From Cycloclasticus sp. (GTDB taxonomy: Bacteria > Pseudomonadota > Gammaproteobacteria > Methylococcales > Cycloclasticaceae), in assembly GCA_040743155.1 (NCBI GenBank), contig JBFLJU010000001.1:620001-684000 (forward strand): 64,000 nt of DNA. The letters run 5' to 3'. Below the pieces are notes generated by a model. That model was not told the DNA's origin. It searched no databases and saw only the letters and a program-made list of their open reading frames with translations. Shown here piece after piece: positions 1-64,000 of this stretch (the first letter of the stretch is position 1; every line of letters starts with the position of its first letter). Position numbers and translations under genes: made by a program.

Positions 1-794
1 GCACAACCTTGGTTGCGCCAGTTGAATATGCGTTGCCAATTGATGATGAATTTGTAGCATTGAATGCTTATTTAGGTAAAACAATAAAGCTGACGTATTT
101 AGGCGAAATTCATTGTTCAAACTGTGGCAAGCGTACTAAAAAAAGTTACAGCCAAGGTTTCTGCTACGTCTGTATGAGAAAGTTGGCTCAATGCGATTTA
201 TGTATTATGAAGCCGGAAACGTGCCATTATCATTTAGGTACTTGCCGCGAACCGCAATGGGGCGAACAACACTGCTTTCAAGATCACTATGTTTATTTAG
301 CTAATTCGTCTGGATTAAAAGTGGGTATCACACGGCACACGCAAGTTCCTACGCGCTGGATTGACCAAGGAGCAACCCAAGCATTGCCAATATTTAAAGT
401 GAAAACCCGTTTGCAATCTGGGCAAGTAGAAATGGCGTTAAAGAAGCACGTTTCCGATAAAACAGATTGGCGAAAAATGTTGAAAGGGCAGGCAGAACCG
501 AAAGACTTAGCACAGGAGCGAGACAGCTTAATTAAGGCAGCGCAGAATGAATTAAGCGTTATTCAATCGGCAAATAAAGAAGGTGATATTGAGCTATTAA
601 CGAATGCTGAGCAAGTCGATATTCAATACCCCGTTCTTGCTTATCCAGAGAAAGTAACGTCATTTAATTTCGATAAAACCCCTGAAATAGAAGGCACCTT
701 AATGGGCATAAAGGGACAGTATCTTATATTAGATAATGGGGTGCTAAATATTCGGAAATTCACCAGTTATAGGGTTCAGTTTAATGCAGAGTAA
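1..794 (+). CDS. DUF2797 family protein, 5' end outside window
   Basis: Function unknown; the family is conserved in gammaproteobacteria. The frame is open to the left edge. The first usable codon inside the window is TTG at 9, but relatives recalled from memory carry roughly 15 more N-terminal residues, so the gene probably starts off-window. Seen: cysteine pairs spaced like a zinc ribbon (CSNCGK near residue 36, CYVCMRKLAQCDLC near residue 52), then a CHYH/GTCREPEWG-type block and the conserved 'VYLANSSGLKVGITR' block, which resembles a GIY-YIG-like beta strand. The last 11 bases overlap the start of the CinA-like gene in the same direction, so the two are probably co-transcribed. Confidence 0.8.
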   Translation, partial: TTLVAPVEYALPIDDEFVALNAYLGKTIKLTYLGEIHCSNCGKRTKKSYSQGFCYVCMRKLAQCDLCIMKPETCHYHLGTCREPQWGEQHCFQDHYVYLANSSGLKVGITRHTQVPTRWIDQGATQALPIFKVKTRLQSGQVEMALKKHVSDKTDWRKMLKGQAEPKDLAQERDSLIKAAQNELSVIQSANKEGDIELLTNAEQVDIQYPVLAYPEKVTSFNFDKTPEIEGTLMGIKGQYLILDNGVLNIRKFTSYRVQFNAE

Positions 795-1992
795 TAATCG
801 ACCGAAAGTTATTATTTTTTCCCAAGGGGATGAGGTAATAACCGGCGCCTTAGTGGATACCAATGCAGCTTTATTAGCCGATCATTGTCGGACGTTGGGC
901 TTTGATATTGTTCGTCACGTCACAGTGGCGGATGATTTGGATGATTTGGTTCAAGTGTTAAAAGAAATAGATGCGATGGCAGACGTTTGTTTGTGCACCG
1001 GTGGCTTGGGACCGACGCAAGATGATTTAACCACAGAAGCGTTTGCCAAAGCGTTTCAAGTAGAGCTTGAACTAGACAATGAAGCATTAGCTATGATGCG
1101 AGATTTTTTCGCTACATTGAAAGTGGAAATGGCCGACGTTAATATTAAACAAGCATTATTACCCAAAAACTCACGACGTATTGATAACCGCTGGGGCACG
1201 GCACCTGGTTTCACCGCAAAAGGGCAGCGTTGCCAATTTTATTTTATGCCCGGTGTGCCTTATGAAATGAAGCAAATGATGAACACTTTTGTGCTCGCTG
1301 ATTTACAGCATCAGTTTAAAATTGAGCAACCAAGGTTAATCACTTTTAGAAGTATGGGAATGGGTGAGTCGGATATTCAACAAGCGGTGAATAGCTTGAA
1401 TATTGCGAGTGATATCCGCGTGAGTTTTAGAGCGGGTATGCCAGAGAATGAACTGAAGTTGCTGTTTCCAAGAAGTTATACGGTGAAACAGATTCAATAT
1501 TACATTGATGAGGTGAACAGCGCGCTGCGCGGGACTGTTTTTGCCGTAGATGGCTTGGATAAGTCAGTCAGAAATTTACCCGATTGTGTTGACCAGTTGA
1601 TGGCTGAAAACCACCTGTCATTGGGTTTAATTGAAACCTTGTCACAGGGTGATATATCGCGCCAATGCCAGACCGACTGGTTATTGCAATCGACGGTTTA
1701 CCCTAAGGTGTTTGACCTCATGTCAACGTTTGGCTGTGAGCAACAGGAAACCAATGAAACTGTTGCCGTAGATATTGCGAAAAAAGCACATCAGGATTCG
1801 ATGGCAAATTTAAGCCTCGTACAATTACATAAAAAAGTGAATGAGAATACGGTGGCTGTTTTTACCGCTGTGGTCAATGACCAGCGTTGTATCTCGAGTA
1901 GCAAAGACGTTTGGGGTCGACCCTTACGACAACAAACGGTGGCCTCCGCGCTCGCCTTTAATTTACTTAGAAAATTTATCCAAGAGTCATAA
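784..1992 (+). CDS. CinA-like molybdopterin-binding-fold protein with degenerate C-terminal half
   Basis: CinA proteins combine an N-terminal MoCF-biosynthesis (COG1058) domain with a C-terminal NMN-deamidase (PncC) domain and act in pyridine-nucleotide salvage. Seen: the N-terminal domain (residues 1-170) keeps 'GDEVITGALVDTN' and 'CTGGLGPTQDD', typical of the fold. The C-terminal part (from about 270) aligns only weakly. Where PncC has an AES-x-TGG motif this protein reads 'LIETLSQGDIS', so deamidase activity is probably lost. Length of 402 residues is normal for CinA. It overlaps the upstream gene by 11 bases and is followed 2 bases later by uup, suggesting one transcript. The family is clear; a function is not assigned. 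Confidence 0.8.
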   Translation: MQSNNRPKVIIFSQGDEVITGALVDTNAALLADHCRTLGFDIVRHVTVADDLDDLVQVLKEIDAMADVCLCTGGLGPTQDDLTTEAFAKAFQVELELDNEALAMMRDFFATLKVEMADVNIKQALLPKNSRRIDNRWGTAPGFTAKGQRCQFYFMPGVPYEMKQMMNTFVLADLQHQFKIEQPRLITFRSMGMGESDIQQAVNSLNIASDIRVSFRAGMPENELKLLFPRSYTVKQIQYYIDEVNSALRGTVFAVDGLDKSVRNLPDCVDQLMAENHLSLGLIETLSQGDISRQCQTDWLLQSTVYPKVFDLMSTFGCEQQETNETVAVDIAKKAHQDSMANLSLVQLHKKVNENTVAVFTAVVNDQRCISSSKDVWGRPLRQQTVASALAFNLLRKFIQES

Positions 1993-1994
1993 TA

Positions 1995-3869
1995 ATGCCA
2001 TTACTTAAACTAGATAACGTCAGTGTAGCGTTTGGCTTAAAGCCAGTGCTTGATAAGGCTAACCTGCAAATAGATGAACAAGAGCGGGTCGGGCTCATTG
2101 GCCGTAATGGCGAAGGAAAATCGACCTTACTAAAAGTGCTTTCAACAGAAGTATTACCCGATTCAGGCCAAGTATGGAGACAGGCGGGTGTGGTCGTGGC
2201 AACGCTTGAGCAATCACCAACACTGCCTGATGCGTCCACGGTATATGAGGCAGTAGCGGATAGTTTGGGTGAGGTCGGGCATTTAATCGCCCGTTACCAC
2301 GATATGTTGCTTGATCCAAACGTGGACTTAGATGCGCTTGGGAAATTACAGCATCAATTCGAGGCGTTAGACGGCTGGTCATTGCAGCAGCGAGTGGACT
2401 CGGTGTTAAGCCGATTGAATTTGCCGGCCGATAAGAAAATAAGTGAAATGTCGGGCGGTTGGAAGCGGCGAGTTGGCTTGGCGCGTGCATTAGTTGTTGA
2501 GCCAGATGTTCTATTACTAGATGAGCCGACAAATCACCTAGATATGGAAACGATTGTTTGGTTGGAAAAACAGCTCGCAACGTTTCGTGGTGCCGTGGTG
2601 TGCATTACTCATGATCGCGTCTTTTTGCAAAATATAGCGAAACGTATTATAGAAATAGACCGTGGTCAATTAACCAGCTGGTCATGTAGTTATGAACAAT
2701 ACCTCGAACGCAAAGCAGCGGCGCTAGAGTCTGAAGCAAAAACAAATGCAGAGTTTGATAAAAAGCTGGCGCGCGAAGAAGTGTGGATTAGACAAGGCAT
2801 TAAAGCGAGAAGAACGCGTAATGAAGGGCGCGTCAGAGCCTTACAACAGTTACGACGTGAACATGCACAGCGCAGAAACCTAGCCGGTTCAGCCAAGATT
2901 GAAGTGGATGCAGGAGAAAAATCAGGCAAGTTGGTTATTGAGGCAGAAAATATTTCAATAGCTTATGGCGGGCGCAAAATGGTTCACGACTTTTCATGCC
3001 GATTAATGCGTGGTGATCGTATTGGCCTAGTTGGTCCCAATGGCATTGGCAAAAGTACCATGATCAAAGCTCTGCTAAATGAAAACGTGCTGGACTCGGG
3101 TTCTGTTAAACATGGCACAAAATTAAAAGTGGCTTATTTTGACCAACATCGTGATGTGTTGGACCTTGAAAAAACGGTAATCGACTTAGTGTCTGATGGC
3201 CGAGATAGCATCACCATTAACGGACGTGATAGGCATATTATTAGCTATTTAGGTGATTTTTTGTTTGCACCAGAACGTGCCAGATCACCGGCTAAAGTTT
3301 TATCGGGCGGTGAGCGGAACCGAATCTTGTTAGCGAAATTATTTAGTCAACCAGCAAATTTCATCGTAATGGATGAACCGACGAATGATTTAGATGTTGA
3401 AACCTTAGAGCTATTAGAAGAGTTATTAGTTGATTACGATGGCACATTAATTTTAGTAAGCCATGACCGTAAATTTTTAGAGAATGTGGTAACCAACTTT
3501 TGGTTTTTTGAAGGTGACGGTGTTATCACCGATTATGTCGGTGAGCTACCTAATTGGGCTCAAATTATTAAAGACAATAGCCAAGCGGAACGAGCAGCCA
3601 AGTCAATCAATGAAGACAAGTCCGTTCAGAAGCAAGGTAAAAAACCAAAGCTAAGTTTCAAGGTTAAAAAAGAACTAGAAGACTTGCCTCACGAAATTGA
3701 AGAGCTCGAAGCAGCTTTAGCTAGCCTACAGGAATTAACCAGTACAGCAGAATTTCATGCGGGTGATCGCGACGCAGTAAAAAGTAAAATGAATGAATTA
3801 AAGACGATTGATGAGCAACTACAGAAGAAATATCAGCGTTGGGATGAGTTAGAGTCGTTAACAGAATAA
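1995..3869 (+). CDS. uup: ABC-F family ATPase Uup
   Basis: A soluble tandem ABC ATPase of the Uup branch of ABC-F, a family that acts on ribosomes; Uup has also been linked to transposon precise excision. Seen: two ATP-binding cassettes. The first has Walker A 'GRNGEGKST' near residue 37, signature 'MSGGWKRRV' and Walker B 'LLLDEPTNHLD'. The second has 'GPNGIGKST' near 344, signature 'LSGGERNR' and 'FIVMDEPTNDLD'. The inter-cassette linker is basic and charged, and the C-terminal 80 residues are Lys/Glu-rich and probably coiled coil, as in the DNA-binding tail of Uup. Length of 624 residues matches the family (about 635). The ATG lies 2 bases after the CinA-like stop. Confidence 0.93.
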   Translation: MPLLKLDNVSVAFGLKPVLDKANLQIDEQERVGLIGRNGEGKSTLLKVLSTEVLPDSGQVWRQAGVVVATLEQSPTLPDASTVYEAVADSLGEVGHLIARYHDMLLDPNVDLDALGKLQHQFEALDGWSLQQRVDSVLSRLNLPADKKISEMSGGWKRRVGLARALVVEPDVLLLDEPTNHLDMETIVWLEKQLATFRGAVVCITHDRVFLQNIAKRIIEIDRGQLTSWSCSYEQYLERKAAALESEAKTNAEFDKKLAREEVWIRQGIKARRTRNEGRVRALQQLRREHAQRRNLAGSAKIEVDAGEKSGKLVIEAENISIAYGGRKMVHDFSCRLMRGDRIGLVGPNGIGKSTMIKALLNENVLDSGSVKHGTKLKVAYFDQHRDVLDLEKTVIDLVSDGRDSITINGRDRHIISYLGDFLFAPERARSPAKVLSGGERNRILLAKLFSQPANFIVMDEPTNDLDVETLELLEELLVDYDGTLILVSHDRKFLENVVTNFWFFEGDGVITDYVGELPNWAQIIKDNSQAERAAKSINEDKSVQKQGKKPKLSFKVKKELEDLPHEIEELEAALASLQELTSTAEFHAGDRDAVKSKMNELKTIDEQLQKKYQRWDELESLTE

Positions 3870-3892
3870 ATCAATAAAACGGGTGAATTAGC

Positions 3893-3901
3893 TGATATAA
3901 T
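3893..3901 (+). promoter_or_regulatory. Extended -10 promoter for tRNA-Ser
   Basis: TGATATAAT is a perfect extended -10 element (TGN plus TATAAT) followed by a G/C-rich discriminator, 46 bases upstream of the mature tRNA 5' end. No good -35 hexamer is visible, which fits an extended -10 promoter. Confidence 0.5.
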
Positions 3902-3946
3902 TCATCGCCCTAAAGTGCAGATTAAATGCCTTTATCAAGATATGTC

Positions 3947-4034
3947 GGAGAGATGTCAGAGTGGCCGAATGAGCACGCTTGGAAAGCGTGTGTACCGAAA
4001 GGTACCGAGGGTTCGAATCCCTCTCTCTCCACCA
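3947..4034 (+). tRNA. tRNA-Ser(GGA)
   Basis: An 88-nt class II tRNA. The acceptor arm GGAGAGA pairs with TCTCTCC at 4024-4030; the discriminator is A and CCA is encoded at 4032-4034. The anticodon stem CACGC/GCGTG encloses loop TTGGAAA, giving anticodon GGA. The long variable arm (TGTACC...GGTACC) is diagnostic of serine tRNA. The T loop GGTTCGAATCC is intact. Confidence 0.96.
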
Positions 4035-4141
4035 CTTTTCATTTTAAATTGATATTTATAGCTCACATCTGGTGAGCGTTCAGATAACGCTTCACAGGTA
4101 CTTTGCTTACATGCTCAGTTTTTAATGCCTGTTATTCTTTT

Positions 4142-4285
4142 TTACTCCGTGAACTTCAGAGTCGACTGATTAACGTTGCCTGATTTTCGACCATCATAAA
4201 ATGCCCCACGTCTAGTATCCACCCGCCTTGGATCTGGACCCTCGGTAGTTAGAAATTCATTAAAACGCTCATCATTAGCGGTTAT
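4142..4285 (-). pseudogene. Possible 3' remnant of an unidentified gene
   Basis: On the minus strand a 47-codon open stretch ends at TAA (4144-4142). It encodes a charged peptide containing 'NEFLTTEGPDPRRVDTR' and ending 'TLKFTE'. There is no in-frame ATG; a stop precedes the open stretch, and ATG codons just inside are in another frame. The composition looks protein-like, so it may be the tail of a decayed gene. No homologue is recognised. The rest of 4035-4357 shows nothing else. Confidence 0.2.
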
Positions 4286-4357
4286 TTATTCCATGAAGAA
4301 AACGTGGGGGTTGCGGTGTTGGGTTACATGATGGGTGATGTTTAATAAAGGCTTATT

Positions 4358-4393
4358 AAAAAGCCCAACTACTTTTAAGGTAGCTGGGCTTTT
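4358..4393. terminator. Bidirectional rho-independent terminator after ompW
   Basis: A hairpin with AAAAGCCCA-ACTAC arms against GTAG-CTGGGCTTTT closes a short A/T loop, with A/T tracts on both sides. It lies just downstream of the ompW stop on the minus strand. Confidence 0.85.
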
Positions 4394-4418
4394 ATAGGCG
4401 TGTTACTAATAGTCTGAC

Positions 4419-5087
4419 TTAGAAACGGCGGCCAATACCAATACCCCAAACAATAGGGTCGATATCCACATTCACGTCAACATCAAAGCCTGTGACGTTA
4501 TCAGTAATATGCGCATCGGTGTCGATATCGATGTACTTTACATCTAAGTTAACAAACCAATCTTCATTTACGGCAATATCAACACCTGCTTGAAGAGCTA
4601 AGCCCCATGAGTCATCCAGGTCAATATCAGCGCCACCAGGATTTAAGGGGCCTTTCACGTCTTCGCTAAAGAAGTGGGTGTAATTTAAACCAGCGCCCAA
4701 GTAAGGGCGGATATCTGAATCTGGTGCGAAGTGGTACTGCAGCGTTAATGTAGGTGGTAATACCTTTACTTCAGCAATATTGCCTAACCCTAAGCCCGAA
4801 GAATTAATATCGTGCTCGGTGTATGCAAGAATCAGCTCTAAGCCCCAGTTACGGTCAACCATATAGGTGAAATCAATTTCTGGCATAACATCAGAATTAA
4901 CAGATACGCCAGTGCCTGCTACGGCTGCGTTATCAATTTTAATTCGCCCACTATCATCATTAGGGTTAACACTAATAATACGACCACGAACTAAAATATC
5001 GCCTGCTTCGTAAGATATTGCAGGTGTTGCAACAATGGTTAAACCTAGGGCTGCCAATATGGCCGCAGTGCTTTTTATTACTTTCAT
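4419..5087 (-). CDS. ompW: OmpW family outer-membrane beta-barrel protein
   Basis: OmpW is an eight-stranded outer-membrane channel for small hydrophobic compounds; in hydrocarbon degraders OmpW-like proteins are often near catabolic genes. I chose the ATG at 5087 because GGAGAGGG sits just upstream and the product then begins with a normal signal peptide (MKVIKSTAAI...TPAISYEAGD). The 222-residue product has the OmpW hallmark 'GDILVRGRIISVNP' at the mature N terminus, 'LPPTLTLQYHF' and 'RPYLGAGLNYTHF', and a C-terminal barrel strand ending in Phe (GIGIGRRF). It lies beside aromatic dioxygenase genes, so a role in substrate uptake is a reasonable inference. Confidence 0.92.
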   Translation of the reverse strand: MKVIKSTAAILAALGLTIVATPAISYEAGDILVRGRIISVNPNDDSGRIKIDNAAVAGTGVSVNSDVMPEIDFTYMVDRNWGLELILAYTEHDINSSGLGLGNIAEVKVLPPTLTLQYHFAPDSDIRPYLGAGLNYTHFFSEDVKGPLNPGGADIDLDDSWGLALQAGVDIAVNEDWFVNLDVKYIDIDTDAHITDNVTGFDVDVNVDIDPIVWGIGIGRRF

Positions 5088-5144
5088 ACTTCCCTCTCCA
5101 TTTTTAAGACAAAATCGTAAAGGCCAAGACGGCCTACGGCGCAT

Positions 5145-5185
5145 ATCTTAGTAAAGGGAAATTTTTCTACAATGATCTAAATCAG
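5145..5185 (-). promoter_or_regulatory. ompW promoter with FNR/ANR-like box
   Basis: Reading the minus strand, a -10-like TAAGAT occupies 5150-5145 and CTGAT-TTAG-ATCAT occupies about 5185-5172. The latter matches TTGAT-N4-ATCAA at 8 of 10 positions. Its centre would fall close to -41 relative to the predicted transcription start, the class II FNR-activator position. E. coli ompW is known to be FNR-regulated. The rest of 5186-5423 shows no gene. Confidence 0.5.
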
Positions 5186-5423
5186 TGATTTAAATATTAG
5201 TTGCGGTAAATAAAATATTTGGGAGAAGAACTGCGTTCGGGCAGGTTTTTATGATTTAGAGGTACTTTATTGAGCTGGTATTGGGAACTTAAGAATCGTT
5301 TGAGAGTTAGTCTGGCAAGTTACTGTATAGCGTAAAGTCGAGTTATTTACAGGTGGTTATTAACGATCGAAGGGTCTGGATTAACAAACCACCTGTAAAA
5401 TATGAGGGTCTACATAGTTATTT

Positions 5424-5963
5424 TTATAGGAAAACGTTTAAATTTTTACTCAATAGACTGCTGAAGTCGGGAGTTATTTTACGTGTGGCAACTTTGAATG
5501 AGTTATCGGTTTTACGTAATACGTCTTCACGTTTGGCTAATAACCAATATTCTTCGCGTTCTAATCTATTTCTGTAAACTAAGGTGTTCGAGCGAACTTT
5601 TATTTCTCCCTCGACATCGCCTAACTCCACTTCTACGTTAGATACAATGTGCCTATAACGAGTCCGTGGATCTTCTGCCCAAGCAGCCCCACTGTGTAGC
5701 CGTGCTACACGTAGCTGTAGGCTAGGTAAAGATTCATTGTAATGATTCATGTTGCGAGTGGTGTCTGGCTGTTCATCTTTGCGGAAGACAGATTCTCTTG
5801 CAGGCATCCAATACTGGAGATCGTCGGCTAACAGGGAAAACCATGTTTCATAATCTTCCTCGTCCAAAGCACGCGCTTCCTTGTTATAAAACTGATTCAC
5901 TTGGTACCAAAGCAGCATGTTTTCAGTGTCAGTCATTGTGTTATTTGTTGTCATATTCATCAC
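5424..5963 (-). CDS. Aromatic-ring-hydroxylating dioxygenase, beta subunit
   Basis: Small structural subunit of a Rieske-type alpha3beta3 ring-hydroxylating oxygenase (SnoaL-like fold). Seen: 179 residues, the usual length; the conserved 'EARALDEEDYETWFSLLADDLQYWMPAR' block near residue 30; 'RVARLHSGAAWAEDPRTRYRHIVSNVEV' in the middle; 'REDVLRKTDNSFKVATRKI' near the end. It follows the alpha subunit by 3 bases, so the pair is translationally linked. The start is the first ATG of 'MMNMTTNNTM', preceded by a GGAGG-type site. The substrate cannot be read from this subunit. Confidence 0.92.
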   Translation of the reverse strand: MMNMTTNNTMTDTENMLLWYQVNQFYNKEARALDEEDYETWFSLLADDLQYWMPARESVFRKDEQPDTTRNMNHYNESLPSLQLRVARLHSGAAWAEDPRTRYRHIVSNVEVELGDVEGEIKVRSNTLVYRNRLEREEYWLLAKREDVLRKTDNSFKVATRKITPDFSSLLSKNLNVFL

Positions 5964-5966
5964 CTC

Positions 5967-7274
5967 CTAACGAATTTTGGGAATATCATCCCAAGACTCT
6001 GCGCTTAAAAAATCCATCCAACGTTGGTAAAACGCAAGTTGGTTAACATCGCTATACATTGGTTTGCTAATATTGCCTGGTAATTCAGGGTCATCACGGC
6101 GGCTAGTACCTACTCTTAAACCATAATGTAAATTCTGCTTTCGTGTCACAAACCCTTCGTTTGCGATGGTGGAGTTTTCCCAGTTTTCGCCATCGTCCAT
6201 CTCAAAAATACCGCTAGGAGAAAAAGTCATAACAGAGGCGTTTTGAACGATTTCTCTAATATGGTCTGGCATGTTTTTGTTTACCATCGTCCAGGCGCGT
6301 AATTCAAATTGACGCGGTCCTTTTGGCAACCAAGTTCTCATGGTATTGATGCCCGGCAAAAATGAGAAGTTAGGGAATACTGTTGCGGATATAACAGAGC
6401 CGTATAATTTGCGTGCGCGTAGTTCACCTAAACGCTTCGCCATATTTGCACGTTCTTTTTCAAAATACTCGACTAATGTTGGATCACCACTGGAAATAAG
6501 GGCCAATGTTCCAACTCCATCTGTTCCTCCTTCCCAACCGTGACCATTCGCATTAGCATGAAATGATTCGGGGTCAACCGGCATATATTCGGGTACTTCA
6601 CCACCCTTGCTGACTGCTCTTGCACCAGATGCATGTGTCCAGCCGACGTGCAATGAATCACCAATAAAGTTTTCTGCTCCAAATTTCCAGTTGGCGTTAT
6701 ACATGTTTCTCATACTGCCACCGATAAACTCAGTGCCTTCTTCAGTTTGATCAAGAATAACATCAAGGTACCAACGGAAATCACCTAAGAAATCTTCCAA
6801 CCTCGGTGCTTCATCATCAAAACAAGCGAACACGAGGCCTTTATAAGTTTCCACTCGCGCATTTTGTAGGCCATGCTCTGCTTTATTGATGAAACCTTCA
6901 TAATGATTTTCCTCGTGCATACCCATTAGGTCGCCATTGGTGCCATAAGCCCAGCCATGGTAGTTACAAGTAAACTGCCTAGCATGGCCACGATCAGCAA
7001 AGCAAATACGGTTGCCACGGTGGGTGCAGGAATTGGTGAAGACATGGACATTGCCGTCTTTATGGCGAGCAACGATGACGTTGTCTTGCCCCATATAGGT
7101 TGTGATAAAGTCACCGGTTTTAGGGACTTGACTTTCGTGTGCGACAAACAGCCACGATTTGGCAAAGAGTTTCTCTAGCTCAAGCTCATAAATCCAGTCT
7201 TCCCAGAAAATACGCCGGTCAATTCGACCATCTGCTAAGTTAACCATCGCTTTTAATTCTTCCATCCTACTCAT
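5967..7274 (-). CDS. Aromatic-ring-hydroxylating dioxygenase, alpha subunit (Rieske)
   Basis: Catalytic subunit that inserts O2 into an aromatic ring to give a cis-dihydrodiol. Seen: the Rieske motif C83-x-H85 (SCTHRGN) with C103-xx-H106 (CNYHGW). The mononuclear iron site is Asp206, His209 and His214 in 'NFIGDSLHVGWTH', with an acidic ligand from the Asp-Asp at 360-361 (MDDGENWEN). Length of 435 residues is typical of the biphenyl/naphthalene/PAH class. The start ATG has GGAGC 8 bases upstream. Its partner beta subunit follows. No ferredoxin or reductase gene is nearby, so electron carriers must come from elsewhere. The substrate is probably an aromatic or PAH; this is inference. Confidence 0.94.
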   Translation of the reverse strand: MSRMEELKAMVNLADGRIDRRIFWEDWIYELELEKLFAKSWLFVAHESQVPKTGDFITTYMGQDNVIVARHKDGNVHVFTNSCTHRGNRICFADRGHARQFTCNYHGWAYGTNGDLMGMHEENHYEGFINKAEHGLQNARVETYKGLVFACFDDEAPRLEDFLGDFRWYLDVILDQTEEGTEFIGGSMRNMYNANWKFGAENFIGDSLHVGWTHASGARAVSKGGEVPEYMPVDPESFHANANGHGWEGGTDGVGTLALISSGDPTLVEYFEKERANMAKRLGELRARKLYGSVISATVFPNFSFLPGINTMRTWLPKGPRQFELRAWTMVNKNMPDHIREIVQNASVMTFSPSGIFEMDDGENWENSTIANEGFVTRKQNLHYGLRVGTSRRDDPELPGNISKPMYSDVNQLAFYQRWMDFLSAESWDDIPKIR

Positions 7275-7319
7275 CTATTGCGCTCCATTGAGTTGCGTTT
7301 ATTTTTTAACCAAACTATC

Positions 7320-7351
7320 ATTAGTTTTTCTAATAGAAGTGTATTCTAATA
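7320..7351. promoter_or_regulatory. Divergent intergenic region with inverted and direct repeats
   Basis: In the 139-bp gap between the divergent dioxygenase and hydrolase genes, ATTAG-TTTTT-CTAAT (7320-7334) has the T-N11-A form favoured by LysR-type regulators. TTCTAATA recurs about 16 bp further on. This could be a shared operator; no regulator gene is adjacent. Confidence 0.35.
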
Positions 7352-7413
7352 TATGCTCGCCTTAAATTATAGGTTTTAAAGCGATACGACTTAAACAATT
7401 AAAGAGGAACGCG

Positions 7414-8283
7414 ATGAGTAACATTTGGGTGGATTTAATGGGCGTGGAATATAGTCAAAAATTTTACAATGTTGATGGCATTAAAACGCGTGTTATTGAA
7501 GCGGGGAGTGGGCCTGCTTTAATTTTCTTACATGGCACGGGCGGTCATGCTGAAGCGTATGTTAGAAATATTGAAGAACACGCAAAACATTTCCACGTTT
7601 ATGCCTATGACATGATTGGCCATGGCTATACCGATCGCCCTGACTGCAATTATGATATGGATGATTTTGTTGATCACTTGGTAAAGTTTATCGCGACCAT
7701 AGGTGCCGACAAAGTTTACCTGTCAGGCGAATCATTAGGCGCTATGGTGGCTTCATGGACGGCCATAAAACACCCTGAGAAAGTCATTAAGTTGGTTCAA
7801 AATACGGGTATTTTAATGGCACCTAATGGCGAAGGAAAAGCGGAGTTAGCGGACGCTTTAGAGCGTTCAAAGAAAGCAGCGGGGCAATTAACGAAAGAGA
7901 TTGTTCGGGCAAGAATGAGCTGGCTGATGGCGGAACCAGAAAAAACGCTAACGAATGAAATTATTGATGTTCGCTACGCTATTTATGACCAACCTGGTAT
8001 GTTGCCGGTCATGGGTAAAATTGCGAACAGTATTCTAGGCGGTGTTATTAACGATGAGTGGTGTAAGCGGTGGGTTAACCCAGAATCCATGCGTAATATC
8101 CAATGCCCAACACTGGTTTTATGGACACGCCATAACCCAGGTCAGCCAGTTGAATTGGCTGCCGAGGGAATGAAAATGATTCCAGATGCGCGAATGGTCA
8201 TTCTAGAAGACAGTGCGCATTGGCCTCAATGGGAAGAGCCAGAAGAATTTAATAAACAGCATCTGGAGTTCCTACTCGCTTAA
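7414..8283 (+). CDS. Alpha/beta hydrolase of meta-cleavage-product type
   Basis: Related to carbon-carbon hydrolases that split ring-fission products (BphD/DmpD/CmtE group). Seen: 289 residues; oxyanion motif 'FLHGTGGHAEAY' near 39; nucleophile elbow G-E-S107-L-G; C-terminal His in 'SAHWPQWEEPEEFN', the usual 'GHWxQWExPxxFN' motif of this group. The segment where classic members carry the catalytic Asp (G-x-D-D) reads 'WTRHNPGQP', so that acid is not obvious. An AAAGAGGA site lies just before the ATG. It is divergent from the dioxygenase genes, which suggests one catabolic unit. Another esterase role is possible. Confidence 0.85.
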   Translation: MSNIWVDLMGVEYSQKFYNVDGIKTRVIEAGSGPALIFLHGTGGHAEAYVRNIEEHAKHFHVYAYDMIGHGYTDRPDCNYDMDDFVDHLVKFIATIGADKVYLSGESLGAMVASWTAIKHPEKVIKLVQNTGILMAPNGEGKAELADALERSKKAAGQLTKEIVRARMSWLMAEPEKTLTNEIIDVRYAIYDQPGMLPVMGKIANSILGGVINDEWCKRWVNPESMRNIQCPTLVLWTRHNPGQPVELAAEGMKMIPDARMVILEDSAHWPQWEEPEEFNKQHLEFLLA

Positions 8284-8349
8284 TAGATGGTGTTCACATT
8301 TTTTACCCTAAAAATTGAAGGAAGCTCTCCTTGTTCAGCTTCTGTGAGC

Positions 8350-8386
8350 TAGCGTCACTCGAATGACGGAGAAAAATAGCGTCACT
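8350..8386 (+). repeat. Direct repeat TAGCGTCACT upstream of the porin gene
   Basis: TAGCGTCACT occurs at 8350-8359 and again at 8377-8386. The first copy also forms a small inverted repeat with TGACG. A related reverse form (AGTCGCTA) occurs about 20 bases further on. It could be an operator for the porin gene or a decayed hairpin. Confidence 0.4.
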
Positions 8387-8468
8387 AATTTAACTTACTG
8401 GCTTAAGTCGCTATAGTAAATGTTATAGCGCGGGTTAACGCGGATAGAAAAACAATTAAAGGGGAATT

Positions 8469-9530
8469 ATGAAAATTAGTGATCTGATAAGTATGCCTCT
8501 TAGGCGGAAAGGCGTACTTTCTTTGGCGTTGTTGATGTTATGTAATGTGACCGCTGTTTTTGGTGCGCAGTTGGATGTGTTTGGCACGGTGAGCATGCAG
8601 CTTGAGCATGTGTCGCCAGGTAAAAGTAATACAAAAAACTACACGGCTCTGCGGGATATTTATACAAGAGTGGCATTACAGTTCACTCATGATTTAAATG
8701 AGGACCTACAGTTTCTGGCGTTGCTAGAAATGCCATTTGATACCGTAAATCTAGAGGTGCAGCATGCGTGGGATCAAAAAGAGGATATTATCGACAATAA
8801 TGAAAGGATCGCGAAGCTGCAGCTCAGTTCGTCTAGGTATGGAGCAGTGTCTGTTGGTAAAGGCTGGGTGCCTTATTACTTTGCAGTTTCTGCAGCAGTT
8901 GATCGCTTTAGTTCTTACTATTCTGGATACTCAACGTATTCTACTTTGCGCCAAGATGAACTGTTTATCTACTCAAGCCCGAACTTTAATGGGTTTAAAT
9001 TTAATTTAGCTCGAGCACATAAAAATGGTGACCGTGAAGAGAATGGCTCTTTTGATGATCGTGATCAAATAACAATTTCTTATGCCAATTCTGAAGTGAC
9101 GGCAGGCTTAGCAATTGAGGATATTGGTGGCGAAAATAATCGGCGAATTTTTGGTGCCTCAGTCTCTCGCCAAATGGGTGGTTTTTACGTGGGGGCTAAG
9201 TACGAAGAGCAACAAAGTGACATTACGGACAAAACTGTATTTGGTTACGATGGCTCTAAAGCCGTTAACTTTTATGCGGAATATGCATGGGGTGATCATA
9301 AAGTTAAAGGCCTTGTGGCAAAGATCGATGGTTTCGGTGAAGATGTTTTTCACCTAGGTTATGATTACTATATTAACCCTAATTTGAAGTTGTTTACCGA
9401 GTACTTTAGTGAAGAAAAGGGTGCGGCCATCTCAACAAAAAAAGGTGGTTTTCGTGACACTTATTTTGCTGATGGAGGAAGTGCCTTCCTCGTAGGTTTT
9501 AATTATAGTTTCGAGAAGAATTTATTTTAA
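8469..9530 (+). CDS. Gram-negative porin
   Basis: A general-porin-like outer-membrane protein, probably a 16-strand trimeric barrel. Seen: signal peptide (MKISDL...LALLMLCNVTAVFGA) cleaved before 'QLDVFGTVSMQLEH'; alternating beta-strand pattern; 'SSRYGAVSVGKGW', the usual start of strands leading to the constriction loop; tyrosine-rich loop-3-like stretch 'RFSSYYSGYSTYSTLRQDELFIYSSPNFNGF'; C-terminal strand ending in Phe. 353 residues is normal. AAAGGGGAA precedes the ATG. It is transcribed separately from the hydrolase gene but lies in the same catabolic neighbourhood, so aromatic or organic-acid uptake is possible. Confidence 0.88.
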   Translation: MKISDLISMPLRRKGVLSLALLMLCNVTAVFGAQLDVFGTVSMQLEHVSPGKSNTKNYTALRDIYTRVALQFTHDLNEDLQFLALLEMPFDTVNLEVQHAWDQKEDIIDNNERIAKLQLSSSRYGAVSVGKGWVPYYFAVSAAVDRFSSYYSGYSTYSTLRQDELFIYSSPNFNGFKFNLARAHKNGDREENGSFDDRDQITISYANSEVTAGLAIEDIGGENNRRIFGASVSRQMGGFYVGAKYEEQQSDITDKTVFGYDGSKAVNFYAEYAWGDHKVKGLVAKIDGFGEDVFHLGYDYYINPNLKLFTEYFSEEKGAAISTKKGGFRDTYFADGGSAFLVGFNYSFEKNLF

Positions 9531-9750
9531 TAAGCGCTCAATAGCGAGATAACAGTCAAGCTTTATACTGGTAGCTTATCGATTCTAGGCACCTGAGCAC
9601 ATAATTACTGCGTACATTTCAGGCATAAAAAAGCAGGTGGCTTTACTCTAGCCTGTTAACAAAGAACTCCGCAAAGAGCAGGGTTTGTTTAATTGTATCT
9701 GTGGGTGTATATTCAAGGTTCAGGGTGTAACAAGCTGAAGGTATTTAACG

Positions 9751-11103
9751 ATGAAGCTTTACCTTATGCTGTGTATTATTGGACTCGTCATGGCAGTGAC
9801 GCCTGCTTGGGGTGGCGTTCATTCGCCTAAACAGGTGCTTATACTCGAGATAGATGGCGTTATAGGACCTGCAACGGTTGATTATTTCGAGCACGCATTG
9901 GCGCAGGCCCATCAAGCTAACTCAGAATTCGTTCTATTAACGCTAGATACGCCCGGTGGTTTGGGTTTGTCGATGCGCGAAATCATCAAAAAAATCATCG
10001 CTTCACCGGTTCCAGTCATTACCTATGTTAGCCCGAGTGGCTCTCGTGCAGCCAGTGCGGGCACTTATATACTTTATGCCAGCCATATAGCGGCAATGGC
10101 TCCAGCCACCAACCTTGGGGCTGCTACCCCAGTACAGTTGATACCGTCAACTAGCCCTGATAAAGGCAAGCCCTCATCTGAAAAAGAACAAGCTCGTGAA
10201 CCGCAAGACGCCATGGGGAAAAAAGTGCTGAATGATGCCGTGGCGTATATTCGAGGACTCGCTAAATTGAGGGGCCGCAATGAACAATGGGCTGAAAAAG
10301 CAGTAAGAGAAGGGGTTAGTTTGCCCGCTAAGGATGCATTGGAACAAAATGTTATCGATATATTAGCAATAGATCAGTCTGATTTGTTTCGGCAATTAGA
10401 TGGCTTAAAAGTCACTGTATTAGGCGCGGAAAAAACGCTCAATACGACAACCTTGGTGGTGAGAAAGTTACCACCTAATTGGCGTAATAAATTACTGGGA
10501 GTCATTAGCAATCCTAATGTTGCGTACATTTTGATGCTGATTGGTATTTATGGTCTGATTTTTGAGTTTGCCAATCCCGGTGCAATTGTGCCCGGCACGG
10601 TTGGGTCTATCTGCCTGTTGCTTGCATTGTTCGCCTTTCAAGTTTTGCCGATGAACTATGCCGGCTTAGTGTTGATTTTGCTTGGAATAGGGTTAATGAC
10701 CGCGGAAGCTTTTCAGCCGAGTTTCGGCGTCTTGGGTTTGGGCGGTGTCATCGCGTTTGTTATAGGCTCGGTCATTTTAATTGATACTGATATATTGCCA
10801 GGGTATGGCATTAATTTAGGCTTGATTGCCGGTTTTACGGCTTCATCAGTCATCTTTTTTGTGGTGGCGTTTGGCTTGGTTTTTAAAGCTCGGCGTCAGC
10901 CCATCGTTTCTGGGCAAGAAGAAATGCTAGGCGCTGTATGTGTGGTTGTAGATGCATTTGAGCGCCAAGGGCGGGTTCGTGTGCATAGTGAAGTTTGGAA
11001 TGCGCGCAGCAAAATACCGATGAAAAAAGGTGAAACAGCAAGAGTGTTTGCAATTAATGGTTTGGTTTTAGATATTGAGCCTGAGGGTTCAAAGGAGAGT
11101 TAG
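9751..11103 (+). CDS. NfeD-family membrane-bound serine protease
   Basis: Full-length NfeD (STOPP/PH1510 type), a ClpP-like periplasmic protease domain fused to membrane helices and a C-terminal OB-fold NfeD domain; the partner is a stomatin-like protein. Seen: signal peptide (residues 1-22); '[15 protein letters not shown]'; catalytic Ser102 in 'AASAGTYIL'; a candidate catalytic Lys in '[16 protein letters not shown]'; about five membrane helices between 255 and 380; the OB domain from about 390 ending 'NGLVLDIEP'. 450 residues is normal for the long form. The slipin gene follows immediately, the usual nfeD-slipin operon for membrane quality control. Confidence 0.93.
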
Positions 11104-11105
11104 TG

Positions 11106-11900
11106 ATGACGATTCAAGGACTAGATATAACATTTTCTTTTCTGTCCATACTTGGGCTAACGACACTTATTTTGATCTTCAGTGCGATAAGAATTTTACG
11201 TGAATACGAACGCGGCACGGTGTTTTTACTGGGGCGCTTTTATAAAGTGAAAGGCCCCGGGTTTATCATCATCATTCCGTTCTTACAACAAATGGTACGG
11301 GTTGATCTTCGCACCGTTGTGATGGATGTGCCGACTCAGGACGTTATCTCAAGAGACAATGTGTCGGTAAAAGTGAATGCGGTGGTTTACTTCCGAGTGA
11401 TTGACCCGAAAAAGGCCATTATTCAGGTGGAAAATTTCTACAATGCGACCAGTCAATTGGCTCAAACAACCTTGCGTTCTGTCTTGGGGCAACACGAGCT
11501 GGACGAAATGTTAGCGGAACGAGAGAAACTCAATATTGATATTCAGACCTTACTTGATGGACAGACGGATGCTTGGGGAATCAAGGTGGCGAATGTGGAA
11601 ATTAAGCACGTTGATATTGATGAAAGTATGATTCGAGCCATTGCGCAACAAGCAGAAGCAGAGCGAGCACGGCGTGCCAAAGTCATTCATGCAGCCGGTG
11701 AATTGCAAGCGTCAGAAAAATTACTGGCCGCTGCTAAGGTGTTGGCCGAGCAGCCACAAGCGATACAATTACGTTACTTGCAAACATTGACCGAAATCGC
11801 GGGTGAAAAGTCCTCCACGATTGTGTTCCCTATGCCGTTTGATTTTCTGAGTACATTAGCGAAAACAAGCAAAGACGATACAAAGGATGACAGTCAGTAA
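11106..11900 (+). CDS. Slipin (stomatin/prohibitin-family, SPFH domain)
   Basis: Membrane-anchored SPFH protein and partner of NfeD. Seen: one N-terminal hydrophobic segment (residues 9-30), then the SPFH core with '[13 protein letters not shown]', '[22 protein letters not shown]' and '[16 protein letters not shown]'; a C-terminal coiled coil '[22 protein letters not shown]' followed by 'LRYLQTL'. 264 residues fits slipins. A GTG at 11103 overlaps the upstream stop, but the ATG at 11106 is better placed after AAGGAG. The two genes are translationally coupled. Confidence 0.93.
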
Positions 11901-11916
11901 AATAAACGTGCGGTTA

Positions 11917-14900
11917 TCAATCAGGCGTGTCATCTAACATCAATAAAGAGGTGCTGCCGCCGATGGCGGCGGTGTTTTCTGATACGGTTATTTCATTGGC
12001 AAATCGATGCAGGTAATGCGGGCCACCAGCCTTTGGCCCGGTGCCGGATAAACCGCACCCCCCAAAAGGTTGTGCGCCGACAACCGCACCAACCATATCG
12101 CGGTTGATGTAGATATTACCAACATTAACGTGCTGGCAAATGTGATCAATAGTTGTTTGTATTCGGCTATGGATGCCGAGGGTTAACCCGTATCCAGTTA
12201 GATTAATAGATTCGATTAATTGATCTAGGTTTTCGTGACGGTAGCGAATAACGTGCAGGATAGGGCCAAAAACTTCACCGCGTAATTGTTGCATGTTTTC
12301 TAGTTCGCACAGCGTGGGTGGGAAAAAATTGCCGTGGGCTGTCGTTGTCGGTAGTGATAGTTGAAATATTGGCGCTTGAATTGACCTTAGATAGTCAATA
12401 TGGCGATGCAATTTTTCACAGGCTTGAGCATTAATAACGGGCCCTATATCGGTCGCTTCATCGGCTGGGTTGCCGATGCTGAGTTGCTGCATCGCCCCCT
12501 TCAATAATTTAAGCGTATCCTCGGCAATTTCTTCGGCTAAACAAAGAACTCGTAAAGCGGAACAGCGTTGTCCTGCGCTATTAAACGCCGAGCGAATTAC
12601 GTCTTTTACCAGCTGTTCAGGTAACGCACTGCTGTCTGCAATCATGACATTTTGCCCGCCCGTTTCTGCAACCATGCTGGCTATCGCTGCATCGCGGGCT
12701 GCAAGGCGTTGATTAATCTGCTGAGCCGCTGTGGTTGAGCCGGTAAAGGCAACCCCGCTAATGCGTGTGTCGGATGTTAGTAAGGCACCCAGTTGTTCGC
12801 TTGGTCCGGTTAAAAACTGCAGTACATCTCTTGGAACGCCGGCTTGGTGCAGGTACTTTATAATCTGCATGCCACAAAGCGGTGTAGCAGAGGCCGGTTT
12901 TGCAATAACGCTATTTCCAGCAAGCAAGGCTGCTGCTATCTGGCCAGTAAAGATGGCAAGTGGGAAATTCCATGGGCTGATGCAAACGAAAACCCCGCGT
13001 CCTTGCCACAGTCCTTGGTTTTGCTCACCGACGACGCCCTGAAAGTTTTGTTTTGCATTGCATAACTGGCGTGCCTGTTGGGCGTAATAACGGCAAAAAT
13101 CAATCGCTTCGCGCACTTCAGCCTGAGCATCACGCAGGCACCGACCCGCTTCATGAATGCAAAGGTGTATCAAGCTGTGTTGATGTGTATCGAGTAGTTC
13201 TGCGGCCAATTCAAGAATCTGTGCGCGCTTATCAACAGCGGTTTGCGACCAAGCGGTTTGTGCACGAACCGCATCTTCAATAACATCGCCAATTATTGCA
13301 GGTGGGGTGTTGAATACCTTGCCAATGAGCGTGTGGCGATCGGCAGGGCTAATTATGTCATGCGCTTGTTCTTGCGCTTGTTGATGGCGGTGTACGACAG
13401 GTTCTGCGAAATAGTTGATTGTCGCTGCATGACATACTTGTCGCTGTGTGTCGTTTAATTCGCTTGGGCTGTCAACATTGATGCCGTTGGAATTCTTTCG
13501 GTCAGAGTAAATCTGAGCCGGCAAAGGGATAGCGGGGTGAGGGGAGAAGCTAACGCGTTTGATCGCTTCGAATGGGTCAGCGAGGAGTGTTTCTATCGCT
13601 ATTTTGGGGTCACCAGCTTGATAAACAAACGACGTGTTAGCGCCGTTTTCGAGCATTCGGCGTACCAGATAGGGCAGTAAGTCGCTCTGACGGCCCACTG
13701 GAACATAGACACAGCAGCTTTTAGGTTGCTTCGCCAAGGCGCGGTATGCAGCATATATACTCTCTCCCATGCCGTACAGTCGCTGGAATTCATAAGGCTG
13801 GTGACCGTTGGCCAGTTGTTGAATGCTGGCAATGGTGAGTGCGTTATGCGTGGCAAATTGAGGGAAGAAAGCTTGTGTATTAGCCAGTAGATATCGTGCG
13901 CAAGCGAGGTAGGAAACATCGGTCGCCTGTTTTCGCGTAAACACGGGATAGCCAGATAGGCCTTGAGCTTGCGCTCGTTTTATTTCGGTATCCCAGTAGG
14001 CACCTTTTACCAACCTAACAGGGATGAGCTTGGCTTGTGAACTGGCTAATTGTTGTAGCCAATGCAGCACTGGCAAGGCGCGTTTTTGATAGGCTTGTAC
14101 CGCTACGCCAAGTCCGTTCCAGTTTTTTAACGCGGGCTGGCTGAAGACTGTTTGGAAGCAATCCAGTAATAATTCGAGCCTTGAGGCTTCTTCAGCATCT
14201 ATAGTGAGGCCGATATTAAATTGTTTCGCTAGCTGCGCCAATTCAATGAGTTTGGGGGTTAATTCCTGTTGTACGCGCACACGTTGGGCGGACTCAAAAC
14301 GTGGGTGCAAGGCGGACAGCTTGATCGATATACTGTGTGTTGGCGCGTTTGGATGTTGTGTTTTGAGCTCGCCTAATTGCAATAACGCTGAGCGATAGCG
14401 CGTTAGATAATGCTCCGCGTTGGTGGCGGTTAATGCCGCTTCGCCCAACATATCATAGGAGTAAGCGTTGTCAGCTGTATTAAGTTGTGTACAGGTTTGC
14501 ACGGCCTCGTTGAGGGTCTCGCCGGCGACAAATTGGCTGCCCAGTATTTGCATTGCTTGTTGCATGGCTTTGCGTATTAACGGTTCGCCCAACTGATTGA
14601 GTATTCCTTTTAAGAAATGACCGTTTCTTAGTTGTTCCTCGTCACTGGGTTTTACGAGGCGACCGGTGAGCAATAAGCCCCAAGCGGAGGCGTTAACCAG
14701 CAGCGATGGGCTGTGCCCAATATGGCTTTCCCAGTCAGGCGCACTCAGTTTGTCGCGGATTAAACGCGATTGTGTGGCGCTGTCTGGGATGCGTAATAGA
14801 GCTTCCGCCAAACACATCAGGACAATTCCTTCATCGGATGATAAGGAAAACTCATTCATGAAATTAGTCAGCAGTGGGGCGGTTTTCAGTTTTCGGCTGT

Positions 14901-15060
14901 GCGTCAGTAGTTGATGCGCTTGCTGTTGGCTTTTTGTGTGTTGCAAGCCGTCACAGTAAGCCGACAAGGTGGTTAGTAATTCAGCTTCATCCGCTAGGTA
15001 AGCCGCATCAATCGCTGCGCGTAGTGCCTGCTCGCTAGCTGTGTCTGGTGGCTTGCCCAT
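11917..15060 (-). CDS. putA: Bifunctional proline dehydrogenase / P5C dehydrogenase PutA
   Basis: Oxidises proline to glutamate in two steps: an FAD proline dehydrogenase makes pyrroline-5-carboxylate, and the NAD-dependent aldehyde dehydrogenase domain finishes. Seen: the barrel domain with 'YSYDMLGEAALT' near 205, 'SIKLSALHPRF' and 'VRLVKGAYWD'; the ALDH domain with 'SPWNFPLAIFTGQIAAAL', catalytic Glu in 'VAETGGQNVM' and catalytic Cys in 'FNSAGQRCSALRVL'. About 1047 residues: the short PutA type without the N-terminal ribbon-helix-helix repressor domain, so it should not autoregulate. ATG at 15060 was chosen because AAGGA lies 7 bases upstream; a GTG 18 bases earlier is less likely. Confidence 0.95.
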   Translation of the reverse strand: MGKPPDTASEQALRAAIDAAYLADEAELLTTLSAYCDGLQHTKSQQQAHQLLTHSRKLKTAPLLTNFMNEFSLSSDEGIVLMCLAEALLRIPDSATQSRLIRDKLSAPDWESHIGHSPSLLVNASAWGLLLTGRLVKPSDEEQLRNGHFLKGILNQLGEPLIRKAMQQAMQILGSQFVAGETLNEAVQTCTQLNTADNAYSYDMLGEAALTATNAEHYLTRYRSALLQLGELKTQHPNAPTHSISIKLSALHPRFESAQRVRVQQELTPKLIELAQLAKQFNIGLTIDAEEASRLELLLDCFQTVFSQPALKNWNGLGVAVQAYQKRALPVLHWLQQLASSQAKLIPVRLVKGAYWDTEIKRAQAQGLSGYPVFTRKQATDVSYLACARYLLANTQAFFPQFATHNALTIASIQQLANGHQPYEFQRLYGMGESIYAAYRALAKQPKSCCVYVPVGRQSDLLPYLVRRMLENGANTSFVYQAGDPKIAIETLLADPFEAIKRVSFSPHPAIPLPAQIYSDRKNSNGINVDSPSELNDTQRQVCHAATINYFAEPVVHRHQQAQEQAHDIISPADRHTLIGKVFNTPPAIIGDVIEDAVRAQTAWSQTAVDKRAQILELAAELLDTHQHSLIHLCIHEAGRCLRDAQAEVREAIDFCRYYAQQARQLCNAKQNFQGVVGEQNQGLWQGRGVFVCISPWNFPLAIFTGQIAAALLAGNSVIAKPASATPLCGMQIIKYLHQAGVPRDVLQFLTGPSEQLGALLTSDTRISGVAFTGSTTAAQQINQRLAARDAAIASMVAETGGQNVMIADSSALPEQLVKDVIRSAFNSAGQRCSALRVLCLAEEIAEDTLKLLKGAMQQLSIGNPADEATDIGPVINAQACEKLHRHIDYLRSIQAPIFQLSLPTTTAHGNFFPPTLCELENMQQLRGEVFGPILHVIRYRHENLDQLIESINLTGYGLTLGIHSRIQTTIDHICQHVNVGNIYINRDMVGAVVGAQPFGGCGLSGTGPKAGGPHYLHRFANEITVSENTAAIGGSTSLLMLDDTPD

Positions 15061-15167
15061 GTCCGTTTCCTTGACCACTGTTTACTCTATAGAGTATAGG
15101 GGAGAAGGGTGCGAGTTGTTTGCAAAATAGCCTTATAAACGTTGCTTGATGTGAGTTGATGAGGGCT

Positions 15168-15551
15168 TCAAGACGCGTTAACCCACGTCGACGCGTCGTC
15201 TAAATTGTCGAAATACTCTACGTTAGCCGGTATAAAACACGCCCTAACTTTCGTGAAAATTTCTAGCCAGAGCGTGTTTCCGTAAATGGCGATTTTATTA
15301 AGTTCATCGGCGTGCTCAAGACCCAGTTTAAGGTCATCCAGTGTGGCTCGTAATTCCCAACCTTTAAAGGCACTGCCATCAAAAAGAACGTTTAGCTCGG
15401 GGCTTTTTACATTGTCTAGTTCAGAATCAAGTATGGAGGTGATTTTTTCGTAGTCTTTATGAGTGAGTTTACCGGTGGCTTTTAGGTGAATAAAAAAAGC
15501 ATGGTCTGTCCTTTCAATATCCATAGAAAAACCGTGTTTGGCGCATTTCAT
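15168..15551 (-). CDS. SpoIIAA-like (STAS-fold) protein
   Basis: A small soluble STAS-like protein of the SpoIIAA-like family; the family's function is unclear and some members are linked to membrane lipid binding. Seen: 'FFIHLKATGKLTHKDYEKITSILD' near residue 19, then 'NVLFDGSAFKGWELRATLDDLKLGLEH' and 'IAIYGNTLWLEIFTKV', the conserved blocks of the family; no phosphorylatable Ser-containing STAS motif. 127 residues is typical. GGAGG sits 8 bases before the ATG. It is a single gene between putA and a divergent DUF998 gene. Confidence 0.8.
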   Translation of the reverse strand: MKCAKHGFSMDIERTDHAFFIHLKATGKLTHKDYEKITSILDSELDNVKSPELNVLFDGSAFKGWELRATLDDLKLGLEHADELNKIAIYGNTLWLEIFTKVRACFIPANVEYFDNLDDASTWVNAS

Positions 15552-15723
15552 AGGACGTCCTCCAGAGCTGACTAACTGTCTATCTTCGATTCTATGGGTG
15601 GCATAAGGTTCCCTTGCTGTCGCTTGTTTTTTGGCTGGTTAATCGTGTGTGGCGTTGCTAAACTGTTAAAGGCTAGTTTTGAATGGACACAATTGAAAAC
15701 CGCAGATCGATACGTTTGCTTTT

Positions 15724-16323
15724 ATGATAAAACGATTAAATCTAATTGCTTTCTTTAACGCGCTGCTTTTTACCATGAGCGTTGTTATTACCCACCTGCT
15801 AAAGACCGAGTTGAATTGGATTAATCACACCTTGAGCCAATATGCGCTTGGTGAGCATGGCTTAATCATCACCGTTGGTTTTTATTGCATTGGGTTTACT
15901 CAGGTATTGCTGGCGACAAGTTTTATGATTTTCAATCAAGCGGCGGCAAGCAGGGGGGCGTTGTTATTGTTTGCGGCAGGTCTTGGGGTTTTTGTTGTCG
16001 CCTTATTCCCTACGCAACCGCCATCTGCCGACATGCTGACACGGTTGCCCCATATTGCTGGGGCCAGTGCGCATTTTCTGTTGTTTCCATTGGCTGTATT
16101 GGCGCTAACACCAAGCTTAGATGCGGGACGTTTGAAAAGTTTTTCATTTATGGTGGGTTATGTCACCTTGATTTTTTTCATCGTATTGTTGGCGTTGTTT
16201 GTAATGAAACCAATAATCGATACTCCATTTTTCGGGTTGTTTGAGAAGGTTAATATCCTCATTATAAATATCTGGTTGCTCGTGTTTTCTTACGATAGCA
16301 ATTGGTATTTATCAAAAGAGTAA
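15724..16323 (+). CDS. DUF998-type integral membrane protein
   Basis: Six hydrophobic segments can be seen across 199 residues (about 6-25, 47-69, 80-95, 110-128, 142-162, 170-190). The family-like pieces are 'INHTLSQYALGEHG' after the first helix and 'FPTQPPSADMLTRLPHIAGASAHFLLFPLAVLAL'. DUF998 has no established function. The gene stands alone and has no strong ribosome binding site. Confidence 0.7.
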   Translation: MIKRLNLIAFFNALLFTMSVVITHLLKTELNWINHTLSQYALGEHGLIITVGFYCIGFTQVLLATSFMIFNQAAASRGALLLFAAGLGVFVVALFPTQPPSADMLTRLPHIAGASAHFLLFPLAVLALTPSLDAGRLKSFSFMVGYVTLIFFIVLLALFVMKPIIDTPFFGLFEKVNILIINIWLLVFSYDSNWYLSKE

Positions 16324-16747
16324 AAGGACTTTCAGGAAAGGTACATTTGTTAATGTGTCGAATGGATGACGTTCTAAGCAATAAATAATCAAATCTGCTG
16401 TTAGTTCACTTTATCAATTAAATAGAGTTTGCCCCTCACTGCACGGCGGTTTCAGTTCACGTGCCTCTAATCTAAAACGTAACGATAAGCCTAGGTTATT
16501 ATTGTCGTGTAGTGCTTGTTGGCGTCAACAATATAAATTAGGCAGCTTTCTCTGTTTTTAAGACCAAATAAGGAGTTTTAGCCGCATGATATTGGTATTA
16601 TTATGATGCTTTCAGCGTTATGATTGAAGTGTCCAGTTAGCACTGGTTGCCATGGGCGCTGGGTTTCAATTTATTGGCTGGCAAAGACGTGCTCGGTTTA
16701 CAAAAATGTAATGAAGTTTCTTTATTTAATTAATATAGGAGAGGGTC
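16324..16747. other. Non-coding stretch with no supported gene
   Basis: 424 bases. It holds only very short open stretches, one after an AGGAG (about 16569) with an ATG that meets a stop after six codons. AGGAGAGG just before 16748 serves the next gene. I see no hairpin terminator or RNA gene. It could contain decayed coding DNA. Confidence 0.5.
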
Positions 16748-17344
16748 ATGGGTTTTATTAAACGTATTTTGGCGAGTATTAAAGCAACAATTGCGACTGG
16801 GTTTATTCTCGCGGTTTTAATTGCGGCTTTTGGCTGGGAGTCCCGAGGCGGGTTTAACTTACTGGAAGTAACTGTTTGGTTACACGTGCTAGTGGGTATT
16901 ACTTGGATAGGCCTTCTTTATTATTTCAATTTTGTTCAAGTACCTGCCATGGCAGAAGCCTTAGCTGATGAAGGTGGCCCTGGCCCTGCAGCGATAGGCA
17001 AATATGTTGCGCCGCGTGCTTTACTTTGGTTTCGTATGTCGGCGGCCGTTACTTGGCTCACCGGGGTTAGTGCATTAGAGTCGACAGGCGTCGGTATTGC
17101 GAATGCGTTTACCTTTGCAAGCCCAGTTATTGGCTTGGGTGCTTGGCTAGGCACTATTATGCTGTTTAATGTGTGGGTGCTTATTTGGCCGAACCAGAAA
17201 AAGATATTGGGCATCGTTGAAGCGACCCCAGATGAAGTAGCTAAAGCAAAAGTAGTTGCATCAATGGCATCTAGAATCAATGTTTTACTCTCTATACCCA
17301 TGTTGTTATCAATGACTGCGTTTGCACACGGCAACCTTTTTTGA
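16748..17344 (+). CDS. PuuD-type membrane domain protein (urate hydroxylase N-terminal-like)
   Basis: The product resembles the membrane domain of the cytochrome-c-linked urate oxidase PuuD, without the C-terminal cytochrome c. Seen: about five helices; 'LEVTVWLHVLVGITWIGLLYYFNFVQVPAM' and 'VAPRALLWFRMSAAVTWLTG', with His and Arg residues placed as in the family; 'GAWLGTIMLFNVWVLIWPNQKKILG', the most conserved block. 198 residues is half of PuuD. GGAGAGGGTC precedes the ATG. No purine genes are nearby, so urate as substrate is doubtful; it may be a generic heme membrane protein. Confidence 0.75.
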   Translation: MGFIKRILASIKATIATGFILAVLIAAFGWESRGGFNLLEVTVWLHVLVGITWIGLLYYFNFVQVPAMAEALADEGGPGPAAIGKYVAPRALLWFRMSAAVTWLTGVSALESTGVGIANAFTFASPVIGLGAWLGTIMLFNVWVLIWPNQKKILGIVEATPDEVAKAKVVASMASRINVLLSIPMLLSMTAFAHGNLF

Positions 17345-17436
17345 ATTGATCAAAGGGTAGGCGGCGTTAATTAGGCAGCCAGAACGGTTCGATGCATTAT
17401 TTTGCTTGTCAGAATGAAGGGGTTTAGTTGCTAGGC

Positions 17437-20118
17437 TTAGCTGTTTGATAATAAGCGTTTCATTTCTGGGATGCACGAACCGCAACCGGTGCCTGACATC
17501 GTTTGTGCCTTAAGCATTTCGATGCTATTGCAACCATCTCGAGTGGCTGCTTGTAGTTCTAACTCGCCGACATTATTACAGGCACAGATAATTTTCCCCT
17601 TGGTGTCTCGCTTGTTAACTGGGCCGCCGGGGGATAGTAGGTAGGGCCGCAATTCGCCAACATCGCGGCCTTCGAGCATCAGCTTACGTAACCACTGAGC
17701 CTCATTAATATTGCCACCAACCCACCTAACGGCAATCAGGTGCCCATCGCTCAGCCATGCTTTTCGGTTAATTCCATGTTTGTACTCGGAGTAGACTAAA
17801 GTTTCATAGCTTTTACCTTGCTCAAGCATTTGGTCTAAACGTTTGTATTGTTCGGCTTCTAATTCTTTTATACAGGCAAGCTCGACATATGTGACAGGGT
17901 GATCGCTACCTGAACAGCCAACAATGCCATAGGTATAACCTTCAATCATTTGACGGCCCAGTGCTGTTTTTTGCCCGGCCATCAACATCACACCGCGCCA
18001 AGCGGGTTCAAAACGTTCAACCTGTACAGCGCTATGTTTGAATTCCGGTTCTTTGGAAATGGGGTCAACGACGGATTGGGTTAGATTGTTGGAGCGTCCG
18101 CCTCGTGCCGTCATTTCTCCCCAATGCATGGGTAGGAATACCAAGCCGGTGCGCACGTCGCGGTTAATTTGAACCGGTACAATCACTTCGCCACGGCGTG
18201 AGCTTACTCGCACCAGATCATCGGCTTGAATGCCACGAGTATCCGCATCTAGCGGGTGCATTTGTAACTCGGGAAGAGGCACGTGCTGCATCAATTGCGG
18301 CACCGAGCCTGTTTTGGTCATAGTATGCCATTGGTCACGAATACGCCCGGTGGTTAATGAAATAGGGTACGCGGCATCTGTTGGTTCGGCCACAGGGCGA
18401 TAGCTCACATCAACAAAGTTAGCCTTGCCATTGATGGTTTCAAACACGCCGTTGCTATAAAGGCGGGTTGAGCCATCGGGCTCGGTGCCAGATGGGAATG
18501 GCCACTGCTGCGGGCCTTTTTCATCAAGCAAGGTATACGAAAGCCCTGTAATGTCGATAATTTTGCCCGCTGTTAATCCTCGGTGTTCATTGAATACATC
18601 CTCTGTGTTTTTATAAGCAAAAGCATGGTTCCAGTCCTTGCCAAGCTTTTGACCCAAACGTAGCGCAAAATCGGCGGCAATTTTCCAGTCTGGTCTAGAC
18701 AGACCGGCAGCCGGTAAAGCTTGTTGTAAATGAGTAATGCGGCGCTCAGAATTGGTTGCCGTTCCGTCTTTCTCGGCCCAGCCGGCAGCAGGGAATAAGA
18801 GGTGGGCGAATTGTGTTGTATCGGTGGGATGATACGCGTCAGAGACAATTACTAATTCGGCTTTTTTCAATGCGGCTTCCACCTGTTTGGCATTCGGCAT
18901 GGAGATCACTGGATTGGTGCAGGCAATCCACACGGCTTTGACCGTACCGGACTCTAACGCAGTGAATAATTCGGTCGCCGTTAACCCAGGTTTTTCGGAG
19001 ACAGCATCCACGCCCCAGTAGTCGGCAACCTCTTTGCGATCGTTAGAGTTAGTATAATCACGATACGCAGCGAGTGTGTTAGCGAGACCACCGACTTCGC
19101 GACCGCCCATGGCGTTCGGTTGACCCGTCAATGAAAACGGGCCGCAGCCTGGTTTGCCAATTTGTCCAGTGGCCAGGTGCAAATTTATAAGTGCATTATT
19201 CTTGTCTGTGCCAGAAGTAGATTGGTTCAAACCCATCGTCCAAAAGGAGAGAGGTTTGTTTTCTGCAAACCACAACGCCGCTTTGACGATGTCAGCGGCA
19301 TCAAGGCCACAGATATCGGCAGCCTTTCTTGGGGTGATTGCCTGTGCTTGTGAACGTACGACATCGAACCCCTGTGTGTGGTTATTAATATAGTCTTGGT
19401 CAATGAGGTCTTCCCAAATTAATACATTGAGCATGGCCTGCATCAGCGGAACATCGGTACCGGGTTTAATGGGTAAATAAAGATCAGCTATCGAACAGGT
19501 ATCGGTGCGACGTGGGTCAACAACGATGATTTTTAAATCAGAATTAGCGTCCTTGGCTTCCTCCATACGACGAAAGAGGATCGGGTGTGCATAGGCCATA
19601 TTAGCACCAATGATAAAATAGCATTCCGCCAGTTCTATATCGTCATAACAGGTAGGCGGCCCATCTGCGCCGAAGGCACGTTTATACCCAGCAACGGCTG
19701 AGGACATGCAAAGGCGTGAATTGGTATCGATATTATTACTGCCTATAAAGCCCTTCATGAGTTTATTGAAAACGTAATAGTCTTCGGTCAGTAATTGGCC
19801 AGAGACATAGAATGCCACTGCATCGGGGCCGTGTTGACGAATGATATCAGCAAATTTTTGTGCGCCAAAATTCAACGCATGGTCCCAATCGACGGGGGCA
19901 AATGGGTCATTTAATGAGGTGCGAAGTTTAGGGCGTAACAAGCGGTCGTCCGTCGAGACGGTATGGTGCAATTCACGGCCCTTTGAGCAGAGTTTACCTC
20001 GATTGGTCGGGTGTTTTTTATTGCCCGTCAACGAGACAATGCGCTGGCCATCGGTTTCTAGGCGAATGCCGCAGCCCGTTCCACAATAGAAGCAGGTGCT
20101 ATTTACAGTCTGGTTCAT
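17437..20118 (-). CDS. nasA: Assimilatory nitrate reductase, catalytic subunit NasA
   Basis: Cytoplasmic molybdenum enzyme that reduces nitrate to nitrite. Seen: N-terminal 4Fe-4S ligands C9, C12, C16 and C44 (CFYCGTGC...KLCSKG); molybdopterin-binding blocks 'SRLCMSSAVAGYKRAFG', 'GANMAYAHPILFRRM' and 'LINLHLATGQIGKPG'; a molydop-binding domain from about 600 ('PISLTTGRIRDQWHTMT'); a C-terminal BFD-type [2Fe-2S] domain 'IICACNN...GTGCGSCIPE'. 893 residues is normal for NasA with the BFD tail. It is the last gene of nirB-nirD-nasA, 21 bases after nirD. Confidence 0.96.
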   Translation of the reverse strand: MNQTVNSTCFYCGTGCGIRLETDGQRIVSLTGNKKHPTNRGKLCSKGRELHHTVSTDDRLLRPKLRTSLNDPFAPVDWDHALNFGAQKFADIIRQHGPDAVAFYVSGQLLTEDYYVFNKLMKGFIGSNNIDTNSRLCMSSAVAGYKRAFGADGPPTCYDDIELAECYFIIGANMAYAHPILFRRMEEAKDANSDLKIIVVDPRRTDTCSIADLYLPIKPGTDVPLMQAMLNVLIWEDLIDQDYINNHTQGFDVVRSQAQAITPRKAADICGLDAADIVKAALWFAENKPLSFWTMGLNQSTSGTDKNNALINLHLATGQIGKPGCGPFSLTGQPNAMGGREVGGLANTLAAYRDYTNSNDRKEVADYWGVDAVSEKPGLTATELFTALESGTVKAVWIACTNPVISMPNAKQVEAALKKAELVIVSDAYHPTDTTQFAHLLFPAAGWAEKDGTATNSERRITHLQQALPAAGLSRPDWKIAADFALRLGQKLGKDWNHAFAYKNTEDVFNEHRGLTAGKIIDITGLSYTLLDEKGPQQWPFPSGTEPDGSTRLYSNGVFETINGKANFVDVSYRPVAEPTDAAYPISLTTGRIRDQWHTMTKTGSVPQLMQHVPLPELQMHPLDADTRGIQADDLVRVSSRRGEVIVPVQINRDVRTGLVFLPMHWGEMTARGGRSNNLTQSVVDPISKEPEFKHSAVQVERFEPAWRGVMLMAGQKTALGRQMIEGYTYGIVGCSGSDHPVTYVELACIKELEAEQYKRLDQMLEQGKSYETLVYSEYKHGINRKAWLSDGHLIAVRWVGGNINEAQWLRKLMLEGRDVGELRPYLLSPGGPVNKRDTKGKIICACNNVGELELQAATRDGCNSIEMLKAQTMSGTGCGSCIPEMKRLLSNS

Positions 20119-20139
20119 GTCGTCTCTAACCTGTGCAGA

Positions 20140-20463
20140 TTAGCCTAGGCTTAGAAAGATTTGTCGGCCTTCGACTTTGACTGGGTAGCGGGTCACGCAA
20201 CCTGAGTCGGGAGCTGCCACTTGGCCGGAATCTAGATTAACGCGCCAATTGTGCAAGGGGCAGAGCACATCGCCATTAGAGATAATGCCATCGACTAGCG
20301 GCCCATCCTTATGCGGGCAGCGGTTTTCGATGGCTTTGATGCTGTCATCGGTCAGGCGAAACAGTGCGATACTGGTTTTGCCTGCGATCACTGTTCTGCC
20401 GCCGGATGGGGGGATTTCATCAATTGTACAGATGGGATGCCATGTTATTTTAGAAGAGCTCAT
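20140..20463 (-). CDS. nirD: Nitrite reductase (NADH) small subunit NirD
   Basis: Small Rieske-fold subunit of the assimilatory NADH nitrite reductase. Seen: 107 residues; 'ENRCPHKDGPLVDG' and 'CPLHNWRVNLDSGQ', which keep the Cys-x-His and Cys-xx-His spacing, so this copy may bind a cluster, unlike E. coli NirD. The ATG overlaps the nirB stop in an ATGA arrangement, and GGAGG is present upstream inside nirB, so translation is coupled. Confidence 0.94.
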   Translation of the reverse strand: MSSSKITWHPICTIDEIPPSGGRTVIAGKTSIALFRLTDDSIKAIENRCPHKDGPLVDGIISNGDVLCPLHNWRVNLDSGQVAAPDSGCVTRYPVKVEGRQIFLSLG

Positions 20464-22916
20464 GAGTTGACCTCCTTGATTTCGATGGTTCTGTATTCAT
20501 TAAATTCTTTGCTGCCAGTGCGAGCTTCATCATCAATGCGGTCTTGCCATGGATCACTGTCTAGCGTATCCATATAGACTTTCAGACGTGCCACCAACGC
20601 TTTGCGGTTATCAATATCGTCTACCACCGCAATTTTAATGCTCTCCATACCAACACGTTTTTGCCAGGGGGCGCAGCGTTCATTATGACGGCCGGTTTCA
20701 CGATAATGTTGTAGATAGGCTTTGACGATCTCTTCAACCTCTTCAGCCGTTTCTACGAGGCATAACATTTCGGTCGCAACCACGTGCACGCCACCATTGC
20801 CACCGGTACTGATCTCCCAGCCACCTTCCACACCAATAATGCCGACATCCTTAATGGTTGATTCGGCGCAATTTCTTGGACAACCGGATACCGCTAATTT
20901 CACCTTGGCAGGGAACCATACACGCTCCAGCTCTTTTTCAAGGTGGATGCCCAACCCCGTGGAGTTCTGTGTGCCGAAGCGACACCACTCGGAACCGACG
21001 CAGGTTTTTACTGTGCGCAGTGCTTTCCCGTAGGCGTAACCAGAGGGCATATCAAGGTCTTTCCAAATAGATGTTAAGTCTTCTTTTTTTATGCCGAGTA
21101 GGTCGATGCGTTGTCCGCCGGTGATTTTTACGGTGGGGACAGCGTATTTCTTGGCCACGGTGGCAATACGGATCAGATCGTCGGGGGTGGTTTCGCCGCC
21201 ATAAATACGCGGGATGACCGAGTAGGTGCCGTCTTTTTGAATGTTTGCGTGCATCCTCTCGTTGGCAATACGGCTACTGCGATCATCTTCAGAATCCTCT
21301 GGCCAGATCATACCGATGTAATAGTTAATGGCCGGGCGGCAGACTTGGCAGCCTTCACATTCCCAATCCAATGTGTGCATTACGTCACGTACAGTGGTCA
21401 GCTTTCTAGCTTTGATCTGCTCTTTAACCTGCTCGTGGTTCAACTCGGTGCAAGCGCAAATAGGGTCGTGTTCTGATTCTACAAATGCAGTACCCAATGT
21501 AGACGTTAGAAGTTGGTACACCAGCCCTTCGCAGCCACCACAGGAACCCGCTGCTTTGGTGTTGGCAGTAATTTCTTTACGGGTGGTCAAACCATCATTG
21601 ACGATGGCATCGACAATGTCTTTTTTGCTCACACCGTTGCAGCCGCAAACAATGGTTGCATCCGTCATTTCTGCAGCCAGATCAATGCCTGAGTGTCCTG
21701 AATCACCTAAGCCTGATGCAGAGAAGAGTAGGGTGGAACGGAGGTCGGATATGTCTTTACCGTCCTGCATCCATTGGAAGAAGGTTGGCCCGTCAGCGGT
21801 ATCGCCAAACATGACGACCCCTTTGATCTCGTCATCTTCAATGATCAGTTTTTTGTATACGCCGCCAACTTGATCCATTAATTCAATAACATCAGCACCC
21901 GATGCGCCCATAAAGTCGCCGGCTGAGAACACGTCGACACCGGAAATTTTCAGTTTGGTGGACAGTACGGAACCTTCATATGATTTAAGCCCTTGACCGG
22001 TAATCATATGGGCCAGCGTCTTGGCTTGTTCAAACAAAGGTGCCACCAAGCCATACACCGCCCCTCGGTGCTCAACGCATTCGCCCACGGCATAAATAGA
22101 GGGGTCGGTGACCGTTTGCATATAATCATTAATAACAATGCCTCTATTGCACAATAGACGGCAATCTTTGGCGAGCGCCATATTGGGGCGAATACCCACG
22201 GCCATTATCAGCAGGTCACATTCAAGCGATGTGCCATCTTTAAACTGCAGGCCGGTGACGCGGTTTTCACCAAGAATTTCTTCAGTTAGGGTCGAGGTTT
22301 TAAAGACCATGCCTTGCGCTTCAAGATCGCTGCGCAGCATTTCACCAGCAGTGGAGTCGAGCTGCATATTCATCAGCGTGCTTTGATCGTGGATTACGGT
22401 GGTTTCCATGCCTAAATTCAGCAGCCCTTTGGCCGCTTCCAGACCAAGTAGGCCACCGCCAATCACCGCCGCTTTTTTGTATTTTTTGGCAGCCTCAATC
22501 ATGGCGTCGCAATCATCAATATCGCGAAAGGCCATCACACCTTCTTTATCATGCCCGGGAATCGGAATAATGAAGGGGTTAGAACCCGTTGCGATAATCA
22601 GCTTGTCGTACTCAGCCTCAGTACCATCGTCAGCAATAACTTTTTTGTAAGCTCGCTGAATCTTTTCGATACGCTTTTCCGTATATAAGGTAATGTCGTT
22701 ATCGGCATACCACTGTTCATCATTAAGGATGATATCCTCAACAGTGGTTTCACCAGCAAGCACCGGAGACAGCATGATGCGATTGTAATTAGGATATTTT
22801 TCAGCGCCAAAAATGGTGATATCGAACATATCCGAGGTGATTTTGAGGATTTCTTCAATGGCACGCACACCCGCCATGCCGTTACCGACCATTACCAGTT
22901 TCTTTTTGTCACTCAT
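20460..22916 (-). CDS. nirB: Nitrite reductase (NADH) large subunit NirB
   Basis: Siroheme enzyme reducing nitrite to ammonium with NADH. Seen: N-terminal FAD/NAD domains ('VMVGNGMAGVRAIEEI', 'KKAAVIGGGLLGLEAAKGL'); a BFD-type [2Fe-2S] domain ('CGCNGVSK...SCGGCEG'); a second Cys-rich module ('CACTELNHEQV...CEGCQVCRP'); the siroheme/4Fe-4S site 'TCVGSEWCRFG' and 'AVSGCPRNCAES'. ATG at 22916 was chosen: AAGGAG lies 7 bases upstream and the product starts 'MSDKKKLVMVG'. 818 residues fits. First gene of the operon; no nitrate transporter or nasST genes follow. Confidence 0.96.
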   Translation of the reverse strand: MSDKKKLVMVGNGMAGVRAIEEILKITSDMFDITIFGAEKYPNYNRIMLSPVLAGETTVEDIILNDEQWYADNDITLYTEKRIEKIQRAYKKVIADDGTEAEYDKLIIATGSNPFIIPIPGHDKEGVMAFRDIDDCDAMIEAAKKYKKAAVIGGGLLGLEAAKGLLNLGMETTVIHDQSTLMNMQLDSTAGEMLRSDLEAQGMVFKTSTLTEEILGENRVTGLQFKDGTSLECDLLIMAVGIRPNMALAKDCRLLCNRGIVINDYMQTVTDPSIYAVGECVEHRGAVYGLVAPLFEQAKTLAHMITGQGLKSYEGSVLSTKLKISGVDVFSAGDFMGASGADVIELMDQVGGVYKKLIIEDDEIKGVVMFGDTADGPTFFQWMQDGKDISDLRSTLLFSASGLGDSGHSGIDLAAEMTDATIVCGCNGVSKKDIVDAIVNDGLTTRKEITANTKAAGSCGGCEGLVYQLLTSTLGTAFVESEHDPICACTELNHEQVKEQIKARKLTTVRDVMHTLDWECEGCQVCRPAINYYIGMIWPEDSEDDRSSRIANERMHANIQKDGTYSVIPRIYGGETTPDDLIRIATVAKKYAVPTVKITGGQRIDLLGIKKEDLTSIWKDLDMPSGYAYGKALRTVKTCVGSEWCRFGTQNSTGLGIHLEKELERVWFPAKVKLAVSGCPRNCAESTIKDVGIIGVEGGWEISTGGNGGVHVVATEMLCLVETAEEVEEIVKAYLQHYRETGRHNERCAPWQKRVGMESIKIAVVDDIDNRKALVARLKVYMDTLDSDPWQDRIDDEARTGSKEFNEYRTIEIKEVNS

Positions 22917-23414
22917 TGTCATCTCCTTAAGAAATATAATTGCGGACAAAACAAAGTAAGCTTGGTACTAACCTGACCCTGTGCGTATTGCTGAAAAAAG
23001 CACGAGGTGGTTCTTTAATAATGTGGGTAAATGGGTATTGAGAGTCTTGATGGAGGAATTAAGCTGGAGAGTACTCTTTTCATACCTAAACCCTAGCTAA
23101 GAATATACTCCTGATTTTAGAGAAGCGACACCTTTTAATTCATGCTAACTCGCGTATATATTGATCACTTTTCGTAGTATTAATTGTTGGCTGTTAATCG
23201 CTAACGGCGCAGCAGTCACAGAAAACAAATATACGAGCACCAAATAAGAAGACGGTTGCGCCTCGAATTTGAGCAAGAGAAGTCGTGACAGGAGGGGTGG
23301 AGGGGTAAAAATGATTGCTTAATGAAAGAGAGCTAAAGCAAAGTCCAGAGTGTTTTTATCGATGCTACTCAATTACACCCCATTACAAGGTTAGATGTGT
23401 TTGATATTAGCCCA
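22917..23414. other. Upstream region of nirB, next to the tRNA-Asn hotspot
   Basis: About 500 bases without a credible gene. The nirB leader lies here. A 10-bp palindrome AGAGTACTCT is centred near 23075 and could be an operator. I looked for the paired hexaloop hairpins of an ANTAR target and for an FNR box, and saw neither clearly. The right part may be an eroded end of an old island, since the tRNA-Asn relic begins just after it. Confidence 0.4.
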
Positions 23415-23450
23415 ATAAAAAAGCCCTAACGTCGAAAACGTTAAGGCTTT
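23415..23450 (-). terminator. Rho-independent terminator beside the tRNA-Asn relic
   Basis: The hairpin AAGCCCTAACGT-loop-ACGTTAAGGCTT has an A-run on the left that reads as a U-run on the minus strand. It is nearly identical to the terminator at 37770-37804, downstream of the intact tRNA-Asn. Confidence 0.75.
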
Positions 23451-23456
23451 GATATA

Positions 23457-23497
23457 TGGCTCCTCCAACTGGACTCGAACGAGTGACCCAATGATTA
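23457..23497 (-). repeat. Diverged partial tRNA-Asn copy (old attachment site)
   Basis: 41 bases match the 3' part of tRNA-Asn (as at 37813-37853) with two mismatches and no anticodon. The flanking terminator also matches the one at 37770. It is best explained as the scar of an earlier integration event at the same tRNA gene. Confidence 0.8.
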
Positions 23498-23656
23498 TAG
23501 GTTAGGAATTCCTAGAGGAATTTAGGTGTGTAGGTATTCATATAAAATATCCATTTTTGCGCATAAAGACGGATGCGGGGGAGGGTTTCAGCGTTATCGC
23601 TGAAGTGGATAAAGTGCAAAATTTGGTAAGGTGGTTTAATAAAAAATAGGGGATTA

Positions 23657-25330
23657 TTAACTTTTTTTTATTTTCTCGTAATACTTCTTAGCATAATCTT
23701 CCAAAAGAGTTTTATTCGATTTTGAAACTGAATTTCCTAAAGTTAAAGACATGCGCGCTAATTCAATACTCGCTTCTATATTTTCTGAAACCACCCCCGA
23801 TGCGCCCAGCTTTTGCAGTTCAATGCACTCTGATGAATTGCGCGCCCTCACATAGATCAACAAGTCTGGGTTTGCCCCACGTAATGATGCAACAATTAGC
23901 CTAGATGCTTTAATATCGTTGATAGTGATGATGATCGTTGATGTGTCTTCTGCGCCAACAGAATCTAATAATGCTTTGTCGCATACATCACCATAGAACA
24001 CAGGGGGGGCGTCGGCTCTTGATTCGTTAACGATTGAAGGGTTGATGTCTATTGCTATGAAAGGTTGCCCAGCTTGGGTCAGTATCTCCCCAACTCTATG
24101 TCCGACTCGACCAAATCCAGCGATAACAGTTGGGCCTAATTTAGGTTGTTCAAAGTAAATTTCACGTTTTAGCTTATTCTTGTTCAGAATACGTTGCGCC
24201 CTGTTTGCTAATGCAGGCGTAACGAGCAAGCTGAGTAAGATAACGAGTAATAGTTGCTGATGTGCAGCGGTATCTAAAACCCCTGATTGCACGGACAAGG
24301 AAAATAAAACAAGAGCAAACTCACCGCTTTGCGCCAAGATGACAGCAACGGCAAGACTTTTGCTTTTATTCAACCCAAACAAGTAGACCAGCGGGAAAAG
24401 GATTATTATCTTAACGGCAATGAGAAGAGCAACTAAGCCTATGGATAGGAGGGGCTTTTCGAGTAGTAATCCCAAGTTTAAAGACATCCCCATCGACATG
24501 AAGAAAAGGCCTAACAATAACCCTCTAAATGGTTTTATTTCTGACACGACTTGATGTTTATATGATGAGTCTGACATGAGCATGCCCGCCATAAAGGCAC
24601 CCATTGCCATAGACAAGTTGATGTGCTCGGCAATCAAAGAAATACCAAGAACGATTAAAATGGCCGATGCTGTAAACACCTCGGGTATTTTTGTTTGCGC
24701 AATGCGGTGAAGGATCGGGTGTAAAAAGTAGCGACCTAATAAAATGACTAACAAAAGAATGACTAGCGCTTCGCCCAGTGCAAGCCCTATATCATCACCA
24801 ACGCTCAGTTCTGGCATTGCTAAAAATGTAACCAGCGCTAATAAAGGAACGACAGCTAAATCTTGTAATAACAAAATAGAGAATGTTGTTCGGCCATAGG
24901 TTGATTTAAGTAAATGTTGCTCGCTAAGTAACTGCAACACAAAGGCTGTAGATGAAAGAGCCAGTGCTGGACCAATGATGACAACGGACCGAAGAGGTAA
25001 GTCAAATACATAGTAGGCGATAGCCGTTAGTGCAATAGCCGTTATCATTACTTGGAGCGTGCCCAACCCAAAGACCATTTTTCTCATTTGCCAAAGCCGA
25101 GAGGGTTTAAGCTCTATACCTATCACGAATAAGAGAAAAGCAATGCCCACTTCAGCGAGGCTGCTTATTTCATCGATACTGTTAATCAAGCTTAAACCTG
25201 CAGGCCCAACAATTAAACCAGCGATTAAGAACCCTGGTACAGCGCCTAATTTAATGGCTTGGCACGCAGGTACAACGACAACAGCGGCCGATAGAAGAAT
25301 AATTAAATCTGTAAGGTAGGCTGATGTCAT
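23657..25330 (-). CDS. Kef-type CPA2 cation/proton antiporter with RCK_N domain
   Basis: Monovalent-cation:proton antiporter-2 family, K+ or Na+ efflux at the inner membrane. Seen: about 12 helices over residues 1-385; 'GFLIAGLIVGPAGLSLI' and 'SLAEVGIAFLLFVIGIELKPSRL' near the N terminus; 'FSILLLQDLAVVPLLAL', the family's charged helix; a cytoplasmic Rossmann RCK_N domain from about 400 ('PTVIAGFGRVGHRVGEIL'). No C-terminal TrkA-C domain is evident. 557 residues fits. It is the last gene of nhaR-nhaA-kef-like, 11 bases after nhaA. The ion (Na+ or K+) cannot be read. Confidence 0.88.
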   Translation of the reverse strand: MTSAYLTDLIILLSAAVVVVPACQAIKLGAVPGFLIAGLIVGPAGLSLINSIDEISSLAEVGIAFLLFVIGIELKPSRLWQMRKMVFGLGTLQVMITAIALTAIAYYVFDLPLRSVVIIGPALALSSTAFVLQLLSEQHLLKSTYGRTTFSILLLQDLAVVPLLALVTFLAMPELSVGDDIGLALGEALVILLLVILLGRYFLHPILHRIAQTKIPEVFTASAILIVLGISLIAEHINLSMAMGAFMAGMLMSDSSYKHQVVSEIKPFRGLLLGLFFMSMGMSLNLGLLLEKPLLSIGLVALLIAVKIIILFPLVYLFGLNKSKSLAVAVILAQSGEFALVLFSLSVQSGVLDTAAHQQLLLVILLSLLVTPALANRAQRILNKNKLKREIYFEQPKLGPTVIAGFGRVGHRVGEILTQAGQPFIAIDINPSIVNESRADAPPVFYGDVCDKALLDSVGAEDTSTIIITINDIKASRLIVASLRGANPDLLIYVRARNSSECIELQKLGASGVVSENIEASIELARMSLTLGNSVSKSNKTLLEDYAKKYYEKIKKS

Positions 25331-25341
25331 AGTCTTTTAGT

Positions 25342-26514
25342 TTATAACGATGGCGTATCTCTTTGGCAAAATTTGAGGATCAGGTAGCCAACAATCCCAG
25401 AAGCAAACGAAGCGATGAGTATGGCCAGTTTATCGGTGTACTGGAATAGGCTGTCGTCTACAAAAGCCAGCGAAACAATGAATAAGCTCATCGTGAAGCC
25501 GATGCCGGTTAAAACAGATACGCCATATAATTGAATCCAATTACACTCATCAGGCAAGGTGGCAAGCTTTAATTTTATTGCTAACCAACTAAAGCCAAAT
25601 ACACCTAATTGTTTGCCCAGAAATAGTCCGAGCATGATGCCTAAGGGAACAGGGCCAGACATTTGGTCTAAGGATATATCCGTTATATTGACGCCCGCAT
25701 TAACGAACGCGAATAATGGCAAAATGAAAAACGCAACCCAAAAATGCAAGCCGTGTTCAATCTCTTTAAGCGGCGAGAATGATTCGCCATTTTCATTTTT
25801 ACCTTCCATTGGTATGGTAAATGCCAGAGCAACCCCAGCTAATGTGGCGTGAACGCCGGACTTGAGAACGCTAACCCATAGTATCCATCCAACAATAAAA
25901 TAAGCGGCCTTTTTAGACACGTTGAATATATTAAGAGCGACCAATGTTGCCAATGAAAGCGCTGCAACGGCAATTGAAAGTGTTGATAAATCCGAGGTAT
26001 AAAAAATAGCAATAATAACGATCGCACCTAAATCATCAATAATAGCCAGCGCCATTAAGAACACTTTAAGAGAAAGCGGCACCCGATTGCCTAACAACGA
26101 TAAAATGCCTAGTGCAAAAGCAATATCTGTCGCGGTCGGTATAGCCCAGCCATCTACAGCGATCTCATTGTTTCCGTTAAAGGCATAATAAATCATGGCG
26201 GGTACAACCATGCCTCCAATAGCAGCAAAACCAGGCAGCGCTACTTGCCGTATAGATGACAGGTGCCCCTCTAGAATTTCACGCTTAACCTCTAAGCCAA
26301 TCAGTAAGAAGAAGATGGCCATTAACCCATCATTAACCCAATGATAAAGCGATTTGTCTAATTCCAAAGGGCCAATTTTAATTTCAACAGGAATGTGTAA
26401 GAAATACTCATAGGCAGGTGACAGGAATGTATTGCTAAAGAGTAGGGCGAATATTGTGGCAAAAATAAGCAATATGCCGCCGGCCGATTCTTTCTTTATA
26501 AATTCATCTAACAT
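25342..26514 (-). CDS. nhaA: Na+/H+ antiporter NhaA
   Basis: Electrogenic 2H+/Na+ exchanger of the inner membrane. Seen: 'FIKKESAGGILLIFATIFALLFSNTF' at the N terminus; 'DGLMAIFFLLIGLEVKREILEGHLSS'; the ion-binding pair in 'MALAIIDDLGAIVIIAIFYT'; 'LYGVSVLTGIGFTMSLFI', the conserved Lys-free loop region of helix XI. 390 residues matches E. coli (388). GGAGAAAAG precedes the ATG. The nhaR gene lies 20 bases upstream on the same strand, so the two are an operon (in E. coli the order is nhaA-nhaR). Confidence 0.96.
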   Translation of the reverse strand: MLDEFIKKESAGGILLIFATIFALLFSNTFLSPAYEYFLHIPVEIKIGPLELDKSLYHWVNDGLMAIFFLLIGLEVKREILEGHLSSIRQVALPGFAAIGGMVVPAMIYYAFNGNNEIAVDGWAIPTATDIAFALGILSLLGNRVPLSLKVFLMALAIIDDLGAIVIIAIFYTSDLSTLSIAVAALSLATLVALNIFNVSKKAAYFIVGWILWVSVLKSGVHATLAGVALAFTIPMEGKNENGESFSPLKEIEHGLHFWVAFFILPLFAFVNAGVNITDISLDQMSGPVPLGIMLGLFLGKQLGVFGFSWLAIKLKLATLPDECNWIQLYGVSVLTGIGFTMSLFIVSLAFVDDSLFQYTDKLAILIASFASGIVGYLILKFCQRDTPSL

Positions 26515-26534
26515 ACTCTTTTCTCCTGTTTTCC

Positions 26535-27431
26535 TTAGTTAAATAACATGTTATTCGCAGCCTTAATAACCGTAGCGGTAATAGAGTTTGTAATACGCCG
26601 CTCAACCGATATGGCATAAAAAGACTGTTTAACTTCACTTACCTCACCAATCGCTTTCACTTTATATTGATCTTCAACTTCTTTACGAAGTACTGTTGGT
26701 GCAAGAAACACCCCCGCACCTTTTTGACCAAAAGACTTCATCAGTGCGCTATCGTCGAACTCGGCTACTATCTTTGGGTGAATACGCGTTTTACTTATCC
26801 ATTGGTCAATATCGGATCGTAGTTGGGTACCTCTGGTCGGTAATAAAATAGGTATACCATTTAGACATTGTGGAAAAGACCCGTTAAATCGATTAATAAT
26901 TGATTCTTTAGCAAAAAAACTGATGGTGCACTCACCAAGCTTGTGATTGAACCCACGTGTACTAACCGTGCTTGGGATTGGCCGGTCAGCAATAACTAGG
27001 TCAAGGCGGTGTACGGCTAAATCTGCGAGCAAGGTATCAAGGCCTGTTTCTTTGCATATCAAGCGTGTTGGCTCTTCTGTCTGCAATACCGGCAGTAGAA
27101 TGCCTTGTGCAATAGATTTTGGAACAACGTCTGCAATACCTACTCTAAATAGCTGGGGACGCTCTTCTGGTTCATTCTGAAGCATCTGCTCCAACTCGCT
27201 GCCGAGAGAGAAAATTTCATCGGTATAATTTAAAACTAAGCGGCCTGTTTCTGTAATTTCTATATTACGCCCCGACTTAACAAACAGCTCTATACCTAAA
27301 TTGGCTTCCAATAGGCTTAATTGACCACTAATTGTCTGTGGGGTGATATGGAGTCGTTCACTAGCCTTTGCGATACTGCCTTCTTTAGCGACAACCCAGA
27401 AATAATGTAAATGTTTATAGTTAACCATCAT
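26535..27431 (-). CDS. nhaR: LysR-family regulator NhaR
   Basis: Activator of nhaA responding to Na+. Seen: LysR helix-turn-helix over residues 4-63 ('LHYFWVVAKEGSIAKASERLHITPQTISGQLSLLEANLGIELF'), which is the NhaR-type sequence (HYFW, TPQTISGQ); a periplasmic-binding-like effector domain follows. 298 residues matches E. coli NhaR (301). It precedes nhaA and transcribes in the same direction. The start could be the first or second Met; no strong ribosome site is visible. Confidence 0.93.
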   Translation of the reverse strand: MMVNYKHLHYFWVVAKEGSIAKASERLHITPQTISGQLSLLEANLGIELFVKSGRNIEITETGRLVLNYTDEIFSLGSELEQMLQNEPEERPQLFRVGIADVVPKSIAQGILLPVLQTEEPTRLICKETGLDTLLADLAVHRLDLVIADRPIPSTVSTRGFNHKLGECTISFFAKESIINRFNGSFPQCLNGIPILLPTRGTQLRSDIDQWISKTRIHPKIVAEFDDSALMKSFGQKGAGVFLAPTVLRKEVEDQYKVKAIGEVSEVKQSFYAISVERRITNSITATVIKAANNMLFN

Positions 27432-27540
27432 AACCCTAAATCATTCGATATTTACGATGAGTGTAGTCGAAATACTCGTCTTTATCTAACTATTTAGAAT
27501 GTTTAATATCGGCATCATTAATTCATCAGCGGAGTAATAA

Positions 27541-27906
27541 GTGCGGATTCAACTATTAACAAGTTCATTTAGATTAAGCCGGTCGCTTAAATCGTTTGTG
27601 AGGATGAATGCTACCTTAGCACTTTCTCCTTTTGAAGAACGCTTCCGGTCAGTTATTGTCAGGCTATCTGATGCTAATGGAGAACGGGGTGGAAACGACA
27701 AATGCTGCCACGTTCAGCTTATTGTTGATGGTATGGCTAATATTGTTATTGAATAAACTAAGGGCAACATGTATGCCGCCATTGATAGAGCCATCAAAAA
27801 GGCTGTTAGGACGCTTAAAGCAAAATATGAACGTAAGCAAAGTTTGTTAAGACTTGATAAGCAGTCAATAAGGATACCTATATCCGCAGTAGAGGAATTA
27901 TCATGA
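27541..27906 (+). pseudogene. HPF/RaiA-like ribosome hibernation factor, broken by an in-frame stop
   Basis: Proteins of this family bind the decoding centre of the 30S subunit in stress. Seen: a GTG start after GGAG; residues 1-71 carry the hallmark 'FRSVIVRLSDANGERGGNDKCC'; then TAA at 27754-27756. The same frame goes on for 49 codons without another stop and keeps the family C terminus ('MYAAIDRAIKKAVRTLKAKYER'). Relatives, recalled from memory, have one uninterrupted chain with Glu/Asp at the stop position, so a Glu codon GAA changed to TAA is a simple explanation. It diverges from nhaR and lies in the degraded island. A truncated but stable 71-residue product is possible. Confidence 0.75.
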
Positions 27907-27995
27907 ATATATCTGGAGAGAAAACAAGCCTGTATGCAGATATAGCGGCTGTTGATTTACTGCCTAGGCAATTTCAATAAATCTCAGACACAAAA

Positions 27996-28017
27996 AAGCC
28001 AGCTATTAAGCTGGCTT
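27996..28017. terminator. Terminator hairpin left of the element attachment site
   Basis: AAGCCAGCT-ATTA-AGCTGGCTT, a perfect 9-bp stem with A-run and T-rich flanks. It occupies the same relative position (8 bases from the tRNA 3' copy) as the terminators at 23415 and 37770, but with different sequence. Confidence 0.85.
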
Positions 28018-28025
28018 CTTCGTAA

Positions 28026-28072
28026 ATGGCTCCTCCGACTGGACTCGAACCAGTGACCCAATGATTAACAGT
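28026..28072 (-). repeat. attL: 47-bp copy of the tRNA-Asn 3' part
   Basis: Identical over 47 bases to 37812-37858, from the anticodon region to the CCA end of tRNA-Asn. Sequences diverge at once beyond both ends. It marks the left boundary of the integrated element; the integrase gene starts 187 bases inside. Confidence 0.93.
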
Positions 28073-28203
28073 TATAAGTACCATTTTATTTATACGCCTT
28101 TATTTGTATGGCTAAAGCATTATAAACCTTAGGTTTATATGTATATTTAGCGTCTATTTAAAACTACCAAAATATCCATAAATACCCTAAGATGTTCTTT
28201 AAA

Positions 28204-28223
28204 GGTAGCCCCAAGGTAGCCCC
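28204..28223 (+). repeat. Left paired GTAGCCCC motifs (candidate integrase arm sites)
   Basis: GGTAGCCCC occurs at 28204-28212 and 28215-28223, start-to-start 11 bp, just before the integrase gene. The same pair with the same 11-bp spacing is found at 37747-37766 inside the right end. Confidence 0.6.
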
Positions 28224-28258
28224 AAGTAAATTTTTAATAGGTTTTTAAAGAGGTCGTT

Positions 28259-29473
28259 ATGGATAAAACGTTCTTATTTACACATGAAAGGCTAAGTAAA
28301 TTACCGATACCTAAGCAGGGTAGAGTGGAATATTTTGATACTAAGCAGCAGAAGCTTAGGCTTAGAGTTTCAGTTTCAGGAGTTAAGTCTTTTGCTGTTG
28401 TAAAGAAAGTTCATGGAAAACCCAAAAGGGTGACTGTAGGTAAGTGGCCGGAAATTTCCATAGCAAAAGCTAGGGAGGAGGCTATTAAAATCCTTGATGA
28501 CTTACGGCAAGGTGTTGACCCTGTTAAAGAGAAACGTAAAAAATCTCTTGAAAGTACAGTGTTAAGTGATGTTTTAGAAATGTACCTTACAGAGCGCAAG
28601 CTAAAGCCAATAACCAAGGAAGGTTATCGTTACAAATTACAGCACAGTTTCAAATCATGGCTGGATAAGCCCATCAATAGTATCTCTGAAAAAATGGTTT
28701 TAAAACGCCATAAGGAATTAACAAAAATTGGCGCAACAACGGCTAATACTTCCATGAGAGTTTTACGCTTAACGATGAACTATGCCCATGCTATCGGCTT
28801 GGTGGGTGAAACGCCCACATCAATTTTAAGTAGAGCAAGGTTATGGCACAAACCGAAACGTAAAGACCGCGTGATTCATAGCAAAGAATTAAAAGCTTGG
28901 CATGTAGCAGTGGAAGCCTTAAACAATGAAAAGGCGAAGGTCTATTTGTTGATGATTTTATACATGGGGTTTAGAAGTAGCGAAGCATTAACGTTGGAAT
29001 GGGAGCATGTAGATCTACTGGAAAAGAGTATCACGCTGTATAACACTAAAAATGGAACAAACCACACCTTACCCATACCCAATGCCTTAATGCCATTCAT
29101 GGAGTCTTTATTTAGCCTTACAGGGAGTAGCAAATGGGTGTTTCTTTGGAGTAAGCCGATCAGTAAGAAAAACACTCCTGATAAGCCCATGAGCCTACCT
29201 AAAAAACAAATTAAAGCTGTTATCGATGCCAGTGGTGTTGAGTTTAGCCCGCACGATTGCAGGCGTACTTTTGCAACGATTGCTGAGGCTGTACATTTGC
29301 CCCTAATGATGACTAAACGGTTAATGAACCATGTCACCACAAATGATGTTACAGGCGGTTATATCGTTACAGAAGAAGAAACACTACGGGCTGCCATTAA
29401 CAAGATAGCTGGCTACATTCAGGCCAAAGCCACCCGCAAAGACAACGTTATTAAGTTAAATGTTGTTAATTGA
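28259..29473 (+). CDS. int: Tyrosine-recombinase integrase (P4-like, DUF4102 N-terminus)
   Basis: Site-specific recombinase for the tRNA-Asn element. Seen: N-terminal arm-binding domain (residues 1-95: 'QKLRLRVSVSGVKSFAVV...RVTVGKWPEISIAKAREEA'); a core-binding domain (100-185); catalytic residues Arg239 (GFRSSEAL), Lys264, His332 and Arg335 (SPHDCRRTF), His358 and Tyr368 (GGYIV). All are present, so it looks active. 404 residues fits the P4 integrase family. A GAGG site is close to the ATG. It sits 187 bases from the left attachment copy, transcribed inward. Confidence 0.95.
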   Translation: MDKTFLFTHERLSKLPIPKQGRVEYFDTKQQKLRLRVSVSGVKSFAVVKKVHGKPKRVTVGKWPEISIAKAREEAIKILDDLRQGVDPVKEKRKKSLESTVLSDVLEMYLTERKLKPITKEGYRYKLQHSFKSWLDKPINSISEKMVLKRHKELTKIGATTANTSMRVLRLTMNYAHAIGLVGETPTSILSRARLWHKPKRKDRVIHSKELKAWHVAVEALNNEKAKVYLLMILYMGFRSSEALTLEWEHVDLLEKSITLYNTKNGTNHTLPIPNALMPFMESLFSLTGSSKWVFLWSKPISKKNTPDKPMSLPKKQIKAVIDASGVEFSPHDCRRTFATIAEAVHLPLMMTKRLMNHVTTNDVTGGYIVTEEETLRAAINKIAGYIQAKATRKDNVIKLNVVN

Positions 29474-29569
29474 TACGGCTTTATTTTGGAATGTTGGGGT
29501 GTAACCTAAGGGGCGTAAGAAGTGACGGATAAAAAGGATAAAAAGCAGGTCTGTAAGAGTAAATGACTA

Positions 29570-29625
29570 AACCAAGTCTTGGGTAGCTCCCGAAAAGCCG
29601 GTCACGTTCACTGGCTGGCTTGGTT
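29570..29625 (+). ncRNA. Potential three-way-junction RNA or cruciform
   Basis: Outer arms AACCAAG (29570-29576) and CTTGGTT (29619-29625) enclose two hairpins: TTGGG-TAGCT-CCCGA (29579-29593) and AGCCGGT-loop-ACTGGCT (29596-29616, one G-T wobble). It lies between int and the next gene, 32 bases before that gene's ATG. It may be a structured leader, an ncRNA or a recombination or replication site; no known family is recognised. Confidence 0.4.
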
Positions 29626-29656
29626 CTATTTTGAATGATGCGAAGGATTGAGCGAA

Positions 29657-30289
29657 ATGAAAAAAGATAAATCTATTTTTTCCAAAGGCGGAACAAAGAA
29701 AATATCTAAAGAAGATTACGAGAAAGCGCTAGAGCCTTATGAGCAACAAAAAGAGCTTATCGATTCTTTAGAAGGATGGTGCGATTATGCTGTTAGCTTT
29801 TTAAAAAAAAGCGGCTACGAACACTTTGTAAGTTATTTTCCTCCGTCAAAACTAGTTTGGCACCCCCAAGCAATTAACCCTGATGAAAACGATGAAGCAA
29901 CGGATGCTGACGATGTTTTAAGGAGTATTTACAGTCTTATTGAAGCTATCCGAAAAGGCGATAAAAACCGTATAGCTAACGCAGGTATTCAAGTAGGTAT
30001 TGCCACTTCTATCGCTCATGCTAGACCACAAGAAAAGTTTGTGGGAACAGGTTACAACGTTTCTTTAGGATACCTAAACAGGGGTAGCTCCGTGAGGAAA
30101 GAGATATTTCAAGAATGGCTCAGCGAGAATTACGATGAAATAAAAGGTATTCATAATATGCCAAAATTGATGGAGCTTGATAAATTCAAGGCCTTATCGG
30201 AGCATGTTAAGGAAAAAACCATTAAGGGTTGGTTTAAAGGAGTCTATCCCAATCATTTAAAATCAGGCGCTCCGCTAAAAGATAAATAA
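29657..30289 (+). CDS. Hypothetical protein of the satellite element
   Basis: A 210-residue soluble protein with no recognised domain. Seen: a Lys-rich N terminus; 'LEGWCDYAVSFLKKSGYEHFVSYFPPSKLVWHP'; an acidic stretch 'NPDENDEATDADD'; a helical middle with 'IRKGDKNRIANAGIQVGIATSIAHARP'; a C-terminal 'VKEKTIKGWFKGVYPNHL' that looks like a DNA-binding helix pair. Its place straight after int suggests an element regulator or accessory protein; this is inference. The ATG at 29657 follows AAGGA; a TTG 9 bases earlier is an alternative. Confidence 0.7.
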   Translation: MKKDKSIFSKGGTKKISKEDYEKALEPYEQQKELIDSLEGWCDYAVSFLKKSGYEHFVSYFPPSKLVWHPQAINPDENDEATDADDVLRSIYSLIEAIRKGDKNRIANAGIQVGIATSIAHARPQEKFVGTGYNVSLGYLNRGSSVRKEIFQEWLSENYDEIKGIHNMPKLMELDKFKALSEHVKEKTIKGWFKGVYPNHLKSGAPLKDK

Positions 30290-30407
30290 AGGTATCGTCA
30301 TCCCATAAAAGGTACTTTCACCCCATTAATGCAATTTTTTTTCTGAGTAATTCGCTCTAACCTGACTGTCAATCCTAGAGATTACCTAGGTAAGCAGAGA
30401 GTTAGTT

Positions 30408-30605
30408 ATGAGCAATACACAGCACTTTATTACCCCTGAACAAGCAGCGAAATACTTGAGTATTTCAGTTCGCACTCTTGCGAAATGGCGAAGTATCGGT
30501 CACCCCAACATTCCATACTCAAAAATTGGAAAGTGCGTTCGTTACCGCCAGTCTGAACTTGATGCTTATCTGTCTAAGCATTCTCATAATTGTGTGGGTG
30601 ATTGA
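30408..30605 (+). CDS. AlpA-like / excisionase-type HTH protein
   Basis: A 65-residue MerR-like winged-helix DNA-binding protein of the HTH_17/AlpA kind. Seen: 'ITPEQAAKYLSISVRTLAKWRSIGHPNIPYSKIGKCVRYRQSELDAYL', the complete fold. In P4-like elements and PICIs such proteins activate int or act as excisionase. A GAGAG-type site precedes the ATG. The next gene starts 1 base after its stop. Confidence 0.88.
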   Translation: MSNTQHFITPEQAAKYLSISVRTLAKWRSIGHPNIPYSKIGKCVRYRQSELDAYLSKHSHNCVGD

Positions 30606-30606
30606 A

Positions 30607-30897
30607 ATGCCTGATTCAAAACCATCTTCAAATAAGCCTATGACAAAGAATGAGCGCGTATTTAAAGCTCTAATGTCAGGCGGAAGCTTTAACCGCTTTG
30701 AGGCTTCTACGCTGCTTCATGATTCCTGCCTTAACAGTACGGTAGCCACGCTGGAGCAGAAGCACCGAATAACCATAAGTAGAAAGTATGAAACGGTACG
30801 CGGCTATATGGGGAATCCTACAAAGTGTTGTAGATATTGGATTGCTGAAGAAGAAATTAAGCGTATAGAAGAAAATCAGCTTCAGCTAAACGGCTAA
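30607..30897 (+). CDS. Small HTH-like protein
   Basis: 96 residues, starting at the ATG right after the AlpA-like stop; a longer reading in the same frame overlaps that gene and is unlikely. Seen: 'NERVFKALMSGGSFNRFEASTLLHDSCLNSTVATLEQKHRI', which reads as a small winged-helix motif, then 'VRGYMGNPTKCCRYWIAEEEIKRIEE'. Similar short proteins are common in phages and islands, often without a named function. Co-transcribed with the AlpA-like gene. Confidence 0.7.
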   Translation: MPDSKPSSNKPMTKNERVFKALMSGGSFNRFEASTLLHDSCLNSTVATLEQKHRITISRKYETVRGYMGNPTKCCRYWIAEEEIKRIEENQLQLNG

Positions 30898-30929
30898 GTT
30901 GGTGCTGCTAATGAAAATCGTGACGGCTA

Positions 30930-31334
30930 ATGAAGAGAGAAAAGGTAACAGGGCGTAGGGATGCCGGTAAGTACTTTGGCTTGCCTCATGCTGTTATGGA
31001 CTCTCGAAATTATTTACAACTGAGCGCGCAGGCAGTGAAGTTATTAAATGATATAGGTCGACAGTATGGGGGCTTTAATAACGGTGATTTGTGCGCGACT
31101 TGGTCAATGATGGCAAAACGTGGCTGGAAGTCACGAAATACATTATTCAAGGCGTTACAGGAGCTTTTGTATTACGGGCTAATCATTAAATCAAAGCAAG
31201 GTGGGAAACATGCGCCAACACTTTATGCCCTTACATGGCAGTCAGTTGATGAATGTAAAGGCAAGTTGGATATAAAAGAAACAATAAGACCTCTTGGTGA
31301 TTGGAAGACAGATAAGCCTAATATGAAAAATTGA
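30930..31334 (+). CDS. Winged-helix protein, candidate replication initiator
   Basis: A 134-residue basic protein. Seen: 'YLQLSAQAVKLLNDIGRQYGGFNNGDLCATWSMMAKRGWKSRNTLFKALQELLYYGLI', a clear winged-helix layout of the kind found in small replication and plasmid control proteins. Iteron-like repeats begin only 6 bases after its stop, so binding those repeats is an attractive inference. No primase or helicase lies nearby. The ATG lies after a GAAGAG-type site. It could equally be a transcription regulator. Confidence 0.7.
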   Translation: MKREKVTGRRDAGKYFGLPHAVMDSRNYLQLSAQAVKLLNDIGRQYGGFNNGDLCATWSMMAKRGWKSRNTLFKALQELLYYGLIIKSKQGGKHAPTLYALTWQSVDECKGKLDIKETIRPLGDWKTDKPNMKN

Positions 31335-31339
31335 ATCGG

Positions 31340-31473
31340 TGACACGCATAGAGAGCAGATTGACACGTATAGAGTGTTAATTGCTCAAATATTAAATGGA
31401 AAACCATATTAATTGACACGCATAGAGAGTTAATCAGGTTGTTTTTCTGAGATTAATTAACACGCATAGAGAG
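31340..31473 (+). repeat. Four iteron-like direct repeats (consensus TGACACGCATAGAGAG)
   Basis: Copies start at 31340, 31361, 31414 and 31458; three match the 16-base consensus at 15 or all positions and the second at 14. Start spacings of 21, 53 and 44 bases are near whole helical turns. They lie in the 212-bp gap after the winged-helix gene. Probably an origin of replication or an operator array; the spacing is too uneven and the sequence too unlike for CRISPR. Confidence 0.85.
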
Positions 31474-31546
31474 AACCTTAATAAATAACCATGGGTGTGA
31501 GGATAGAGGACTCATATTATTAATTTACTTGTAACAAGAGGCTTGT

Positions 31547-32104
31547 ATGAGCAGACGTAAAAAAATAGAAACATTAGCACTAAGAAGCAAAATAGGAAGG
31601 TTGTACCTATCGAAGAATACTCAAGCAGAAATAGGAGAGGTTGTTGGGTTAACTCAGCAGTCAGTTAGTTTGCACTTAAAAGAATTACAAAAGGAGTGGA
31701 TTGAAAGCGCTAATAAGGACTTTAATTTATCTAGGGCTATAGAGCTGGCAAAGATAGACAGACTTGAAGCAACTGCTCATGTCGCATGGGAGGCATCACG
31801 CAAAGATAAAACAACTGAAAGCATAGATACTGTGTCTGATGTAGAAGTTAAGACTCAAACACGAACACAATCGCAATATGGAAACCCACGGTTCTTAGAC
31901 CTTGTTCTTAAATGTATAACTAAGCGTTGTGAGATTCTTGGTCTTAATGCGCCTACTAAATTAGCAGCCACTACACCTGACGGTAAACGTCCAGAGAAAG
32001 GCATAGGGCTTGTTGGGTTACTGCGCGAAGCTGAACGCCTTAAGGCCGAAGATGCGAAGGAAAAGGAAGCAGAGGAAAAGAAAGCTGCAAATAAAAAGCA
32101 TTGA
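31547..32104 (+). CDS. HTH protein of phage terminase-small-subunit type
   Basis: 185 residues. Seen: an N-terminal HTH ('NTQAEIGEVVGLTQQSVSLHLKELQKEW', residues 24-51); 'ELAKIDRLEATAHVAWEASRKDK'; 'YGNPRFLDLVLKCITKRCEILGLNAP', a block recalled from phage proteins annotated as terminase small subunits; a highly charged C-terminal tail (Lys/Glu/Ala). PICIs use such proteins to redirect packaging of a helper phage. Packaging function is inference; a DNA-binding regulator is the alternative. Confidence 0.7.
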   Translation: MSRRKKIETLALRSKIGRLYLSKNTQAEIGEVVGLTQQSVSLHLKELQKEWIESANKDFNLSRAIELAKIDRLEATAHVAWEASRKDKTTESIDTVSDVEVKTQTRTQSQYGNPRFLDLVLKCITKRCEILGLNAPTKLAATTPDGKRPEKGIGLVGLLREAERLKAEDAKEKEAEEKKAANKKH

Positions 32105-32199
32105 TTTTAGGCCAACATATTTGAAGGCTTAGCTTCAGTTAGCGTGATTAATCATTAGCAAAGAACTTAATAAATTACAGGATTTATACGGAGAGAAAT

Positions 32200-32388
32200 A
32201 TGAGCAACGTCATTAAATTAAAGCCGACTGTGCCAGATTATGCGGTGAACCTTTTTTTTGCAGCCAAAGAAGCGTTTTGGGCGAGACCACCTGACCTTGA
32301 TCAGGCAATTGAACGCCTTGAAGATGCAATACATACCTTTGAAGATGAAATGCCAGTAGAAGATGGCGTAATAAGGACAGGTAGGTAA
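32200..32388 (+). CDS. Small hypothetical protein
   Basis: 62 residues with a good AGGAGAG-like site (GGAGAGAAAT) before the ATG, so it is likely translated. Sequence 'DLDQAIERLEDAIHTFEDEMP' is an acidic amphipathic helix. No homologue is recognised. It lies between the two terminase-like HTH genes. Confidence 0.55.
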   Translation: MSNVIKLKPTVPDYAVNLFFAAKEAFWARPPDLDQAIERLEDAIHTFEDEMPVEDGVIRTGR

Positions 32389-32559
32389 TTTTAGGCTCAC
32401 TGCTTTGGTGGCTGCGCTTTGTAGATTTTAAACAGATTGTAATTACCATAAAGCCAAGTCTAAATACTGGAAAAAGAAATCTAGGTACTCGGGTTCATCT
32501 AGGGAGTTCTATAGGTCTCTTCAAGAAAGGTATGAAGGGCGGTCAACGGGGTGTTAGGT

Positions 32560-33060
32560 ATGAGTAAAGATTCAGACCTTGATAGAGCTATTGCATTATT
32601 CCGATCAGGTGAAAGCCTTCGTGAGTGTGCAAAGCAAACAGGCGTGAACTATAGAAAGATAGATCGTGAGGCGAAAAAGAGAGGTGTTTCAAAGGGTGAT
32701 GTGTCACAACTAATCTCAAGCATGGCAAGCGATAAGGCTAGTTTTGTCACATTACCTGTCACAGAACAGGCACTTGTGACAGAAGAGGTGAATAAGCTGG
32801 CAGCGCATAAGCAGACTATCCGCACGATGACTGAAAATAATTTAGTCGGAGTTGGTGAGAAATTAAAAAATCACGAAGAGCTGAGTATGCTCGACCACAA
32901 AAACGCACAAGACTTAATCGACAAGGCTAGTGTTACGCTTGGCGTTAATGAGCGACACTCTAAGTCGACACAGGTTAGCCAAACAACTCAGACATTAGTT
33001 ACTGACAGTGAAAGCATACAGCAGCGTATTTACGCGCAGGTGATGGATGCTACTCAGTGA
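32560..33060 (+). CDS. Second HTH protein of terminase-small-subunit type
   Basis: 166 residues. Seen: an N-terminal homeodomain-like HTH ('DLDRAIALFRSGESLRECAKQTGVNYRKIDREAKKRG'); a helical oligomerisation-like middle ('VTEQALVTEEVNKLAAHKQTIRTM...NHEELSMLDHKNAQDLIDKASVTLGV'); a Thr/Ser/Gln-rich tail. This order resembles small terminase subunits. The ATG at 32560 follows a GGGG run; GTG at 32551 is an alternative. It follows the other HTH gene by 450 bases; the two do not align obviously. Confidence 0.65.
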   Translation: MSKDSDLDRAIALFRSGESLRECAKQTGVNYRKIDREAKKRGVSKGDVSQLISSMASDKASFVTLPVTEQALVTEEVNKLAAHKQTIRTMTENNLVGVGEKLKNHEELSMLDHKNAQDLIDKASVTLGVNERHSKSTQVSQTTQTLVTDSESIQQRIYAQVMDATQ

Positions 33061-33232
33061 GCCGCAAACCAGTTAGGGTTTGGCTTGGTCACGTTTGAAG
33101 CGTGAGCAAGATTAGAAGCTCAGTATTAATACTTTAGAAGAAAGTGGTCTTCCTAGCTATAAATGCGCTATAGACTAGCAGGTAGCGTGCTTAAAAAATA
33201 ATGATTTTGCCAAATGGAGGGCGATATTTTAA

Positions 33233-33913
33233 ATGTTTAATTCAACGGATGGTGAAAAGAGCCCTGTAGAGCTAATTGGGCTTCAAGCAATGATCGAAAA
33301 TGCTGTCGTATTTTCGATTTTTGGAGTGCTAGTTATTTTGTATGGTGGGGTTGTATATGATCTAGCAGATCAGCTGCCGGATAAATATGTAGGTTTTATA
33401 CAGGGAATTTATTCGATACATACATTCTCCATACTCAGTTTGTCAGGATTCATTATTATTGCAATTGCAAAAGCGCTTAAGGGTGACAGGTATGTGAAGA
33501 GCTCTAGCTTAATTAAAGGGGGGTTACTCTTTGCAAGGGCTGGCTTGTCTGCTGGAGCAATTGTTGCGGGGGCTTTCTTTGGGATAGGTTTTGGGCTTTG
33601 GTTTATTAGCCTATTAAATACTGAAGAAGAATTAGTGACCTACGCAATTAGATTCATTGGGCTGTCTGGGGACTTTTTGATACTACTATCTACTATAGTC
33701 ATCGCTTATTTGTATCTTCTAAATTCAAGGAAGGAAAAGTTGAGGCAATTAGGAATTACAACTTTAATTCATGCCTTAATTATAGTGAGCATATATTCAA
33801 ATATTGACCTTCGTTCGGATATGGTGAGCATTGGTATGATCTACTCGGTTTTTCTGCTTTATGCGCTTTTAGATAAAGTGCGATATATCCGAAGTTCGGA
33901 GGCACCAGACTAA
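33233..33913 (+). CDS. Hypothetical polytopic membrane protein (element cargo)
   Basis: 226 residues with about six hydrophobic segments (near 24-44, 62-78, 95-125, 137-162, 175-190, 195-215). No catalytic motif or known family is recognised. GGAGGG precedes the ATG. It is the first of the cargo genes after the terminase-like genes; a lower G+C content and Ile/Leu-rich product set it apart from core genes. Confidence 0.65.
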   Translation: MFNSTDGEKSPVELIGLQAMIENAVVFSIFGVLVILYGGVVYDLADQLPDKYVGFIQGIYSIHTFSILSLSGFIIIAIAKALKGDRYVKSSSLIKGGLLFARAGLSAGAIVAGAFFGIGFGLWFISLLNTEEELVTYAIRFIGLSGDFLILLSTIVIAYLYLLNSRKEKLRQLGITTLIHALIIVSIYSNIDLRSDMVSIGMIYSVFLLYALLDKVRYIRSSEAPD

Positions 33914-34030
33914 TATAAATTTCTGATTGCCCCATTTTGTTTTATTAAACAAACAATAAGCTACCCTAATTGACGCTATTAAACAGTTGGTTTATATTCA
34001 AGTCTAGGGTTTTAAAGGAGAGGTATTCAA

Positions 34031-34360
34031 ATGGCATTGATTAACTGCCCTGATTGCAATAATCAGGTTTCTACTAGCGCTGTAGCTTGCCCACAGTGTG
34101 GCGCTCCAATAGCTGAGGCCAAACAGTCAAAGGCGGCTGGGGTTGAGTTGACGACCGTTCAGGAAACTAGCAAGAAGTTTAAAACGCATATTATTATTTC
34201 AGCCGTTATGTTTTGGGGTGGTTTAATTTCAATATTCTCAAAGGCTGGAAACCCTAATAGGGTTGCCGAGGAAGGTCTGAATTACCCAGTTCTGTTTGTG
34301 TCACTAGGGCTCGTTTGGTACGTAGTGACGAAGCTTAGAGTTTGGTGGCATCACAAATAG
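34031..34360 (+). CDS. Zinc-ribbon membrane protein
   Basis: 109 residues. Seen: N-terminal zinc ribbon 'INCPDCNNQVSTSAVACPQCGAPI' (two Cys-xx-Cys pairs), then two membrane helices (about 53-70 and 86-102). AAAGGAGAGG precedes the ATG. Such zinc_ribbon_2 plus transmembrane proteins are common and of unknown role. Confidence 0.75.
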   Translation: MALINCPDCNNQVSTSAVACPQCGAPIAEAKQSKAAGVELTTVQETSKKFKTHIIISAVMFWGGLISIFSKAGNPNRVAEEGLNYPVLFVSLGLVWYVVTKLRVWWHHK

Positions 34361-34421
34361 CGCAGGGATAGTGGTTTTTACCCTTCTATTGTTTAAATTA
34401 TAAAAACCTAAGGAGAGGGTT

Positions 34422-34928
34422 CTGAGAGTTATTGTTTTAATCGTCGTGGCATTTTTTATTTCTAATTATGCTTATGCGGCCAAAATATACAAATGTAAGA
34501 ATGCTTCGGGAAAGGTTGAATTCTCTAATATACAGTGCAAAAGTACTGATAGTGGCGGGTTGGTTGCTATTGATGCTCCAATGAAGCCAAGTTATAGCGA
34601 TAGGCGGGCTTATACGTCATCTGGTACAGGCGAGTCTGATGCGGCTCGCCAGCTTAGATTGATGCAAGATGCAAGCAGGCGAGAGCAGTTAGAAAGAGAC
34701 CGTGAAGCTTCAGAGCGTAGGTCGCGTGAAACGCATGACGCATACATGAAAGCTGAAAAACTACAGGCTGAGCACTCGGCCGAAAGTAAAAAAGCGAACT
34801 GTAATTATAACAAGGCAAAGTCTAAGTATTGGAAAGAGCGTGCGCGTAAGAGTGGTAATTCACGAGAGCAAAAGCACTTGTATGAGCCATACCAGCATAT
34901 GTACAAAGGGGAAGCCGGTGGGTGTTAG
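34422..34928 (+). CDS. DUF4124-like secreted protein, apparent CTG start
   Basis: Seen: 'AKIYKCKNASGKVEFSNIQC' at the mature N terminus, the DUF4124 pattern; then a long Arg/Glu-rich helical region and 'NCNYNKAKSKYWKERARK'. The usual starts give no full signal peptide (GTG at 34446 lacks the basic end). Reading from CTG at 34422 gives 'MRVIVLIVVAFFISNYAYA-A', a complete signal peptide with an AYA-A cleavage site, and AGGAG lies 6 bases before it. ATT at 34431 is another option. Product about 168 residues; function unknown. Confidence 0.7.
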   Translation: MRVIVLIVVAFFISNYAYAAKIYKCKNASGKVEFSNIQCKSTDSGGLVAIDAPMKPSYSDRRAYTSSGTGESDAARQLRLMQDASRREQLERDREASERRSRETHDAYMKAEKLQAEHSAESKKANCNYNKAKSKYWKERARKSGNSREQKHLYEPYQHMYKGEAGGC

Positions 34929-35023
34929 AGATTAGTGAAAGAGGGGATGTTTAATGATGGAACTTCTCCAGTGCTGCTCAGCTTGACCAAATGAAAGGGT
35001 ATGGGGATGCTGAATAGCAATTT

Positions 35024-35094
35024 TAACAAAAAGTTCAACAACGCTGGTTCCTTGCTCGGACGCGCTAACGCGTACCTTAGCTAAAGCGTTATGT
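35024..35094 (+). repeat. Degenerate integron attC-like site
   Basis: TAACAA (35024) through GCGTTATGT (35086-35094), 71 bases, enclosing a GGACGCG-CTAA-CGCGTACC hairpin. It recalls marine attC/VCR sites (TAACAA ... GGCGTTATGT), but the R'' core (TTTTAAC) is off consensus and the L arms do not pair well. It lies just upstream of the KAP-like gene. Confidence 0.3.
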
Positions 35095-35112
35095 ACTATT
35101 GAAGGATTATAT

Positions 35113-36795
35113 ATGTCGTTAGAAGTTATTGAAAATCAGGTACTTCATTTTTTATCATCAGATAAGCCTGAAGTAATTGCTATAAAAGGTGAATGGGGTG
35201 TAGGAAAAACCTTTAGCTGGAAGAAGTTTCTCAATGAGGCAAGCGCTTCAAAAAAAATCAAACTTGAGCGGTATTCTTATGTTTCCTTATTTGGCATCAA
35301 CTCGTTAGGCGCTTTTAAATATACTATTTTTGAAAATGTGATAAAGCGTGAAATTATTGGTACAGAGCCTAGTCTCGATACATTCAGAGACAATTCATTA
35401 AGCCTATTTGAGTCTTTGGGCAGACAATCTCTACATTTATTTAAGGGAGCTCCAATAGTGAAATCATTCAGCCCTACAATTGAGAGTATTTCCTTTTTAT
35501 CTTTAAATAGAACCATTATTTGTATCGATGACCTAGAGAGAAAGGGGGAAGGGTTGGAGATCAAAGATGTGCTAGGCCTAGTTTCATTTTTAAAAGAACA
35601 AAAAAAATGCAAGGTGGTTTTGCTCTTAAACGATGGCGAAGATGGCCTTCAGGACTACGAAAAGTATCGTGAAAAGGTAGTAGATATCGAGTTGGCCTTT
35701 GCGCCAGATCCAGAGGAATGTGCTTCAATAGCCTATTCCAATGCCCTTCGCCATCATGCCAGATTAAAAGAGCTGACAACCAGTCTTGGGATTCGTAACA
35801 TACGAATACTTAAGAAAATCGAACGCTTAGTAGATTTAGCTCTGCCTTTGGTTGAAGACTTCGAGCCAGAAATATCTGAGCAAGTTATACATTCTCTTGT
35901 GCTCTATTCATGGAGTCATTTCTGTTCAAATTCTAGTGAAGATATACCTTCTTTAAACTTTATAACCAGCAAGGGTTATTCATTGCTGGGCATCGGTGAC
36001 GATAAGGTTAGCGAGCAAGAGAAAAAGTGGAAAACTACTCTTCAAGCATACAATTATCAACTCACAGACGACCTAGATTTATTGCTGGCAGAGTCTGTAA
36101 AGACTGGTTTTTTTGTTGAAGGTGAGCTTCGAGATAAAGCTGGCGCTAAAAATGAGCAAATCGTTGCCTCGAAATCAGAGGGCTCATTCTCCGAAGCTTG
36201 GCATCTTTACCATGACACATTTGATGATAATGGTGATGAGGTTATTAATGGTTTATATGAAAGCCTCAAGGAAAACTGTAAGTACATAACACCTTTGAAC
36301 TTAAATGGCACCGTGTCTCTATTTAGAGAATTAGGTAAAGATGAAAAAGCCTCTGAAATTATTGATATTTATATAGAGAGTAGGAAGGACGAAACGGAAT
36401 TATTCAACATGAAAGAGTATAGCTTCTTTGGTGATATCAATGATCAGGAAATAATAGATAGGTTTAATGATGTATATAACCAGTCGGTTACCACAGAAAT
36501 AGCTAAGCAAGTATTAGATCGAATTGCAGGCCAAAATGGCTGGAATCAAAGTGATGAAGTGGTTTTAGCTAACACATCAGTTGATGAGTATTACAATTTA
36601 TTTAAATCTGAGACAGGACGTCATTTGTCATCTTTTGTAACTACATGTTTAACTTTTGGGCAACTCGGAAATGCAAGTGACCAACAAAAAGAGATAGCCA
36701 AAAGAGCAACTGAAGCGCTTCGAAAAATAGCATCGGAGAGTGAAATAAATAAAAGAAGAGTCAATAAATTTGGGGTCGATTTAGAAGATACATAG
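35113..36795 (+). CDS. KAP-like P-loop NTPase
   Basis: 560 residues, soluble. Seen: Walker A GEWGVGKT (26-33), Walker B IICIDDLER (135-143) and a sensor-like 'VVLLLND' (168-173), the KAP/STAND-like arrangement; a long helical C-terminal region (about 250-560) without recognised repeats or nuclease motif. KAP-family NTPases are frequent in mobile-element cargo, and several act in anti-phage systems. AAGGA precedes the ATG. It is followed by a membrane coiled-coil gene on the same strand. A defence role is inferred from family and place, not shown. Confidence 0.8.
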   Translation: MSLEVIENQVLHFLSSDKPEVIAIKGEWGVGKTFSWKKFLNEASASKKIKLERYSYVSLFGINSLGAFKYTIFENVIKREIIGTEPSLDTFRDNSLSLFESLGRQSLHLFKGAPIVKSFSPTIESISFLSLNRTIICIDDLERKGEGLEIKDVLGLVSFLKEQKKCKVVLLLNDGEDGLQDYEKYREKVVDIELAFAPDPEECASIAYSNALRHHARLKELTTSLGIRNIRILKKIERLVDLALPLVEDFEPEISEQVIHSLVLYSWSHFCSNSSEDIPSLNFITSKGYSLLGIGDDKVSEQEKKWKTTLQAYNYQLTDDLDLLLAESVKTGFFVEGELRDKAGAKNEQIVASKSEGSFSEAWHLYHDTFDDNGDEVINGLYESLKENCKYITPLNLNGTVSLFRELGKDEKASEIIDIYIESRKDETELFNMKEYSFFGDINDQEIIDRFNDVYNQSVTTEIAKQVLDRIAGQNGWNQSDEVVLANTSVDEYYNLFKSETGRHLSSFVTTCLTFGQLGNASDQQKEIAKRATEALRKIASESEINKRRVNKFGVDLEDT

Positions 36796-36881
36796 TAAGG
36801 GGGTGCTGTCGGATAAATTTTCAGTTACTTTCCAGATTTTTCACAAAGTGAGGCGTAAGGCTTCAAAGGATTAGACATAGC

Positions 36882-37577
36882 TTGGACGAAACAATAGTCT
36901 TGTATTCAGTAATTGCTTTTTTAATCGGGCTAATTGTCAAGTCCTACCTTCCTAGCTATTTAAGTAAGAAAGGTGAGAATTTAGCCACAAAGGAAGATAT
37001 AGAAGAGATTACTACAAAGATCGAATCGGTAAAATCAGCAGTTGAAATTCAGAAAGATTCTCATCTGGACTATATGGGAGATAGAAAAGAGGCACTATTA
37101 TTATTTTATGATGAAGTCACAACTTTTAGATATGAACTGATGGCAGTTAGATTCGGTGATTTGCCTTTTGATGAAGGAAAATCTTTGTATGAATTCCAGT
37201 CGCGATTTTATAGCTCTGTGGCTGGGATATTAAAATGTTACCAACGGCTAGTTATCTTTTTGCCTCGAGAATCTGAGTTACTAGCGTACGCGAACAACAT
37301 GACTTCATCAGTTATTGAAACTCGAAAGGTAGTTGAAAAAAATTTCGGAGAGGTAAAGGTAACTTGTGTTGATGAAGAGAGGGCTTTTTTAGCTATCGAT
37401 AGAGAAGGGAAAGATGGATACATATCAGCAGTCAAAGAAGCCGATAGAGCTAATTCCAAATACTGGGGTTCGATGAAGCCCCATGTGGAATCATTTATTC
37501 AGCATTATCAAGGTTATTTAACAGCCCTAAATATTGATTTTCAAGCGCAACAAATACAATCTAACAAATCAAGCTAG
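36882..37577 (+). CDS. Membrane-anchored coiled-coil protein, partner of the KAP-like gene
   Basis: 231 residues. Seen: one N-terminal membrane helix (residues 4-25), then 'YLPSYLSKKGENLATKEDIEEITTKIESVK', a motif shared by many island-encoded membrane proteins of unknown function, predicted as a coiled coil; a helical cytosolic domain follows. Starts at TTG (36882) with AAGGA 12 bases upstream. It lies 86 bases after the KAP-like gene, probably one transcript. An effector or scaffold at the membrane is a guess. Confidence 0.72.
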   Translation: MDETIVLYSVIAFLIGLIVKSYLPSYLSKKGENLATKEDIEEITTKIESVKSAVEIQKDSHLDYMGDRKEALLLFYDEVTTFRYELMAVRFGDLPFDEGKSLYEFQSRFYSSVAGILKCYQRLVIFLPRESELLAYANNMTSSVIETRKVVEKNFGEVKVTCVDEERAFLAIDREGKDGYISAVKEADRANSKYWGSMKPHVESFIQHYQGYLTALNIDFQAQQIQSNKSS

Positions 37578-37607
37578 GGAAGGGGGGTAACTCAATTGGT
37601 AAGCATG

Positions 37608-37688
37608 ACTCCAACACGAACAACCCCAGCCTGTAAGTAATCTAGGGCTTATTCAAGTTTTTACTCAATCGGTCTTGTGTGTTGGAGT
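37608..37688. repeat. 10-bp inverted repeat near the right end of the element
   Basis: ACTCCAACAC (37608-37617) and GTGTTGGAGT (37679-37688) pair perfectly across a 61-base interval. A TCCCT-GTGAT-AGGGA hairpin follows at about 37700. The left part also resembles a tRNA D arm (CTCAATTGGTAAGC). There is no coding sequence in 37578-37811. Confidence 0.5.
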
Positions 37689-37746
37689 GTCGAGAACTGT
37701 CCCTGTGATAGGGATTGATGTATCAAAAAGGCTGGAGAGATTTAAA

Positions 37747-37766
37747 AGTAGCCCCTGAGTAGCCCC
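37747..37766 (+). repeat. Right paired GTAGCCCC motifs (candidate integrase arm sites)
   Basis: AGTAGCCCC at 37747-37755 and 37758-37766, start-to-start 11 bp, same orientation as the left pair at 28204. It sits 46 bp inside the right attachment copy. A decayed form (TTAGCCC) is next to the relic at 23407. Confidence 0.6.
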
Positions 37767-37769
37767 AAT

Positions 37770-37804
37770 AAAAAAGCCCTAACGTCGTAAAACGTTAAGG
37801 CTTT
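37770..37804 (-). terminator. Rho-independent terminator of tRNA-Asn
   Basis: Stem AAGCCCTAACGT against ACGTTAAGGCTT with a short loop; the A-run on its left reads as a U-run for transcription on the minus strand, 8 bases beyond the tRNA 3' end. Confidence 0.85.
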
Positions 37805-37811
37805 GATATAT

Positions 37812-37858
37812 ATGGCTCCTCCGACTGGACTCGAACCAGTGACCCAATGATTAACAGT
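37812..37858 (-). repeat. attR: 47-bp repeat inside tRNA-Asn
   Basis: Identical to 28026-28072. It covers the anticodon region to the CCA end of the functional tRNA gene, so the element restores the tRNA on integration. Confidence 0.93.
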
Positions 37859-37888
37859 CATTTGCTCTACCAACTGAGCTACAGAGGA
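37813..37888 (-). tRNA. tRNA-Asn(GTT)
   Basis: 76 nt on the minus strand. Acceptor TCCTCTG pairs with CGGAGGA (one mismatch/wobble); D arm TAGCTCAGTTGGTAGAGC; anticodon loop with GTT; T loop GGTTCGAGTCC; discriminator G and encoded CCA. It is the integration target of the element on its left. Confidence 0.97.
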
Positions 37889-37904
37889 ATTGTTCAGGCC
37901 GCGT

Positions 37905-37933
37905 ATCTTACGAAACAAGGCCGTGTTGGTCAA
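37905..37933 (-). promoter_or_regulatory. Sigma-70 promoter of tRNA-Asn
   Basis: On the minus strand: TTGACC (37933-37928), a 17-base spacer, TAAGAT (37910-37905), then a G/C-rich discriminator typical of stringently controlled stable-RNA promoters. Confidence 0.75.
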
Positions 37934-37957
37934 TAGCTAATCTGCTATCAATTGCAT

Positions 37958-39148
37958 TTAATTTTGGTTTAATAAATTGGCGATTCTTTTAATGGCATTA
38001 ACTAAGTTATCCATGCTGGTTGCGATGGATATTCTCATGTGGCCGTCGAGCCCAAATGCGGAGCCGGGGACTAAGGCGACGCCTGCTTTTTCTAATATAT
38101 ATTCGGCCAAATCAACATCGTTATTAATGTTGTCCATACGATTAAGAATGGGGTTAAAGTCTGGAAAGCAGTAGAACGTGCCGTCTGACGAAATACAGCT
38201 GATGCCGTCGATCAGGTTTAGCTGTTCTACAACGTAGTCGTGGCGTTCTTTAAACGAGACAAGCATTTCGCTTATGCAGGATTGGTCGCCTTCTAAGGCC
38301 GCCTGCGCTGCGTACTGTGAAATAGAAGTTGGATTTGATGTGCTTTGCGATTGAATCTTTTTCATCGCTTTAATCAAGTCGGCTGGCCCTGCTGCGTAGC
38401 CGATGCGCCAACCTGTCATGGAGTATGCTTTAGAGACGCCGTTTAATACGATGCTTTGATCGTATAGTTTTGGGCAAGCCATAACGATATTGCTGAAGGG
38501 TTCGTCGCACCAAAGGATATGCTCGTACATGTCGTCGGTAGCCACTAAAATATTAGGGTGCTTTAAAAGCACCGCACCTAAGGCTGCTAACTCATCGTTG
38601 CTGTAGGCTTTGCCGCTTGGGTTAGAAGGGCTATTGATAACAACCAACTTGGTTTTTTCTGTGATCGCCGCTTCCAGTTGCTGAGGTGTGATTTTAAAGG
38701 CTTGATCCTGCCCAGCTTGAACAATAACGGGTACGCCGCCTGCTAGTAAGCTCATGTCAGGATACGATACCCAGTAAGGAGCTGGGATGATGACTTCGTC
38801 ACCGTCGTCCAATAAAGCTTGGGCTAAGTTGAAGAAGCTTTGTTTGCCGCCGCAAGAAACAAGAACTTGATCGGCTTGATAGTCAAGTCCATTGTCGCGT
38901 TTAAGTTTTTCAATAATGGCATTTTTAAGTTCAACCGTGCCGTCAACAGCCGTATATTTTGTTTTACCGGCGTTAATGGCGTCCCTAGCAGCTTGTTTAA
39001 TGTGCTCAGGGGTATCAAAATCTGGCTCGCCTGCACCTAGGCCAATAATGTCTTGTCCTGCGGCGCGTAATGAAGCAGCGCGTGCTGTAACAGCCAAAGT
39101 AGGGGAGGGTTTAATGCGTTGAACGCGTTGTGACAATTTAATACTCAT
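37958..39148 (-). CDS. aspC: Aspartate aminotransferase (class I, PLP)
   Basis: Transfers amino groups between aspartate and 2-oxoglutarate. Seen: 'LGAGEPDFDTPEHIKQAA', 'PAPYWVSYPDM', 'VINSPSNPSGKAYS', the PLP lysine in 'NGVSKAYSMTGWRIGYAAG', and the substrate Arg in 'HMRISIATS'. It is of the Igamma (AatA, Thermus-like) type; 396 residues is normal. ATG at 39148 was chosen (product 'MSIKLSQRVQRIKPSPT'); the upstream TTG is less likely. Single gene, facing away from uvrB; the two share a 130-base intergenic region. Confidence 0.93.
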   Translation of the reverse strand: MSIKLSQRVQRIKPSPTLAVTARAASLRAAGQDIIGLGAGEPDFDTPEHIKQAARDAINAGKTKYTAVDGTVELKNAIIEKLKRDNGLDYQADQVLVSCGGKQSFFNLAQALLDDGDEVIIPAPYWVSYPDMSLLAGGVPVIVQAGQDQAFKITPQQLEAAITEKTKLVVINSPSNPSGKAYSNDELAALGAVLLKHPNILVATDDMYEHILWCDEPFSNIVMACPKLYDQSIVLNGVSKAYSMTGWRIGYAAGPADLIKAMKKIQSQSTSNPTSISQYAAQAALEGDQSCISEMLVSFKERHDYVVEQLNLIDGISCISSDGTFYCFPDFNPILNRMDNINNDVDLAEYILEKAGVALVPGSAFGLDGHMRISIATSMDNLVNAIKRIANLLNQN

Positions 39149-39276
39149 TGGTTTATCTTTCTCTATCAATAAAGTTCAGCTAAAAGGGGTGTTGCTCGAC
39201 GTTTTAGAATAAAATTAACGATTGCATGCACTCAGACTAAGCATTCTACTAGATGCCTCGTCCACACAGAATCCCT

Positions 39277-41277
39277 ATGAATAAAAAATTTGACATTCAT
39301 TCGCCTTTTAAACCTGCTGGTGATCAACCGAAGGCGATAAAAGCGCTAGTTGAAGGGATAGAAAATGGTGAGGCGCATCAAACATTATTGGGTGTGACAG
39401 GTTCAGGTAAAACGTTCACGATGGTGCATACGATTGCACAATTACAGCGGCCTGCATTGGTGCTGGTTCACAATAAGACGTTAGCGGCGCAGTTGTACGG
39501 CGAATTGAAAGAGTTTTTGCCAGACAATGCGGTTGAATATTTTGTGTCGTATTACGATTATTATCAGCCAGAGGCGTATATGCCTGCATCGGATACATTT
39601 ATAGATAAGGATGCATCGCTGAACGAGCATATCCAACAAATGCGCCTCTCGGCGACTAAAGCGCTGATGGAGCGTGATGATGCGATTATTGTCGCCAGTG
39701 TGTCATGTATCTACGGCTTGGGTGATCCCGAGTTATATTTTAGTATGATTTTACATTTGTCACGTGGCGAGAGCATCAGTCAGCGTGACATTATTCGGCA
39801 ACTAACCGAAATGCAGTACAAGCGAAACGACCTTGAATTGCTTCGCGCCACATACCGTGTGCGGGGGGATGTGATTGATATTTTCCCTGCAGAATCGGAT
39901 CAGGATGCGATACGCGTAGAGTTGTTTGATGATGAAATTGAGCGCTTGTCGCTATTCGACCCGCTGACGGGTGAAATTGTTCGGCGTATTCCACGCTATA
40001 CCATTTTTCCTATTTCTCATTACGTGACACCACGAGAAACCATTTTAGAGTCCATTGATAAAATAAAGTTAGAGCTGTCGACTCGGTTGGAACAACTGCG
40101 ATCATTAAATAAGTTAGTGGAGGCGCAACGCTTGGAAGAGCGTACAAAGTTTGATATTGAAATGATGCGCGAAATTGGCTATTGCTCCGGTATTGAAAAT
40201 TATTCGCGCTATTTGTCGGGTCGAAATCCCGGTGATGCGCCGCCGACTTTATTTGATTACCTGCCAGACAACGCCTTGTTATTTATCGATGAATCGCACG
40301 TCACTGTGCCTCAAGTGGGTGCCATGTATAAAGGCGATAGGTCAAGAAAAGAAACCCTGGTTGAGTATGGTTTTAGGTTGCCGTCGGCGTTAGATAATAG
40401 GCCAATGCGTTTTGAAGAGTTTGAGGCTAAAGCGCCGCAAACGGTCTTTATTTCAGCGACGCCTGCAAAATATGAAACTGAACGTTCAGGTGCGGTGGTT
40501 GAGCAAGTGGTGAGGCCAACGGGTTTGCTTGATCCGGTTATTGAAGTTCGCCCCGCGACCACGCAAGTGGATGATCTGCTGTCGGAAATAAACCAACGGG
40601 TGAAGCTTGAAGAACGTGTGTTGGTGACGACGCTGACCAAGCGAATGTCTGAAGACTTAACGGATTATCTAATGGAGCACGGCGTTAAGGTGCGTTATTT
40701 GCACTCGGATATTGAAACGGTTGAGCGAGTAGAGATTATTCGCGACCTGCGCTTAGGTGTGTTTGATGTGTTGATTGGTATTAACTTATTACGTGAAGGT
40801 TTGGATATTCCAGAAGTGTCGTTGGTGGCTATTCTAGATGCTGATAAGGAAGGTTTTTTGCGCTCAGAAGTGTCTATGATTCAAACAATGGGGCGCGCGG
40901 CGCGTAACGTAAAAGGCATGGCCATTTTGTATGCGGATAAAATCACCGGTTCCATGCGACGAGCAATGGACGAAACGAGTCGTCGTCGAGCAACACAGCA
41001 GGCTTATAATACAAAAAATGGCGTCACACCGAAGGGTATCGTTAAAAAAGTAACTGATATTATGGAAGGTTCTAAGCGCAGCCAACGCGGCGCAATGAAG
41101 AAAGTGGCTGAACAGGCGGCTAAATATCAAGCCATGTCGCCGGCGCAAGTGGCTAAAAGTATCAAGCAGTTGGAGGCAAAAATGTACCAACATTCACGTG
41201 ACTTGGAATTTGAAGAAGCGGCGAAAGTACGCGATGAGATACATGAATTACAGGATATATCCATTTTAGGCGCGTAA
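39277..41277 (+). CDS. uvrB: Excinuclease ABC subunit B
   Basis: DNA-damage-verification helicase of nucleotide excision repair. Seen: Walker A 'GVTGSGKT' near residue 40; '[12 protein letters not shown]' beta-hairpin tip; DEAD-like '[13 protein letters not shown]'; helicase motifs 'SATPAKYE', '[13 protein letters not shown]' and 'GRAARN'; a C-terminal UVR domain ('[27 protein letters not shown]'). 667 residues fits (E. coli 673). ATG at 39277 gives the typical '[21 protein letters not shown]'; an ATG 24 bases earlier is possible and neither has a strong ribosome site. Confidence 0.97.
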
Positions 41278-41302
41278 TTGTATAAAAAAACAGCTTGATG
41301 AC

Positions 41303-41332
41303 TTCACTAACGTGGTCACTTTAAAGTACAAT
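41303..41332 (+). promoter_or_regulatory. Probable promoter of tRNA-Val
   Basis: TTCACT, an 18-base spacer and TACAAT, followed by the G/C-rich discriminator GCGCGG; 28 bases before the tRNA. Confidence 0.45.
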
Positions 41333-41359
41333 GCGCGGTCTTTATGAAATTGATTTTGC

Positions 41360-41436
41360 AGGCGCGTAGCTCAGTTGGTTAGAGCGCACCCTTGACATGG
41401 GTGAGGTCGGTGGTTCGAATCCACTCGTGCCTACCA
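41360..41436 (+). tRNA. tRNA-Val(GAC)
   Basis: 77 nt. Acceptor AGGCGCG pairs with CGTGCCT; D arm GTAGCTCAGTTGGTTAGAGC; anticodon stem CACCC/GGGTG around TTGACAT, anticodon GAC; T loop GGTTCGAATCC; discriminator A, CCA encoded. Upstream of thrS. Confidence 0.96.
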
Positions 41437-41489
41437 ATTTTCTAAATACATGATTTTATTACCCCTCAATATATACTTAAGGTTTCAAC

Positions 41490-43409
41490 GTGCCAGTCAT
41501 TACATTACCCGATGGAAGTCAGCGTGAGTTTTTACAAGCCATTAGCGTGCTTGCGGTGGCAGCAGATATTGGTGCGGGGCTTGCAAAGGCAACACTTGCC
41601 GGCAAAGTTAATGATGTATTAGTCGACGCGTCATTTATTATTGAAAATGATTCAACACTTGCAATCGTTACTGCGAGGGACGATGAGGGCGTGGACGTTA
41701 TTCGTCATTCTACAGCGCATTTATTGGCGCAAGCGGTTAAGCAGCTTTATCCAACAGCGCAAGTCACCATTGGTCCAGTTGTTGATAATGGATTCTTTTA
41801 TGACTTTGCCTTTGAACGTTCTTTTACACCAGACGATCTTGAGAAAATTGAGAAACGAATGGCTGAGCTTGCAGAGCAAAGCATAGCGGTTGAACGATTT
41901 GAATTATCGCGTGACGATGCCGTTGAGTTTTTTAGAGAAAAACAAGAAGAATACAAAGCACAAATTATTGAAAGCATTCCACAAGACGAAGTGTTGTCCT
42001 TATATAAGCAAGGCGACTTTACTGACTTGTGCAGAGGGCCACACGTTCCCCATACCGGTAGTTTAAAGGCATTTAAGCTAACGAAATTGGCCGGCGCGTA
42101 CTGGCGTGGTGATTCTGACAATGAAATGCTTCAGCGTGTTTATGGCACTGCTTGGGGCGATAAGAAATCGCTAAAAAAATACCTGCATAGAATTGAAGAA
42201 GCAGAGAAGCGCGATCATCGGAAAATCTCCAAATCATTAGATTTATTTCATATCCAAGAAGAAGCACCAGGAATGATTTTCTGGCACGATGCCGGCTTAA
42301 GTATTTACCGTACTATTGAGCAATATATTCGTGGCAAGCTTCAACAAAACAATTACGTTGAGGTTCGTACGCCGCAATTGGTTGATAAATCGTTGTGGGA
42401 AAAATCGGGTCATTGGGAAAAATTCCGTGACGATATGTTTACGGTTGATTCGGATAATCATGAATACGCTGTTAAGCCGATGAATTGCCCGTGCCACGTG
42501 CAGATTTATAACCAAGGTTTAAAAAGTTACCGTGACTTGCCATTAAGAATGGCAGAGTTTGGTTCATGTCACCGTAATGAACCGTCGGGCACCTTGCATG
42601 GTTTAATGCGTTTGCGTAACTTTATTCAAGATGACGCGCATATTTTTTGTACAGAAGACCAAATTCAATCAGAAGTATCTGATTTCATAGACCTGTTGTA
42701 CGAAGTGTATGCGGACTTTGGTTTTACCGACATTATTATAAAGCTATCAACGCGACCTGAAAAACGGGTCGGTGCTGATGAGGTGTGGGATAAGTCGGAA
42801 AAAGCGTTAGAAGAAGCGCTGAACGCGAAAGGCTTGGATTGGGACTTGCAACCGGGAGAGGGCGCGTTTTACGGGCCTAAGATTGAATTCTCGCTAAAGG
42901 ATTGCTTAGACCGTGTTTGGCAGTGTGGCACGATTCAGGTCGATTTCTCTATGCCTGATCGTTTAGATGCACAATTTATTGCTGAAGACGGCTCGCGACA
43001 ATCGCCGGTCATGTTACATCGCGCAATTTTAGGTTCGTTGGAACGTTTTATTGGTATTTTAATTGAAGAATATGCGGGTAAATTCCCAGTATGGTTAGCG
43101 CCGACACAAGTCGTTTTGATGTCCATTACCGACAAAAACGACGAATATATCGCTTCAATTGCAAAAATCCTTCAAAAACAAGGCATCAGAGTCAAAATAG
43201 ACTTGAGAAATGAGAAGATCGGCTTTAAAATTCGCGAGCACACTTTAAAGCGTATTCCATATCTTGTTGTTGCCGGAGATAAAGAAGTCGAAAATAACGA
43301 ATTAGCAGTACGTTCATTAAGTGGAAAAAACATGGGTAATTTCACTCCTGAAGATTTTATCGCGCTATTGACAACTAATATTGCCGAGCGTAATAAGTTA
43401 GAATCTTAA
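41490..43409 (+). CDS. thrS: Threonyl-tRNA synthetase
   Basis: Charges tRNA-Thr. Seen: N-terminal TGS domain ('[14 protein letters not shown]...'), SAD editing domain with '[16 protein letters not shown]' and '[11 protein letters not shown]', class II core with '[21 protein letters not shown]' (zinc Cys) and '[30 protein letters not shown]', anticodon-binding HGTP domain at the C terminus. 639 residues matches. Starts at GTG with TAAGG 8 bases upstream. First gene of the thrS-infC-rpmI-rplT-pheST-ihfA block. Confidence 0.97.
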
Positions 43410-43496
43410 AAGTTTTGTACCCAAAGGGCATTAGCTTCGTAAAACAGGCTAACAAAATGTCCACTTAATTTAGCTGTATATTTTGGAGATTGTAAA

Positions 43497-44015
43497 ATCG
43501 CAACAAAAAAAGTAAGAATAAACGAAGATATAACGATACCGAGCCTTAGGCTTATCGATCACGAAGGTGAGAAAATAGGTATTGTTACGTTAGAACAAGC
43601 CATGAGTATGGCTGCTGAGGTAGATTTAGATTTAGTCGAAGTCTCTCCAACAGCTAAACCGCCAGTCTGTAAAATAATGGACTATGGCAAGTTTAAGTTT
43701 GAAGCCAGTAAGAAACTACAGGCATCAAGGAAAAAACAAAAAAACATTCAGGTAAAAGAAATTAAATTTCGACCTGGAACTGATATTGGTGATTACAACG
43801 TTAAATTACGTAATCTGAGGTCGTTTTTAGAACACGGCGATAAAACCAAAATCACAGTAAGGTTTCGCGGCAGAGAGATGGCCCATAGAGAGTTAGGTAT
43901 GGAGCTACTAAAGCGGGTAGAAAAAGATTTAGAAGAATTAGCAGTGGTCGAACAACGGCCAAAGTTTGAAGGTCGCCAGATGGTTATGGTTATGGCACCA
44001 AAGAAAATTAATTAA
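43497..44015 (+). CDS. infC: Translation initiation factor IF-3, ATC start
   Basis: Binds 30S subunits and checks the start codon. The reading frame has an internal ATG at 43602, but the IF-3 N domain ([27 protein letters not shown]) is encoded upstream of it. The frame opens at ATC 43497, with GGAG 8 bases before. IF-3 genes are known to use AUU-type starts for autogenous control (E. coli AUU), so ATC fits. Product 172 residues; C domain '[18 protein letters not shown]' and '[17 protein letters not shown]'-like region present. Confidence 0.95.
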
Positions 44016-44027
44016 CGGAGTATAGTA

Positions 44028-44225
44028 ATGCCGAAGATGAAGTCAAACAGTGGAGCAGCCAAACGTTTCAAGAGAACTGGAACAGGCGCTTTTAAATGCA
44101 AGCAAGCTCACTTACGTCATATTTTGACCAAAAAAACTACCAAACGTAAACGTCAGTTGCGTAAAGCATCGCTGCTTCACGCGTCTGATACGAAAAGCGC
44201 AGCACGCATGCTGCCTTATAGTTAA
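44028..44225 (+). CDS. rpmI: 50S ribosomal protein L35
   Basis: 65 residues, highly basic. Seen: '[20 protein letters not shown]' start and '[20 protein letters not shown]' middle, standard L35. 12 bases after infC, with a GGAG site; rplT follows. In E. coli this operon part is repressed by L20. Confidence 0.97.
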
Positions 44226-44248
44226 TTTAGATTTATTGAGGATTAGAA

Positions 44249-44602
44249 ATGCCTAGAGTAAAACGTGGTGTTGTTGCAAGAGCAAGACACAAGAAAGTAT
44301 TAAAGCAAGCGAAAGGTTACTACGGAGCGCGTAGCCGTATTTATCGTGTTGCTAAGCAAGCCGTTATTAAAGCCGGTCAATACGCATACCGAGATCGTCG
44401 CCAAAGAAAACGTCAATTCCGCGCATTGTGGATTGCACGTATTAATGCTGGCGCACGTAGTTGTGGACTGTCATACAGCCGCTTTATGAATGGCCTTAAG
44501 AAAGCATCTATCGGTTTAGATAGAAAAGTATTAGCAGACCTTGCAGTATTTGATAAAGATGCGTTTTCGCAATTGGTAGCGACTGCGAAATCAAATTTGT
44601 AA
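44249..44602 (+). CDS. rplT: 50S ribosomal protein L20
   Basis: 117 residues. Seen: '[19 protein letters not shown]', '[33 protein letters not shown]' and '[26 protein letters not shown]', standard L20. It assembles early on 23S rRNA and is the autorepressor of the operon in E. coli. A GAGG site precedes the ATG. Confidence 0.97.
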
Positions 44603-44633
44603 ACAACTACTACAAACTGATTGTTAGTCGTGA

Positions 44634-44668
44634 GGGAAAGGTCTAGTGGCCTTTCCCTTATTTATTTG
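44634..44668 (+). terminator. Hairpin with T-rich tail between rplT and pheS (possible attenuator)
   Basis: GGGAAAGG-TCTAGTGG-CCTTTCCC, a perfect 8-bp stem, followed by TTATTTATTT. It lies just where E. coli pheST has its attenuator. A Phe-rich leader peptide is not obvious here, so simple partial termination is also possible. Confidence 0.7.
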
Positions 44669-44678
44669 GAATAAGTAA

Positions 44679-45710
<1,032 letters not shown>

Positions 45711-45728
45711 GCTAGGTAGGGAATCATA

Positions 45729-48107
45729 ATGTTAGTAAACGAAGCATGGCTTAAGGAATTTGTAGACTATTCTATTCCAACAGAGCAATTAACAGAAAAA
45801 TTAACAATGGCTGGGCTAGAAGTAGACTCAGTCGAACCAGCGGCAGCTGAGTTTTCAGGTGTGCTTGTTGGTGAGGTTCTGTCGGTTGAAGCACATCCAA
45901 ATGCAGATAAATTACGATTGTGTAAAGTGTCGATCGGTGAATTGGAATCATTAGATATTGTTTGTGGTGCAAGTAACGTGAGGGTTTCCTTACGCATCCC
46001 CGTGGCTATTGTTGGCGCTGTATTACCCGGTGATTTCAAAATCAAGCCCTCTAAATTAAGGGGCGAGCCTTCTAACGGTATGTTGTGCTCTGCACAGGAA
46101 TTAGGCTTGGACGATTCAGCCGATGGTTTGATGGAGTTACCTATCGATGCACCCATTGGTGTTGATATCAGAGAGTACCTTCAACTCAACGATACAATTA
46201 TTGAGGTGGATTTAACGCCTAACCGAGCAGACTGCTTAAGTATCGAGGGTGTGGCGCGTGAAATATCTTGTTTTACTGGAGAAGCGTTTTCAGTAAAAGA
46301 AGCTGTAAATCTTGATGCTACGATTGATGACCAGGTGAATGTTAGAGTTGATGCCACAGAAGATTGTCCGCGTTATTTAGGCCGAGTAATAAAAGGGTTA
46401 GATCGAACTGTTCCTACCCCCGTATGGATGCAGGAAAAGCTACGACGTTGCGGGCAACGTAGTCTAGGTCCCCTAGTGGATGTCACGAACTATGTTTTAC
46501 TGGAGTTAGGTCAGCCACTTCATGCGTTTGATTTGAATAAAATTGAAGGTGATATCGTTGTTAGGCGCGCACAGGCGGATGAGTCACTGGCGTTGTTAAA
46601 TGAGCAAACCATTGAGCTAGACGACGATGTATTGGTCATTGCTGACCAGAACAAAGCATTAGCCTTTGCGGGTGTAATGGGTGGTGAGGAATCCGCTGTT
46701 GATGATGAAACGACGGATATTTTCTTAGAATGCGCATTTTTCAAGCCGTTAACAATAGCCGGAAAATCTAGAAAATACGGTTTACACACGGATGCATCTC
46801 ACCGCTTTGAAAGGGGTGTTGATCCAGAGCTATGTTATAGGGCGCTAAACCGAGCAATAGGACTATTAACAAGTATTGCTGGTGGTCAGGTTGGCCCCTT
46901 AACGGATGCGTCATCTGAAAAGACATTACCTCAAAACAATCCAGTTGAACTTCGATTTGAAAGAATTCAACGCGTGCTGGGTATAGCATTAAGCGAAGAG
47001 CTTGTGGAATCGTACTTCCTTAGCCTAGGTATGGAAATTGAAAAAACGGATGCTAAATGGCTCGTAACCGCGCCCAGCTACCGTTTTGATATTGCGATTG
47101 AAGCAGATTTAATCGAAGAGGTTGCACGCTTGTATGGCTACGATAAGTTGCCACAAAATAGCTTGAATGTATCGGGGTCACTAATAGCCGTAGAAGAAAA
47201 AATTCAACCGCTGGATAGAATTAAAGATTTATTAGTTGATTTAGGTTATCAAGAAGCAATTACGTATAGCTTCACAGAAGAGGCGTCACTTAAATTATTA
47301 ACACCGAAAGATGAGCTCTACCGTTTAAAAAACCCGATATCCTCAGACTTGTCCGTTATGCGAACCACCTTATGGGCGGGTTTACTTAAAGCAATGCAGG
47401 CGAATCTCAATCGCCACGAAGAAACTGTTCGGTTTTTTGAAACAGGCTTAAAATTTACATTAAAAGATGGGCAGTTAGAGCAAGAACAAATGTTGTCTAT
47501 TTTGGCCACAGGGCAGTCCCAGCCAGAGCAATGGGGTGAACCTTCTAGAGCAATAGATTTTTATGATGTGAAACATGATATCGAGTCAATTTTGGCTCTA
47601 AATGGCTTACTATCAGATTACCAATTTAAATCAGCTAAGCATGATGCGTTGCACCCCGGACAAACAGCGGAGTTGGTTAATAAAGATGGGGAGCAAGTAG
47701 GCTACATTGGTTTGCTTCATCCGGCATTGGAAAGTGAGTTTGATGTTAAAAAACCAGTTTATCTAGTCGAGTTAAGGCAAGTATTGATTCAGACAAGAAA
47801 GCTACCTGTGTATGAAGCTATGTCGAAATACCCATCAGTTAGGCGTGACTTAGCTCTCATTGTCGATGAAAAATTACACGTAAATGACATTGTTGACTAT
47901 ATTAATAAGCAATATGATCTTGTGAACGAAGTTGTTGTGTTCGATATATATCAAGGTCAAGGTATAGAAACTGGTAGAAAAAGTATCGCTTTAGGCTTGA
48001 TTTTACAGGATAAATCTAAGACACTAGTCGACCAAGACGTTGATGAGCTTATCAACGAGTTGCTCAAGAATTTAAATAATTTATTTAATGCTCAGCTAAG
48101 AGAATAA
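45729..48107 (+). CDS. pheT: Phenylalanyl-tRNA synthetase beta subunit
   Basis: Substrate binding and editing subunit. Seen: EMAP-like tRNA-binding fold near 39-145 ('[24 protein letters not shown]'), B3/B4 editing domain ('[31 protein letters not shown]'), B5 ('[16 protein letters not shown]'-like region), and a C-terminal ferredoxin-fold anticodon-binding domain ('[19 protein letters not shown]'). 792 residues fits (E. coli 795). Confidence 0.97.
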
Positions 48108-48111
48108 AAAA

Positions 48112-48411
48112 ATGTCATTAACAAAAGCTGATTTAACTGAACAACTGTTTGATGAATTGGGGCTCAACAAGCGTGAGGCCAAAGAGATTGTTGAACAAAT
48201 GTTTGAAGCAATAAAAGACTCTTTAGAAAAAGGTGAGCACGTTAAGATTTCTGGTTTTGGTAATTTTGAATTAAAAGATAAAGATGCACGACCTGGTAGA
48301 AACCCAAAAACGGGTGAAGATGTTTCTATTTCTGCTAGAAGAGTAGTGACTTTGAGAACAGGACAAAAACTAAAGGATCGAGTAGAAGCGTATGCTGGAA
48401 CCCAGCCATAA
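48112..48411 (+). CDS. ihfA: Integration host factor alpha subunit
   Basis: DNA-bending protein, heterodimer with IhfB. Seen: 99 residues; '[69 protein letters not shown]', the IHF/HU family pattern with the GRNPKTGE arm. It follows pheT by 4 bases and overlaps the next gene by 20. IHF could serve the nearby tyrosine integrase; this is inference. Confidence 0.97.
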
Positions 48412-48745
48412 CAATGAATTGCCGGCAATACCGGCGAAACGCTATTTCACTATTGGTGAAGTAAGTGAGTTGTGTGCTGTAAAACCTCATGTCTTGAGAT
48501 ATTGGGAGCAAGAGTTTACGCAACTTGAGCCTGTTAAGCGCCGAGGTAATAGACGTTATTACCAACGCCAAGATGTTGTTTTAATAAGGCAAATACGTGG
48601 TCTGCTTTATGAAGATGGTTACACAATAGGCGGTGCGCGTTCGCATTTATCGGGCGAAGGCACGCAAAAAGACACCTCACAGACAAAAATTGAGATTCAG
48701 CAAATTAAAGCTGAATTGGAAGAAATCTTAGCTATTCTAAAATAG
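48392..48745 (+). CDS. MerR-family transcriptional regulator
   Basis: 117 residues. Seen: winged helix '[66 protein letters not shown]', then a C-terminal coiled coil. No effector domain. It overlaps ihfA, a common gammaproteobacterial arrangement; target genes unknown. Confidence 0.92.
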
Positions 48746-48757
48746 TAAAACTTCGAT

Positions 48758-48836
<79 letters not shown>

Positions 48837-49000
48837 TCAACATAATTTATACTGTTTACATAACATGTTGATTAATTTGAAGTAAGTTTCATTCTGGCAC
48901 TGTTTAGCTTATTCTGTTGCATTCGTGCTAGTGTAAATTGAATTTAGAATTTCGAGCGTTGTTAAGCCATTATTGCGAGACTTGTGAAGCTGTTTTACAG

Positions 49001-50314
49001 CTAGTTGTGACCCAGCGTAACCTCGTAATTATAAAAGCTAAATTTGTTTTTACCTGCCTGCTTGGCACGGTACATCGCCTGATCAGCCTGCCTCACTAAC
49101 ACGTCTAATTCGGTTTTATGATTAGAGTTAATAGATGCGCCACAAGATGCAGTCAGATAATGGGTTTCGCCTCCCATTATGTATGGCTCAGACAAGGAAG
49201 CAAGCATACGATTTAATATCTGTTCTGCCTGATCACGGCTTTCTAAGCCACCTAAGATGACCGTAAATTCATCCCCCCCTTGTCGAGACACCGTATCATC
49301 TTCACGAAGTTTCTTTTTTATCCGTTCAGCCACCTCAATTAAAATATTATCACCGACCTGGTGACCATGATTGTCATTTATCGGCTTAAAGTCATCCAAA
49401 TCAATAAAGCAGATCGCAAGCATCGTATTGGTACGCTTACTGTGCGCAATGGCCTGAGTAAAGCGATCTGCAAATAGAGCTCTATTAGGTAACTTCGTCA
49501 ATACATCGTAATGTGCTAAGGCATGTAATTCTTCTTGTTTCTTTTTATCGTCGGTTAGGTCTTTCCATGAAATAAGTAGCCCCTTATTTTCGCCAATTGG
49601 TACAGCTGTTAGCAACACCTCTACTGGAACGGTTTCGCCATTTTGCTTTTTGAGAAGCCACTCAATACGCAAGTTGCCACGCTCGAAAGCCTCGGATATT
49701 ATTTCAACAGATTTATCGAAAGAGTTAGTACCACAAAGCTGTTTAGGCGCTGAAAAATCTAAAGCGGCAGCAGACAGTACTTCTTCTTTACTTTGACAAG
49801 CAAGCAAATCGATCGCTGCTTGATTACAACCAATGTACTTACCATCTTGATATATTAATGCTGGACCTACTGAACACTCAAATAGCAGCTTATAATCTAC
49901 CGCATCATTGAATGGGGCGTTTATGCAGCCATCAGACATCTGCTGCTGCAATACACGAGAACCTATGCCTAAACGTATGCGTAATTCTGCTTTGTTTAAT
50001 GGGGTGAATATAAAGTCATTAACGGCTTTTGATAAGCTTGGATTAATATTATCAGCATTGCCGTATGTTGTTAGCATTAGAATATACGGCGTATGACCAT
50101 TATTGTTTTTACGAATACGCTCACAGAGGTCTATACCTGTCAGCTTCGGCATTTTCCAGCCGAGCAATAATAAGCTCGGCGCGTCGTCTTTCTGCATTAT
50201 GGCCCACGCTGATGCACCGTCTTCCACAGGTACAACCTCATAGCCCCAGCTTTGTGTGTTTTCCGTAAGCAGTAAACGCATCGCTTGATCGTTTTCTGCT
50301 ATTAATAATTTCAT
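49001..50314 (-). CDS. Diguanylate cyclase with pseudo-receiver and PAS domains
   Basis: Makes c-di-GMP. Seen: N-terminal receiver-like domain (1-118) in which the phosphoacceptor position reads Gly52 ('LLLLGWKMPKLTG', normally LLLLDW) and the conserved Lys-Pro reads Thr-Pro ('FIFTPLNKAEL'), so phosphorylation is unlikely. A PAS domain (about 145-260) with 'GKYIGCNQAAIDLLAC'. GGDEF domain (270-430) with an intact 'RQGGDEFTVIL' and an I-site RxxD (REDD) five residues before. 437 residues. It lies 46 bases downstream of the ANTAR gene on the same strand. Confidence 0.9.
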   Translation of the reverse strand: MKLLIAENDQAMRLLLTENTQSWGYEVVPVEDGASAWAIMQKDDAPSLLLLGWKMPKLTGIDLCERIRKNNNGHTPYILMLTTYGNADNINPSLSKAVNDFIFTPLNKAELRIRLGIGSRVLQQQMSDGCINAPFNDAVDYKLLFECSVGPALIYQDGKYIGCNQAAIDLLACQSKEEVLSAAALDFSAPKQLCGTNSFDKSVEIISEAFERGNLRIEWLLKKQNGETVPVEVLLTAVPIGENKGLLISWKDLTDDKKKQEELHALAHYDVLTKLPNRALFADRFTQAIAHSKRTNTMLAICFIDLDDFKPINDNHGHQVGDNILIEVAERIKKKLREDDTVSRQGGDEFTVILGGLESRDQAEQILNRMLASLSEPYIMGGETHYLTASCGASINSNHKTELDVLVRQADQAMYRAKQAGKNKFSFYNYEVTLGHN

Positions 50315-50360
50315 CTCAACTTCCTTTGTTAAAAATCAGTTCAAAAAGTTTCTAAGGTTC

Positions 50361-50999
50361 TTATGTCCTTTTAGGTATCGCCGACTTAAGCCAGCTTTTC
50401 AGTACATCTAATGAGTCAAAGGAACTATTTTGGGACTTCTGAAGATTTACGATAATCTCGATTGATGCATCCACCATGCGACGTTGTTTATTTCTACTTT
50501 CGGACTTAAGGCAGTCCAATATGTCTTGTTCAGAGAGCTCTGTTTTTTGCATTAACATACCAATAGCAACGCCCGTGATGCGGTTGTTTCTCATTTTTTC
50601 GTCAATGTCTTGCACGCGTCTAGAGATATGTTCACGTTCTTTATGCCAAAGTATGCCAAGTTGAATATGGGTACATATATCAGAGATCGATGGTTTTCCA
50701 TTAATGCAGCCTACAGACTGGCTAATGACTTCTTCGGGTAAGGATTGGTCGTTAAGAAAATTTACGCCTGATACCAAATACGGGTGAGGTAAGGATGCAA
50801 GATAAGGATGACATTCCTCCATTTTAGAAACGTCAACTATGCAAATATTGGGCTTGTTAGACGGGGCAGAAAAAGTATTTAAATTATCATAAAATCTCAA
50901 GTCATAACCCTGAGCTAACAATTTATTTTGCGCCTCTTGAAGTACAGTTGTGGTTGTACTAAATACATCAACGAGCACAAGACTTCCCCTTTTATTCAT
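50361..50999 (-). CDS. ANTAR-domain regulator (NasT/AmiR-type)
   Basis: RNA-binding antiterminator. Seen: N-terminal receiver-like domain (residues 5-120; 'PNICIVDVSKMEECHPYL' keeps an Asp); a coiled coil and ANTAR domain at about 132-190 ('RVQDIDEKMRNNRITGVAIGMLMQKTELSEQDILDCLK'). ANTAR proteins bind paired hexaloop hairpins in leader RNAs, often of nitrogen-assimilation genes. It is 212 residues long and precedes the cyclase gene. The nas genes are 28 kb away, so a link to them is only possible. Confidence 0.88.
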   Translation of the reverse strand: MNKRGSLVLVDVFSTTTTVLQEAQNKLLAQGYDLRFYDNLNTFSAPSNKPNICIVDVSKMEECHPYLASLPHPYLVSGVNFLNDQSLPEEVISQSVGCINGKPSISDICTHIQLGILWHKEREHISRRVQDIDEKMRNNRITGVAIGMLMQKTELSEQDILDCLKSESRNKQRRMVDASIEIIVNLQKSQNSSFDSLDVLKSWLKSAIPKRT

Positions 51000-51464
51000 C
51001 GCAACCTCAGTACATATGTATGTGCATTTTTATTTTAGAGGCGGGGGGTAGGCCTATGCTTTTAAGTTATGTTACTCCATTATTCTATAATTTTAAATAA
51101 TAACTAGGCAGTATTGTTGACTAAAAACATATCTAAAATAACTTTCATTAGGTGGAGGCTCATGGCGGGGTTCCTGTAGTTGTTGGTAATTATTTTTATT
51201 CATCTATTTATTGCTTATGTCACGTATCTTAGTGATGAGTTAAGCAGGTTATGTTTTGGGAATTCAAGTATGTGTACATGGGAGTTGCATGTGAGATCAT
51301 TTAAAGCTTAATACTTACTTGATGTTATATGAGTCTGAGGGATGAGAGTATTTTCATTGCTGAAAATACGCTCAAAATCAACAAAATTAAAAGGTGTTTA
51401 CATCGTTTGAACGAGTGACTTAAGTCTCTTGAATCATCTATACAGTTAGCTTACTAAGCGTTAT
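51000..51464. other. Intergenic region upstream of the ANTAR and exporter genes
   Basis: 465 A/T-rich bases between divergent units. No open frame of note. TTGAATCATCTATACAG-like pieces could be promoters, but none is convincing. Confidence 0.35.
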
Positions 51465-51503
51465 ATGGTATGGTTTAAAGGGAAACAAGTTGGGTGTCAA
51501 GTG

Positions 51504-52640
51504 ATGAGTATTAAGGTTATTACCGGTCTTTCATTATTGCTGTTGGCTATGGCGGCATGGTTTTATTTTGACGCTGAGCAACCGATAAAAGTTCGCTTGG
51601 TTTCAGTTAATAAAGGCCAAGTGGATTTGACGGTCTCAAATACACGGGCAGGGACTATTAAAGCGTGTAGCCGGTCGCGGTTATCATTGCCGATAGGCGG
51701 GCAAATTGCTGAATTATTTGTCCACGAAGGTGATCATGTTCAGAAAGACCAAGTGCTTATTCGGTTGTGGAATAAGGATCAGCAGGCACGTTTTGAAGAA
51801 GCTAAAGCACGGCTAGAGGTTGCCAAGTTGGCTGTGTTAGAAAGCTGCGGTTTGGCGGACCTGAATAAGCGAGAATACAAAAGGCTAGCGGGCTTAGCAG
51901 AAAAAAAACTGGTCTCTGTTGAACGTTTGGATGCCGCAGCCACAAAGGTGAGCATTTCGGCTGCGGGTTGTCGCAAGGCAAAAGCTAGCAAAGATAGTGC
52001 TATTGCGACGATGCAATTACAAAAAGCTATTCTTGAAAAAACAGAACTAACGGCACCATTCACCGGTGTGGTTGCCGAAATTAACGGTGAGGTGGGTGAA
52101 TATATAACGCCATCACCCTCAGGTGTTGCGACACCGCCAGCAGTGGACCTTATTGCTGATGGGTGTTTGTATGTAAGGGCACCGGTGGATGAGGTGGATG
52201 CGGCTAAGGTTCAAAAAGGCATGTTGGTTCATATCACCTTGGATGCTTTTCGTGGTGAGCAATTTGATGGAGTGGTGACGCGCATAGCACCCTACGTGAA
52301 AGAGCTTGAAAAGCAGGCGCGGACAGTCGATATCGATGTTAAGTTGGTGAATGCCAATGACCAGAAAGGCTTGTTGATAGGTTATAGCGCCGATGTGGAT
52401 GTGGTCATTCAACAGCAAAAAAATACACTTAGGTTACCGACTGAAAGCATTATTGATGGCAATAAGGTTTTTCTCTATGAGCGATCAAGCCAACGGATAT
52501 CATTAAAGGAATTTACCCCAGGGCTCAGTAATTGGCGCTTTACGGAAGTGGAAGCAGGCTTGCTTGAGGGGGATCAAGTGCTGTTGTCACTGGATGTTGA
52601 GGGTGCTGTAGATGGAGCGGCTGTGACCATTGAAGAATGA
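51504..52640 (+). CDS. MacA/HlyD-type periplasmic adaptor
   Basis: Membrane-fusion protein of an ABC export system. Seen: N-terminal membrane anchor (MSIKVITGLSLLLLAMAAWFYF); a lipoyl half-motif 'SRLSLPIGGQIAELFVHEGDHVQKDQVLI'; a coiled-coil hairpin (about 95-175); the second half 'AILEKTELTAPFTGVVAEINGEVGEY'; beta-barrel 'YVRAPVDEVDAAKVQKGMLVHITLDAFRGEQFDG'. The start was set at the ATG opening the anchor; an ATG 39 bases earlier is possible. It overlaps the ATPase gene by 4 bases (ATGA). Confidence 0.9.
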   Translation: MSIKVITGLSLLLLAMAAWFYFDAEQPIKVRLVSVNKGQVDLTVSNTRAGTIKACSRSRLSLPIGGQIAELFVHEGDHVQKDQVLIRLWNKDQQARFEEAKARLEVAKLAVLESCGLADLNKREYKRLAGLAEKKLVSVERLDAAATKVSISAAGCRKAKASKDSAIATMQLQKAILEKTELTAPFTGVVAEINGEVGEYITPSPSGVATPPAVDLIADGCLYVRAPVDEVDAAKVQKGMLVHITLDAFRGEQFDGVVTRIAPYVKELEKQARTVDIDVKLVNANDQKGLLIGYSADVDVVIQQQKNTLRLPTESIIDGNKVFLYERSSQRISLKEFTPGLSNWRFTEVEAGLLEGDQVLLSLDVEGAVDGAAVTIEE

Positions 52641-53296
52641 TTGAATTAAGTCATTTAGAAAAACGTTTCCAAATAGGCGATCAAGTGGTGCATGCCTTGG
52701 ATGATGTATCACTAAAGATCGAGGCAGGTGAGTACATTGCAGTGATGGGGCCATCGGGATCTGGGAAGTCTACCTTAATGAATATTTTAGGCTTACTTGA
52801 TCGAGCTAACGCGGGTGACTATCTACTCGATGGCATCAATGTGTCCAAGTTGAATGAAGCTGAAAGAACCCGCGTTAGAAGCGAAAAAATTGGCTTCGTC
52901 TTTCAATCGTATCATTTAGTACCCAGACTAACGGCACGAGAAAATATCGAATTACCGTTGGTGTTATCGGGCATACCCGTTAAACAGCGTAAACAAAAAG
53001 TGGATGAGGTGCTTGATAAACTGAGCCTAATGGATCGGGCGCACCATATTCCCAACCAGTTATCAGGTGGGCAGCGGCAACGCGTTGCGATAGGTAGAGC
53101 CATTGTAATGAAACCAAGCATATTATTAGCCGATGAGCCCACGGGCAACTTAGACTCGACGTCTGGGGCAGGGGTGACGCAGTTACTAGAATCATTAAAT
53201 GTGGAGGGGATCACCTTGATTGTGGTCACGCATGATCCAACATTAGGCGCTCGAGCGCGACGACAATTAAATATGCTAGATGGGCGCGTACTCTAA
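52637..53296 (+). CDS. MacB-type ABC transporter ATPase
   Basis: 219-residue cytoplasmic ATPase. Seen: Walker A 'GPSGSGKST', Q loop 'FVFQSYHLVPRLTA', signature 'LSGGQRQRVAIGRA', Walker B 'ILLADEPTGNLDS', H loop 'VVTHDP'. It is of the LolD/MacB subfamily. It serves the two permease genes that follow 20 bases later. Confidence 0.94.
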   Translation: MIELSHLEKRFQIGDQVVHALDDVSLKIEAGEYIAVMGPSGSGKSTLMNILGLLDRANAGDYLLDGINVSKLNEAERTRVRSEKIGFVFQSYHLVPRLTARENIELPLVLSGIPVKQRKQKVDEVLDKLSLMDRAHHIPNQLSGGQRQRVAIGRAIVMKPSILLADEPTGNLDSTSGAGVTQLLESLNVEGITLIVVTHDPTLGARARRQLNMLDGRVL

Positions 53297-53316
53297 CGAT
53301 GCTTTGGGGAGACATC

Positions 53317-54522
53317 ATGGGTTTTATCATGGATGTTTTAAGCCGGCACCGCTTTCGTACGATAGTTTTATGGGTTGCTATTGCCATTGGTGTGGTGGCG
53401 GTTAATCTATTGACAGCGCTTGGTGAAGGTGCAAAAACGTTCGTACTAACGGAGTTTAATCTGTTGGGGCGCAATACGCTCATCACCTTACCAGGAAAAA
53501 AAGAAACCACCGGTGGCATGCCGCCTATTACCGGTGAATCACCGAGGCCGTTAACATTAAGAGATGCAAAAGCGGTTTTTCGCTTATCGGGCGTGAAGGC
53601 TGTTGCACCATTAGTAATAGGCAATCTTGAGGCTTCCTACGCGGGAAAAATACGGGAGGTGCTAACGATTGGCAGTAGCCGAGATTTTTTTAGTATTCGC
53701 CAGCTAGAGGTTGCTCAAGGCCAGCTATTACCTGAATTAGACTTTAGTAAGGGCGACGCTGTATGCGTTATCGGTCAACGATTACGGAAAGAACTCTTTA
53801 AGCATCAGCCAGCCTTGGGTAAATGGATACGGTTGGGTGATACCCGTTTTCGAGTGATAGGGGTGTTAAGACAGGGTGGTACCAGTTTTGGTTTCGATAT
53901 GGGTGATGTGATTATTATTCCAGTTGCTAATGCCCAAGCCTTGTTTAACGTGGATGGATTGTTTCGATTATTTACCGAAGTACGGGTATACCAAGAGTTG
54001 GAAAACGTTAAACAGAAAATTATTAAATTGCTGAAAGAACGCCATGAAGGGGAGGAAGATGTGACGGTAATTTCTCAAGATGCGATGCTGTCTTCGGTGC
54101 AAAAAATATTAGATACATTAACTATAGCCGTCGCTGGCATCGCCTCAATTAGCATGTTGGTGGCCGGTATTTTAGTTATGAATATGATGATGATTACCGT
54201 TTCTCAGCGTATTAAAGAGATTGGCTTGTTGAAAGCGCTAGGCGCCACGTCTTCAACGGTGCGGGTACTGTTTTTGTGCGAAGCCGGTCTAATAGCAATA
54301 GTGGCGTCTGTATCGGGGTTGCTTTTAAGCTATTTGGTTATTTTTTTAGCGAATAGCTATTTTGAGGAGGTTCATTTTCATTCACCGTGGTGGGCGCAAG
54401 CTGGGTCGGTTTTGTTGGCGGTAGTTTTTGCCCTTTTATTCTCTTGGTTGCCGGCTCAAAGAGCCTCAATGTTATCGCCCGTTGAAGCCTTACAAGGTAA
54501 GCAACAAAAGGAGATACCTTGA
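53317..54522 (+). CDS. MacB-type ABC permease, first copy
   Basis: FtsX/MacB_PCD permease: one N-terminal helix ('IVLWVAIAIGVVAVNLLTALGEG'), a periplasmic domain (about 50-270; 'GVKAVAPLVIGNLEA', 'VIGVLRQGGTSFGFDMGDVIIIP'), then three helices at the C terminus ('IKEIGLLKALGATSSTVRVLFLCEAGLIAIVAS'). About 401 residues. ATG at 53317 is preceded by GGGGAG; an ATG 18 bases earlier is possible. Overlaps the next gene (TTGA). Confidence 0.92.
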   Translation: MGFIMDVLSRHRFRTIVLWVAIAIGVVAVNLLTALGEGAKTFVLTEFNLLGRNTLITLPGKKETTGGMPPITGESPRPLTLRDAKAVFRLSGVKAVAPLVIGNLEASYAGKIREVLTIGSSRDFFSIRQLEVAQGQLLPELDFSKGDAVCVIGQRLRKELFKHQPALGKWIRLGDTRFRVIGVLRQGGTSFGFDMGDVIIIPVANAQALFNVDGLFRLFTEVRVYQELENVKQKIIKLLKERHEGEEDVTVISQDAMLSSVQKILDTLTIAVAGIASISMLVAGILVMNMMMITVSQRIKEIGLLKALGATSSTVRVLFLCEAGLIAIVASVSGLLLSYLVIFLANSYFEEVHFHSPWWAQAGSVLLAVVFALLFSWLPAQRASMLSPVEALQGKQQKEIP

Positions 54523-55712
54523 ACTTAGTGGATAGTGGGCGCTGGATATTCGCTTCCGTGTTTAGCCATCGATTTAGAAGCTTGCTAACGGCCATTGGTA
54601 TTGCAATTGGTATTGCATCGGTCACCCTGCTAACGGCGATAGGAGAAGGCGTTCAACAATATGTGCTAGATAGCTTTTCACAATTTGGTGCACGCATTAT
54701 TGCAATACACCCGGGGTTAAAGGAAACCCACGGTGCTGGCGGTCTGCTCTCAACAGTGCGGCCATTAACATTACGAGACGCTCAAGCACTCAAGCAAATA
54801 ACGGGGGTGGAAAAGGTCGTGCCCGTTGTGCAAGGCTCAGGCGCTGTGGAGTTTTATAATCGTCAGCGTAGTGGGGTTATTTTGGGCGTAGGGCCCGATA
54901 TGAGCGAGGCTTGGGGGTTTGGCATTGCGCAGGGACGTTTCTTCTCCGGCAGTCTGGAGAATGCTCATTCTACGGCTGTCTTGGGCTACACCATGAGGAA
55001 AGAGTTGTTTGGTGAAGTCAACCCACTAGGTCAACATATCAGAGTAGGTGGTCAACGATTTAGGGTGATTGGTAGCATTGAAAAAAAGGGCCAAATGTTG
55101 GGTATTGATATGGATGATACCGTCTATATTTCGGCGCAGAATGGCTTACAGTTGTTTAACCGAGAATCGTTGATGGAAATTGATGTGGTTTTTTCTGCGA
55201 ACACACCTTTAAAAACAATTGAGAAACGGGTTAAAAAACTGATGTTTGAACGCCATGGTCGTGAAGATGTCACGCTAACGTCTCAAAATGATATGTTGGA
55301 ATCAATGGGGAAAATATTGTCGATTTTGAAACTATCTGTTGGTGCGTTGGGTGCCATTTCGTTACTCGTTGGTTCTGTTGGAATTTTGGCGATTATGACA
55401 ACGACTGTTAGAGAACGCACGGCTGAAGTGGGTTTGCTGCGTGCTATTGGAGCCGGGAAAAATACTATCCTTCGCCTGTTCTTGGGGGAGGCCATCGTAT
55501 TGGCACTCTTAGGTGGCTTGCTCGGGTTATTATTGCTGCTAGCGTTGACAGGGCTATTCCAGCTTTTTTTGCCGAGCCTACCGCTTACGTTTAATTTATT
55601 CTTCTTAGGATTGGCGCTTTTTATATCAGCAGTCATTGGTTTAATAGCAGGCGTTGTGCCTGCGCTACAAGCGGCAAATTTAGACCCCATTAAAGCATTG
55701 CATGAAGAGTAA
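54519..55712 (+). CDS. MacB-type ABC permease, second copy
   Basis: 397 residues, paralogous to the preceding permease: 'LLTAIGIAIGIASVTLLTAIGEGVQQYV', 'HGAGGLLSTVRPLTLRDAQALKQI', 'RTAEVGLLRAIGAGKNTILRLFLGEAIVLALLGG' and C-terminal 'AANLDPIKALHEE'. Starts at TTG overlapping the previous stop, with AGGAG 5 bases upstream. The two different permeases probably pair as a heterodimer with one ATPase. No outer-membrane channel gene is adjacent. Confidence 0.92.
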   Translation: MNLVDSGRWIFASVFSHRFRSLLTAIGIAIGIASVTLLTAIGEGVQQYVLDSFSQFGARIIAIHPGLKETHGAGGLLSTVRPLTLRDAQALKQITGVEKVVPVVQGSGAVEFYNRQRSGVILGVGPDMSEAWGFGIAQGRFFSGSLENAHSTAVLGYTMRKELFGEVNPLGQHIRVGGQRFRVIGSIEKKGQMLGIDMDDTVYISAQNGLQLFNRESLMEIDVVFSANTPLKTIEKRVKKLMFERHGREDVTLTSQNDMLESMGKILSILKLSVGALGAISLLVGSVGILAIMTTTVRERTAEVGLLRAIGAGKNTILRLFLGEAIVLALLGGLLGLLLLLALTGLFQLFLPSLPLTFNLFFLGLALFISAVIGLIAGVVPALQAANLDPIKALHEE

Positions 55713-56888
55713 TTAACTATTGGCTTGAAGTGCCTTTAAACGTTGAGTTAACACGATAATACCGACGGTCAACAGCAGGTAAAGTGGGTATAAGTTTTGC
55801 CATTGGTGTTGTTCACCAATGAGGAAGCCCGCTAGAGGTGGTGCCAGTAAAATGCCAGGCCCTTGACCGGTAATCACGATCCCAATAATGCGCCCTGTAT
55901 CAATCGGTTTATCTGCCAAGCGGGGACTTAGTGCAAAAATGGCGGTTGGTATCATGCCGAGGAAAAAGCCGACTAAAGCCAACAGCAATAAACCGAGTTC
56001 AACGGAGTAATGGGCGTGTAGCAAGATGGCAATGATAAAGGCAAGCACAGCAGCTGGGTAGCTCATTATCCGGAAACAAGAAATTCCACGATGAATAAGA
56101 AAGCCGCTTAGTAAATTACCAGGAATAATAAAGGCAGGTAAAAGAGTCGTAATGAGCAGGGCTCTACTTGAACTAAGTTGATAAGTATCAATGAGGTAGG
56201 TTGGTAAATAGGTGACCATGCTGAAAAAACAAGCTGTGAAGCAGGTAAAAATTGTACCCATGATAACGGCTCGGTAAATAACCGATCGAGATAGACCCTC
56301 ATTAGCCGTTGCGGTAACGAGGCGCGTGGGGTCGTGCAGTTTTATTGATAAAAGTAATAAAGGGAAAGCAATAAAGGCCGATGAGGCCCAAAGCCAACGC
56401 CAGCCATATTGTTCTAAAATGAATGGAGAAAGAAGAAAGGCTAGCACGCTTCCCACGGGCATCCACAACGCCCAAACGCCCATCGTTAAACCCATGTCAG
56501 AAGGTTTAGATAAATGCGCAATAAGGGTGGGTGCGGCAACAGAGACTAAGATGACAGCGACCCCTTCAATCACACGGCTCATGATGAGCTCGTTAGCCGA
56601 GTTGATAAATAGGCTAAAGCCAGCAGTGATAATAATCAGGCCTAATGCGAGTTGTAAAAGCATTTTTGGGCCATGCTTGCGTGATAAAGAACCGACGAAG
56701 ATGCCTAGAAAAACGGTGGCCAAAGCGGCGGATGACATAATCCAGCCAATTTGAATAACGCTAAGTGGCAGCTCTTTTTGTATATCGAGTAAGGCGGGGC
56801 TGGCTTTGGTAACCGTAATAGCGGCCGCAATGCCGGTGATAAAGCTTAACCAAATGCCACCCCAAAGTGTTTTATTGACGGTGTTCAT
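55713..56888 (-). CDS. MFS transporter
   Basis: 12-helix major-facilitator protein. Seen: 'GGIWLSFITGIAAAITVTKASPALLDIQKELPLS', 'GIFVGSLSRKHGPKMLLQLALG' (family loop 2-3 motif), 'GLTMGVWALWMPVGSVLAFLLSPFILEQYGWRWLWASSAFIAFPLL'. About 391 residues. The ATG at 56888 overlaps the AEC gene's stop (ATGA), so the two are coupled; an earlier start seems unlikely. Substrate unknown (CynX/NimT-like). Confidence 0.88.
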   Translation of the reverse strand: MNTVNKTLWGGIWLSFITGIAAAITVTKASPALLDIQKELPLSVIQIGWIMSSAALATVFLGIFVGSLSRKHGPKMLLQLALGLIIITAGFSLFINSANELIMSRVIEGVAVILVSVAAPTLIAHLSKPSDMGLTMGVWALWMPVGSVLAFLLSPFILEQYGWRWLWASSAFIAFPLLLLSIKLHDPTRLVTATANEGLSRSVIYRAVIMGTIFTCFTACFFSMVTYLPTYLIDTYQLSSSRALLITTLLPAFIIPGNLLSGFLIHRGISCFRIMSYPAAVLAFIIAILLHAHYSVELGLLLLALVGFFLGMIPTAIFALSPRLADKPIDTGRIIGIVITGQGPGILLAPPLAGFLIGEQHQWQNLYPLYLLLTVGIIVLTQRLKALQANS

Positions 56889-57811
56889 GTGAATAATGCT
56901 AAATACGTTGAGAGGGCAGGAGCTAGGAAAATGTAAGCAACCGTCCCTAGGGTTAAGGCGGTACAAAAAAGAGCAGAGTCGAGTTTAAAGCGGTCTGCCA
57001 AGGCGATGCCAACGATGACCGGTGGCGCCGCAGCGGTAATACTGGTGATGATTAACACTTCACTTTCTAAGCCAATAGGAACGCCACTAGCAAATGCAAT
57101 TGCGGGGCTGATAATGAGTTTGATCAGCATGGCAGGGATCGTTAACAACACATATTTCAAGCTACTTATTTTGAAATTTACGCCCACCATTAGCAGCAGC
57201 ATAGGGACAGTTGCTAAGCCCATCATTCTTAGGGCTTCGATAATGCTTTGGTGTGGAGTCCATTGAAAATAACGCATTAAAAGGGCGATGACTATGGCCC
57301 AGACAGGCGGCATCAATAATAACTCGCGACCGAGGTGTCCGTCTGCTATGCGGGTTCCAAAATGGGCGGCGACTAATACGGCAATAACCCAAACAAAAGG
57401 CACGGTGGCGAGTAGGTCATAAATCAGCGGAATGCTCGACATGTTGGGGCCAAATAACGCTTCAATAGAGGGCAGTGCAATACCCATTCCATTACCGAAA
57501 CTAGCGGCTAAAACCAACGCACCCGCTTGTGCACGATTAATGTAGCCAGTGCGAAGGAGTAAGGAAAATAGCATGAAACTGATGCCCATGCAGATACTGA
57601 TGGTAATAATGCCGGTAAAGGGAACTTGATACAGTTCTTCTTTAAGAGGCGTCGTCAGAACGATGTATAAGATTAGTGTAGGTGCCAATAAGTTAACGAC
57701 TAGCGCGCTTAAGGTGCTACGCAGTTGCTGTGTGCTAACGCCACCGGGCTCAACTTTGTGCCAAAGTACACCGGTGGCAAGGATTAAAACCATAGGAATT
57801 AAAGCACTCAT
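56885..57811 (-). CDS. AEC-family transporter
   Basis: Auxin-efflux-carrier/malonate-transporter family: ten hydrophobic segments over 308 residues, with 'ALVVNLLAPTLILYIVLT', 'LVLAASFGNGMGIALPSIEALFG' and 'VPMLLLMVGVNFKISSLKYVLLTIPAMLIKLIISPAIAFA', as in the family. It lies 5 bases after the MFS-ABM gene on the same strand, a three-gene operon. Substrate may be an organic acid. Confidence 0.88.
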   Translation of the reverse strand: MSALIPMVLILATGVLWHKVEPGGVSTQQLRSTLSALVVNLLAPTLILYIVLTTPLKEELYQVPFTGIITISICMGISFMLFSLLLRTGYINRAQAGALVLAASFGNGMGIALPSIEALFGPNMSSIPLIYDLLATVPFVWVIAVLVAAHFGTRIADGHLGRELLLMPPVWAIVIALLMRYFQWTPHQSIIEALRMMGLATVPMLLLMVGVNFKISSLKYVLLTIPAMLIKLIISPAIAFASGVPIGLESEVLIITSITAAAPPVIVGIALADRFKLDSALFCTALTLGTVAYIFLAPALSTYLALFT

Positions 57812-57816
57812 ATTAC

Positions 57817-59397
57817 TTAAGCTTTGCCGGCGATTTGAATAGAAATAGTGGGTGCGCTATCTCCAATGTGCATGGTCATTACTTGGTCGCGAATAGCCAT
57901 TTCGTGATAAGTCATTCGGTCACGCTGGCGTAATGTCTCCAGCCACGACTCTGACATATAAACTTCGGAGAATAAATGATGGTCGTTGGCGTCGTGAAAT
58001 ATTTGCCAGAAGTAGGCACCGTTTCTTTTTCGAATGACCTGTAATTGATTCATCAAGTTGAGAAAATCATCTGTTTTGTCTTGATGAATATGATATTGAA
58101 TGGTCACCATAACGGGGCCTTTGTCGTCTGGGACGGCATCTATAGCAATAGGTAAAGGCCATTGTATAGTGGCTGACTGATCTAAATTGTCATCAGCGAT
58201 AGCAAAGCGTCGGCTAAAGCACAATGTCAATAATAAACCAACAGAGGCGATGGATATTGAAGCCCCCGTGCCATAGTGATCTGACAAGCTCCCCCACAGT
58301 AGACTGCCGAAGCCCATACTGCCACCAAATGTTACCATCACGATAGAAATAGCGCGGGCGCGGACCCAGTTTGGAGCTAGCATTTGTGCCGTGAGCATAA
58401 ATGATGAAAAACTAAAAATCCAAGCGGTGCCCAGTACGATCAAGGTTAAGCCCAATGTATATAGATTTGGACTGTATGCCAATAGAAGCAACGGGAGGGA
58501 TAAAAGAACCGTGGATAATGAAATAATCTGATTTCGTGATAATAAACGATGGCATTTAGGTAATAAGAAAGCACCTAAAATAGTGCCTAAGCCAACGACA
58601 GCCATCGACACGCCAAAGCTTTGTGCGCCCATATTCATTTCACGAATAACTATAATGGGTAGCAAGGCCCAGGAGACACTAGCAAAAAAGAAAAATAGAG
58701 CGCTTCTGAATAACACAATACGTAATGAGCGTACATTTTTTGCGTAGCGTAAGCCTGCTCTAAATGCACCCATAAATCGCTCGACTGGTAAGGCAGATGG
58801 TTTGTCTAACGTTTCTGGTTTCCAAACGGCTAAGGCATAAATTAACGCAGTGAATGAAATGGCATTAATGGCGAATACAGCGGTTGCTCCAGAATAAAAG
58901 ATAACAAAACCGCCAATTGCCGGGCCAATTGCCCGCGTAATATTGGTGCTTAGCGTGTTAAGGGTAATCGAACTTGGTAATACTTTTCTAGGGGCAAAAT
59001 CGGGCACACTCGCCGCCCAAGCTGGCCTCATCATCGCGTTCCCAATGCCTAATGAAAAGGTAAATAGTAGTAAGCTCAACGGGGTGACAACACCATAAAA
59101 AGTACTGATCGCTAGGGCGCTGGCGGCAATAAACAATGCGATATGAATAACCAATAACATACGTCGACGATCAATTAAATCAGCTAATGTTCCAGAAGGA
59201 TATGCCAAAAACAAGAAAGGTAAAGTGATCGCTGTTTGAATCAATGCGATATAAAGATCGGACGTTTGCATGGAGGCCATGAGCCAAGTCGTACCGATTT
59301 CCGTCATCCATGTGCCAATGTTTGAAATGGTCATGGCAATCCACATCATCTTAAAAACAGGTGACTTAAATGGAGTCGTTAACGAATGAGAGTTCAA
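57817..59397 (-). CDS. MFS transporter fused to ABM-like dimeric alpha/beta-barrel domain
   Basis: 526 residues. Residues 1-400 form an MFS_3 (EntS-like) transporter: 'FKMMWIAMTISNIGTWMTEIGTTWLM', 'FLAYPSGTLADLIDRRRMLL', 'NAISFTALIYALAVWKPETL'. Residues 430-520 are a cytosolic ferredoxin-like domain: 'MVTIQYHIHQDKTDDFLNLMNQLQVIRKRNGAYFWQIFHDANDHHLFSEVYMSESWLETLRQRDRMTYHE', resembling antibiotic-biosynthesis monooxygenase-type domains. First gene of the three-transporter operon. Substrate unknown. Confidence 0.88.
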   Translation of the reverse strand: MNSHSLTTPFKSPVFKMMWIAMTISNIGTWMTEIGTTWLMASMQTSDLYIALIQTAITLPFLFLAYPSGTLADLIDRRRMLLVIHIALFIAASALAISTFYGVVTPLSLLLFTFSLGIGNAMMRPAWAASVPDFAPRKVLPSSITLNTLSTNITRAIGPAIGGFVIFYSGATAVFAINAISFTALIYALAVWKPETLDKPSALPVERFMGAFRAGLRYAKNVRSLRIVLFRSALFFFFASVSWALLPIIVIREMNMGAQSFGVSMAVVGLGTILGAFLLPKCHRLLSRNQIISLSTVLLSLPLLLLAYSPNLYTLGLTLIVLGTAWIFSFSSFMLTAQMLAPNWVRARAISIVMVTFGGSMGFGSLLWGSLSDHYGTGASISIASVGLLLTLCFSRRFAIADDNLDQSATIQWPLPIAIDAVPDDKGPVMVTIQYHIHQDKTDDFLNLMNQLQVIRKRNGAYFWQIFHDANDHHLFSEVYMSESWLETLRQRDRMTYHEMAIRDQVMTMHIGDSAPTISIQIAGKA

Positions 59398-59649
59398 TGG
59401 GCAGATTTAAGGAAGTTGCGAAAGCGCGGATTATAGCAGGACTAGCTTTCTAGCTTGTGATTGGAGTTATATTTGTAGTTAATGTTATTAGAGTTTTTAG
59501 CAGGATTTTTGATGACCCATAGTCGCTTTTTCGGAAGTTTTTGATTTGAATATGCTGTTCAAATGTCTTCCTTTGAAAAAGGTGATATTAATAAATCGCT
59601 GTATCAATAATATCAATACGTTGATGGCATGGCTTTCGATAATGGGGAG

Positions 59650-60714
59650 CTAAAAAAGCTCAATATCGTCGTTAATGGTTTTCTCCTTGAGGTGACCTTG
59701 ATTGACTAAATCATGGTAATGGCATACTCGGTTGCGGCCATTTTTTTTGGCATAATAGAGTGCCTCATCTGACAGTTCCAGCGTTGTTGTTGGGTTCTCG
59801 TTGAACTGCATGGCAGCGTAACCGATACTGACAGTTACGTTGCCTACTTTTGGAAAGTGATAGGCATCCACGGCTAGTCGGAAGCGTTCGAGAACAGCGA
59901 GAGCATCGTCTGCTTTTGTTGGTGCAAGAACAACAACGAATTCCTCTCCGCCATAGCGGAACAGCATGTCGTTATTCCTGAGTGTTTTGATCATAATTTC
60001 TGAAAATAACAACAATACCTCGTCACCATAAACGTGGCCAAAGTTATCGTTTACAGACTTAAAAAAGTCGATATCAAGAATTCCAATCCAATGCCGTTCT
60101 TTGTTATGTGGCTCTCGTCTTTCGTGTTCGAGCCGTGTAATAGCGCTTTTCTCAGATGAATTTGCCGAGAGTAATTCGGTAAGGTGGTAGTCGAATGTTT
60201 TGCGGTTGCGTAAGCCGGTTAGGGTGTCGTGCTCATTGTCATTGGCAATTGCCATGAAATTACTATAAACATCGATAAAGCTACGGATAGATTCGAGTGT
60301 GTCGGCCGTTAAGCCATCGTCGTCAATATCTAAAATGCTCGATACTAGCTTATTGGTAAAGATAGGGATAAGAACGCCGCTGGTATTTTCTTCACGATGC
60401 TTGGTAATGCCAGCATCATGAATGCATTGCTGAAAAGCGCCGTTTTTTTCTATCCGTATATCTCCATATTTGTTGGGAATGATAGTGAAACGTTCAGGGA
60501 TTTTTAAAGCGGGAGAAGTATGAATGACTTCCAAATAGTCGCAATCTGTGTGCCGAGGGACGCGCAGCAACGCAATACGGGGGGAATAATTGCTGAGAAA
60601 ATCATGCAGTGCCGGAATTAATGCGAGCTCAAGTGATCGGCAATCACGAGCAGAAGTGAGGTCGATAAGAGAATTTAAAGTTATTGCTTTATTATTAGCT
60701 GTATCCAATGTCAA
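59650..60714 (-). CDS. GGDEF diguanylate cyclase with GAF-like N terminus
   Basis: 354 residues. Residues 1-150 form a sensory domain that looks GAF-like. The GGDEF domain (160-335) has 'RYGGEEFVVVLAP' and an I-site (RNND) five residues before; 'DIDFFKSVNDNFGHVYGDEVL' is the metal-binding block. Starts at ATG. A single gene. Confidence 0.9.
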   Translation of the reverse strand: MTLDTANNKAITLNSLIDLTSARDCRSLELALIPALHDFLSNYSPRIALLRVPRHTDCDYLEVIHTSPALKIPERFTIIPNKYGDIRIEKNGAFQQCIHDAGITKHREENTSGVLIPIFTNKLVSSILDIDDDGLTADTLESIRSFIDVYSNFMAIANDNEHDTLTGLRNRKTFDYHLTELLSANSSEKSAITRLEHERREPHNKERHWIGILDIDFFKSVNDNFGHVYGDEVLLLFSEIMIKTLRNNDMLFRYGGEEFVVVLAPTKADDALAVLERFRLAVDAYHFPKVGNVTVSIGYAAMQFNENPTTTLELSDEALYYAKKNGRNRVCHYHDLVNQGHLKEKTINDDIELF

Positions 60715-60927
60715 CTCGGCTACTTAAAGGCAACGGTTAATCCCTTGCGTTCACTTTACGTTATTGTTTCGTGACCATTATATGGCGATGTGATTTATCG
60801 TAACAGGTATTGTTATGGGGCGCTGGGTTATCTTATAAGGGGTAAAAATTAACGCAAATATCGAGTCGTTAGCGTCGGCACAAGGCTATGCATCGGTCGT
60901 GCAGGATTAAAATAATGTAGGCTCATT

Positions 60928-60955
60928 TAATCACCTCATTTCGAGTGAGTGATTA
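60928..60955 (-). other. Imperfect hairpin after the GGDEF-EAL gene
   Basis: TAATCAC-C-TCA-TTTCGAG-TGAGTGATTA, a ten-pair stem with one bulge, lying just after the stop of the gene at 60986 on the minus strand. No U-run follows, so it is a weak terminator or mRNA-stabilising hairpin. Confidence 0.35.
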
Positions 60956-60985
60956 CCTTAAACAATTTGATGAATCGGCCAATCA

Positions 60986-63900
60986 TCAGCCACAGGCTTT
61001 AATGGCATTAAACATGTTATTAAAAGAGGCGTGGAATTTATCAAGAGCTTCACGCGCTTCAATAATATGACCTTCTTGGTATTGGGCTTGTAAAACTTGT
61101 GAAGTCATATGAAATTCATTATGAAATTCACTCAGTCTCAAAATATCTTCTTTTTTGAATAATTTTTCCTTCAAAGCTGAATTTATCCATATTTGACAAT
61201 GGCAGTGAATGCCATCTGATATTGGCCACTGCTTGTTTTCTTCTGGCTCGGAATTAATGGCTGAGATAAAGCATTTTTTCCACTGATCAGTTGTTATCTT
61301 TAATTGTATTAGTTTGCTTTCCTTAAGGGTGGTTGTAACATTTTGGTGAGCTAGCCACTGACGATTAGGCGTATAGCTGGAAAGCCAATCGGGGAATTCG
61401 TCTGCGGGCATCGGTTTTGATATTCCATAGCCTTGAGCTTGCTGACAGCCCATAGAAAGCAACATTAAACCGTGTTCAGTTGTTTCGACACCTTCAGCAA
61501 TCACTGTACGGTCGAAGCTGTTTGCTAAGCCAATGATACCGTCAATAATGGTGTAATCACTCGGGTCGTCCAGCATGGACCTAACAAAACTTTGGTCTAT
61601 TTTGATAGTATTAGCCGTTAAGCTGCGCAGGTGAGTGAGTGATGAGTATCCTGTTCCAAAATCATCTAGTGCTACCGTCACGCCTAAAGCTTCTTGGCAA
61701 GTTCTGATAATACTGGCGATAATATTAACATCGCTGAGCACACTGCTTTCTAAAATTTCTAGCTGTAGTTGTTCGGGGTCGATGTCAGGGTGTCGGGCTA
61801 AAGTGCTCTGTAATGCTTTGAAGAAAAACTCTGATTGCAAATGATGAGGCGCGATATTGACGCTGACTTGAAGCTTAATGCCTTGAGAAACCCAGCTATC
61901 AAGCTGCTGTATTGCTTGGGCGATAACCCATTCGCCAATTTGAATTTCTAAATCAGTGCCATCAATTAACGGTAGAAAATCGAGTGGTGGGATCAGTCCT
62001 TCTTCTGGGTGGTGCCAACGAATAAGTGCTTCAGCACCAAATACTGCACCAGTAGCCATATCAACTTTAGGCTGGTAATACAAGCTGAACTCATTGTTGG
62101 CGAGTGCTTGTTGAATCTCAGTTAGGCGGAGGTGTTTTTGTACAAGTTGTTTATCATGTCGGCTATCAAAGAAGTGGTAACGGTGTTTGCCTGATTGTTT
62201 AGCCAGATACATGGCGTTATCGGCATGGCGAACTAATGTATCAATATCTTCGTCATCATCCGGGTATAGAGTGACCCCGATTGAAGCAGTGATGCTATGG
62301 AAGCGAGTCTTAATTAAAAAAGGCGTTGCTAGTGTATTAAGTATCCGCCCTAACGTGAGTTCACATTGGTCGTATGATTCAACATCATTCAATAGCAGGG
62401 TGAACTCGTCACCGCCAAAGCGAGAAACGGTGTCTTCCTCCCTAATATTTGCCTCTATGCGTTTAGCTACTTCCATTAATAACTGGTCACCGACGTCATG
62501 GCCGTAGTTGTCATTAATCGGTTTGAAATTATCTAAATCTAAGAAACAAATAGCCAGTTGAGATCTATTGCGTTTACTGTGGGCAATGGCTTGGTGGAAA
62601 CGATCTGTGAACAAGGCGCGGTTAGGTAGCCCTGTTAGTACATCGTAGTGCGCCATTAGGGCCAGCTCTTCTTGTTGTTTTTTATTGTCAGTAATATCCG
62701 TAAACACACCGACATAGTTAATAATCTGACCATTGTTATCTAACAAGGTGGAAATAGTCAGCATCTCAGCGTAGAACTCCCCATTTTTTTTACGGTTCCA
62801 AACTTCGCCTTGCCAATGACCAGAGTCATGAATGACTCTCCACATGTTATTATAAAATTCACGGCTCTGCTTGCCAGAGCTTAAGATGCTAGGGTTTTGA
62901 CCGATGACCTCTTCTTGATGATAGCCGGTTATTTTGCTAAAGGCGGGGTTAACATTGACTATTAAAGAGTTAGCATCTGTAATCATAATGCCTTCGTGGG
63001 CTTCGCTGAAGACACGGGCCGAGAGTTGCAGTTTTTGTTCCGCTATCTTTTGAGCAGAAATATCCATATGGGTGCCAATCATCCGTAAAGGCCGTAGTTC
63101 ATCAGACCATGAAGTAACTTTACCTCGAGCTAGTCGCCACCTATAAACGCCGTCTTTGCACAGTACACGGTGCTCGTTGGTGAAGTAAGGAGCCTCTTTA
63201 TTGAGGCACTTACTTAAATCAACGTGGACTTTTTCTTTATCATCAGGGTGGATACGTTTTTTCCACTCTTCAGGGTCATTGCCAAGTTCACCTGCTTCAT
63301 AGCCCAACATATGGTTGAACTGAGGAGAGAGGTAAACTTCGTCCTTTATAATGTCCCAGTCCCAAACACCTTCTCGATTTCCTTCTAAGGCAAATTGCCA
63401 ACGCTCTTCACTTTTGGCAAGGGCGTCTTCAGCCGCTTTTCGCTCAGTGATGTCATATAAAATAATAGGGTATTCGCTGCTATTGATATTGTCACTTGTT
63501 GCGACACTTGCTAGCGCAATGCGAGTGGATCCGTCTTTGCATCGAAAGTTAATTTCTACTGAATCAGGGGTGACTTTCGATTTTTGGGCTTGTTTAAAAT
63601 GGCGCGTCCACAATAACGTGATATGTTCTCTATAAGCGATATTGGGAATAGATTTTTTAAGCCAAGCGTCAACCGTTGGGGTCTGTTCAGGTGTGTAACC
63701 ATAGATTGCAATCAGGGATTTATTAACAAAGGTGATTTGCTGTTTCTTATTGGCTATCAAGTAAGGAACAGCAGAGCTTTCGATAAGATTTTTAAATTTT
63801 AAGGTAGCAATAGACACTTTCGTCGATGCTTTTAAAAAGGCGAATATTAAAAGAAATAGAGTGAGCGCTACCGCAAAAAGGGTAAACCTTTTGAATGAAA

Positions 63901-64000
63901 TGTCTTTAGGTAGTGCGTGCCAGCCGGTAGTAGGTTGAGCAACTATTTGCCATTCTTCATCGGGTAATACGATGCTTGATGTGATGTTTTCTTGATTGAA
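60986..64000 (-). CDS. PAS-GGDEF-EAL-CZB sensor, N-terminus outside window
   Basis: Frame open to the right edge: upstream of a GTG at 63817, 61 more codons encode 'EEWQIVAQPTTGWHALPKD' and a membrane helix (FTLFAVALTLFLLIFAFLKA), so this is a membrane sensor with a periplasmic part, perhaps CHASE. Then three PAS domains, GGDEF ('RFGGDEFTLLL', I-site REED), EAL ('GAEALIRWHHP', 'LEILESS', 'DDFGTGYSS', 'AEGVETTEH', all catalytic residues kept), and a C-terminal CZB-like zinc domain ('CHCQIWINSAL...HNEFHMTSQ'). It can both make and hydrolyse c-di-GMP in principle. More than 1004 residues. Confidence 0.92.
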   Translation of the reverse strand, partial: FNQENITSSIVLPDEEWQIVAQPTTGWHALPKDISFKRFTLFAVALTLFLLIFAFLKASTKVSIATLKFKNLIESSAVPYLIANKKQQITFVNKSLIAIYGYTPEQTPTVDAWLKKSIPNIAYREHITLLWTRHFKQAQKSKVTPDSVEINFRCKDGSTRIALASVATSDNINSSEYPIILYDITERKAAEDALAKSEERWQFALEGNREGVWDWDIIKDEVYLSPQFNHMLGYEAGELGNDPEEWKKRIHPDDKEKVHVDLSKCLNKEAPYFTNEHRVLCKDGVYRWRLARGKVTSWSDELRPLRMIGTHMDISAQKIAEQKLQLSARVFSEAHEGIMITDANSLIVNVNPAFSKITGYHQEEVIGQNPSILSSGKQSREFYNNMWRVIHDSGHWQGEVWNRKKNGEFYAEMLTISTLLDNNGQIINYVGVFTDITDNKKQQEELALMAHYDVLTGLPNRALFTDRFHQAIAHSKRNRSQLAICFLDLDNFKPINDNYGHDVGDQLLMEVAKRIEANIREEDTVSRFGGDEFTLLLNDVESYDQCELTLGRILNTLATPFLIKTRFHSITASIGVTLYPDDDEDIDTLVRHADNAMYLAKQSGKHRYHFFDSRHDKQLVQKHLRLTEIQQALANNEFSLYYQPKVDMATGAVFGAEALIRWHHPEEGLIPPLDFLPLIDGTDLEIQIGEWVIAQAIQQLDSWVSQGIKLQVSVNIAPHHLQSEFFFKALQSTLARHPDIDPEQLQLEILESSVLSDVNIIASIIRTCQEALGVTVALDDFGTGYSSLTHLRSLTANTIKIDQSFVRSMLDDPSDYTIIDGIIGLANSFDRTVIAEGVETTEHGLMLLSMGCQQAQGYGISKPMPADEFPDWLSSYTPNRQWLAHQNVTTTLKESKLIQLKITTDQWKKCFISAINSEPEENKQWPISDGIHCHCQIWINSALKEKLFKKEDILRLSEFHNEFHMTSQVLQAQYQEGHIIEAREALDKFHASFNNMFNAIKACG

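Follow-up and report, generated by a model that had tools for sequence, protein, structure and literature searches.

What does a small winged-helix gene followed directly by four helically phased repeats do in an integrated element that carries no recognizable primase? The window, a stretch of 64,000 nucleotides from a Cycloclasticus sp. contig, contains an island of 9.8 kb, and a sequence-only reading had interpreted the gene and the repeats within it as a minimal replication module that would make the element a very small replicon. Our analysis indicates that positions 30930-31495 are probably the replication module of this island, which is integrated at a tRNA-Asn gene. The module is predicted, with fairly good confidence, to be a lambda-O-like iteron origin whose initiator is cut down to the DNA-binding domain.

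A 53-bp repeat corresponding to the 3′ part of tRNA-Asn bounds the island on both sides. The left attachment repeat (28023-28075, no strand assigned) shares 96% identity with its counterpart in the tRNA-Asn gene at the right end, where the right attachment repeat (37809-37861) overlaps tRNA-Asn(GTT) at 37813-37888 (together 37809-37888, reverse strand). Between them, the forward strand encodes a tyrosine integrase of 404 aa (28259-29473; Phage_integrase, E = 3.6e-16; Arm-DNA-bind_3, E = 5.6e-15), an AlpA/excisionase-like HTH_17 protein of 65 aa (30408-30605; HTH_17, E = 1.1e-12; phrog_66, E = 5.2e-9), and a 96-aa HTH_39-like protein (30607-30897), for which the ATG start is our choice and the Pfam match (E = 0.011) lies below the cut-off. 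They are followed on the same strand by the 134-aa winged-helix protein, the proposed initiator (30930-31334, coordinates including the stop), and by an HTH protein of 185 aa (31547-32104) with weak HTH matches. The family of the latter is labelled "RNase E" in PHROG. Of three phage records inspected, two have the homologue one and four genes ahead of an annotated large terminase, and in the third the next gene is annotated as hypothetical. Given this terminase neighbourhood and the weak HTH matches, a small terminase is likelier than an RNase E.

The 13 island ORFs scanned against Pfam matched no primase or helicase family, so the description of the element as primase-less holds for these ORFs; the scanned ORFs likewise matched no P-like loader and no ParA family. 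A KAP-type NTPase at 35113-36795 matches the candidate defence family PDC-S49 (E = 1e-22) and has a homologue in the flank of one related locus (L069). Outside the island, the 3′ part of tRNA-Asn recurs once more as an incomplete copy at 23453-23497; thus, the region of 23.5-28 kb may represent an earlier insertion into this hot spot. By eye, the genes in that region are two antiporter-like ones and one of LysR type. We searched 17 further genomes of the genus, several of which are incomplete, and none has the 134-aa protein, which suggests that the island was acquired recently or is patchily distributed.

The repeats themselves were found just as first described: four copies at spacings of 21, 53, and 44 bases, with the first one 6 bases past the 134-aa gene. 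On the forward strand, TGACACGCATAGAGAG occurs without mismatch at 31340-31355 and 31414-31429, with two mismatches at 31361-31376, and with one mismatch at 31458-31473. With up to three mismatches allowed, these are its only places in the window (chance mean 0.27), and none of 100 dinucleotide shuffles reached four copies. The whole genome at the same tolerance gave nine matches, these four and five scattered ones, as compared to seven for a reversed control pattern; matches cluster at this site only. The left dyad half is conserved in the window repeats and the right half is degenerate, with longer arms (TTGACAC/GTGTTAA) forming a dyad with one mismatch around repeat 2, as judged by eye. Between the last two repeats lies ATCAGGTTGTTTTT (31433-31446, forward strand), the local form of a conserved spacer element described below. 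The fourth repeat abuts a conserved box, which consists on the same strand of box A, AACCTTAATA (31474-31483; family consensus CACCTTTATA), a candidate unwinding element, and, 3 nt past it, of box B, AACCATGGG (31487-31495; family consensus TACCAWGGG). Downstream of the box, we found no further repeat copy in the window up to position 32000. The box, like the two island ends, falls outside the coordinates given in the sequence-only reading.

The 134-aa protein matched no Pfam winged-helix model at E up to 1 and had no meaningful match to any family of Pfam or NCBIfam. In PHROGs, it matched replication initiation O-like families (phrog_18020, E = 6.7e-6; phrog_678, E = 1.7e-4). The same collection, searched with 74 members of the family, returned a DnaD-like helicase loader for 15, three O-like families for 12, 10, and 1, replication initiation proteins for 2 and 1, and two unnamed families for 3 and 1, in tallies where one member may be counted more than once. 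Pfam matches of the 74 members were confined to generic HTH types or families of unknown function, with at most three members matching any single one; RepA_N was not among the seven Pfam families listed at E up to 0.01. The best PDB sequence match was a RepA_N initiator, although a weak one (E = 0.0044). The AlphaFold2 model of the window protein, made with 73 members, is a confident winged helix (mean pLDDT 93.1, pTM 0.85) with a helix at residues 69-82 and strands at 85-89 and 98-101, which upholds the fold proposed from sequence despite the missing Pfam match.

Foldseek found no PDB chain below E = 0.001 for this model; RepA_N initiators (5kbj, 4pt7, and 4pql) were among the best matches, at a TM score of ~0.4, mixed with transcription regulators. 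Seven viral predicted structures fell below E = 0.001, one named a DNA polymerase B fragment and the rest HTH or unnamed, and lambda-O-like and replisome-organizer proteins matched at weaker E values only. By PHROG and fold, the window protein contains an O-type winged-helix DNA-binding domain; it stops after this domain and a short tail, without a C-terminal P-binding domain. A tail fitting the loose form DECxGKLD is present in 62 of the 74 members. Judged by these matches, the weak sequence relatives of the protein are mostly replication initiators. One relative (L082, 7986-8678) has 231 aa and seemingly two tandem winged-helix domains, as seen by eye; its box score is low (15.3), and repeat copies were not found there.

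We then asked where else the gene occurs. Among 369 genomes of the class, 20 gave matches, the window's own included; two of these (E = 3e-4 and 7e-4) were rejected by eye as an unrelated regulator family. Scans with a seven-member alignment yielded 75 loci, mostly from Gamma- and Betaproteobacteria, with one from Thermodesulfobacteriota and some untyped; viral contigs contributed 11 loci to the scan with this alignment. The annotated collections gave one phage record (vB_Pae_U1) and, with another query, a weak partial phage match. Among 72,556 plasmid records, three queries found one with a relative, and this lies inside an integrase-bearing island on a Cupriavidus megaplasmid. The closest relative of the window protein (L034) is 65-67% identical. 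Two loci assigned by eye to an unrelated regulator family (L027 and L028) were removed before the box scan. We gathered 109 loci, of which four (L075, L078, L097, and L108) were left unscanned because the ORF or flank ran past the contig end. The box scan covered the remaining 105, the window being one of them; six copies identical around the box were excluded later, as were nine loci scoring below 14 (11.3, 7.2, 5.3, and six under 3), leaving 90 for later use. Spacing statistics were based on the 74 loci with a significant repeat and co-variation on 74 proteins.

A bipartite box, CACCTTTATA-N2-6-TACCAWGGG, was present after or at the end of the gene in 90 of 99 nonidentical loci and missing in the other 9. 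It was detected by a two-part weight matrix with a cut-off of 14 bits, trained on these same loci; the best of 105 shuffled sequences scored 13.9, and 1 of 76 upstream segments reached the cut-off (16.4). Moreover, the 19 bp preceding the box recur upstream in 74 of the 90 loci (shuffle p <= 0.05, a level that few loci are expected to reach), where shuffling predicts ~7 copies summed over all 90; the other 16 loci showed no significant further copy. This independent recurrence supports the matrix despite its training on the same loci. Searching upstream of the box only, we counted five sites in 1 locus, four in 49, three in 19, two in 13, and one in 8.

The spacings between sites cluster at 21-22, 32-33, 43-44, and 53 bp, that is, at whole helical turns. 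Over 194 spacings, the resultant R was 0.84 at a period of 10.5-10.7 bp, and it was still 0.81 over 119 spacings after thinning to 57 loci that are at most 45% alike, as compared to 0.21 for the largest of 2000 random sets. Thus, the helical phasing noted in the window holds across the relatives as well. Copies stand at offsets of about -63, -106 or -115, and -128 or -138 from the box, and 192 of 198 further copies fall within 145 bp of it. Most lineages carry their own repeats, unlike those of the window, with the last repeat running into the shared box. Many relatives show 13-bp dyad sites, such as TACGG-AAT-CCGTA and CCCGA-TAA-TCGGG. Between the last two sites lies a spacer element, approximately AGTCAGGCC-NN-TTTT (consensus by eye), in which the T run is most clearly conserved. 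Duplex stability was predicted across 230 bp in 80 loci that are no more than 70% alike, and for 60 of them the least stable 15-mer lay within the box.

The end of the box is ~500-645 bp from the match start in 62 of 66 loci, independent of ORF length. As the box keeps its distance whatever the ORF length, the repeats lie partly within the gene in some relatives, as in lambda. Four loci (L041, L042, L043, and L044) have repeats inside the 3′ end of the initiator gene, and the variable protein tail would consequently consist in part of translated repeats. In Pseudomonas phage vB_Pae_U1 (L032, 4221-4826), a gene annotated as DNA primase (DUF3631 match) begins inside the repeat/box region, which suggests that the annotated start may be too far upstream.

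DnaA boxes are present in many iteron plasmids. Exact TTATCCACA occurred in 2 of the 90 proposed origins, in none of 87 upstream controls, and in one of 87 downstream controls, and was thus not enriched; the window has no DnaA box within one mismatch in the 1.4 kb around the box. IHF sites showed no enrichment at the 90 proposed origins either. An exact search for the box alone gave three matches in viral contigs, which we regard as chance: two have identical sequences, inspection by eye shows no repeats ahead of them, and the top protein-family match (E = 0.002, 28 residues) is more than 2 kb away on the other strand. In the 369 genomes, the box alone gave 17 matches in 15 genomes as compared to 24 for a reversed control (counted by eye), and 4 of the 17 lie in genomes with the protein. 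Since such matches are no commoner than the control, the box is informative only beside the gene. Our search of the open-licence literature found no paper describing this module.

The surroundings of the module suit an island. Within the ~7 kb examined, 69 of 89 loci have the integrase cluster and at least 45 of 89 have AlpA-like genes; a homologue of the 96-aa protein directly precedes the initiator gene in 10 of the 88 loci other than the window. The cargo is diverse: if the clusters of integrase, initiator, and upstream HTH genes are set aside, none is shared by more than 10 of 89 loci, and neither 31547 nor 32551 has a homologue in the examined flanks of any of the 88 other loci. The gene-content scan covered 107 of 220 candidate neighbour ORFs, each shared cluster being represented by a single ORF, and its results are given for the 25 most frequent of 103 families; the shared clusters themselves were counted separately. 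Several islands carry apparent restriction systems (clusters 5, 6, and 14, by eye; ResIII, N6_Mtase, and MmeI matches). Of 66 loci, 58 have a same-strand ORF as the first long one downstream.

To examine the link between protein and repeats, we compared their variation. Proteins that are less alike also have less similar sites (Spearman -0.71 for identity versus site distance, 32 nearest pairs), a trend that common descent could produce by itself. Mutual information over 74 members placed columns 70 and 69, in the first turn of the recognition helix, at the top by mean association, and 10 of the top 30 pairs fell in residues 66-77 where 2.8 were expected; the single best pair involved column 15, off the recognition helix (Z = 5.7; permuted 95% level, 5.4). 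By partial correlation, columns 106 and 68 came first with r = 0.29, as compared to a null 95% level of 0.265 and a null maximum of 0.348. Within the 32 nearest pairs, columns 69 and 70 ranked 15 and 24 of 105 (p = 0.14 and 0.21) and were not singled out. The protein-site link is thus not free of shared ancestry. Arginine at position 69 is associated with an ACACG site, which was found at 11 of 12 loci with R69 and at 6 of 62 others (Fisher test, 3e-8, ignoring relatedness); the twelfth R69 locus (L112) has ACACG in the spacer instead of the arm. The closest relative, L034, differs from the window at both residues 69 and 70, and the sites differ too (GACACGCATAGAGAG against AGTACGCATAGCGAG). 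The co-variation is suggestive, and the 134-aa protein likely binds the repeats.

The same arrangement could in principle be a regulatory array, in which a winged-helix transcription factor sits on the repeats and the box is the -10 element of a promoter, activated or repressed, for downstream cargo or late genes. Box A indeed resembles a -10 element, and in the window TTAACA-N17-AATAAA, a weak candidate with 9 of 12 matches, overlaps repeat 4. A promoter would also explain the same-strand downstream ORFs, and many of the PDB folds similar to the model are transcription regulators. Promoter likeness at the box averaged 7.37 as compared to 6.09-6.56 at 20 other offsets; however, the excess over shuffles of the same segments was small (7.37 against 6.83), 5 of 90 loci reached a score of at least 9, which is close to the 3.8% obtained with shuffled sequences, and a strict promoter scan of the window found none at the box. 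Furthermore, the gap between box A and box B varies from 2 to 6 nt, unlike a promoter, the downstream genes vary from locus to locus, and the sequence relatives of the protein are mostly initiators. We therefore consider this reading unlikely, and weaker than that of a replication module.

A second possibility is that the repeats serve only partition, incompatibility, or autorepression, in which case the protein would regulate its own amount or segregation and replication would start at another place. Many plasmid initiators also bind control repeats, and some arrays here lie partly inside the gene. Against this, the array follows the gene or lies at its 3′ end and not at its promoter, the last repeat has a conserved, melting-prone box at a fixed place next to it, and the scanned island ORFs include no ParA family, so that we give this explanation very little credence. 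Least probable of all is a packaging (pac/cos-like) site bound by the adjacent terminase-small-subunit-like 31547, since the array travels with the winged-helix gene and, together with the box, persists in most of the loci whose examined flanks lack a 31547 homologue, even though the repeats lie 74-207 bp ahead of 31547 and its phage homologues are found near large terminases. For the same reason, we rejected the idea that the repeats act as operators for 31547 only, which the sequence-only reading had named as the outcome that would count against it.

Thus, we favor a replication module. The earlier proposal of such a module is strengthened by the initiator-like relatives of the protein, by phased repeats conserved with the gene, and by a melting-prone box at a fixed place. 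Two hallmarks of iteron-type origins are present, namely repeats in helical phase and an A+T-rich element (~15 bp) beside them. Weighing against an origin are the initiator's lack of the C-terminal, helicase-recruiting part of lambda O and the absence of a P-like loader or primase among the matches in the island. The further claim of a very small replicon is too strong, as no plasmid replicating by this module turned up among the 72,556 records, where the one relative found itself sits in an integrase-bearing island. Its near absence from plasmid records suggests that helper or host functions are probably needed, and this, together with the lack of DnaA box enrichment, points to a probable host or helper dependence after excision.

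In the mechanism we propose, the 134-aa protein would act as an origin-binding initiator made of a lambda-O-like winged-helix domain and a short conserved tail. Its dimers would bind the four imperfect dyad repeats, which are phased to one helix face, and the bound initiator would wrap or bend the DNA. The A+T-rich box, placed right after the last repeat and of low predicted stability, would then open. Host or helper-phage proteins, perhaps via the DECxGKLD tail or box B, could load a helicase, and the excised island would be copied. The lineages would have acquired their own repeat sequences under a fixed layout, as expected of replicons pressed for specificity.

The module is more general than could be seen from the window, as it recurs in dozens of bacterial islands. 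In these, the small protein, the four repeats, and the melting-prone box are most likely where copying starts. More tentatively, we suggest a widespread, undescribed class of island replicon that combines a reduced initiator with a fixed scaffold, typically four same-face dyads, the spacer element, and the CACCTTTATA/TACCAWGGG opening box, and in which the repeat letters are re-specified in each lineage; many mutually compatible replicons, possibly evading origin-directed nucleases, might in this way share one host- or helper-dependent loading mechanism. If the replication reading is true, an island can copy itself while encoding no more than a single small DNA-binding protein and a short site of fixed geometry. 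There would also be dozens of natural initiator/repeat pairs for reading the DNA-recognition code and the rules of replicon compatibility, and box plus phased repeats would provide a sequence signature for finding such islands, some of them apparently with restriction systems.

How does the module compare with known systems? PICMIs, as portrayed in the consulted part of PMC10803314, are likewise small satellites with int and alpA; the PICMI model there requires a DUF3987/DUF5906 primase and insertion at fis, whereas our island has neither and sits at tRNA-Asn. PICIs share the integrase, AlpA, and an initiator gene with an iteron origin directly 3′ of it, as their origins (for example, that of EcCICFT073) are placed directly 3′ of rep in the relevant section of PMC6092414. 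In the E. coli PICI origins of that section, an A+T-rich region has an iteron set on either side, and a primase/Rep protein is present, in contrast to the one iteron set on one side of the box and the lack of a matched primase in our island.

Another anatomical parallel is the PLE satellite of Vibrio cholerae. In the portions of PMC7145576 and PMC8263062 that deal with it, RepA has no predicted primase or helicase activity and binds semi-palindromic iterons, replication requires the helper phage, the DNA-binding domain and the origin co-vary, and one replicon type is cut by an origin-directed phage nuclease. The module has the same anatomy, an initiator without predicted helicase or primase and satellite iterons. 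The protein, however, belongs to a different family than PLE RepA, with its weak RepA_N sequence match and no RepA_N in Pfam. PLE RepA also keeps a C-terminal domain, and PLE uses a serine recombinase, in contrast to the tyrosine integrase and AlpA-like protein found here.

The domain itself resembles that of lambda O. In the passages of PMC5043065 and PMC7466680 concerned, O dimers bind four inverted-repeat iterons inside gene O, beside an A+T-rich region. The PHROG O-like matches of the window protein cover the winged-helix N-terminal domain, and the module, set beside those passages, shares four iterons and an A+T-rich element, with dyads that are clear in many relatives and degenerate in the window. 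Unlike lambda O, the window protein lacks the C-terminal P-binding part, and the island lacks a P gene; unlike in lambda, the repeats are 2-5 helical turns apart and are accompanied by a conserved spacer element and a bipartite box, and the repeat sequence is lineage-specific. Thus, although iteron origins are already known, what would be new here is a minimal, DNA-binding-only initiator combined with a conserved scaffold in which the recognition sequence changes.
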